34,647 bases of DNA from Armatimonadota bacterium (GTDB lineage: Bacteria; Armatimonadota; UBA5829; DTJY01), in assembly GCA_025358205.1 (NCBI GenBank), contig JANYKG010000040.1, positions 1 to 34,647 on the forward strand, read 5' to 3'. The position numbers and the translations under genes are program-made. Under the pieces are notes generated by a model that was given only the letters and a program-made list of their open reading frames with translations, ran no database searches and was not told the origin of the DNA. Shown piece after piece: positions 1-34,647 of the stretch (its first letter is position 1; each line of letters opens with the position of its first letter).

Positions 1-1666
1 CCGGAAGCCTGAACGCATCTTCCGCCCAACCGCCTTCCGGCATGGCTTTGGCGATTGACACAGCCACCATGTGGTTCCGTCCCCACCTGCGCTTCTCGTA
101 GTCCCTCACAAAGTCACGCATCTCGCCGATCCACGCGCTCACCTGTTCGGGCGACGCCTGCCACCAGAGGTCAATCTCGTTCATCAGTTCCCAACAGAAG
201 ACCGTGTCCGTGTTCCCCCAGCGGTCTATCACATACTTCCAACGCTTCTTCTGCGTCTCAATCACTTCGCGCTTGGTGAGGAAGTCCACTCGGTTTGTCA
301 CCGGCCCGCCGTTCTTGGCATTATATGGATTCTCATCCCATTTATGCGACATCCAGAACGTATCCCAGGGCGTGATCATCAGCTTGATGTCGTGCTTCCT
401 GGCAAGAGTGACGATGTTATCCAGAAATGCCACTTGATCCGTGCTGAACGTTCCCACGGGGTTCTCCATCAGAAAACCGCCTGCCGGCGCCTCCAGCATC
501 ATGCGGATGATGCTGACGCCGGAATCGTGCAAACGCTTGAAAAATCTATCCGTGACATCCAGATTGTACGAAGAAGATCCCGGCGCACAATATCCTAAGT
601 CCGTCCACTCCGGGTTGTGGTTGTAGCCGATGGGAGTGAAATAGCGACCGTCCGAATACGTGAAGTACCGCCCGCCTGCAGCGACACGAATGTAATTTTC
701 CTTCGCAGGGCTGTTATTCATCAGCGGATCGGGCGTCTGCAACCGCTTTGTAAGGGCAGCCCGCTCCACGCCATACTGGTTCTCCAGAAAGTCAGCCATG
801 TCCGCAAGAACCTTCGACAACACAGCGGGACTCTGCGATTTCGCTGCGCTTACCTTATTCATAGTCTGCGCTATCACCTTGCTGTACGGTTCAGACCTGT
901 CCGTGTTGGTCTTGAACCACGGAAGCCAGATGTTTGTCTTGTGCAACCACGCTGTATACCGGTTCAATGCGCCCACATCGAGCACACCCGGCTTCCCGCT
1001 CATCGCCCGAACGATCTCTGCGTCATCGTTACCCTTGGATTTGGGTGGCAGCACGCCGAGCTTCTCAGTTAGCCCGGCAATCGGCGTCCCATCAGCATTC
1101 ACGATCCGCACTGTAAGACCCCATCCACCAAAATGCTGATCAACCTTGAAGAGCAAGCGATTCGCACCAGCGACAAGCTTGATCTTCACCTGATCTTCGT
1201 CTGCCTGGACGCCCCTGGTTCCGTGAATGGTATGCACCAGTTCACCGTTGATCCATACCTTCACCCCATCGTCACTACCGAGAAGGATTTTGGCATCTAT
1301 GGCTGATTTACTGACAACAGAAGTGTAAGCGTAGACCACAGCCGGGCCGGTAGCGGAGAAGACCTTTGTGAAGTCAAGCACGCTCTTCTCGTCGCACAAC
1401 TGGAGTGTCCAGGTTTTGACGCTCCCGGTAGATGCCACGCGCTGCCCTTCAACCGGTGCGGCCTTGCCCTCGCCGCCCTTCGCAAAGAGATAGTCAGTGT
1501 CGAATCCCCTGCACGGCATCTTCTCAGCGCCGGGGTTTGGGAACGGTCCAAGCGCCAGGTATGCAGGAATCTGTCCCTCAGTGCCAAGCGTGAGATTTAC
1601 TGTACCTGCCAGCACACACGTTGACAGACACAAGACGATGACAAGCGAAAACATAAACCGCTTCAA
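1..1666 (-). CDS. Secreted GH5-like glycoside hydrolase, C-terminus cut by window edge
   Basis: About 555 codons are present and the 3' end lies outside the window. I chose the TTG at 1666 because AGGA sits 8 nt upstream; it gives a signal peptide with KR before a hydrophobic stretch ending near LSTCVLA. An in-frame ATG at 1654 is the alternative. Residues about 30-170 look like a beta-sandwich carbohydrate-binding domain (DDGVKVWINGELVHT). From about residue 300 a TIM-barrel hydrolase follows (GYNHNPEW; SIIRMMLEAP; ITPWDTFW). The motif CWELMNEIDLWW places a candidate acid/base Glu at residue 497, as in clan A (GH5-type) enzymes. The nucleophile Glu would lie beyond the edge. It starts 19 bp after the permease stop, so it is probably cotranscribed with the importer and acts outside the membrane on the imported sugar's polymer. 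Substrate and exact GH family cannot be fixed from this part. Confidence 0.8.
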   Translation of the reverse strand, partial: MKRFMFSLVIVLCLSTCVLAGTVNLTLGTEGQIPAYLALGPFPNPGAEKMPCRGFDTDYLFAKGGEGKAAPVEGQRVASTGSVKTWTLQLCDEKSVLDFTKVFSATGPAVVYAYTSVVSKSAIDAKILLGSDDGVKVWINGELVHTIHGTRGVQADEDQVKIKLVAGANRLLFKVDQHFGGWGLTVRIVNADGTPIAGLTEKLGVLPPKSKGNDDAEIVRAMSGKPGVLDVGALNRYTAWLHKTNIWLPWFKTNTDRSEPYSKVIAQTMNKVSAAKSQSPAVLSKVLADMADFLENQYGVERAALTKRLQTPDPLMNNSPAKENYIRVAAGGRYFTYSDGRYFTPIGYNHNPEWTDLGYCAPGSSSYNLDVTDRFFKRLHDSGVSIIRMMLEAPAGGFLMENPVGTFSTDQVAFLDNIVTLARKHDIKLMITPWDTFWMSHKWDENPYNAKNGGPVTNRVDFLTKREVIETQKKRWKYVIDRWGNTDTVFCWELMNEIDLWWQASPEQVSAWIGEMRDFVRDYEKRRWGRNHMVAVSIAKAMPEGGWAEDAFRLP

Positions 1667-1685
1667 TGTGGAGTTCCTTTCCAAA

Positions 1686-3002
1686 TCAGCCCTTGATGCC
1701 GGTTAGAGTTATGCCCTGGATGAAGTATCGCTGGGTGAAGAAGAAGACCAGCAGAACCGGAAGCATGACCATTGTGGACGCAGCCATCAGCAGGCCGTAC
1801 TCCGCGCCGTGAGCGCCCTGGAAGAGCTGAAGCGCATAGGCAAGCGGCATCTTCTCGGGCGAGTTGATGTAGATCAGCGGACCCATGAAGTTGTTCCACG
1901 ACCCCATGAACGTCATGATCGTCAACGCCGCAAGCGCGGGCTTGATGAGCGGGAGCATGATCCGCCAGTAGATACCGAAGTACGTGCAGCCGTCAATCTT
2001 CGCCGCGTCCTCCAGGTCGTTCGGGATGGTCATGAAGAACTGCCGCAGCAGGAACACGCTAAACGCCCCGCCGAAGAACGACGGTATCCACAACGGCTTG
2101 AGCGTGTCAATCCACCCCAGTGTGCGGAAGATCAGGAAGACCGGGATCATCGTCACCGCGCCGGGGAGCATCATGGTCGCGAGTAGGACCACGAACAACT
2201 GGTCCCTGCCAGGCCACTTCAGCCGCGCGAACGAGTACGCCACAAGCGAACTGGAGAGAATAGTCCCCAGGATGCTAAGCATGGTGATGTAGACCGTGTT
2301 CCACACGTAGAGCAGGCCGCCCTTGGTTTCCTTTGGCAGGAAGGTCAGCGCGTCCGAGTAGTTTTTCCACTTCGGCGCGAATGCACGAGTCTTGGTCAGC
2401 TTCGACCCCTCAAGGATGAACGTCTTGCCCGCGTCCGGCTGGCCTGGCAGAATCTCCACCCGCTTTGTGCCGTCCTCAAGCTCCTTAGTCTCCACAACCC
2501 TCACGGTCTTGCCCGCAACGGTCATCGTGGAAAGCCCGCACTGCTTACCGTCGAACAGCATCTTTACCTGCTGGGTCGGTATCCACACCGGCGGGTACTT
2601 CGACATCTCGTCCTCTTCCTTGACGGAAGTGGTCACCAGCCAGATGAACGGCACGAGGAATACCGCCGACCCGGTGAGCAGAATCATGTGGTAGGTGATC
2701 TTGCGGATGTTCTCTTTGCGCGCCTTGATCCGCTTCCAGTCCTTCGTGCGTCTCGGGCCGACAGCATACCCGATGTAGAGGCCCACAAACGCCGCGACCA
2801 GCGCCGCGAAGAAGCTCGCCGCGGCAGGCAGATGGGCTGTCTTATGCACCACGACCGCCGGAATCAGGCCGATAACCAACGCCACCAGTACACCAGGACT
2901 GCGATACTTGAAGCCCTCGGTGATAAGCGTCATGACAAGCCCTGCCGTGAAGTACAGCAGCAGTGTTCCGAATATCCAGAATATGGGGTTCATTTGTTCC
3001 AT
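1686..3002 (-). CDS. CUT1 sugar ABC transporter permease (MalG/UgpE-like) with N-terminal extension and loop insertion
   Basis: A 438-residue inner-membrane subunit. The canonical permease begins at about residue 104 (TM1, ending LVPFIWLVTTSVKEEDE) and resumes at about 210 (PKWKNYSDAL). The EAA loop is near residues 330-350 (LEDAAKIDGC...IMLPL) and would dock on an ABC ATPase. Two features are unusual. Three extra hydrophobic segments (about 7-29, 37-53, 59-83) precede the usual TM1. A beta-rich stretch (about 143-208, with VAGKTVRVVETKELEDGTK) is inserted in the extracytoplasmic loop between TM1 and TM2. No clear Shine-Dalgarno precedes the ATG at 3002; an ATG at 2993 is also possible. It lies between the binding-protein/permease fusion upstream and the hydrolase downstream, so the three form one uptake operon without its own ATPase. 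Confidence 0.9.
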   Translation of the reverse strand: MEQMNPIFWIFGTLLLYFTAGLVMTLITEGFKYRSPGVLVALVIGLIPAVVVHKTAHLPAAASFFAALVAAFVGLYIGYAVGPRRTKDWKRIKARKENIRKITYHMILLTGSAVFLVPFIWLVTTSVKEEDEMSKYPPVWIPTQQVKMLFDGKQCGLSTMTVAGKTVRVVETKELEDGTKRVEILPGQPDAGKTFILEGSKLTKTRAFAPKWKNYSDALTFLPKETKGGLLYVWNTVYITMLSILGTILSSSLVAYSFARLKWPGRDQLFVVLLATMMLPGAVTMIPVFLIFRTLGWIDTLKPLWIPSFFGGAFSVFLLRQFFMTIPNDLEDAAKIDGCTYFGIYWRIMLPLIKPALAALTIMTFMGSWNNFMGPLIYINSPEKMPLAYALQLFQGAHGAEYGLLMAASTMVMLPVLLVFFFTQRYFIQGITLTGIKG

Positions 3003-3016
3003 AATATCAGCAACAG

Positions 3017-3102
3017 AATGGTCAAATGGTCAGATGGTCAAATGGTCGGAGATAGACGACCATCAGACCATTCTCTATGACCATTATTCTTGACCATTCC
3101 CC
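3017..3102. repeat. ATGGTCA-type inverted tandem repeat in the fusion/permease spacer
   Basis: Four imperfect units of the form ATGGTCA/G run from 3017 to 3049, followed from 3057 by four units of the complement (GACCAT). The two arms can pair into one long imperfect hairpin in the operon mRNA between the fused binding protein and the second permease. The arm begins about 2 nt beyond the upstream stop codon. Confidence 0.85.
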
Positions 3103-3103
3103 G

Positions 3104-5509
3104 TCACTTCCCTTTCTCCGCTTCGTAGTGAACCCAGCGCGGGGCCATCTTGAGCTGAACCACCGTCAGGGCGAGAATGATTATGAACATCAGCCACGCA
3201 ATAGCCGACGCATATCCCATCTTGAAGTACGTGAACGCGTTGTTGAACAGGTAGAGCACCGGCACCGCCGTCGAGTCCACGGGGCCGCCGCCGGTCATAA
3301 TGTACACCGTGTCGAACGTCTGCAGGACGCCTATCGTACCCATAATCAGGTTGAAGAACAGGTAGGGCGTGAGCATCGGCAGCGTCACGTTCCAGAACCG
3401 GTGCCACCAGTTCGCGCCGTCAATGTCCGCCGCCTCGTAGAGGTGCTGCGGCACACCCTGAAGACCTGCAAGCCACAGAATCATCCCTCCGCCTGCGCCC
3501 CACAGACCCATGAATATCAGCCCCGGTTTCGCCCACAGCTCGCTCGCCAGCCACGCAGGCGCTGCGAGGTGGAACCACTGGCCTAGAGTCGCTCGCCATG
3601 CCGCGTTCACCAGGCCGTACTGCGGGTTCAGCACCCAGATCCACAGGATGGCATTGGCCACCACGGGGACGATGGACGGCAGGTAGAAGAACGTCCGATA
3701 CCATGTCATGCCGCCAACCTTGGTGTTCAGCAGCATCGCGATTGCCAGCCCCGTGATCAGCCCAAGCGGTAGTCCGAACAGCGCAAGGAACCCGGCATTG
3801 TAGAGCGCCTTGGACAGGTACTGCCAGTCGTCGGTCAGCAGTTGCTGGTAGTTGTAGATCCCCACCCACCGGGCCGGATGCAGCACATCATAGTCGCAGA
3901 AGCTGAAGATGATGGATGCGATTATCGGGCCGATGGTGAAGACCAGGAAGCCGAGTATCCACGGCGCGGCGAACGTGTAGCCCGCGATCGTCTCACTCCT
4001 GGTGATCGCACCCATCGGGCCGTATTCGCGGAACTTCCTAATGACAAAGCCGATGAACACAACCAGCAGAATCGCCAGAATTGCGAGCGGGAAGCTCCAG
4101 TTCAGCACCTTGAACTTGCTCTTGTCGAATACCTTGTCGAGTTCTTTCTGGACGATCTTCGTGTGCATGTCCATCGCGGCCTGCGGTGACATCTTGTGCC
4201 GCGTGCCCTCGTCGAAAGCCTTCACATGCTCGTCCCACAACCGCTGGCCGACGAACGTTACCGGACGGTACTTCGACACCTTCATCAGGTCGAGGAACAG
4301 CCGCAGGGAGTCCCGGTACTTCGGAAGCACCGGCGCAAACTCCTTGAAAATCATCTCGTTGACCTTCACATCAGCGGTCATGCTCGGCACATACGGCCTG
4401 CCCTTGCTCGCGTTGTACTCCTTCTGAGCCTGGCATGCTATCCGCGTGGCCTCCGGTGAAACCATCCACTTGATGAACGCCCAGGACTCCTCCACGTGCT
4501 TCGCGCCCTTGGGGATGGCGAACGAGAAGCCGCCGCTCCAGGTGATGAACTTGGGCTGACCTGCGAACCTCCCCTTCCCTTCCAGGCGCTCTCTGGGAAC
4601 CGGGGCAGGCGCAACCGCGAAGTCCAGTTCCGGGCCGTACCGCGCGATGCCGTCCAGGAACCAGTTGCCGTCAATCTTCATGGCGACCAGGCCGGTGAGG
4701 AACGGATCGAGTTCGTTCGCCTTGAAAGCGCTGGAGAACGAGTTCGTCGCCTCCACGCCTTTCAGCGAATCGTAAACCGATGTCATGTACTTCAGCGCGT
4801 CCACCGAGTACTTGTTGTTCATGGTACACGTGCGGCCGTCGGTGCTCATGAACTCGCCGCCGTTCTGCCAGCTATAGAGGTAGAGCCAACTGTTGCCGTA
4901 GTTGGGTAGGAAGCCGATTCGCTCGAAGTCGCCGTCCCTGCCGTACTTGGTCAGCTTCTTCGCGCACTCCAGAAGCTCGTCCCAGGTCTGCGGCGGCTTG
5001 TTCGGGTCCAGCCCTGCCGCGCGGAAGAGCGTCTTACTGTAGTAGAGCGCGCGGTCGTCGGTGCTGAACGGAATGGCGTACACCTTGCCGTTGTAGGTGG
5101 CCTCCGACCAGCAGGCCTTGTAGAACTCCTGCGGCTTGATACCGTCCTTCTTCGCCTGGTCGCGCTTGATAAGCGTGTCCAGATTCATGAAGGTATCGCG
5201 CGAAGCCCAGTCGCCGATTGTGAAGCGGTCTTGGTCCACCACGTCCGGCGGAACCTTGCCGGCGATGGCGGTTATCAGCTTCTGGGGGTTCATGCCGCCC
5301 GCGCCCATCTGCAGGGCCTGCACGTCAATGTTGGGATGACGGCGCTCGAACTCGGCGATCTGGGCATCAAGGCCTTTGGTCGCCGGGCCTGATTGCAGAC
5401 CCCAGACGACTAGCTTGATCTTGCCGGTGTCCTTCTGCGCGCATCCGGTTAGGAGCACGACCGGCAGGAGCAGAATGAAAACGAGTGCTAACGAACGAAA
5501 AACGCGCAT
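3104..5509 (-). CDS. Fused lipoprotein sugar-binding protein and MalF-like ABC permease
   Basis: 801 residues from the ATG at 5509, which has AGAGGT about 8 nt upstream; a longer in-frame ORF to 5557 has no better start. Residues 1-23 are a lipoprotein signal peptide with lipobox LTGC (Cys23). Residues about 30-460 are a family-1 extracellular solute-binding protein (KLVVWGLQSGP; GKVYAIPFSTDDRALYY; FIKWMVSPEA). An extra membrane segment at about 468-487 carries the chain inward. Residues about 505-801 are a CUT1 MalF/UgpA-type permease, with the EAA loop near 690 (YEAADIDGANWW) and the typical TGGGP motif. The topology is coherent: binding domain outside, one added span, then a normal permease. 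Import of a sugar or oligosaccharide is likely; the substrate is unknown. It heads the operon with the second permease and the GH5-like hydrolase. The ATPase must come from elsewhere. Confidence 0.9.
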   Translation of the reverse strand: MRVFRSLALVFILLLPVVLLTGCAQKDTGKIKLVVWGLQSGPATKGLDAQIAEFERRHPNIDVQALQMGAGGMNPQKLITAIAGKVPPDVVDQDRFTIGDWASRDTFMNLDTLIKRDQAKKDGIKPQEFYKACWSEATYNGKVYAIPFSTDDRALYYSKTLFRAAGLDPNKPPQTWDELLECAKKLTKYGRDGDFERIGFLPNYGNSWLYLYSWQNGGEFMSTDGRTCTMNNKYSVDALKYMTSVYDSLKGVEATNSFSSAFKANELDPFLTGLVAMKIDGNWFLDGIARYGPELDFAVAPAPVPRERLEGKGRFAGQPKFITWSGGFSFAIPKGAKHVEESWAFIKWMVSPEATRIACQAQKEYNASKGRPYVPSMTADVKVNEMIFKEFAPVLPKYRDSLRLFLDLMKVSKYRPVTFVGQRLWDEHVKAFDEGTRHKMSPQAAMDMHTKIVQKELDKVFDKSKFKVLNWSFPLAILAILLVVFIGFVIRKFREYGPMGAITRSETIAGYTFAAPWILGFLVFTIGPIIASIIFSFCDYDVLHPARWVGIYNYQQLLTDDWQYLSKALYNAGFLALFGLPLGLITGLAIAMLLNTKVGGMTWYRTFFYLPSIVPVVANAILWIWVLNPQYGLVNAAWRATLGQWFHLAAPAWLASELWAKPGLIFMGLWGAGGGMILWLAGLQGVPQHLYEAADIDGANWWHRFWNVTLPMLTPYLFFNLIMGTIGVLQTFDTVYIMTGGGPVDSTAVPVLYLFNNAFTYFKMGYASAIAWLMFIIILALTVVQLKMAPRWVHYEAEKGK

Positions 5510-5675
5510 GCGTGTTGACCTCTGGAAGGTTGTAATTGAATCATATCGCGCGAGCATCGTCGGTCACGCAGAGTAGTATTCGCAGTCATGACAGGAATTC
5601 CCTTCGTCCGAAAACGAGAGAACACATAATGCACGGATGTGAGGGGATGACATGGATAGGGAAATGACTGATGCG

Positions 5676-6128
5676 TCACCGTTTACGGTTGGCTATGACT
5701 CGGCAAATGACGAATGCAAAGACACTGACAATGCAGGCAGCCACAAGCGTTCTGTACAGTTGCGAGTAATCCACATGCCATTTGACGACGGAAACCAGCT
5801 TATCGCCTTGGTGGCGAAAGGTACTGCTGCGCGAACGAGCACCACCGATAAACCATGAGAAGAGAATCGGCAGGGATGCTAACACCGGCGAGAGCATGGC
5901 TCCCCTTCGCCGTAAGCCGAATAGCCACGTAAGGCACCCGGCTGTCAAACCGCACAGAACCGCGCCGGACACCGTAAGCAGCCAAACGGGAACGATGGGA
6001 GGCCCGGGTGGGTGCATCATGGTCAGAAAGCTGCCTACCGAAAACACAAATCCGCTGCATATGACAACCGCAACACCCTTCAGAACTCCAACGAGAGGAG
6101 ACATAGAACCTGACTCAGTCTGCGACAT
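5676..6128 (-). CDS. Small hypothetical membrane protein
   Basis: 150 residues, with a strong Shine-Dalgarno (GGGGAGGT) about 5 nt before the ATG at 6128, which supports it as a real gene. It has about four hydrophobic segments (about 10-35, 44-68, 76-95 and near the C-terminus) and ends in basic residues (RVIANRKR). I recognise no family and no catalytic motif. It lies 54 bp downstream of leuS and 166 bp upstream of the transporter operon, all on the same strand. The sequence gives no indication of function. Confidence 0.7.
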   Translation of the reverse strand: MSQTESGSMSPLVGVLKGVAVVICSGFVFSVGSFLTMMHPPGPPIVPVWLLTVSGAVLCGLTAGCLTWLFGLRRRGAMLSPVLASLPILFSWFIGGARSRSSTFRHQGDKLVSVVKWHVDYSQLYRTLVAACIVSVFAFVICRVIANRKR

Positions 6129-6142
6129 CTCGCACCTCCCCT

Positions 6143-6176
6143 ATCTGCGTACATCTGCGTTAATCGGCGGTTAATT
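6143..6176. repeat. ATCTGCGT-type short repeat after leuS
   Basis: Two near-direct copies of ATCTGCGT separated by AC, then a degenerate third unit (TAATCGGCGG TTAAT), in the 54-bp gap between leuS and the 150-residue membrane protein. It follows the pattern of short-unit repeats in most spacers of this window, but the units here are longer and no opposing arm is seen. Confidence 0.5.
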
Positions 6177-6182
6177 TCCGAC

Positions 6183-8861
6183 CTACACCACTATGCTAAC
6201 CAGCTTGCCAGGCACGACCACGAGCTTCTTCGGGGCCTTGCCTGTAAGGAACTCCTGCACCTTCTCGCTTGCGAGGGCGAGGCGTTCGATCTCCGCTGAG
6301 CCCATCCCAGCCGAAACCTCCAGCCGGTCGCGGACCTTGCCGTTCACCTGGACGACGATCGTGATGATATCCGCCTTCGCGATATCCGCGTCGAACTCAG
6401 GCCAGGACTGCTCGAAGGTCGTGCCGGTCTTGCCTAGATTCTCCCAAAGCTCATCCGCCAGATGCGGAGTAATCGGCGCGAGGAGCAGGACCAAGCTCTC
6501 CATGGCTTCCGAGAGAACGGAATGGTTGATGGTTGATGGTTGATGGTTGATGGCAGAGGAACCAATGGCTGATGGCTGATGGCTGATGGCTGCCTGCCAC
6601 TCGTGCATTGAATTGGACATTTCCATCAACGCAGATACCGCGGTATTGAAGTGGAAGCGCTCGATATCAGCCGTGACTTTCTCAATCGTCTGGTGGGTCT
6701 TTCGCCGCATGGTCTTGTCGGCATCGCTCAGTTCTGCGCCAGTTATCGACTCGCGCCAGCCCGCATCATGAGCCCCAAGATTCGCCGCGAAGAACCGCCA
6801 GATTCGGCTGAGGAACCTGAACGCGCCGTTCATGCCGTCCTCGCTCCACTGCACCGCATCCTCGAACGGGGCGACGAACAGCTCATACGTCCTCAGTGAA
6901 TCCGCGCCGAACTTGGCCGCCATCGCATCCGGCGTGACCACGTTCCGCTTCGACTTGCTCATCTTCACGAACCGCCAGACGATCTTGTCCGCGGGCATCG
7001 CCTCCGCTTCCTCGGGGAAGAGCGGGATCAGATCGCGGCTGTCATCGTCATCCTGGTCCTCGTTATCAACCTGGTCGCCGGATTCCATCTTGCGGTGAGG
7101 CGTGCGAGCCAGAACCATGCCCTGGTTCATCAGGCGGGCAAACGGCTCCACAAACGGCACATAACCGGCATCGTGCAGAACCTTCGTCCAGAACCGCGCG
7201 TAGAGCAGGTGCATCACGGCATGCTCCGCGCCGCCGACGTACAGGTCAACCGGCAGCCACTTCGCCGCCAGTTCCTTGTCGAACGCAGCGGTCTCAAGCA
7301 GCGGACTGACGAACCGCAGGAAATACCAACTCGAACACGCGAATCCGCCCATGGTGTCCGTCTCGCGCTTGGCAGGCCCACCGCATGTCGGGCAGGTGGT
7401 GTTCACGAACTCGGGTATGCTTGCAAGCGGCGACTCACCGCTACCGGACGGCTCATACTGCTCCACATCCGGCAGCACCACCGGCAGGTCCTTGTCCGGC
7501 ACGGCGACGATTCCGCACTTGTCGCAGTGGATGATCGGAATCGGCGCGCCCCAGTACCGCTGGCGGCTGATCAGCCAGTCACGCAGCTTGAAGTTGACCG
7601 TGAACTTGCCTCTGCCGGTTTCCGTCAGCCACTTCGTCACGTCCTGCTTGGCGGTTGCGCCCTTCGCGCCGGTGAACTCGCCTGAGTTGAACATATCGCC
7701 GTACTCGGGATGGAACGTGAATCCGCCCCAGTCCTCGTTCACGTCGGGGACGAAATCAGCGGGAGCGTTGGGATTCTTGATTACTGGGGTTATCTTGATG
7801 CCGAACTTCCGCGCAAACGCGAAGTCGCGCTCGTCATGCGCGGGAACGGCCATGATCGCGCCGGTGCCGTAGCCCATCATCACGTAGTCCGCTATCCAGA
7901 TCGGAACCTTGTCGCCGCTGACCGGGTTGATCGCGTAGGCCCCGGTGAAGACGCCTGTCTTCTCCTTCTCGGTTGACTGCCGTTCGATTGCGCTCTCTCT
8001 CGACGCGAGCTTGCGGTACTCGTCCACATCAGCCTTCATCTCAGGCGAGGTAAGCTTCTCGACCAGCGGATGCTCCGGCGCAAGCACCATGAACGTCGCG
8101 CCCCAAAGCGTATCGGGCCGAGTGGTGTAGACTACGATTTCATCACCCTGCTCGGACTTGAAGGTGACTTCCGCGCCCTCGCTGCGGCCAATCCAGTTCT
8201 TTTGCATCAGCTTGATGGACTCCGGCCAGTCTATGGTGTCCAGGTCGTCAATCAGCCGATCAGCGTACTCCGTGATCTTGAAGAACCACTGGGGCAGGTC
8301 TTTCTTCTCGATAAATGAGTCGCACCGCCAGCAGCGCCCGTCCTTGACTTCCTCGTTCGCCAGCACGGTCGCGCAGTTCGGACACCAGTTCGCAGGAGCG
8401 AGCGACCGATAAGCCAGCCCGCGTTTGTACAGCAGCAGGAACAGCCACTGCGTCCACTTGTAGTAGTCCGGCGACGACGAGTTGACCTCGCGAGTCCAGT
8501 CATAGCTTATGCCGATGAGGTCCATCTGCCGTTTGTAGGTGGCGATGTACTCGGGAACGGTCTTCTTCGGGTGGCTCTTGCGCTTGATCGCTTCGTTCTC
8601 GGCAGGCAGACCGAAGGCGTCCCACCCCATGGGATGCAGGACGTTGAAGCCCTTCATGCGCCGGTAACGACACGCGACGTCCGTGGGTATGTAGTTGCGG
8701 CAGTGACCCACGGAAAGGCCCGCGCCCGACGGATAAGGGAAGAAATCAAGCCCGTAGAACTTCGGCTTGTCGTTCTCGTCCACCGTGCGGAAGATCTCGG
8801 AATCCTTCCAGCGCTTCTGCCACTTCTGTTCTATTTCCTGAAAATCGTATCTATCGTTCAT
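6183..8861 (-). CDS. leuS: Leucyl-tRNA synthetase with a repeat-derived insertion
   Basis: 892 residues, a usual length for bacterial LeuRS, which charges tRNA-Leu in the cytoplasm. Visible landmarks in order: class I signature PYPSGAGLSVGH near the N-terminus, a zinc-binding segment (CPNC...CWRC), CP1 editing-domain motifs (TTRPDTLWGATF; MAVPAHDERDF), KMSKSKRN, and the anticodon-binding domain (LLAPITPHLADELWE). AAGG precedes the ATG at 8861. Within the anticodon-binding domain, residues about 757-781 (ISHQPSAIG...INHQPSTINH) are encoded by a tandem GATGGTT/GATGGCT repeat at 6521-6594 and seem absent from ordinary LeuRS. The reading frame is open throughout, so the protein is probably functional. 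It starts 18 bp after the stop of the presenilin-like gene, suggesting cotranscription. Confidence 0.97.
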   Translation of the reverse strand: MNDRYDFQEIEQKWQKRWKDSEIFRTVDENDKPKFYGLDFFPYPSGAGLSVGHCRNYIPTDVACRYRRMKGFNVLHPMGWDAFGLPAENEAIKRKSHPKKTVPEYIATYKRQMDLIGISYDWTREVNSSSPDYYKWTQWLFLLLYKRGLAYRSLAPANWCPNCATVLANEEVKDGRCWRCDSFIEKKDLPQWFFKITEYADRLIDDLDTIDWPESIKLMQKNWIGRSEGAEVTFKSEQGDEIVVYTTRPDTLWGATFMVLAPEHPLVEKLTSPEMKADVDEYRKLASRESAIERQSTEKEKTGVFTGAYAINPVSGDKVPIWIADYVMMGYGTGAIMAVPAHDERDFAFARKFGIKITPVIKNPNAPADFVPDVNEDWGGFTFHPEYGDMFNSGEFTGAKGATAKQDVTKWLTETGRGKFTVNFKLRDWLISRQRYWGAPIPIIHCDKCGIVAVPDKDLPVVLPDVEQYEPSGSGESPLASIPEFVNTTCPTCGGPAKRETDTMGGFACSSWYFLRFVSPLLETAAFDKELAAKWLPVDLYVGGAEHAVMHLLYARFWTKVLHDAGYVPFVEPFARLMNQGMVLARTPHRKMESGDQVDNEDQDDDDSRDLIPLFPEEAEAMPADKIVWRFVKMSKSKRNVVTPDAMAAKFGADSLRTYELFVAPFEDAVQWSEDGMNGAFRFLSRIWRFFAANLGAHDAGWRESITGAELSDADKTMRRKTHQTIEKVTADIERFHFNTAVSALMEMSNSMHEWQAAISHQPSAIGSSAINHQPSTINHSVLSEAMESLVLLLAPITPHLADELWENLGKTGTTFEQSWPEFDADIAKADIITIVVQVNGKVRDRLEVSAGMGSAEIERLALASEKVQEFLTGKAPKKLVVVPGKLVSIVV
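6521..6594. repeat. In-frame GATGGTT/GATGGCT tandem repeat inside leuS
   Basis: Two blocks of 7-nt units in direct orientation: about four GATGGTT-type units (6521-6554) and about four GATGGCT-type units (6564-6592), separated by CAGAGGAACC. The same unit type occurs in the spacer at 20466-20548. Both blocks stay in the leuS frame and add about 25 residues. Confidence 0.9.
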
Positions 8862-8879
8862 TTGTACACCTTATCGAAG

Positions 8880-9773
8880 TCACGGAGTAATCTTCTGCAT
8901 GTGTTGCCGGCCAGCATTGGCCTTCTGAGCCGACCGCCACGTGTGGATACCCGAAGCCGTCAGCAGCGTTGCGACGAGCAGGCTCACCACCGTTGTGGCG
9001 ATCACTTCCTCGCGTTTGAGATTGAACTCACGCCGGTTCGCGATTATGATCACGACCGACATCGGAACCAGTGCCGGAATCGGCAAATCGAACCTGAGCA
9101 CGGCCAGGATGGTGGCAGTCAGCAGGCCGTACCCCCACCAGAACGTGCCTCTGATGTTCATGCCGAGTCTGCAGACGACCGACATATAGAGCGCCAGAAA
9201 CACGAAGTCGCCCATACCGATCATCGGCACCGGCATCCCCGGCACGGGAGTCGGCATCTGCACAACGACCTTGCTGATGATGTCCGGCCTTGTCGCCACC
9301 ACGTGGCCAAGCGGACCGACGTAGACGTTCCAGAAATCCACGAGTGCGGCGATGATCACCACCGGCAGCAGCAGGCTCTTCTCGCGGATGATGTAGCTGA
9401 TTGTCACACCCAGGCAGACCGCCAACGAGATCAGAGAGAACTGATGAACTGACTCCAGCAGCATAGCGGCCGGCATCGAGAGCTTCAATCTCACGAACAT
9501 CTTGAACGCCAGCAGCCCTGCGAACACCACTGCGCTGACCAACGCCCACAGACCCGCCTGTTTCGCCCCCAGCCTCAGCTCGCTCACGCTCATCACCAGA
9601 CCGAGTTGCAGCAGCATCATGATGAGGATGGACGTCACGCCCAGCCCAACGAGCCACCCCACGCCGATATGTCCGAACCTTACCGAGGGCAAAACCATCC
9701 TGGCAATCAGGTACGCAGCGGACACAATCACCAAACCCCTGATTTTGCCTGACCTGTTTCCCGTGTTTTCCAT
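8880..9773 (-). CDS. Presenilin-like (GxGD) intramembrane aspartyl protease candidate
   Basis: 297 residues with eight or nine hydrophobic segments. Three motifs match the presenilin/signal-peptide-peptidase fold in order and spacing. D146 lies in a membrane segment (ALVDFWNVYVGPLGHVV), resembling the presenilin YD motif as it appears in archaeal homologues (D-x-x-x-V-Y-...-H). GMGD at 186-189 (GMGDFVFLALY) is the GxGD motif with D189 as second catalytic Asp. PAL at 233-235 (LPIPALVPMSV) matches the conserved PAL motif, 44 residues after D189 (48 in human PS1). A further hydrophobic segment follows PAL, unlike presenilin. Such enzymes cut substrates within the membrane. AAGGA sits just upstream of the ATG, and a TATAAT promoter element lies at 9815-9820. 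The leuS start is 18 bp downstream. Alternative: a non-proteolytic multi-span protein with coincidental motifs. The first Asp lacks the preceding Tyr. Confidence 0.65.
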   Translation of the reverse strand: MENTGNRSGKIRGLVIVSAAYLIARMVLPSVRFGHIGVGWLVGLGVTSILIMMLLQLGLVMSVSELRLGAKQAGLWALVSAVVFAGLLAFKMFVRLKLSMPAAMLLESVHQFSLISLAVCLGVTISYIIREKSLLLPVVIIAALVDFWNVYVGPLGHVVATRPDIISKVVVQMPTPVPGMPVPMIGMGDFVFLALYMSVVCRLGMNIRGTFWWGYGLLTATILAVLRFDLPIPALVPMSVVIIIANRREFNLKREEVIATTVVSLLVATLLTASGIHTWRSAQKANAGRQHMQKITP

Positions 9774-9805
9774 AGTTCCTTAGTGGACACAAGGCGACCA
9801 TTTCT

Positions 9806-9834
9806 TTGACAAAGATTATACCATAAGGTACAAT
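9806..9834 (+). promoter_or_regulatory. Sigma-70-type promoter for the ANTAR regulator
   Basis: TTGACA at 9806-9811, a 17-bp spacer and TACAAT at 9829-9834: a near-consensus promoter. Transcription would start near 9841, which excludes the upstream GTG at 9836 as start and supports the ATG at 9866. Confidence 0.85.
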
Positions 9835-9844
9835 CGTGGAACAA
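9815..9844 (-). promoter_or_regulatory. Divergent promoter for the presenilin-like gene and leuS
   Basis: On the minus strand a perfect TATAAT covers 9820-9815, with a weak TTGTTC at 9844-9839 after an 18-bp spacer. It overlaps the plus-strand promoter almost completely, so the two probably compete for polymerase. Confidence 0.6.
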
Positions 9845-9865
9845 CGAGTGCCGGGGGGATTGGAC

Positions 9866-10441
9866 ATGGAACAACTGAGAGTGCTCATCGCGGATGATGA
9901 GTCCATCATAAGGCTTGATCTGAGCAAAATGCTGGAAGGCATGGGTCACAAGGTCGTGGCAGAGGCGAGCGACGGCAAAACAGCCGTGGACCTGGCCAGA
10001 CAGAACAACGTGGACCTGGCCATACTGGACATCAAGATGCCGGAGATGGACGGCCTGGATGCCGCCAAAGCCATCACGGATGAGAAAATATGCCCGGTCC
10101 TCCTGCTCACCGCCTACAGCCAGCAAGACTTGATTGACCGCGCCAAGCAGGCGGGCGTGTTCGGCTATCTGGTCAAACCGTTCAAGGAGACCGACCTTCT
10201 TCCTGCTATCGAGATCGCCATCTCGCGCTACAAGCAGATGGAAGCGCTGGAGAAAGAAGTCGGCAACCTGCAGGAGACGCTGGAAGCGCGCCGACTGGTT
10301 GACCGCGCGAAGGGCATACTGATGGACAAGCGCGGGATGAAGGAAGCAGACGCCTTCCGCTGGATTCAGACCCAGAGCATGAATAACCGCAAGTCCATGC
10401 GCGAAGTGGCTGAGGCGGTAATCCTTACGCAGGACGTGTGA
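9866..10441 (+). CDS. ANTAR-domain response regulator (PdtaR/AmiR-NasT type)
   Basis: 191 residues from the ATG at 9866, preceded by GGGGGGA. The receiver domain (about 1-120) keeps the acidic pair D10/D11, phosphoacceptor D55 (LAILDIKMPEMDG), T82 and K104. A short coiled coil leads to an ANTAR domain (about 130-190; ARRLVDRAKGILMDKRGM, then ADAFRWIQTQSM). ANTAR proteins bind paired hexaloop RNA hairpins and prevent transcription termination when phosphorylated. The downstream kinase has the HisKA_2 type that partners such regulators (PdtaS/PdtaR, EutW/EutV families), so this is very likely its target. It is driven by the strong promoter at 9806-9834. The controlled transcripts are not evident from this window. 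Confidence 0.93.
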   Translation: MEQLRVLIADDESIIRLDLSKMLEGMGHKVVAEASDGKTAVDLARQNNVDLAILDIKMPEMDGLDAAKAITDEKICPVLLLTAYSQQDLIDRAKQAGVFGYLVKPFKETDLLPAIEIAISRYKQMEALEKEVGNLQETLEARRLVDRAKGILMDKRGMKEADAFRWIQTQSMNNRKSMREVAEAVILTQDV

Positions 10442-10445
10442 CGAG

Positions 10446-10552
10446 ACGTGATGAGTGATGAGTGAGCGGATCACCTTGTCCGGCCGTGTTGCGCATTTCG
10501 TATTGCGTAACAGATAGGTCTGATTACGGAATACGCATTACGGAGTATCCGT
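10446..10552. repeat. Two repeat types between regulator and kinase
   Basis: Just after the regulator's stop, GTGATGA/GTGATGA/GTGAGC (about 10449-10467) repeats a 7-nt unit. Then GCGCATTTCGTATTGCGTAA (10491-10510) and ATTACGGAATACGCATTACG (10523-10542) form opposing arms of an imperfect hairpin. It lies in the leader of the kinase gene, so it could affect kinase expression. Confidence 0.75.
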
Positions 10553-10576
10553 ACCAGTGTTCTCCCCGGGAATCCC

Positions 10577-12217
10577 ATGGAATCAACAAACCGAAGCCAC
10601 CAACTTGAGGCCGCACTTGCTGAGCGGGATATGGAAGTCGAGGCGCTGAGAAAACTCGGTCAGGCCATCGGCTCATCTTTCAACATCCAGCACCTTCTTG
10701 ACGTTGTCACCGAGATCGCCGTCCAAGTCACCGGCACCGACACTTGCTACATCTACCTCCTGGACGAGACGAGCGAAGAACTGGTGCTGCGTGCCGTGAA
10801 AGGTGATCCCACAAAGAACATCGTCGGTAAGTGGCGGCTGAAACTCGGAGAGGGCATCACGGGCTGGGTGGCGCAGACCCGCCAGCGCGTGGCAATTGAC
10901 AAAGAGGCCTTCCGTGACCGCCGATACAAGGCCTTCGAGCGCGAAGACCAGTTCCAGTCCATCCTTTCCGTGCCGCTCATGGCGGAAGACCAACTCGTAG
11001 GCGTCATCAACATCCGCACCAAACCCACGCACGAGTACACCGACGCCCAGAGGCGGCTGATGGAGCACATCGCCGAGCAGGTGGCCAACGCCATCCACAG
11101 CTCGCGCATGTATCAGAGTATGGAAACGCGAGTCTCCCAGCTGTCGGCGCTCTCCGAGGTCAGCCAGTCCATGACCTCGGGCATGTACCTGGATGAGATA
11201 CTCAACCTGCTGGTCGCGACGACAGCAGAAAGCATGAAGTTCAAGATCGTGACCGTGATGCTGCTGGATGAAGAGAAGCAGGAGTTGGTGATCCAGGCCA
11301 CGCAGAGCAGCAGCCGCGAGTACATCCGCAAGCCGAACCTGAAACTGGGCGAGAGTCTGGCTGGCAAGGCAATGAGCGAGGGGCAGCCGATTTCGGTCAC
11401 CGACGTGCGAAACACCCCGGAGTACCGCTACCCGGATATCGCGCGCAAGGAGGGGCTGTGCTCGCTGATCTGCGTGCCCCTTCGACTGCGTGACAAGATC
11501 ATCGGGGTGCTCAACTGCTATACCGAGAAGCCGCACACGTTCACGAGCGAAGAGATCACAGTGCTGGCCGCGATCGGCAGCCACGCAGCCATCGCCATCG
11601 AGAACTCCAAGCTGGTTGTGAAATCCGCAATCGTCCAGGAAATGCATCACCGCGTGAAGAATAACCTGCAGACCATCGCCAGCCTTCTCCGCCTGCAGAT
11701 GCACTACGCGAAGGCCGAGACCACCGACCAGGCGCTGCAGGAGAGCATCAACCGCATTCTCAGCATCGCGGCGGTCCATGAGGTGCTCTCGCGCGAGGAA
11801 CTGGAACGGGTCAGCATCAAGAAGGTCGCCGAGAACATCCTGACCGGCACGCGCCAGAGCCTGATTCCGCCGGAGAAGCACGTGACAACATCGCTCACCG
11901 GGCCGGACATCCTGCTGCAACCCGCGCAGGCGACTTCCGTGGCGCTGATCTTGAATGAGCTGATACAGAACGCGGTGGAGCACGGATTCAAGGACGTTGA
12001 CCAAGGAGAGGTCAGGCTGGATATCTCGCACGACGACCGCGAGGTGCGGCTGGAGGTCATCAACGACGGCACTCCCCTGCCCTCCGACTTCGATGTCCGC
12101 ACGCACAGAAACCTGGGCCTTCAGATCGTCGAGAGCCTGGTCCGCGACGACCTGCACGGGAAGTTCACGCTGGCAAGCGGTGACAAAATCACGGCAACGG
12201 TGGTGTTCCCGAGGTAG
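10577..12217 (+). CDS. Sensor histidine kinase, GAF-GAF-HisKA_2-HATPase (PdtaS-like)
   Basis: 546 residues with no membrane segment, so probably cytosolic. Two GAF domains in tandem occupy about 31-175 (ITGWVAQTRQRVAIDK; SILSVPLMAEDQLVGVINIR) and about 190-335 (LAGKAMSEGQPISVTDVRN; SLICVPLRLRDKIIGVLN). The HisKA_2 dimerisation domain follows, with MHHRVKNNLQTIASLLRLQ (candidate phosphoacceptor His357). The C-terminal HATPase has an N box (LILNELIQNAVEHGF) and a glycine motif (NLGLQIVESLV). This family phosphorylates ANTAR response regulators, and such a regulator is encoded 135 bp upstream. PdtaS itself has GAF-PAS input, so the double GAF differs. The ligand is unknown. The Shine-Dalgarno is weak (GGGAAT). 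Confidence 0.95.
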   Translation: MESTNRSHQLEAALAERDMEVEALRKLGQAIGSSFNIQHLLDVVTEIAVQVTGTDTCYIYLLDETSEELVLRAVKGDPTKNIVGKWRLKLGEGITGWVAQTRQRVAIDKEAFRDRRYKAFEREDQFQSILSVPLMAEDQLVGVINIRTKPTHEYTDAQRRLMEHIAEQVANAIHSSRMYQSMETRVSQLSALSEVSQSMTSGMYLDEILNLLVATTAESMKFKIVTVMLLDEEKQELVIQATQSSSREYIRKPNLKLGESLAGKAMSEGQPISVTDVRNTPEYRYPDIARKEGLCSLICVPLRLRDKIIGVLNCYTEKPHTFTSEEITVLAAIGSHAAIAIENSKLVVKSAIVQEMHHRVKNNLQTIASLLRLQMHYAKAETTDQALQESINRILSIAAVHEVLSREELERVSIKKVAENILTGTRQSLIPPEKHVTTSLTGPDILLQPAQATSVALILNELIQNAVEHGFKDVDQGEVRLDISHDDREVRLEVINDGTPLPSDFDVRTHRNLGLQIVESLVRDDLHGKFTLASGDKITATVVFPR

Positions 12218-12218
12218 G

Positions 12219-12278
12219 GTTCCGGGTTCCGGGTTTCGGGTGTCGGGGGCGGATTCCGGACTCGTACTCGTACTCGAA
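12219..12278. repeat. GTTCCGG- and ACTCGT-type tandem repeats after the kinase
   Basis: Beginning 1 nt after the kinase stop, four degenerate 7-nt units of the GGTTCCG type run to about 12248. Then three ACTCGT units (12260-12277) follow. The second unit type recurs at 16105-16130 and 32568-32637. This region separates convergent genes. No matching opposing arm is seen here. Confidence 0.75.
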
Positions 12279-12329
12279 AAGACTGATCAGAGCAGCGCGA
12301 GTAGCTCACGCCTCTAGGCGAAGATTCGG

Positions 12330-12662
12330 TCACTGCGAAGATGTTATCCCCGACGCAGAATTCGAAGTTCGTCTGCGTTTGATCGGGGACCACAGGTTCG
12401 CGTAAGTGGCAAACTTCGAGAGAAGCCCTACTACGGCCACGCCCATTCCCGCATAACCGATCCATGAGTCCATGAAGTCCAACCACACTACGATGCCGCC
12501 GATCAGTAGCGCCATACTCATGTCCCACCAGAGTATGTGCAAGAAGACCTTGCTACCATCCGGCCACGCCTTCGAGCGCTTCCAGATGAAGACACGAACT
12601 GCCATGTGCAGCACAAGCAGGAACAGACCGAACGCGACCAGCACTTTCTGTTCATAGTTCAT
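12330..12662 (-). CDS. Small hypothetical membrane protein
   Basis: 110 residues, with AGGA about 9 nt before the ATG at 12662. Three hydrophobic segments (about 7-27, 40-62 and 68-85) are followed by a basic tail (SPIKRRRTSNSAS). I recognise no family. It ends convergently with the kinase gene and starts 24 bp after the 60-residue EYDFS protein, so it could be the last gene of a folP-containing operon. Its last codons overlap an inverted repeat at 12348-12391, suggesting that the original C-terminus was altered or extended. Confidence 0.6.
   Translation of the reverse strand: MNYEQKVLVAFGLFLLVLHMAVRVFIWKRSKAWPDGSKVFLHILWWDMSMALLIGGIVVWLDFMDSWIGYAGMGVAVVGLLSKFATYANLWSPIKRRRTSNSASGITSSQ
12348..12391. 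repeat. Perfect two-part inverted repeat at the 3' end of the small membrane gene
   Basis: TCCCCG then ACGCAGA are mirrored by TCTGCGT then CGGGGA around an ATTCGAAGTTCG centre, with a 5-nt bulge on one side. The stem is about 13 bp. No T-tract follows on either strand, so it is not a standard intrinsic terminator. It overlaps the last coding codons of the 110-residue protein. Confidence 0.7.
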
Positions 12663-12686
12663 GAGAATTGTCCTTCATCGCCAGCA

Positions 12687-12869
12687 TCACTGGGGTTTCT
12701 CTACACGCGAACTGCTTTGAGTCACCGTGCCATCGGCCATGCGCACATTCACAGTGCAACCTTCATGGTATGCCTTATGATGCTTTCCGCGGACGCCGTT
12801 GCTGAAGTCGTACTGTGTGCGCATCTCAGCGTCTTCCTGTGATTGTTCACCAGCATTCCGCTTGTCCAT
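12687..12869 (-). CDS. Small YDFS/RGK-type conserved protein, possibly antitoxin-like
   Basis: 60 residues. The core QYDFSNGVRGKHHKAYHEG followed by TVNVRMADGTV resembles short conserved bacterial proteins with EYDFS-x-GVRGKH near the N-terminus, several of which sit in toxin-antitoxin loci. No toxin gene is adjacent here: folP is upstream and a small membrane protein downstream. The start is uncertain: ATG at 12869 lacks a clear Shine-Dalgarno, while ATG at 12824 (giving a 45-residue protein) has AGGA about 11 nt upstream. Family members usually have a short acidic lead-in like QSQEDAE, so I keep the longer form. Function is inferred only from resemblance. Confidence 0.6.
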   Translation of the reverse strand: MDKRNAGEQSQEDAEMRTQYDFSNGVRGKHHKAYHEGCTVNVRMADGTVTQSSSRVEKPQ

Positions 12870-12893
12870 CGTCGTTTCACTTACCCATTCGGT

Positions 12894-12925
12894 GGCAGGT
12901 CACGTATCACTCATCACTCATCACG
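12894..12925. repeat. 33-nt element forming the end of folP
   Basis: On the minus strand this reads CCGTGATGAGTGATGAG, then TGATACGTGACCTGCC. The folP stop codon (12916-12914) lies inside it, so it encodes the last residues RDE. A copy differing at only about 3 of 33 positions ends the isomerase gene at 29527-29559. Confidence 0.85.
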
Positions 12926-14164
12926 GACAACCGCATCTGTCATCCGGGCGACTTGGGCCATTTCCGCAACATCGTGAACTCGGATGATGTTCGCACCGTT
13001 CTGGATGCTGAGGGCGACGGTGGCAGCGGTGCCGAAGAGCCGCTGATCGGCGGGGACTCCGCCGAGCGCCTTGCCGATGAAAGCTTTTCGAGAGGTTCCG
13101 ATGAGGATTGGGAGGCCTATCGCCTTGAAGTCCGCGAGCTTGCGGATGATTTCCATGTTGTGCTCAGCGGTCTTCGCGAACCCAATGCCGGGATCGAGGA
13201 TGATGTATTCCGACGCCAGTCCGGCTTCAACCGCCAGCGCGATTCGATCGCGGAAATAGGCCATGATCTCTGGGATCAGGTCAGCGTACTCCGCTTCGGT
13301 CTGCATCGTCTGAGGAGTGCCCTTCATGTGCATGATTATGCTCGGGGCTTTTCGTTCGGCGGCCAGTTCGCGCATCTCCTGAGAGGCCAGTCCCGTGATG
13401 TCGTTGATGATGTCCGCGCCGGCGTCCAACGCTGCCCGAGCCACCTCCGGCTTGCAGGTGTCCACTGAAATCGGCGTATCCGACCGTCCGGCCAGCGCGG
13501 CGATGACAGGAATCACACGGGCCATCTCGTCCACCGCCGACACCGACTCGGCCCCCGGTCGGCTGGACTCGCCGCCGATGTCTATCACGTCAGCCCCGTC
13601 CGCAATCATCGCCAATGCGCGCTCAACCGCCGCGTCGGCACTCGCATCAATCCCGCCGTCGGAGAAGGAATCGGGGGTTACGTTCAGGATACCCATGATG
13701 ACGGTCCGCTCGCGCAGGGCAGCATAGAACGGCCGCAACCGCGTAGTCAATCCGCTGTCGGCTGGCGTCAGCGGGAATCCGCGCATGGTGTTCTCCATCG
13801 CAGCCTGAATCTCGTCCGCTATCGCAGGCAGCTCAAACGGCTGTGCGCGGAGGCCTTCCAATACGCGGGTGATCGCCTTCTCAGTACCCATCAGCAGCAC
13901 GTCTGACCGCTCAACTTTGTGCGTAATGACGTCTCGGTGGATAGCCGCGTCGCCGCCCTTCGCCAGCATCTCTTCCTTCAGAATAAGCACAGCCGGAGTG
14001 CGAAGTCCGTGGACCTTGATGACGAAGTGCTGCGCCTTGGGGGCCATACGCTGGACGCCTTCCCACTCCGCGCCGATCGCCACCATCTCGGACTCCCAGT
14101 CGTGGGGACGCGCACAGGCGAACACGCGGACGTTGAAGCGATTTTTCGAGTTAGCTTGTCTCAT
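12914..14164 (-). CDS. folP: Dihydropteroate synthase with N-terminal extension domain
   Basis: 416 residues from the ATG at 14164. The C-terminal part (about 150-416) is DHPS, which condenses 4-aminobenzoate with dihydropterin pyrophosphate in folate synthesis. Both signatures are present: ILNVTPDSFSDGG and DIGGESSRPGA, then SVDTCKPEVA, IINDITG, IIMHMKG and the C-terminal GTSRKAFIG. Residues 1-135 (with MAPKAQHFVIKVHG, ILKEEMLAKGGDAA, DVLLMGT) match the N-terminal domain found in DHPS of some deep-branching and Gram-positive bacteria. An in-frame ATG at 14233 is less likely because it falls inside a repeat. It lies 73 bp after the TPR gene. Its stop codon lies in a repeat element. Confidence 0.96.
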   Translation of the reverse strand: MRQANSKNRFNVRVFACARPHDWESEMVAIGAEWEGVQRMAPKAQHFVIKVHGLRTPAVLILKEEMLAKGGDAAIHRDVITHKVERSDVLLMGTEKAITRVLEGLRAQPFELPAIADEIQAAMENTMRGFPLTPADSGLTTRLRPFYAALRERTVIMGILNVTPDSFSDGGIDASADAAVERALAMIADGADVIDIGGESSRPGAESVSAVDEMARVIPVIAALAGRSDTPISVDTCKPEVARAALDAGADIINDITGLASQEMRELAAERKAPSIIMHMKGTPQTMQTEAEYADLIPEIMAYFRDRIALAVEAGLASEYIILDPGIGFAKTAEHNMEIIRKLADFKAIGLPILIGTSRKAFIGKALGGVPADQRLFGTAATVALSIQNGANIIRVHDVAEMAQVARMTDAVVRDE

Positions 14165-14171
14165 ATGCGAT

Positions 14172-14236
14172 CTCGTATTGGGGTGGTGGGGAAATGGGTT
14201 ACTGGCAATCTCCCCAATGCACCATCTACCCATTCC
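14172..14236. repeat. G-rich inverted repeat between TPR gene and folP
   Basis: ATTGGGG (about 14176) pairs with CCCCAAT (about 14212), and GGAAATGGGT pairs with ACCCATTCC just before the TPR stop. The arms would fold in the folP leader. A similar G-rich stretch (GGGTGATGGGAAAATGGG) occurs at 17001-17018 after mscL. Confidence 0.6.
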
Positions 14237-14237
14237 A

Positions 14238-14996
14238 TCAGTGGTAATACCGCTGCTTCCACTCCGAATAGACTTCCGGAAGCTCGTCGAACTTGACCTG
14301 CTTCAAGGCAATCATACCCGCATGGCTGAGGACGAAACCGCGTTCCAGCGCCGCCGTCATCGAATCACGCGTCAGCTTGGCGCGGAAGATGAAGTCCTCC
14401 AACGCCAGCGTGATGATCTGTCTGAGTTGGAACGAGTCCATGGCGTCTATCGCTTGCTGGGCATCCTCCGCCATCTCGTCATCAGGCTCCATCTCCAGAA
14501 CCCGTGTGTACTCGTTGATCGCGTTGGCATAATCGCCCTTCTGCTGGTAGATCCACGCTCGCTTGAAGTGGTTGGCCGCGGACGACGGATCCATCGCAAT
14601 CAGTTCGCTAATCAGCCGCATCGCCTCGTCCAGGCGTCCCGTCTGGATGCACGCCACACTCATCACCTCGCGCGCGCTCAGGCTGCGCGGGTGTACAGCG
14701 ATCAGGCAATCCGCTTCGTGCAGCGCCTCGTCATATTGGGCGGTCTCCAGCAGCATGTCCAACAGCATCTCGCGTGCGTCCACATCCTCAGTGCGCAGCT
14801 TTATTGCCTTGCGAATGGCGGAGACGGCCTCGTCCATGCGGCTGAGTTCGCGGTAGGCGTCGGCGATTCGCTTGTAGACGAGACCCTTGTCCTCGCTCAC
14901 GCGAAGGGCGCTCTTCAGCTCCTTCAACGCCTCGTCGAATAGCTCTGCTTCCTCATATGCGTCTGCTTTGTCCAGGTATTCACTAGCTGTTTTCAT
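14238..14996 (-). CDS. Tetratricopeptide-repeat protein
   Basis: 252 residues consisting of about five TPR-like helical pairs from residue 5 to 175 (AYEEAELFDEALKELKSAL; ADAYRELSRMDEAVSAIRKA; TAQYDEALHEADCLI; AWIYQQKGDYANAINEY). A C-terminal helical segment without repeats follows, ending EWKQRYYH. There is no signal peptide, so it is probably cytoplasmic and a scaffold for protein contacts; the partner is unknown. It starts 15 bp after the broken oxidoreductase and precedes folP by 73 bp. The Shine-Dalgarno is weak (AGAAGA). Confidence 0.85.
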   Translation of the reverse strand: MKTASEYLDKADAYEEAELFDEALKELKSALRVSEDKGLVYKRIADAYRELSRMDEAVSAIRKAIKLRTEDVDAREMLLDMLLETAQYDEALHEADCLIAVHPRSLSAREVMSVACIQTGRLDEAMRLISELIAMDPSSAANHFKRAWIYQQKGDYANAINEYTRVLEMEPDDEMAEDAQQAIDAMDSFQLRQIITLALEDFIFRAKLTRDSMTAALERGFVLSHAGMIALKQVKFDELPEVYSEWKQRYYH

Positions 14997-15011
14997 GTGT
15001 ATCTTCTGATG

Positions 15012-16045
15012 CTAAAGTGTGACCGGTTTGCCGGTCTTCGCGCTCTCGTAAATCGCGAGGATGAACTCCACGGCCTTGCGCGCCTCAACGCCGTCTATCA
15101 TCGGCGGGCGGCCTTCTTTCACAGCGGCGACGAGATCGGCGATCTGGATCTGGTGACCGTCTCCGGCTATGGCGGTTGGGTCGGACGCCGCGTTGCCCAC
15201 GTTGTCCTTTAGTCACTGGGTGACCTCTTCAATCGTTTCGCCCGGCACGTCCCACTTGACGATGCTCTCGCCGTCAACGAGAATGGTGCCGTTCTCACCG
15301 TGAAGCTCGAACCGGTGATTCATGCCGGGGGTCACGGAGGTGGTACCCTCAAGCGTGCCGAACGCCCCGCTCTTGAACTTCATGGATGCGACACACGTAT
15401 CCTCGACCTCGATCTTGCGCGCAAGGTGATCGGCGAACGAGAACAGCGTGTCCACCGGTCCCATGATCCAGCGCAGAAGATCTATCATATGGACGCCCGG
15501 TTCATCAGCGCGCCTCCGCCGTCCAGCGCCCAGGTCCCACGCCAGCCCGCGCTGTCATAGTATTCCTGGCTGCGGAAATACTTCAGGTACGCGGATGCCA
15601 GAACCATCTTGCCGAGCTTGCCCTCGTCAATGGTGCGCTTCACAATCTGCCACATAGGTGAGGTTCTCCGCTGGAAGATGCAGGCGAGCTTCACGTTGTT
15701 CTCCCGGCACGCCGCGACCAGATTGTCTATATTCTCCAGCGTGATGTCAATCGGCTTCTCGCTCAGCACGTGCTTACCGGCCCGTGCAGCGTCAATTCCC
15801 ACTGCGGCATGAAGCCCACTCGGCACGCAGATAGAAACGATATCCACATCGTCACGCGCCAGAAGCTCATGGTAGTCCGTATAGGCATGCTGCGCGCCAA
15901 ATTCGTCCTTTATCTTCTCTGCCATCTCCGGTAGGATGTCCGCGACCGCCACCAACTCCGCGCCCGGTATGTTCTTCACCGCTCTGGCGTGCCACGGCGC
16001 AATCACCCCGCAGCCGATTATCCCGTATCCAAGTTTATCTTTCAT
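15012..16045 (-). pseudogene. Gfo/Idh/MocA oxidoreductase with one frameshift and one nonsense codon
   Basis: The intact form would be 344 residues. The ATG at 16045 has AAGGTGA 7 nt upstream. The N-terminal Rossmann domain is clear (GYGIIGCGVIAPWHA; CVPSGLHA; SEKPIDIT). At about 15497-15500 one base is missing: ALMN is followed out of frame by RASI and a stop, while restoring one base gives the expected NQGVHMIDLLRW. A TGA at 15215-15213 then interrupts the frame (EEVTQ-stop-LKDNVGNAASD). The frame continues to 15012 with typical C-terminal sequence (MIDGVEARKAVEFILAIYES). The span is 1034 nt, one short of a multiple of three, matching a single-base deletion. Other genes here end in TGA, so recoding is unlikely. 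It may be a decaying gene or an assembly error. Confidence 0.85.
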
Positions 16046-16074
16046 TTCAGTCACCTTGCCCTCTTACTCGCTTG

Positions 16075-16105
16075 TCCGCCGAAGTTCGCAGCGAACGAAG
16101 GCGGA
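16075..16105. repeat. Near-perfect 31-nt hairpin upstream of the broken oxidoreductase
   Basis: TCCGCC-GAA-GTTCGC-A-GCGAAC-GAA-GGCGGA: twelve paired bases around a single-base centre, with a symmetric GAA/GAA internal loop. It lies in the 168-bp gap after the SIS gene, flanked by ACTCGT-type repeats (16105-16130). Confidence 0.8.
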
Positions 16106-16178
16106 TACTCGTACTCTTCCTCGTACTCGATCCGGTTCCGTTCACCATTCACTATTCACTTCTCGGGGCCTGTTCCAC

Positions 16179-16214
16179 AGGCGCGGCACAGTTTCCTTTG
16201 CCGAAACAGCGCCT
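16179..16214 (-). other. Hairpin directly after the SIS-domain gene
   Basis: AGGCGC and GCGCCT form the outer stem, with GGCA/TGCC inside, starting at the last base of the SIS stop codon. No T-tract follows on the minus strand, so it may be an RNA stability element rather than an intrinsic terminator. Confidence 0.5.
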
Positions 16215-16924
16215 CACAGCCCCTTGATCAGATGCTGATACTTCTTGAATACCTTCTTGTTGTGTTCGTCGCCGCCGTCCACGTTCGCGCTGATGAAGAC
16301 CGGCGGGGTGATTCCCCTCTCAACCAAGTTCTGGACCGTCTGCGCCATGATCGCATCCACAATAAACGCGCCGGAGATCGTCGAGGTCGGGCAGATCTTG
16401 CCCATCACGCCTTCCACGTCCAGAATCGCATCGCCCAGTATCCCGCAGTTGTCAATCACGATGTCCGCGATCTCGAACAGCCGCTTGCCCGAGGGGTGTC
16501 TGGCATCCGCTGCCGACGAGTGAGCGAGCGACGTGACCGCGATGGTCTTGATGTCCCGCGCCTTGCACTCCAGCACCATCTCGATGCCCAGCGCGTTACG
16601 CCCGGAGTTGGAAATTATGACGACCACCGATCCCGGTGCGGGATCATACCAGTCAATGAGCTGCTTGGCGTATCCCTGGCACCGCTCGGCCCGACCGAAG
16701 CTCTTGTCGTGGATGATGTCCACCGGGGCCAGTCCGCCCGCTCGGTGATACGCTTCCGCTGCGACCATAAGCGAATGCCCGCCGCCGAGAAGGTAGAGCA
16801 TCCCGTCGTTCGCGATCAGGTCCGCCACCATCACAGCCGCTTCCTGTATCTTGTCCTGCTGGGTCTCATTCACCGTCGCCAGCACTTCCGTTATCTTCTC
16901 GTAGTATTCCAGAGCCTTGTTCAT
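16214..16924 (-). CDS. SIS-domain protein, probable phosphosugar isomerase/binding protein
   Basis: 236 residues forming one SIS (sugar isomerase) domain. Key stretches are MLYLLGGGHSLMVAAEAYHR, VVVIISNSGRNALGIEMVLE with its SNSG phosphosugar loop, and IKTIAVTSLAHSSAADARH. The closest type I recall is the UPF0309-like stand-alone SIS protein found near sugar ABC transporters. It would bind or isomerise a sugar phosphate in the cytoplasm. AGAGGA lies about 8 nt before the ATG at 16924. A TATACT element and a short palindrome sit just upstream. The next gene is the broken Gfo/Idh/MocA oxidoreductase, suggesting a sugar catabolic unit that may be eroding. Confidence 0.85.
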   Translation of the reverse strand: MNKALEYYEKITEVLATVNETQQDKIQEAAVMVADLIANDGMLYLLGGGHSLMVAAEAYHRAGGLAPVDIIHDKSFGRAERCQGYAKQLIDWYDPAPGSVVVIISNSGRNALGIEMVLECKARDIKTIAVTSLAHSSAADARHPSGKRLFEIADIVIDNCGILGDAILDVEGVMGKICPTSTISGAFIVDAIMAQTVQNLVERGITPPVFISANVDGGDEHNKKVFKKYQHLIKGL

Positions 16925-16948
16925 GTTTCCGTCCTCTCACCTGTGTTC

Positions 16949-16972
16949 AGTATAATAGGTAGGTTTGACCTA
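16949..16972 (-). promoter_or_regulatory. Putative promoter/operator of the SIS gene
   Basis: Minus-strand TATACT at 16954-16949 is a good -10 element. Immediately upstream is the palindrome TAGGT-TTG-ACCTA (16960-16972), which would lie between -10 and -35. No good -35 is visible. The palindrome could be a repressor or activator site. Confidence 0.35.
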
Positions 16973-17030
16973 GATGTTGCGAAATCCTTCGGAACTGACG
17001 GGGTGATGGGAAAATGGGGCGTTGGGGGAG

Positions 17031-17075
17031 AACAAACAAAATGGCTGGCTCCTTATGAGAACATGAAGCCAGCCA
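17031..17075 (-). terminator. Intrinsic terminator of mscL
   Basis: On the minus strand, TGGCTGGCT (17075-17067) pairs perfectly with AGCCAGCCA (17050-17042) around a 16-nt loop. It is followed by the T-rich tract ATTTTGTTTGTT (to 17031). It starts 12 bp after the mscL stop. Confidence 0.85.
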
Positions 17076-17087
17076 CTAGTCGGCCAT

Positions 17088-17519
17088 TCAGGCGGATTTC
17101 AGCTCGGACGTACACTGAGGGCAGCGCGTTGCCTTGTCGGGTACGGACGACAGACAGTACGGACAGTCCTTGACGGCAGGCGCTTCCGCAGGTGTGCGCA
17201 TCTTGTTGACCTGTTTCACAACAAGGAAGATCGCAAACGCCACGATGACAAAGTCAATGATAGTGTTTATGAACATGCCGTAGTTGATCGTCGGCGCACC
17301 TGCCGCTTTCGCCGCTGCCAGCGTCGCATACGCCTGGCCGTTCAGACTGATGAACTTCTCCGCGAAGTCCACCTTGCCCAACAGCATCCCGATTGGCGGC
17401 ATCAGAATGTCGGATACGAACGATGTGACGATCTTCCCAAACGCGGCGCCGATGATGATACCGATTGCTAGGTCAATCACGTTGCCCTTCGCGATGAATT
17501 CCTTGAACTCCTTGAACAT
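17088..17519 (-). CDS. mscL: Large-conductance mechanosensitive channel with C-terminal zinc ribbon
   Basis: 143 residues. MscL is a pentameric inner-membrane valve that opens under hypo-osmotic tension. The N-terminal helix and TM1 are typical ([27 protein letters not shown]). The extracytoplasmic loop (about 45-80) and TM2 ([19 protein letters not shown]) follow. After TM2 the usual helical bundle is replaced by DCPYC...CPQC (about 118-136), a CxxC-x(n)-CxxC zinc-ribbon-like cytoplasmic tail. AGGAGGT lies 6 nt before the ATG at 17519. The gene is monocistronic, with its own terminator at 17031-17075, and is divergent from the GH94 gene. Confidence 0.97.
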
Positions 17520-17678
17520 CCCGAAACCTCCTGTGATATGGCTGACTCAGTATACCCATTATTCGCCTCACCATCCGCGTCATCCTCCCCAATTCGTGCA
17601 ATCCGCGTTCTCCCCTTCTTGACCCAAATGCAGAAAGTGTGTAACCTTTGCAGTATACTCACGCTTCGGGAGGCAGTA

Positions 17679-20075
17679 ATGGCACTACACAAGTATGGGC
17701 ACTTTTCGGAAGACGGCAGGGAGTTCATCATCACGCGGCCGGACACACCCGCGCCGTGGGTGAACTACATATCGAACAAGCAGTACACGGGGCTGGTCAC
17801 CAACTCCGGCGGCGGATACAGCTTCTACATCTGCCCCAAGGATTCGCGCATAAGCCGACACCGATACAACGGCCTCCCCTGGGACCGACCGGGCCGCTAC
17901 GTCTACCTGCGCGACGAGGACGGCGAGTTTTGGTCGCTCACCTGGCAGCCGACTCCGAGCAAGAAGCTCGACTTCTACGAGTGCCGCCACGGAATGGGCT
18001 ACACCTCCATCGAGCAGGAGTACAAGGGCGTCCGAAGCAAGGTCCTCTACTTCGTGCCTCAGGACGATGACCTGGAGATTTGGAGGGTTTCGCTCACGAA
18101 CAAGAGCGAACAGGCGCGGAAGTTCGATGTCTTCTCATACGTCGAGTTGACCCTCGGCCATGCGCTGGTGGATCTCATCAACCAGCCGAACGATCAGCAC
18201 TTCAACGTCGTGAAGTTCGACAAAGCGAACGACTTCCTCTACGCGACGAAGAACTACTGGGTCACGTACCGCGGCGCGACCGTCAAGCAGCCGAACCAGG
18301 CCTGGAACAAGTACGTCTACTTCGCTTCGTCGCTCCCCGTCAAGGGCTTCGACGGCAAGAAGGATGCGTTTATCGGCAACTGGCGCTCGGAGTCCGATCC
18401 GATTGCCGTGGAGGAAGGCATCTGCCGCAACACGGAGATCACCGCGAGCGATCCGTGCGCGGCCCTGCAGAACGAGATCACGCTGCAACCCGGCGAGACG
18501 ACCGAGTTCGTCATCCTGATGGGCATCGTTGACCGCGAAGGATACGAGCAGTCCGCGCCGCCGCTCGTCGAGAAGTACCGCAACCTGGCCAATGTGGATG
18601 CGGCCTTCGCTCAGGTGAAGGCGTATTGGGACGAATACCTCTCGGTCGCGCAGGTAGAAACTCCTGATCAGGAAATGAACGTAATGTTGAACACCTGGGC
18701 CAAGCGGCAGGCGTGGGTTACCTTCCATATGCACCGCACGGCGGGTTATTACCACGGCGGCCTGCTCTTCGGCACGGGCATTCGCGATCAGTCGCAGGAT
18801 CTGCTCGGCCCGCTGATGGCCGAAGCGCCCGAGGTCGGCGACCGAATCTGCGAGGTCATCAGCCACCAGTTCGCGGACGGCAGCACCCTGCACAACTACT
18901 TCCGCCTCACCGGACAGGGCGAGAAGACCGGTCACTCGGATACGCCCCTTTGGCTCCCGCTCGCCATTATGTCGTACCTGAAAGAGACCGGCGACTTCGA
19001 GTTCCTGAAGCGTGTCGTGCCTTTCCACGACGAGGGCGAGGGAACGGTTCTGGAACACCTCACCCGCGCAATTGACTACCCGCTAAGCCAGCTTACACCG
19101 CGCCATTTGCCTAAGTTTGGGCCGGGAGACTGGAATGATACGCTGGACTACGTGGGTCGAGAGGGCATCGGCGAAAGCATGTGGGTCGCGGAGTTCCTCT
19201 GCTTCATCCTGCGCGAGTCCACCGACCTGCTGACCAAGATCGGACACACCGAGAAGGCCGACCAATACCGCAAGGAGTACGACCAGATCGCCGATGCGCT
19301 GAACACGCTCTGCTGGGACGGCGAGTGGTACATCCGCGGAACAAGGGACGACGGGAAGGTGATCGGCTCGCACACCAACGAGGAGGGGCGCATCTTCCTC
19401 GAGTCAACAACATGGGCTGTAATCAGTGGCATCGCGCCCGAAGACCGCGCTAATCAGACTATGGATTCGGTCTACAAGCACCTGAATACCGCTCGCGGGC
19501 CTAAGATTCTGCATCCAGCTTATACAAAGGTTGACCCCGGCGTGGGGCTTGCGACCAGGTGTGTACCGGGCAAGAAGGAGAACGGCGCGATCTTCAACCA
19601 CCCAGCCGCGTGGGCAATCATGGCCGAGTGCATACTCCATAACGGCGACCGGGCTTACGAGTATTACAGGAAGACCATGCCATGCATCCAGGCGTACGAC
19701 CCCGACATCTATCGGATGGAGCCATACGTCTATTCCGAGTACGTCACCAGCCCGGACCACCCGACCTTCGGCGAGGCGTCGCACTCCTGGCTCACCGGCT
19801 CGGGTGTCTGGATGTATCGCAACGGCCTCGACAACATCTTGGGCGTCAGGCCGACTTATGAGGGGCTTTTCATTGACCCGTGCATCCCGTCCGCGTGGGA
19901 TGGATTTACGTTCACGCGCCTTTTCAGGGACGCCTGGTACGAGATCACGGTGACCAACCCCTCTCACGTCCAGCACGGCGTGGCGAGCATCGAAGTAGAT
20001 GGGGCGCTCATCAAAGGGCAGACGCTCCCGGTCTTTGCCGAGGGGAAACACAAGGTAACGGTCATCATGGGATGA
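17679..20075 (+). CDS. GH94-family disaccharide phosphorylase (cellobiose/chitobiose phosphorylase-like)
   Basis: 798 residues from the ATG at 17679, with GGGAGG 6 nt upstream; the open frame extends to 17538 but that part is not protein-like. GH94 enzymes split beta-linked disaccharides with phosphate to give a sugar 1-phosphate. The order is as expected: N-terminal beta-sandwich (about 1-280), linker, then an (alpha/alpha)6 barrel with GDWNDTLDYVG, where D487 is the candidate general acid, close to the position in characterised cellobiose and chitobiose phosphorylases. Later motifs are HPAAWAIMAECILHNGDRA, TSPDHPTFGEASHSWLTGSG and the C-terminal beta domain. Length agrees with the family (about 800). 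There is no signal peptide, so it acts in the cytoplasm on imported disaccharides and would complement the two ABC importers. Specificity cannot be assigned from the sequence. A TATACT at 17654-17659 may be its -10. Confidence 0.9.
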   Translation: MALHKYGHFSEDGREFIITRPDTPAPWVNYISNKQYTGLVTNSGGGYSFYICPKDSRISRHRYNGLPWDRPGRYVYLRDEDGEFWSLTWQPTPSKKLDFYECRHGMGYTSIEQEYKGVRSKVLYFVPQDDDLEIWRVSLTNKSEQARKFDVFSYVELTLGHALVDLINQPNDQHFNVVKFDKANDFLYATKNYWVTYRGATVKQPNQAWNKYVYFASSLPVKGFDGKKDAFIGNWRSESDPIAVEEGICRNTEITASDPCAALQNEITLQPGETTEFVILMGIVDREGYEQSAPPLVEKYRNLANVDAAFAQVKAYWDEYLSVAQVETPDQEMNVMLNTWAKRQAWVTFHMHRTAGYYHGGLLFGTGIRDQSQDLLGPLMAEAPEVGDRICEVISHQFADGSTLHNYFRLTGQGEKTGHSDTPLWLPLAIMSYLKETGDFEFLKRVVPFHDEGEGTVLEHLTRAIDYPLSQLTPRHLPKFGPGDWNDTLDYVGREGIGESMWVAEFLCFILRESTDLLTKIGHTEKADQYRKEYDQIADALNTLCWDGEWYIRGTRDDGKVIGSHTNEEGRIFLESTTWAVISGIAPEDRANQTMDSVYKHLNTARGPKILHPAYTKVDPGVGLATRCVPGKKENGAIFNHPAAWAIMAECILHNGDRAYEYYRKTMPCIQAYDPDIYRMEPYVYSEYVTSPDHPTFGEASHSWLTGSGVWMYRNGLDNILGVRPTYEGLFIDPCIPSAWDGFTFTRLFRDAWYEITVTNPSHVQHGVASIEVDGALIKGQTLPVFAEGKHKVTVIMG

Positions 20076-20078
20076 CCA

Positions 20079-20229
20079 AGCACGAAGCACGAAATCCGAA
20101 ATTCGAAACAATACCAAATGACCAAGAGAAAAGGAAGACAAACCAACGCCAAAACTCCGGCGTTTGAAGGTTTGCCTTTTCCGGGTTTCCCCATTGTTTC
20201 GAATTTCGTGCTTCGAATTTCGAATTTGA
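20079..20229. repeat. Long inverted repeat after the GH94 gene
   Basis: Starting 4 nt past the stop codon, CACGAAGCACGAAATCCGAA and ATTCGAAACAAT (to 20112) form one arm. ATTGTTTCGAATTTCGTGCT then TCGAATTTCGAATTT (20194-20226) form the other. Nested inside, AAACCAACGCC pairs with GGCGTT and GGTTT (20139-20173). The whole 150 nt can fold into one extended hairpin and may end or protect the transcript. It contains a degenerate TTCGAA-type unit. Confidence 0.8.
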
Positions 20230-20266
20230 GTCTACATCATTGTGAATCGTGGAGGTAACCAACCCA

Positions 20267-20461
20267 ATGTCTTGTGCTAACAACAAGAACAATCTCGAAA
20301 ACTGCACCTGCACATACCAGGGGTGCTCGCGCAAGGGCAATTGCTGCCAGTGCCTCAGCTATCACCTCGCGAATGACGAGCTTCCGGCCTGCTGCTTCCC
20401 ATCGGAAGTCGAAAAGACCTACGACCGGTCATTCAAATGCTTCGCGCAATTGCACAAATAG
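20267..20461 (+). CDS. Cys-rich DUF6485-type protein
   Basis: 64 residues. The pattern CTCTYQGCSRKGNCCQC, then YHLANDELPACCFP and VEKTYDRSFKCF, matches the small proteins I know as DUF6485 (N-terminal NNLENC, a Cys cluster, then a short helical tail). The cysteines suggest metal binding, probably zinc or iron-sulfur. I know of no demonstrated function. GGAGGT lies about 10 nt before the ATG at 20267; an in-frame GTG at 20249 overlaps that Shine-Dalgarno and is unlikely. It is separated from the GH94 gene by the long inverted repeat and may have its own promoter. It ends convergently with the transporter genes. Confidence 0.85.
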   Translation: MSCANNKNNLENCTCTYQGCSRKGNCCQCLSYHLANDELPACCFPSEVEKTYDRSFKCFAQLHK

Positions 20462-20465
20462 AGGG

Positions 20466-20548
20466 CATGGAACATGGTTGATGGCTGATGGTTGATGGGG
20501 AGACGGCTCCGACATTGACCATTAGCCATAAGCCCCCAGCCATTCCCC
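20466..20548. repeat. GATGGTT/GATGGCT-type inverted repeat between convergent genes
   Basis: The left arm (20466-20502) has GTTGATGGCTGATGGTTGAT. The right arm (20513-20548) has complementary GACCAT/GCCAT units ending at the permease stop codon. The left-arm unit is the one found inside leuS at 6521-6594. Confidence 0.8.
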
Positions 20549-22414
20549 TCATTTCTCCGAGGGGATAATGATTCCGCGCATGATTATGTTCTGGCAGAAG
20601 ATAAAAACCAACAGGGTCGGGATCGCGGCCAACACCAGTCCGGCGTATACCATGTACTGCGGCGCCCAGATCTGCATCTGGTAGAGCCAAACCATGAGAG
20701 TCCACATCTTGGGGTTCTGGCATACGAGGAACGCCCACATAAATGAGCCGTATGCCATGGTGAACGCGCCCAGCCCGATCACCGCCAACACGGGTTTGGA
20801 GAGGTTGATGGTGATCATGCGGTACATCTGCATCTCTGTTGCGCCGTCCAGCATGGCTGCTTCGTAAAGCTCCTTGGGCAGGCTGTCGAAGAACCCCTTG
20901 AGCAGGAAGATCGAGTAGCCGTTTGCCAGGCTCGGAAGGATGATGGCCCAGTACGTGCCAAGTAGGTGCAGGTTCTTGATGAGCAGGAAGCTGGGGATGG
21001 CGCTGACTTCCGCCGGGAACGCCATGGTAGCGAGAAGGAAGAGCAGTATCTTGTAGGTTCCGCGCAGGTTGAACCGGCTCAGGGCGTATGCGCACAGAGG
21101 GTTGACCGTCAGGGTCGCGAGCACGATTCCGAGGCAGAGGATCGCGGTGTTGAGCAGCGCGCGTCCGTGAATGAAGATGTACTCCAAGACCTCGCGGTAG
21201 TTACGCACGATGAACTCGTGACGAATCGCGCCCCGGTTCTCCTTCAGCTCCAGCCAGTCGCTGTCCTGATATGGTGGAGCGACGGCTTGGAACGAGACGA
21301 AACTCGTGCCGAGCGCACGGTTCATGGCGGCGGCGGTGTGGTACTTGCGCTGGAGGGCGGCGCGGAAGGCGAGATCGGGTCCGACGACCTCAACGTTGCG
21401 GATCGGGACGACCGTTCCCAGAACCTCCACCCAATCCACAAGCGCAACGCCTCTGTTCGGCGCAGACTGGGCGAACGGCACATCGTCCCATGTCTGCACC
21501 TTCGATGCGTAGGCCTTGTTGTACAGAGCCAGGTTGCCGTACTTCGCGCGGATGAATGCGCGGTAGGCAGGTGCAGCGGAAACGTCCATGCGCAGGAAGC
21601 CCCTCGGGCAGTCCTTGCGCACGAAGTCCTCCCATGCGGCTGCTTCCGGGCCGGATGGAACGCGCGGTGTGAGATGAATGTCCGAAAGCTTTTGGACGTG
21701 GTCGCCGAGAGCGAGGCTCTTCTTCGCGGCCTTGAAGCTGCCCAAGCGGACCTTCAGCGCGTCCTGGTAAAGCCCGTCAACTGAGACGGTGAGCAGGTAG
21801 CGTTGGGGCAGAGCGTCCTTGAACTCCAGGTACTCCGAGAACTTGCGATTCGGCTGCACGGTGTAATCGCGAGTACCCCAGATCTCTTGAGGAATGTCTA
21901 CCTCTAGCCAAGTTTCCGCCGTATCCTTATACACTTGGTTCATCTTCTGCAGGTCGCCGTGAAACTTGCGGCTGACGAACACCCTGTACTTGGAGACAAG
22001 CTCAGGCGTGATTTTCTGCGCGTTCGGCGAGTAGCAGGCGGCGAGCATCACATGCGTCTTAGGCAGTGAGGACTTGAAGTTCCGCCACTCCGTGATGAAT
22101 GCCTTGTTCGGTTTGGTCGGCGTCGGAATCTCGCGGAAAGTGCCGTAATCCGAGCCGAACCATTGGTTGTAGAGGAGGATGTCCTCGCAATACTTCGCCT
22201 CGACGTACTTGCGGTAGAGAACCTGATCGTTGTAGACATATCGCGGCACAACTCGGAACTCATCCTGATCCACGTAGCTGGTGAACGAGGTTGAGACCAT
22301 GAGCAGGAACGGGTAGACCATTGTGAGGGCGCCAAGTGTCAGCAGGACGTACAGCGCCCAGATCAACCCGCGTATCTTCTTCTCTTTTCGCCCGACGATG
22401 CTTATGATCGGCAT
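20549..22414 (-). CDS. CUT1 ABC permease (MalG-like) with ~350-residue repeat insertion in one loop
   Basis: 621 residues, more than twice the usual ~280. TM1 is at about 14-44 (YPFLLMVSTSF), and the standard permease resumes at about 408 (YIFIHGRALLNTAILCLGI). The EAA loop (LYEAAMLDGATEMQMYR) and the C-terminus are normal. Residues about 50-400 fill the extracytoplasmic loop between TM1 and TM2 with about five diverged modules of ~70 residues. Each module has a core [YF]-x-x-[FYA]-[VIL]-x-x-K-[YF] followed by a W/F and a P; cores begin at Y67, Y143, Y216 (degenerate), Y284 and F350. Clear cores are YRAFIRAKYGNLALYNKAY and FRAALQRKYHTAAAMNRAL, which resemble KYG...LN..WGT segments known from some glycoside hydrolases. 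The module probably touches the fused binding protein or the sugar. It is encoded after the fusion protein at 22530-24977. Confidence 0.88.
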   Translation of the reverse strand: MPIISIVGRKEKKIRGLIWALYVLLTLGALTMVYPFLLMVSTSFTSYVDQDEFRVVPRYVYNDQVLYRKYVEAKYCEDILLYNQWFGSDYGTFREIPTPTKPNKAFITEWRNFKSSLPKTHVMLAACYSPNAQKITPELVSKYRVFVSRKFHGDLQKMNQVYKDTAETWLEVDIPQEIWGTRDYTVQPNRKFSEYLEFKDALPQRYLLTVSVDGLYQDALKVRLGSFKAAKKSLALGDHVQKLSDIHLTPRVPSGPEAAAWEDFVRKDCPRGFLRMDVSAAPAYRAFIRAKYGNLALYNKAYASKVQTWDDVPFAQSAPNRGVALVDWVEVLGTVVPIRNVEVVGPDLAFRAALQRKYHTAAAMNRALGTSFVSFQAVAPPYQDSDWLELKENRGAIRHEFIVRNYREVLEYIFIHGRALLNTAILCLGIVLATLTVNPLCAYALSRFNLRGTYKILLFLLATMAFPAEVSAIPSFLLIKNLHLLGTYWAIILPSLANGYSIFLLKGFFDSLPKELYEAAMLDGATEMQMYRMITINLSKPVLAVIGLGAFTMAYGSFMWAFLVCQNPKMWTLMVWLYQMQIWAPQYMVYAGLVLAAIPTLLVFIFCQNIIMRGIIIPSEK

Positions 22415-22425
22415 GATAGAAACCT

Positions 22426-22528
22426 ATGGTCAACGGATATGGTCAGATGGTCAGATGGTCAGATGGTCGGATGGTCGAGTGCCGTAGACCATTGTGACCA
22501 TTCGACCATTTCCCAAGGACCATTTCCC
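22426..22528. repeat. ATGGTCAG-type inverted tandem repeat between fusion and permease
   Basis: Five or six 8-nt ATGGTCAG units (22426-22479) face four GACCAT-type units (22487-22528). It begins next to the stop codon of the fusion gene and ends 11 nt before the permease start, the same position in the operon as the array at 3017-3102. Confidence 0.88.
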
Positions 22529-22529
22529 T

Positions 22530-24977
22530 CTATGCTCCTGCGGTCTTGAACTGCAGTTTCGATAATATGCGCAACTGGAACACGGTAAACCCGACGAGAA
22601 GCGAACCCAGCAGCCACGCCATGGCCACCGCGTACCCGAACTTCAGGTACAGGAATGCGTTGTACCAAATCTCCAGCCCGGCGACGTGCGTGGCGTACAT
22701 GGGACCGCCGCCCGTCATCACGAATATAAAATCGAATGAGCGGAATGCGCTGATAAACGCCCCGACGAAGTTGATAATGATAAGCGGACGCAGGAATGGG
22801 ATGGTGATGTGGCGGATCTTGTGCAGAACGCCCGCGCCATCCAGGTCTGCGGCCTCATACACGTCCTCCGGGATGCCCTTCAACGCGGCGAGATAGATTA
22901 TGCACCCCGGCCCAACGTGCGCCCAGATGATAGGAAGAACCACGCAGAGCATCGCCAGCTTAGGATCGCCCAACCAGGACTGCGGTTCGATGAGCGGAAT
23001 CTTCATCGGGAGGTGCATCCACGCCGCCGCCGAGTTCAGATGCACGAGCAACGACGTGTTGATCTGCTCCAGCATGCGGTTCAGCAGTCCGGCCGGGCTG
23101 GGATTGTAAAAGAATTTCCATAGAAACATGATCACCAGGCCGGTTGTCACGGCCGGGAGGTAGTACAAGGTTCGGTAGAGCACTTTGCCGCGAGGAATCT
23201 CGTGCAGCATCATGGCTAGGATGATGGGCGTGAAGAACCCCAGGCCGAGCATCCAGAGCATGAACTGGAAGCTGTTCCAAAACGCCTTCCAGACCTGAGG
23301 CGTGAAGAGCACCTCGCTGAAGTTGTCCAGCCCGACCCACTTCGCGCCGGCGATGATCTTGTAGTCCTGGAACGCCATCAGTGATCCGCGCGCGAGTGGA
23401 TAGTACGCCCACAGAGCGACCGAGATCAGCGCGGGGGCCATGATGAGGAACGCGAAGAGATTGCGCTTCAAGTTCGCCCTCTTACTCTTTGCGCTGCCGA
23501 CAATGGAATCCTGCCCCTCGTAGTCCCTGCTGAAGCTCTTAATGACGTAGCGGAAGACGAGCGTGAAGAGAAGCAGCAGGAACACGACCACGACTCCCGC
23601 CACCCGGCGGCGGAACTGCATGACACGCGGCGCCACTATGCCCATGAGCTTCTCGTTGCAGTGTTTGACGGCCTTGTCCAACTCGGCCTGGTAGTTCACG
23701 TTGTCGGTCAGCCAGACTGTGTCCAGCGGTGGGGTCATCTCCGCATAGATATTCTCGCAGTTGTGCCCATATGGTTCGGGACGCCCGGAGCGCATTGCCT
23801 CGTTCAGCGTGGCTTCCCACCCCTTCGGCACGTCCTTGAGATACTGCGTGTAGCCATACTGCCTCAGGTATTTGGGTGCGATGAAGCGCGCCAACCCTGA
23901 TTCCACGAAGTACTTGCACCTTATGCGGATCGCCTCGTCACTGGCCCAAAAGCGGATGTACTCCCACGCGGCATCCCGCACACGCTTGTCCTTCGTGGTG
24001 GCGTTGATCCCCATCATCGCGCAGTTCAATTCGTTCCCGCGCTTTCCCGTCGGCCCCTGCGGCATGGGCGCGATGCCCACAAGGTTCGGGTTCACCGTCG
24101 CCATCATCTGATCGTTAAGGTATGTGAACGTCATGGCGATCTTGCCCAGCAGCCAGAGATCGTTGTACTGGGTATCCCTGTACGCCACACCTTTGTACGT
24201 CTTCCCTCCCCTGCTCCACCTGTTGCGGCCCAGCTTCTGGTAAAACTTCAGCGCGGAGACTGCGGCCTGATCGTTGAAGACAGCTTTCCACGTGCCGTCC
24301 TTCTCTTGTCGCACAGCATCACCGCCCGCCGACCAGAGGAAGTCTATGAACCACCATGCCGCGTGAGGACCCGAGAATACCGCCATGCCGTACTGCCCCT
24401 TCTCGGGGATGGTCAGACGCTCGGCATAGTTGTACAACTCATCCCAATTCTTCGGCGGACGCTCAGGGTCAAGGCCCGCGGCGCGGAACAGATCCTTCCG
24501 GTAGGCCAGCGCCATCACGTATGTCTGATACGGAATGGCCCAGACGTGTCCCTCACGCTTGATCACCGGCCAGATGGACTTGTAGATTCCCGCCTGCAGC
24601 GGCTTGTCTTTGTCAACGTATTCGTCCAGCGGGTAGAGGAACTTCTGCTGGATGTAGCTGTCTGAGATGCGGAAGTTGACGTACAGCACGTCGGGAGCGA
24701 CGCCGCCCGCCATGGCGAGAAGCGGACCGACTTCCTGGTCCAGTCCAGGCGCGGTGATTCCCCTGAAGCCCTCCAGCTTGATCTCAGGGTGAAGCTCCAT
24801 GAATCGCTGGACTATCGCCCAGTTCGCCCGGTCCGAGATGCCGCGGGACTCCTTGAGCGGGAGCAGCCAGACGCGCAGAAGAACCTGATTCTTCGGCTCC
24901 GCACCGTGCAAGACGGCTGAGGAGGCGAGACTCAGGAGCACGACCAATGCGATAAGCAGTCTGCGAAAAAGAGGCAA
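22530..24977 (-). CDS. Fused sugar-binding protein and MalF-like ABC permease (second system)
   Basis: 815 residues from a TTG at 24977, preceded by AGGTGA. Residues 1-26 form a signal peptide (FRRLLIALVVLLSLASSAV) with a type I site near HGA and no lipobox, unlike the first fusion. Residues about 30-455 are a solute-binding protein (MAGGVAPDVLYVNFRISDSY; WAIPYQTYVMALAYRKDLFR). A membrane span at about 459-482 (AGVVVVFLLLLFTLVFRYVI) leads to a MalF/UgpA-type permease at about 505-815, with the EAA loop YEAADLDGAGVLHKI near 706 and the MTGGGP motif. The binding domain would be tethered by the permease itself. It lies downstream of PIG-L, Gfo/Idh/MocA and MDR dehydrogenase genes and upstream of the 621-residue permease, so it probably imports a modified sugar those enzymes process. 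No ATPase is encoded nearby. Confidence 0.9.
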   Translation of the reverse strand: MPLFRRLLIALVVLLSLASSAVLHGAEPKNQVLLRVWLLPLKESRGISDRANWAIVQRFMELHPEIKLEGFRGITAPGLDQEVGPLLAMAGGVAPDVLYVNFRISDSYIQQKFLYPLDEYVDKDKPLQAGIYKSIWPVIKREGHVWAIPYQTYVMALAYRKDLFRAAGLDPERPPKNWDELYNYAERLTIPEKGQYGMAVFSGPHAAWWFIDFLWSAGGDAVRQEKDGTWKAVFNDQAAVSALKFYQKLGRNRWSRGGKTYKGVAYRDTQYNDLWLLGKIAMTFTYLNDQMMATVNPNLVGIAPMPQGPTGKRGNELNCAMMGINATTKDKRVRDAAWEYIRFWASDEAIRIRCKYFVESGLARFIAPKYLRQYGYTQYLKDVPKGWEATLNEAMRSGRPEPYGHNCENIYAEMTPPLDTVWLTDNVNYQAELDKAVKHCNEKLMGIVAPRVMQFRRRVAGVVVVFLLLLFTLVFRYVIKSFSRDYEGQDSIVGSAKSKRANLKRNLFAFLIMAPALISVALWAYYPLARGSLMAFQDYKIIAGAKWVGLDNFSEVLFTPQVWKAFWNSFQFMLWMLGLGFFTPIILAMMLHEIPRGKVLYRTLYYLPAVTTGLVIMFLWKFFYNPSPAGLLNRMLEQINTSLLVHLNSAAAWMHLPMKIPLIEPQSWLGDPKLAMLCVVLPIIWAHVGPGCIIYLAALKGIPEDVYEAADLDGAGVLHKIRHITIPFLRPLIIINFVGAFISAFRSFDFIFVMTGGGPMYATHVAGLEIWYNAFLYLKFGYAVAMAWLLGSLLVGFTVFQLRILSKLQFKTAGA

Positions 24978-25008
24978 TGTTTCACCTGCGGGAGAATATG
25001 GGAGGAAA

Positions 25009-25077
25009 ATGGTCAGATGGACAGATGGTCAGATAACCGAACAGAAGCGACCATTGGATCATTGCTTTTGACCATAC
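25009..25077. repeat. ATGGTCAG-type inverted repeat upstream of the fusion gene
   Basis: The left arm at 25009-25035 has three ATGG(T/A)CAG units; the right arm at 25049-25076 has GACCATTGGATCATTGC and a final GACCAT. It sits just after the MDR dehydrogenase stop. Confidence 0.8.
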
Positions 25078-25083
25078 CTCCAT

Positions 25084-26106
25084 CTAGTATTTCAACAGAA
25101 CGCCCAGAGTTTCCTGCGGGCTGGTGAGCACTTGCTCGTAGGCATCGGCGGCTTTCTCGACGGGAAATTCATGGCTGATGAGATCGGCGACCGTCAACCG
25201 CTTTTCAGCGAGCAGGCGGATGAACTCCTGCAAGTTCCGGCCTTCGGTCCAGCGCACGAACTGATACGGCATGTCAACGCCCTGGCCTTCGTAGACAGGA
25301 TCGTAACGCCCAGGCCCGGCTGCGCGAGAAATAACAAAATCCGCTTCCTTGGCGAAGAAGAGGCTCCGGTCTACCTCCATCTTCGTGACGCCGACCATGA
25401 CGATTCTACCGCCGAAGCGAATCATCTTCAGCGCCTGGGTGATTGGCTCGGCGGAATCGGCGGCAACACTGATGAGCACCGCGTCCGCCCCCTGCCCACC
25501 TGTCGCATCAAACACTGCCTGCACCACGTCATCGGCGGCGTTGATCGTCCTGAGACCCACGCCCTCCGCGATCTTCCTGCGGCCCTCGTGAAAATCGGTC
25601 GCGAAGACACGGTAACCGGCCGCATTGCAGACCCGCGCGATGATCTGACCGAGCACGCCCAGGCCCATGATCACAGCCGTCTCGCCGAAGTGGAGACCCG
25701 CTCGTCGGACCGCCTGAATCGCGATGCCGCCCAAGCCGGTAAACGCTGCTTCCTTCTCGTCCACTCCGTCCGGCAGCTTGACCGCGAGATTCCGGCCTAT
25801 GCAACAAACGCCCACATGTCCGCCAAAGCATGAAGGACTACCGTAGTTGCCCAGCCGGTCGCCGACCTCGAAGCCGGTAACGCCCTTTCCGACCGCGATG
25901 ACCTTGCCGGAGTTGGTGTAACCGGTGGCCTGATCCGAGCGGTCCGCATCGGGGTTCGCCCGGCGTGAACGAATGCCCATCGTCTCCGTGCCGCTGCTTA
26001 TGACCGAATAAGCCGTCTGCGAAAGCACGCCGCCGTCGCACACTTCCGGCGCTTCCATCTCGCGAACAACGATATCGCCTTTACCGTCAATGAATACTTG
26101 TTTCAA
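25084..26106 (-). CDS. Medium-chain (MDR) dehydrogenase, sugar/polyol type
   Basis: 340 residues from a TTG at 26106 with GGAAGG 9 nt upstream. The GroES-like N-terminal domain (GKVIAVGKGVTGFEVGDRLG) is followed by a Rossmann domain (AVIMGLGVLGQIIARVCNAAG) that binds NAD(P). Where classical zinc alcohol dehydrogenases have the zinc ligand Cys, this protein has SVISSGTETMG. That is the signature of the MDR half of bi-domain MDR-Gfo/Idh oxidoreductases, so catalytic zinc may be missing. Here the two halves are separate: an intact Gfo/Idh/MocA gene ends 83 bp upstream. The pair probably oxidises or epimerises a sugar brought in by the downstream transporter. The substrate is unknown. Confidence 0.88.
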   Translation of the reverse strand: MKQVFIDGKGDIVVREMEAPEVCDGGVLSQTAYSVISSGTETMGIRSRRANPDADRSDQATGYTNSGKVIAVGKGVTGFEVGDRLGNYGSPSCFGGHVGVCCIGRNLAVKLPDGVDEKEAAFTGLGGIAIQAVRRAGLHFGETAVIMGLGVLGQIIARVCNAAGYRVFATDFHEGRRKIAEGVGLRTINAADDVVQAVFDATGGQGADAVLISVAADSAEPITQALKMIRFGGRIVMVGVTKMEVDRSLFFAKEADFVISRAAGPGRYDPVYEGQGVDMPYQFVRWTEGRNLQEFIRLLAEKRLTVADLISHEFPVEKAADAYEQVLTSPQETLGVLLKY

Positions 26107-26189
26107 CTTCGAAACCTTCCTTCTGCATTACACCACATAATGAAGTATGGTATCTGCCGCCCCCAAACGCCCATACTCTCACACTTCTC

Positions 26190-27206
26190 TCACAGCAACG
26201 GCAGCTTGACCGAACGGCCCTCTGCCGCCGAGATATCCGCCGCCATGCAAACTTCGTGTGTTTTGACCGCGTCCTCCAGGTTGACCGGCGACTCGGTGTC
26301 GCTGAGTATGCAGTCTACCAAGTGGTCTATTTCCCCCTGGAACGGGTGATGAGTCACATCGCCGCTGTCCGGGAGGATCGTCGGGATTTTCGCGAATTTT
26401 GTCTGGCCCGCGAAGAGTGTCTTTGAGAAGAGCGAGTTGTTCCGCAGTGTGCCGTTTGTGCCGAGGAGTTCGACGTTGAAGATGTACGGCGATGCCACGT
26501 CCCAGCTTGCCGAAACCTTGCCGATTGTACCGTTCGCGAACTTCAACACGGCCACTATGTTTGCGTCGTACTCGCACTCGCCGGTGTTGTTGGAATACGC
26601 GGTGACCTCGATGACTTCCGATTCCACGAAATACCTAATCGCATCCACGGCGTGACAGCCTGCGGAGAGGAGCATGCTGCCGCCGGACTTCTTGGTCGTC
26701 ACCCAGTCGAAGCCGCCGTACCACCGGCCCAGCGGATGCCAGTAGTCCACTTCGGCCATGAATATCCTGCCCAACGCATCGGTCTTCTGCAGGCTCTTGA
26801 TCGTGTCGAACAGCGGATTCCACCGCAGCACGAAGCCGACCAGCGTCTTCACCCCGGCCTTGCGCACGGCCACGCGCATCTTCGCCAGGTCTTCCAGGTT
26901 CAGTGCGATCGGCTTCTCGATGAGTATATGCTTCCCGGCGTTGGCGGCCTTGATCGTTTCGACGGCATGCAGGTCGTTGGGAGTGCAGATCGAGACGATA
27001 TCAACCCGACTATCCATAATCAGTTCATCGTAGTCGGTGTAGACCGCGCACTCCAGCCCGGCGGCGTCCATCTTCGCCCGCGCGCTGGACTCCTTGCGGC
27101 TCCCGATGGCGACTATCTCACAGTGTGGGTTATTCTGGTAGGCCTTGATGTGCTCCCCGGCAACCCACCCAGCGCCCCAGACGGCGACTCCAAACTTCCT
27201 GTCCAT
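26190..27206 (-). CDS. Gfo/Idh/MocA-family oxidoreductase
   Basis: 338 residues, intact, with AAGGAG before the ATG at 27206. The N-terminal Rossmann fold is present (GVAVWGAGWVAGEHIKAY) with the substrate-site EKP motif (ILIEKPIALNLEDL). The C-terminal alpha/beta domain has GGSMLLSAGCHAVDAIRYF, where the catalytic His is typically found. These enzymes oxidise or reduce a sugar or cyclitol with NAD(P). It is followed by an MDR dehydrogenase and the second sugar importer and preceded by a PIG-L deacetylase, so a deacetylation plus redox route for a modified sugar is plausible. It is also the intact comparison for the broken paralogue at 15012-16045. Confidence 0.93.
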   Translation of the reverse strand: MDRKFGVAVWGAGWVAGEHIKAYQNNPHCEIVAIGSRKESSARAKMDAAGLECAVYTDYDELIMDSRVDIVSICTPNDLHAVETIKAANAGKHILIEKPIALNLEDLAKMRVAVRKAGVKTLVGFVLRWNPLFDTIKSLQKTDALGRIFMAEVDYWHPLGRWYGGFDWVTTKKSGGSMLLSAGCHAVDAIRYFVESEVIEVTAYSNNTGECEYDANIVAVLKFANGTIGKVSASWDVASPYIFNVELLGTNGTLRNNSLFSKTLFAGQTKFAKIPTILPDSGDVTHHPFQGEIDHLVDCILSDTESPVNLEDAVKTHEVCMAADISAAEGRSVKLPLL

Positions 27207-27222
27207 GGTTATCTCCTTGCGT

Positions 27223-27308
27223 CATGATGATTGATAAGTGATGAGTGAGCTAGGCCGAATGCGACCACCTATGGGTACAAGTCACGTTTCACGTATCACT
27301 TATCATCA
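27223..27308. repeat. GATAAGTGATGAGTG-type inverted repeat between Gfo/Idh/MocA and PIG-L genes
   Basis: The left arm (27223-27250) reads GATTGATAAGTGATGAGTGA. The right arm (27281-27308) reads CACGTATCACTTATCATCAC, its imperfect complement. The right arm begins at the PIG-L stop codon. Confidence 0.8.
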
Positions 27309-28010
27309 CTACGGCAGCATCCGCTCCGCCCGCAGCCGCGTCCACCGATAAGCCTGAGTAAACGCCTCGGCGTGCGGCACCCCGCACTGCAAGCCGCGGA
27401 ACTCCGCCGATGTGTCTATCAGTTCCAACACATCCAGGTTGTCGTGCTCCTTCAGCCAGACGACCTGGCTCTGGTGGCAGAGCATCATCTCGTTCTTCTT
27501 CGCGAGGTGCTCCGTCACGTCCACATACTCGGTCGGCGCGAAGTCCACCCCGGCAATCGTGTCCATATAGTAGACCGGCGTGACCTGCTTATTCGCCGGA
27601 ACACCAGTCTTGAAGTTCGGAAGTGTCGAGTGGAACGAAGCATCGAAAATAAGCTGACTGACTACGCGGTGATCGGGCATATAGTCGGTCGGCGAGTGCG
27701 TGATGATGACGTCCGGCTCTGCCGTGCGAATCATGTCCATGAACAGCACAAGCGTGGGCCGGTCAACGAACATCTCGCAGTCCGGCAGGCCCAGGCAGAC
27801 GCTCTCCGCGCCGATCTGTTCGGCGGAATTCAGCGCCTCCTTGCGACGGATGGCGGAAAGCTCATCGTTCGGAATGTGGAAATGGCCCTTGTCGCCAAGC
27901 CCAGCATGGCACATGGTCACGTGATGCCCCAGGCTCGCGTATTTTGCAAGCGTTCCCGCGCACAAAAGCTCCAAATCATCGGGATGCGCCCCGACGGCCA
28001 GCACCCTCAT
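27309..28010 (-). CDS. PIG-L family deacetylase
   Basis: 233 residues from the ATG at 28010, with GGAGG 6 nt upstream; the longer frame to 28088 falls in a repeat. Zinc-binding motif AHPDD (VGAHPDDLELLCAG) lies at the N-terminus and HSPTDYMPDHR at about 110-120, both characteristic of PIG-L/LmbE metal-dependent N-deacetylases acting on GlcNAc-type substrates. It has no signal peptide. Its position, upstream of Gfo/Idh/MocA and MDR genes and the second importer, suggests it removes an acetyl group from an imported or intermediate amino sugar. The substrate is unknown. Confidence 0.93.
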   Translation of the reverse strand: MRVLAVGAHPDDLELLCAGTLAKYASLGHHVTMCHAGLGDKGHFHIPNDELSAIRRKEALNSAEQIGAESVCLGLPDCEMFVDRPTLVLFMDMIRTAEPDVIITHSPTDYMPDHRVVSQLIFDASFHSTLPNFKTGVPANKQVTPVYYMDTIAGVDFAPTEYVDVTEHLAKKNEMMLCHQSQVVWLKEHDNLDVLELIDTSAEFRGLQCGVPHAEAFTQAYRWTRLRAERMLP

Positions 28011-28026
28011 CTCAACCTCCTCGGTC

Positions 28027-28104
28027 GAGGTGGTAGGTGTTAGTCGGAGAACTGGAATGAGTCTCCTTCCGAGCCTAACACCTAGCACCTAACACCAAAC
28101 ACCT
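28027..28104. repeat. GGTGTTAG-type inverted repeat between PIG-L gene and cysS
   Basis: GGTAGGTGTTAG-TCGGA (28032-28050) faces CCGAG-CCTAACACC, CTAGCACC, TAACACC and AAACACC (28069-28103). The second arm abuts the cysS stop codon. On the minus strand the units are GGTGTTAG-type. Confidence 0.85.
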
Positions 28105-29483
28105 CATTTTGGTTTCACTCTCGGTCCTTCCGGCGTATCCTCAACCACCCAGCCCTTTGCTAGCAGTTCGTCACGGATACGGTCCGAGGCCGCAAAATCC
28201 TTTGACCGACGCGCATGCTGCCGCTGCTCCAGCAGATCGAGCACCTCCTGCGGAACCTCGCTCCTGACCGAATCCGCATGCTCCGCCAGCCTCAGGCCCA
28301 ACACCTTGTCGAACTCCAGCATCGCGTCCCAGACTTCCTTGCCGCCTGAGCCTTGCACGTTGACTTCCTTCACCAGGCCAAAGACCGCAGCCAGCGCAAC
28401 CGGCGTGTTCAGATCATCGTTCAGCGCCTCTGCAAATGTGTCCTTCGCACGCGCAACCGCCTCGTCCAGACCGCAAACCTTCGTCCTGTCCAGCCTGCAC
28501 ATGAAGTCGTATAGATTCTCCAGTGTGATCTTCGCGGTATCCATCGCCTGCCAGGTGAAGTTCAGTTTCGACCGGTAGTGCGCGCCAAGGACTAGATATC
28601 TAAACACCAGCGGATCGTACCCCTTCGCGCCGATGTCCTTCAGCGTGTAGAAATTGCTGAGTGACTTGCTCATCTTTCGCCCGTCCACCTGCAGGTGCTC
28701 GGCATGCAGCCAGTAGTCCACGAACCGCACGCCGTTCGCGGCCTCGGACTGAGCGATCTCGTTCTCGTGGTGAGGGAAAATGTTGTCCACGCCGCCGGTA
28801 TGGATGTCGAAGGTCTGTCCCAGATACTCCATACTCATGGCAGAGCACTCAATGTGCCAGCCTGGCCTGCCCTTGCCGATCTCGGTATCCCAGTACACGT
28901 CGCCGTCAGCCTCGTCCCACGCCTTCCACAGCGCAAAGTCGGATACCTGCGCCTTCTCGTACTCGTCGGCTTTCACCCGCGCGCCCGCCCTCAGTTCGTC
29001 CATCTTAAAGTGCGAGAGCTTGCCGTAGCCGGGGAACTTGGCGATATCGTAGTAGATGGAGCCGTCTTCGGTTCGGTACGCGATCCCCTTCTCCATCAGC
29101 GTCTTGATCATCTCGACCATCTGCGGAACATGGGTGGTGGCGCGCGGAAAGACCTCTGCCGCCTCGATGTTCAGCGCCTCACGGTCGGCGTGAAACGACT
29201 CGATGAACTTGGCGGTGTAGTCATCCAGGCTGATGCCCTGAGCCTGAGAGCCGCGAATGGTCTTGTCATCCACGTCCGTCAGGTTCATGATGTGCTTCAC
29301 GTCGAATCCGTCGTACTCCAGGGTGCGGCGCAGGATGTCCTCGAACAAGAACGTGCGCAGGTTGCCGACGTGTGCGTAGTCATAGACCGTCGGCCCGCAT
29401 GTGTACAGCCCGACCTTCCCCTCTTCCATCGGTCGAAACTCGTCCTTATCGCGGGTCATGGTGTTGTAGAATTTCATAGTCAT
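28104..29483 (-). CDS. cysS: Cysteinyl-tRNA synthetase
   Basis: 459 residues, the usual length, with GAGGT before the ATG at 29483. The enzyme charges tRNA-Cys. The zinc/HIGH region is TCGPTVYDYAHVGNLRTF. Later come GWHIECSAMS, HTGGVDNIFPHHENEIAQ (zinc ligands Cys and His as expected), KMSKSLSN and the C-terminal anticodon-binding helices ending EDTPEGPRVKPK. It lies 63 bp after the isomerase gene, in the long minus-strand series. I see nothing unusual. Confidence 0.98.
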   Translation of the reverse strand: MTMKFYNTMTRDKDEFRPMEEGKVGLYTCGPTVYDYAHVGNLRTFLFEDILRRTLEYDGFDVKHIMNLTDVDDKTIRGSQAQGISLDDYTAKFIESFHADREALNIEAAEVFPRATTHVPQMVEMIKTLMEKGIAYRTEDGSIYYDIAKFPGYGKLSHFKMDELRAGARVKADEYEKAQVSDFALWKAWDEADGDVYWDTEIGKGRPGWHIECSAMSMEYLGQTFDIHTGGVDNIFPHHENEIAQSEAANGVRFVDYWLHAEHLQVDGRKMSKSLSNFYTLKDIGAKGYDPLVFRYLVLGAHYRSKLNFTWQAMDTAKITLENLYDFMCRLDRTKVCGLDEAVARAKDTFAEALNDDLNTPVALAAVFGLVKEVNVQGSGGKEVWDAMLEFDKVLGLRLAEHADSVRSEVPQEVLDLLEQRQHARRSKDFAASDRIRDELLAKGWVVEDTPEGPRVKPK

Positions 29484-29499
29484 TGTTTACCTCACAAAG

Positions 29500-29559
29500 C
29501 TGATAGGTGACGAGTAAAGCGTCCGAGGCAGTTCACGTATCACTCATCACTCGTCATGG
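29500..29559. repeat. 33-nt end element and partial opposing arm, isomerase/cysS spacer
   Basis: The right part (29527-29559) is a near copy of the folP end element at 12894-12925. The isomerase stop codon (29549-29547) lies inside it, so it encodes the final HDE. The left part (29501-29517) holds the complementary GATAGGTGACGAGT. Confidence 0.85.
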
Positions 29560-30365
29560 AATATGTGTTTCAGATACGCCAGGCTCTCTCGGGCAATCGT
29601 CACTGGATCGGGCTTGAAGTCGAAGACCTCTACTGAAACGTAGCCATCGTAGCCGATCTTCTCAAGCGCCGCCGGGATCGGTCTGAGATCAGTCTCGCCT
29701 ATGCCGGGGCCTCGACCGCTGGCATCGTTGGCGTGAACGTGCTTAATCATCGCACCGGATTCCTCAATGATCTCCGCGAACGGTCTGCCGTCGTCGCTGA
29801 TCGCCTTGGAATCAACCATAGTGCGAAAGTGCGGACGGTCTACTTCACGGATCATGCGCAGGGCTTCGGTCACGGTATTGATGAAATCGGTCTCCCGGCG
29901 TGCAAGCGCCTCCAGACAGAAATAGACGCCGACCTCCTGCGCAGTCTCTCCACAGCGGACGAAGGTTTCGCGAGCATAGTCCCACGCCTGGTCATACGTC
30001 AGGTCGGGATACACGTCCCGCTGCTTTGGAGATCCAAAGATCAGCACCTTGCCGCCGAGATCAGCGCACAAGCGTATCAGTGAATCCAGATACTCGCGCG
30101 TCCTCGACCGAACCGCCTCATCCGGATGGTTGATATACAGTCCCTCGGGTGACTTAAGCAGCCAGTGCAGGCCGACGATCTCCACCCCCGCCGTCTCCGC
30201 GGCCCGAACGATCTCACTGCGTCTGGTCGCTGAGATGCCGTCAACGGTCTCGGCCAGCGTGAACGGAGCTAACTCCACGCCTTGATATCCGAGTTCGGCG
30301 GCCATGTGGAAGACATCATCCACGGCCCAACCCTCGAACATCTCATTGCACAAAGCAAACTTCAC
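29547..30365 (-). CDS. Sugar phosphate isomerase/epimerase (TIM-barrel, xylose-isomerase-like)
   Basis: 272 residues from a GTG at 30365 with GGAG 7 nt upstream; this gives the family's typical N-terminus (KFALCNEMF). An ATG at 30392 overlaps the upstream stop as TAATG but has no Shine-Dalgarno. The domain is an AP-endonuclease-2-like TIM barrel: ELGYQGVELAPFT, VEIVGLHWLLKSPEG, KVLIFGSPKQRDV, FCLEALARRETDFIN, FRTMVDSKAI, HVHANDASGRGPGIG and GYVSVEVFDFKPDP. The Glu, Asp, His and Glu residues of these stretches are the usual metal ligands. It would isomerise or epimerise a sugar or keto-sugar. Its end is encoded by a repeat element. Confidence 0.9.
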   Translation of the reverse strand: MKFALCNEMFEGWAVDDVFHMAAELGYQGVELAPFTLAETVDGISATRRSEIVRAAETAGVEIVGLHWLLKSPEGLYINHPDEAVRSRTREYLDSLIRLCADLGGKVLIFGSPKQRDVYPDLTYDQAWDYARETFVRCGETAQEVGVYFCLEALARRETDFINTVTEALRMIREVDRPHFRTMVDSKAISDDGRPFAEIIEESGAMIKHVHANDASGRGPGIGETDLRPIPAALEKIGYDGYVSVEVFDFKPDPVTIARESLAYLKHIFHDE

Positions 30366-30391
30366 GGTGAACTCCAACGGTAACCACAGCA

Positions 30392-31693
30392 TTAAGGAAG
30401 AGGCTCGCCGCACAGCACGCGCTCGGCAGCGGCAAGAATTACGCTCTCGCACATCGGGCTGAGTTTCTGCTCGCCATATAGCTTGTACGCCAAGTCAACT
30501 TCATACCCGCCCTGGTCAAAAGCCTTGCGGGTAGGCACATATCCAACGTTTCCATTCGCATAGGCGGCAACCATTATGTTGGAGCGCATCTTTTTGATGT
30601 TCAGCGCATATTCCACAAATACTTCGCCGGGCAGCGCCACAATTCCCGCACCATTAACCGACATGCACTGCACCTCAAAAGACTTGCTCACAGGCGCCTT
30701 ATCACCCAGTTCGATGATTTTGACAGCCCAGTCGTAATACGCCTGGTTGAGGTGGACTTCGTGAAGCGGTAGTTGATCCTTGTTCTTCAGAAGCTCGGCC
30801 ATCTCCACCATTGTCTGTTCGGCCTCTTTCCGGCTGATAGCCGCCTGCAAAGGCAGATTCGCGACCTCGCACACCACACTGATCTCAGCGTCGCCGGTTG
30901 TAGGGATTCCGGACAGCACGCCTATCACCGCGTCTCCGACTTCGCGGCCGTTGTTCTCCACCTCGTCAAATGTCGCGCGTCGTAATGGATTGATATTGCC
31001 GCAACAGCCCTGCAGAAACATCGCCTGACCTCCCACCGCACGCTCCACAGCCCTCTGCGCAGCGCCCGGCCAGTCACCGGATACCAATCGGTTGTCGCCG
31101 CCCATCGTAACAGCGTGGCAGGCATAGTTGAAAACGGTGGCCATTTCATTCCCATCATCATCGGTGAATCGCCAAATCCCAACCTCGTTGTCGGTCAGTC
31201 CGCCTTTGTTGTCGCCAATCTGAATCTCTCCACTGGGCGCGCGGTATCTGCGGTTGATGGCGATGTGCGCCTCCGCTTTGCCAAATCCGAACTTCACCGG
31301 GCGAACATTCTTAGCCGCATCTTTCACGGTATCCGCTATTGTCACCAGCAGGCCGGCCACATAGTCCACATTCGGTTGTCCGCAAGCCCTGATCTCAGCC
31401 GTCGCGGGACCCGCGTGGGTATGTGACGCACCGATGAGGATGTTCGCAGCCGGAATACCCGCCGCCGCGCCGGCGGATTCCCGTATCTTGGCAACCTGCT
31501 TGTCATCCAGACCAATCAAATCCAGTGTCACTATCGCCGCGCGTCTCTGACCGTCGTCCAGAACAAGAGCCTTCGCGTAGATATCGTCGTGTATGCTCGT
31601 ACAGCCAGGTACACGCCCTGCATATCCACACAGATCAACGCCTATGGGCGGATTGATGATCGCCCTTGCAACTCCAGCATTCAGTCTGTTCAT
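30392..31693 (-). CDS. Neutral/alkaline ceramidase-like protein
   Basis: 433 residues. It matches the N-terminal catalytic domain of neutral/alkaline ceramidases: AGVARAIINPPIG at the start, GASHTHAGPA with zinc-ligand His residues, VFNYACHAVTMGG, SGDWPGAAQRAVE, FLQGCCGNINP and ALPGEVFVEY. It has no signal peptide and lacks the full C-terminal domain of ceramidases (families of about 650 or more). Short versions like this are common near sugar-metabolism genes, and their substrate is not known to be ceramide. It ends 26 bp before the isomerase gene, so the two are probably translated from one transcript. Confidence 0.85.
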   Translation of the reverse strand: MNRLNAGVARAIINPPIGVDLCGYAGRVPGCTSIHDDIYAKALVLDDGQRRAAIVTLDLIGLDDKQVAKIRESAGAAAGIPAANILIGASHTHAGPATAEIRACGQPNVDYVAGLLVTIADTVKDAAKNVRPVKFGFGKAEAHIAINRRYRAPSGEIQIGDNKGGLTDNEVGIWRFTDDDGNEMATVFNYACHAVTMGGDNRLVSGDWPGAAQRAVERAVGGQAMFLQGCCGNINPLRRATFDEVENNGREVGDAVIGVLSGIPTTGDAEISVVCEVANLPLQAAISRKEAEQTMVEMAELLKNKDQLPLHEVHLNQAYYDWAVKIIELGDKAPVSKSFEVQCMSVNGAGIVALPGEVFVEYALNIKKMRSNIMVAAYANGNVGYVPTRKAFDQGGYEVDLAYKLYGEQKLSPMCESVILAAAERVLCGEPLP

Positions 31694-31710
31694 TCTCGCA
31701 CCTCATCGTT

Positions 31711-32565
31711 TTATTGCGCCGGTATTTCTAGTAGCGCGTTGTCTAACAGTCTAGTCTTGCCTATCCGAACAGCCAGGGCCAAAACGGCCTTGCTGCTAAT
31801 ATCCGCCAAAGGTTCCAAGCTCTCCGCATCAACCACTGAAGCGTATTCCACCTGCACCAGCGGTTCCTTGCCGATGAACGCCTCAACCTTCCGCTGAAGC
31901 TCCTCACCGTTGACAACCCCACCGGCCAGCAATTCCTGCGCATGGGCCAGCGATCTGCTCAACACCAGTGCGGAAGATCTTTCGGCAGCGCTCAGGTAAC
32001 TGTTCCGCGAAGACATAGCCAGCCCGTCTACCTCGCGCACTATCGGCATACCCACAATCTCAAGCGGCAAGTCCAGGTCTTTCACCATGCGCTCGATGAC
32101 CTTGAACTGCTGATAGTCCTTGCGACCAAAGTACGCCCGATCCGCCTGCACGATATTGAACAGTTTCAGACAGACAGTCGTGACGCCCTTGAAATGTCCC
32201 GGCCTGGACGCCCCACACAACCCCTCGGTCAGTTTCTCCACGCTTACATACGTGCTGTAACCCTCGGGGTACATCTCCTCCGGTGATGGGTTGAAGATCA
32301 GGTCAACGCCCACGCTCTCCGCCATTGCGGCATCGCGCTCCAGATCGCGCGGGTAGTTCCGAAAGTCCTCATTCGGCCCGAATTGAGTGGGATTCACGAA
32401 CAGGCTGACCACCACGAGATCATTGTCCGCCTTCGCCTGCCGCATGAGCGACAGATGACCTTCGTGGAAATACCCCATGGTCGGAACGAGGCCAACGGTC
32501 TTTCCTTCACGACTGGCTGTGCCGACGGCGGTTCTGATCTCTGCAATTGTGTGGACAACCTTCAT
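31711..32565 (-). CDS. panC: Pantothenate synthetase (pantoate--beta-alanine ligase)
   Basis: 284 residues. It joins pantoate and beta-alanine using ATP, the last step of vitamin B5 synthesis. Motifs are VPTMGYFHEGHLSLMRQA (adenylate-binding HxGH-like), SLFVNPTQFGPNEDF, GRKDYQQFKVIERMV, IVREVDGLAMSSRNSYL (KMSKS-like loop) and the C-terminal domain. The ATG at 32565 is preceded by AAGAG, which is itself part of a repeat array in the 75-bp panB-panC gap. The panB-panC order fits a biosynthetic operon. Confidence 0.97.
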   Translation of the reverse strand: MKVVHTIAEIRTAVGTASREGKTVGLVPTMGYFHEGHLSLMRQAKADNDLVVVSLFVNPTQFGPNEDFRNYPRDLERDAAMAESVGVDLIFNPSPEEMYPEGYSTYVSVEKLTEGLCGASRPGHFKGVTTVCLKLFNIVQADRAYFGRKDYQQFKVIERMVKDLDLPLEIVGMPIVREVDGLAMSSRNSYLSAAERSSALVLSRSLAHAQELLAGGVVNGEELQRKVEAFIGKEPLVQVEYASVVDAESLEPLADISSKAVLALAVRIGKTRLLDNALLEIPAQ

Positions 32566-32567
32566 AT

Positions 32568-32638
32568 TCGTACTCTTACATCTGTTCGTACTCCTACTCT
32601 TACTCTCCCATCAGCTTTCCGAGAGTACGAGTACGAAA
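32568..32638. repeat. TACTCG/TACTCT-type inverted repeat filling the panB-panC gap
   Basis: Five degenerate 6-nt units (TACTCT, TACTCC, TACTCT) at 32570-32607 face GAGAGTACGAGTACGAAA (32620-32637). The arms nearly fill the space between panB and panC. The arm nearest panC also supplies the purine-rich stretch before its start codon. Confidence 0.85.
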
Positions 32639-32640
32639 CC

Positions 32641-33489
32641 TTAGAAACTATGCTCGGCGCCCGGAAACAACCCGGACTTCACATCCGCAATATAATCCCT
32701 GAACGCCTGCTCCGCTTGTTCACCAAGATTCGCGTACTGCTTCACATGCCTGAAGGGCGCGCCGTACATCTCCAGCAGATCGTAGGATACCAGCACCTGC
32801 CCATCGCAATGCGGTCCGGCCCCGATGCCAATGGTCGGTACGGACACGGACTCGGTCACCCGCTTCGCCAATTCAGCCGGAATGACCTCAAGCACCATTG
32901 CAAACACGCCCGCTTCTTCCAGAGCTTTGGCATCCGCGAGTATCTGCTCCGCCTCAGCTTCCGCCTTGCCGTGAATCCTCGCGCCGCCAAACTTGGATGC
33001 AGACATCGGCTGCATGCCGATGTGGCCCATCACGGGTATCCCGGCGTCCACTATCCGCCGCACTGTAGAAGCAACCTCCCTGCCGCCTTCCAGTTTCACA
33101 GCAATGGAAACAGACTGCGAGGCGGGTTTACCTTCCTCCGGCTTTGTGGCAACGGACGCGGCTTCCTTCACCAGTTTGCCTGCATTCTGGAGAGCCTGAC
33201 GCGGCCCGATTTGATAGCTCATGAACGGCATATCAACCACCACCAGCGCGCGCCTGGTACCACGCACCACCGCCTTCGTGTGGTGGATCATGTCCGCAAG
33301 CGTCACCGGCAATGTGCTGTCGTAGCCCAACACCACCTGTCCAAGCGAATCGCCGACCAGTATGATATCCGCTCCGGCGGTGTCCATCAGTTTCGCCATC
33401 GAAAAATCGTAGGCGGTCAACATTGCTATTTTTTCGCCGCGCTGCTTTTTCTTCGCCAGGCTCGCGATTGTTACCATTGAGGAAACCAT
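32641..33489 (-). CDS. panB: 3-methyl-2-oxobutanoate hydroxymethyltransferase
   Basis: 282 residues. It transfers a hydroxymethyl group to 2-oxoisovalerate in pantothenate synthesis. GGAGGGG lies just before the ATG at 33489. Motifs are ITAYDF-like (MLTAYDFSMAKL), VGDSLGQVVLGYDSTLPV (metal-binding Asp), VVVDMPFMSYQ, AVKLEGG, GHIGMQPMSASKFGG, VLEVIP and GIGAGPHCDGQVLV. Between KLVKEA and AVKLEGG, residues about 112-128 (with KPEEGKPAS) form an extra loop of about 16 residues compared with the usual short connection. It precedes panC. Confidence 0.97.
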   Translation of the reverse strand: MVSSMVTIASLAKKKQRGEKIAMLTAYDFSMAKLMDTAGADIILVGDSLGQVVLGYDSTLPVTLADMIHHTKAVVRGTRRALVVVDMPFMSYQIGPRQALQNAGKLVKEAASVATKPEEGKPASQSVSIAVKLEGGREVASTVRRIVDAGIPVMGHIGMQPMSASKFGGARIHGKAEAEAEQILADAKALEEAGVFAMVLEVIPAELAKRVTESVSVPTIGIGAGPHCDGQVLVSYDLLEMYGAPFRHVKQYANLGEQAEQAFRDYIADVKSGLFPGAEHSF

Positions 33490-33516
33490 CTTACCCCTCC
33501 ATCTACCTTTGGTCCC

Positions 33517-33595
33517 TGACCATCAGCCATTTGACCATCCGACCATCTGACCATTTCCCCTGACCATTCCCTCATTACCCATCTCGACCATTTCC
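33517..33595. repeat. GACCAT-type tandem repeat between DnaJ-like gene and panB
   Basis: About six GACCAT units in one orientation (TGACCATC, TTGACCAT, CCGACCAT, CTGACCAT and so on) span 33517-33595, starting next to the upstream gene's stop. There is no opposing arm. It is the same unit family as 3017-3102, 22426-22528 and 25009-25077. Confidence 0.85.
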
Positions 33596-34647
33596 CTAGA
33601 ACCCCGGTCTGAAGATGTCTCCGATCATCCAGCCAAACAACACAGCCGGAAACGCCACGTTGCCGCCCCACACCAACACCTGAGCGCGGCCCGGTTCGTA
33701 CGCCAGCGCGGCCAGCAGAACCACCGCGAATGTCGCCGCAAATGATCTATACACCGACTTGGACAGACTGTCCTGCACAAGCGCGATAACGGTGTACACT
33801 CCGACGGCTACGTAGAAACTTACCACGTTGAACAGCACAAGTATCAGACCGATGGGATAGACGTGCTGCCTGACACCCATGGCCTTCACGCCTGAGAATA
33901 CCAGTTCTTCGCCGAGCGGCTCCACGTTTTCCGTCACGGTGAGCAGAAACCCTGCCACGGCTCCACCGAGCGCCAGCACGAAGATCAGCGATTTACTCCA
34001 CAAGCCAATCAAGCCGGTGAAGGGATGCGGCCACTCCATTGGTCTGCCAGGACTCGCATTCAGCATAACAAACATGAACCCAATCACAGACAACCCTATC
34101 AGGCTAAGTCCTATCTTCAGCGCCGCATGACGCTCTTCCCGCGCCACCGCGTCCGTGTAACGCCCCTGATGCCTCAGTATGCGGTTCAGCTTGTCAGCGA
34201 TCTCCCGGTTTTTCGGATCGAGCTGAACTGCCACGGTGTATTCGCCTGCAGCAGCGTCGTCCTGCCCTTGGATGTGGTATATATCACCGAGAATCACATA
34301 CGCCTTGATGTTCCGATGATCCGTTCTATGCGCCTGTTTGCATAACAACTCGGCGTCGCGAAACTGACCTCTGGCAAACGCGACCTGCGCGTCCGACACC
34401 ATTCGCCGCGCTTCAGCCACCGCGTTTGGTGATGCGCTGTGCGTTGGCCTGCGAGCCTGCCTGGTCTGACCGCCTCGCTCCGGTCGCCCTGCGTCAACTC
34501 GGGGCGCATCGGCAGCCAGCTTGGAATCGTATATCACCCGCCTGTCCGGGTTGATCAGCGTGTGATACGCCTCGGAAATCTCTATGAACGCAGATTTGGC
34601 CAACAACTTATCCGCAGCCACATCCGGGTGATGCCGCCTCACCAACA
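33596..34647 (-). CDS. DnaJ-domain/TPR multi-span membrane protein, N-terminus cut by window edge
   Basis: About 350 C-terminal residues are visible; the gene continues past the right edge, and the TTG at 34645 is an internal Leu codon of the J domain, not a start. The J domain shows VRRHHPDVAADK with the HPD motif that stimulates Hsp70, then FIEISEAYHTLINPDRRVIYD. A linker leads to about two TPR units (AQVAFARGQFRDAELLCKQA; AYVILGDIYHIQGQDDAA). About four or five hydrophobic segments follow from LKIGLSLIGLSVIGFMFVML to the C-terminus. This would be a membrane-anchored J-protein with the J and TPR part on the cytoplasmic side. It is upstream of panB with a repeat array in between. Confidence 0.85.
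   Translation of the reverse strand, partial: LVRRHHPDVAADKLLAKSAFIEISEAYHTLINPDRRVIYDSKLAADAPRVDAGRPERGGQTRQARRPTHSASPNAVAEARRMVSDAQVAFARGQFRDAELLCKQAHRTDHRNIKAYVILGDIYHIQGQDDAAAGEYTVAVQLDPKNREIADKLNRILRHQGRYTDAVAREERHAALKIGLSLIGLSVIGFMFVMLNASPGRPMEWPHPFTGLIGLWSKSLIFVLALGGAVAGFLLTVTENVEPLGEELVFSGVKAMGVRQHVYPIGLILVLFNVVSFYVAVGVYTVIALVQDSLSKSVYRSFAATFAVVLLAALAYEPGRAQVLVWGGNVAFPAVLFGWMIGDIFRPGF

Follow-up and report, generated by a model that had tools for sequence, protein, structure and literature searches.

Within the window analysed here, a stretch of 34,647 nucleotides from an Armatimonadota bacterium, one gene raises the question of what a sugar permease does with a string of repeated modules, and where such modules came from. 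The gene (20549..22414, minus strand, start codon ATG) encodes a protein of 621 aa, assigned through its open reading frame and a BPD_transp_1 match to the MalG-type CUT1 ABC permeases, with the module array placed between the first and second transmembrane helices (TM1 and TM2). TM1 (residues 12-42; 22289..22381, minus strand) is located from an AlphaFold2 (AF2) helix and from the sequence, and is preceded by an N-terminus rich in lysine and arginine. The Pfam BPD_transp_1 core with its EAA loop (YEAAMLDG) occupies residues 447-613 (20576..21076, minus strand) and scores 39.8 bits against a curated cut-off of 26.4 (E=5e-10); the same model matches all 54 of 54 family members at E<=0.1. The membrane part has the MalG fold (3puv_G, Z 19.6, rmsd 3.5 over 262 residues), and a structure search with the model of the whole permease returned only MalG-like permeases. 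The NCBIfam UgpE and MalG models also match 54 of 54 members, with scores far below their curated cut-offs, and the NCBIfam search gave no model covering the array. Sequence and fold thus identify the protein as a MalG-type component of a CUT1 importer, predicted to carry sugar.

The insert as a whole (residues 44-408; 21191..22285, minus strand) is predicted by AF2 alone with a pLDDT of 92 and a pTM of 0.90. The basic N-terminus, the outward course of TM1 and the usual topology of MalG indicate that it is extracytoplasmic, on the side where a tethered substrate-binding protein (SBP) works. Its about 365 residues contain five modules of about 69 residues, all on the minus strand and scored with an iterated module model of 69 positions: module 1 at residues 61-136 (22007..22234; 44.7 bits), module 2 at 137-209 (21788..22006; 38.3 bits), module 3 at 210-277 (21584..21787; 30.5 bits, the most divergent here), module 4 at 278-343 (21386..21583; 57.8 bits) and module 5 at 344-405 (21200..21385; 56.7 bits).

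The first-pass annotation of this gene had described about 350 residues inserted between TM1 and TM2, which the 365 residues in the 621-aa frame bear out, and had read the insert as a tandem duplication with divergence. The core positions which it gave (Y67, Y143, Y216, Y284 and F350, spaced by 76, 73, 68 and 66 residues) are exact, and the copy at Y216, described as weak, is indeed the most divergent module. Its literal pattern Y-R-x-[FY]-[VI]-x-x-K-[YF] holds only in part, being present at Y67, Y143 and Y284 and absent at Y216 and F350. The duplication itself is confirmed by module profiles, self-comparison and predicted structure. Self-comparison of the single sequence, one of two checks that the annotation had proposed, revealed off-diagonal similarity above the shuffled background, with peaks at offsets 140, 76, 66 and 216; the best off-diagonal score has P=0.015 and the sum over the six best offsets was beaten by none of 200 shuffles. 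A family profile built solely from module 5 found 115 matches to other modules at >=8 bits among 56 non-redundant members, and none in 20 shuffles per protein or in the reversed sequences. With the iterated model, the five matches in the target protein score from 30.5 to 57.8 bits, the best shuffled score being 8.6. The second check, structure prediction of the insert alone, gave five like units, and the whole protein, modelled by AF2 with the family alignment, reached a pLDDT of 87 and a pTM of 0.82. Each unit consists of a helix of 12-14 residues, a helix of 8 residues, a short turn and a third helix, a pattern repeated five times, and three-residue strands separate successive units (insert residues 79-81, 164-166, 231-233 and 298-300 in the AF2 model). 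Neither a lack of internal similarity nor a single globular domain was found. A single non-repeating domain with a pattern due to chance, a reading for which the low pairwise identity of the target protein's own modules (8-28%) could be cited, is contradicted by the profile matches, the shuffle test and the repeat units of the AF2 insert model, and it has been rejected as virtually impossible.

The module shares its ancestry with a single beta-alpha unit of barrels of the GH42/GH14 type, namely the one just after the acid/base strand, composed of a short strand, a helical hairpin and a third helix. A likeness to KYG...LN..WGT segments of glycoside hydrolases had been suspected at first sight; sequence profile and structure agree that it reflects real homology. 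A profile of 52 modules compared with the PDB matches GH42 beta-galactosidases at E=7e-11 to 1e-6 (best 6lvw), including the Thermus A4 beta-galactosidase (1kwg residues 154-216, E=1.6e-10), and also GH14 beta-amylase, GH50 agarase and GH167. In Pfam searches, Glyco_hydro_42 matches 46 of 54 members (best 4.7e-20) and GH14 matches 19 of 54; in the target protein, PF02449 is found in module 5 (residues 349-381, E=4e-4). Among the matches listed, only positions of about 144-216 of the 376 in the Glyco_hydro_42 profile are covered, several times per protein, so that a single profile segment recurs and the complete catalytic barrel is absent. Foldseek with the insert alone returned nothing at E<=0.001, its top rows, all above that value, being GH50, GH14 and GH42 barrels. 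In a second structure aligner, the best 25 rows are all GH14, GH35-like, GH42, GH50 or GH167 barrels, and in most of them it is the unit after strand 4 that pairs with module 2 together with a strand (rmsd 2.4-3.3). The match of module 2 to 1b90 residues 189-263 and 5gsm residues 185-255 has a Z of 7.0, a grey-zone value unconvincing by itself, and is accepted here solely on the strength of its agreement with the sequence match, which was obtained independently.

In comparison with GH42 (1kwg, BiBga42A) and GH14 (1b90) enzymes, which share this one unit with the module in sequence and structure, the array presents it five times, without the barrel, the conserved catalytic glutamate or the tryptophan loop. 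Among 200 modules, no conserved glutamate was found at the strand end, the residue reaching at most 21% at any of the 16 positions before the helix; the modules are therefore most likely non-catalytic. Conservation falls on Y, L, Y, N, P, W and F, which look like residues of the core. In BiBga42A, a GH42 enzyme, Trp-200 and Phe-221, at the tips of long helices of domain A, contribute to the sugar site of the adjacent subunit (PMC10688820). Judging by the ranges of the PDB matches, these two residues should lie in or near the module-matching unit. In the Thermus A4 enzyme the corresponding tryptophan, at the sugar site, is Trp182. The five-residue loop that carries Trp182 in Thermus GH42 is missing from the module consensus.

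A scan of genome contigs revealed 80 relatives, and the permease is kept at full length in more than 70 loci; the alignment comprises 72 full-length proteins, the target and its paralogue included. The insert varies from 255 to 440 residues. Most members have five module positions, the weakest of which is sometimes eroded, and all five are detected at >=10 bits in 22 of 56 non-redundant members. The number of recognisable modules ranges from two to six: six occur in a planctomycete, a Phycisphaeraceae MAG (L048:2535-4577, plus strand), and the Fimbriimonadales have two clear modules with remnants. An aspartate and a proline are invariant within the first 16 or so residues of the insert. The hosts, for the most part little-studied bacteria, belong to Armatimonadota, Planctomycetota, Verrucomicrobiota and others, and about 96 of 201 sampled Armatimonadota genomes carry the array at E<=1e-30; this importer class is therefore present in about half of the sampled genomes of the phylum and in several other phyla. 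The target genome encodes a second array permease (contig C165), 44% identical to the first, and a reverse transcriptase gene (401 aa) lies near this paralogous array transporter (L135:57-1262, plus strand, C165).

In a tree of the membrane part, computed with ten ordinary MalG-type paralogues, all array permeases form one clade (100/100) on a branch of 1.89, a length that makes its deep rooting unsure. The short forms are nested inside the five-module forms and therefore arose by loss. Modules at the same position in different proteins are about 30% identical and those at different positions about 20%, against 6% for shuffled sequences, which indicates that the duplications predate the spread of the family. 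Glyco_hydro_42 exceeds the Pfam cut-off in several array permeases (L017, L002 and L048), so automatic annotation may call such proteins beta-galactosidases.

The constant partner of the array permease is a fusion of an SBP with a MalF-type permease. In the window it is encoded 115 bases upstream of the array gene on the same strand (22530..24977, minus strand, 815 aa), and according to Pfam it joins an SBP (residues 54-349; SBP_bac_1, E=2e-36) to a permease domain (residues 599-797; BPD_transp_1, E=1.5e-9). The fusion lies directly upstream of the array gene in most family loci; it forms the commonest cluster of neighbours (45 loci) and is the only frequent true neighbour, many other clusters being spurious antisense frames. 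Where the array gene stands alone, an unlinked SBP-MalF homologue was found in 8 of 8 genomes tested, with one strong match each (E<=4e-184). In a Hydrogenedentota MAG (L027:5253-9818, plus strand), SBP, MalF and array-MalG form one frame of 1545 aa, so that a single chain comprises almost the whole importer, possibly as a result of a lost stop codon or an assembly error. No ATPase gene was found nearby, and across the family loci no recurrent enzyme or ATPase neighbour names the substrate. The genome has a single ATPase with an OB_MalK domain (C174:15501-16316, plus strand) and 26 BPD_transp_1 matches, a number of which resemble CUT1 permeases; this suggests that one shared motor serves its CUT1 importers. 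A gene for a GH94-type phosphorylase (17538-20075, plus strand) adjoins the transporter in convergent orientation and may indicate that a beta-linked disaccharide or oligosaccharide is imported.

As to the role of the array, the leading explanation, about as likely as not, is that it serves as a docking scaffold for the tethered SBP. The rigid array would hold and orient the SBP above the MalF/MalG translocation pore throughout the transport cycle, and one MalK-type ATPase coded elsewhere would power this importer along with the cell's remaining CUT1 importers. Topology suggests that the array lies close to the SBP, and the SBP-MalF fusion accompanies it whether adjacent, unlinked or fused. 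The first-pass annotation had suggested an array that may bind sugar or protein; of the two, the absence of a conserved strand-end glutamate and of the tryptophan loop makes protein docking a better guess than sugar binding. In GH42 the unit already serves protein-protein contact, as its helix tips reach the neighbouring subunit (PMC10688820). Against docking, the fusion could accompany the array simply because it supplies the second half of the pore. Furthermore, a tethered SBP does not require an array. A second pair of MalG-type and SBP-MalF fusion genes is present in the window (1686-3002 and 3104-5557, minus strand), and there the fusion 3104-5557 works with a MalG-type protein whose N-terminal part carries additional hydrophobic stretches and whose loop between TM1 and TM2, about 90 residues long, is free of modules. 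Five modules are not essential either, since the Fimbriimonadales keep only two clear ones.

Other functions must be weighed against the docking scaffold. The array might capture glycans, with weak multi-site binding of oligo- or polysaccharides concentrating the substrate at the importer in the manner of carbohydrate-binding modules; the homology of the module to a segment of a sugar-active barrel, the part of the matching GH42 segment in forming a sugar site (PMC10688820), the CUT1 context with its adjoining GH94 phosphorylase gene and the avidity that repeats often give are in line with this. It is nevertheless unlikely, as no acidic residue is conserved at the strand end, the GH42 tryptophan loop is missing from the consensus, the conserved residues look like those of a core, and no glycoside hydrolase recurs as a neighbour in the family loci. 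The contact between GH42 subunits could be read in another direction, since in GH42 trimers this region sends its helix tips into the site of the neighbour (PMC10688820): copies of the inter-subunit arm might mimic a barrel subunit and recruit secreted or periplasmic glycosidases. The same genome does contain ORFs that encode barrels in which the unit occurs once, but no specific enzyme co-occurs near the array gene and the modules lack the loop that reaches into the neighbour, which leaves such recruitment very improbable.

The repeated build and the variable number of modules, from two to six, are also what would be expected of a spacer or tether bridging to peptidoglycan, the outer membrane or a porin and so fixing the importer under an entry pore, and the main host groups are thought to possess two membranes. 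Yet no outer-membrane gene recurs alongside the array gene, TM1 and TM2 fix the two ends of the loop near each other, and the invariant aspartate and proline near the start of the insert fit a contact near the membrane; we consider a spacer quite unlikely.

The docking scaffold has a parallel in E. coli. The P2 loop of MalF, likewise a large extracytoplasmic domain inside a CUT1 permease, holds the binding protein in the maltose importer; it has about 180 residues, is non-repetitive and has another fold than the modules. Work by Daus from 2007 and 2009, cited in PMC3150292, concerns this role; the 2007 study is said to describe MalE in contact with periplasmic loops of both subunits, P2 in MalF and P1 in MalG. 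The array would fill for the tethered SBP the role that P2 has for the free maltose-binding protein. It differs from P2 in lying in the MalG-type subunit, in its length of 365 residues and in its five modules derived from a glycoside hydrolase barrel, and the two are most likely analogous in role, not homologous. Ordinary MalG/UgpE-type CUT1 permeases (E. coli MalFGK2, 3puv_G; the alginate importer AlgM1M2SS; LpqY-SugABC) have the same transmembrane fold and EAA loop, whereas the array permease has about 365 additional residues between TM1 and TM2 and falls in a separate clade. OpuA-like SBP-permease fusions resemble the partner 22530-24977 in tethering the SBP to the transmembrane part; OpuA represents another importer type, without a module array.

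The anatomy of the array, its homology and its distribution are firmly established. CUT1 importers themselves are known; one whose repeat domain was taken over from an enzyme barrel is a new variant among them, and the initial remark, which knew of no described CUT1 permease with such an insertion, stands, a literature search of open-licence papers having found none. In this class, permease chains incorporate the binding protein as well as its presumed dock. A piece of an enzyme barrel thus persists as a repeated non-catalytic transporter module, which bears on the origin and recycling of the barrel fold. More tentatively, and with some doubt, the insert may be a natural open beta-alpha repeat made by tandem duplication of one glycosidase barrel unit, its short strands paired side by side into an arc and not into a closed barrel, recruited throughout the phylum as the dock of the tethered SBP. 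If so, it would show in present-day organisms that units of a barrel can be excised, multiplied and put to new use. The window also encodes a neutral/alkaline ceramidase-like protein (30392-31693, minus strand).
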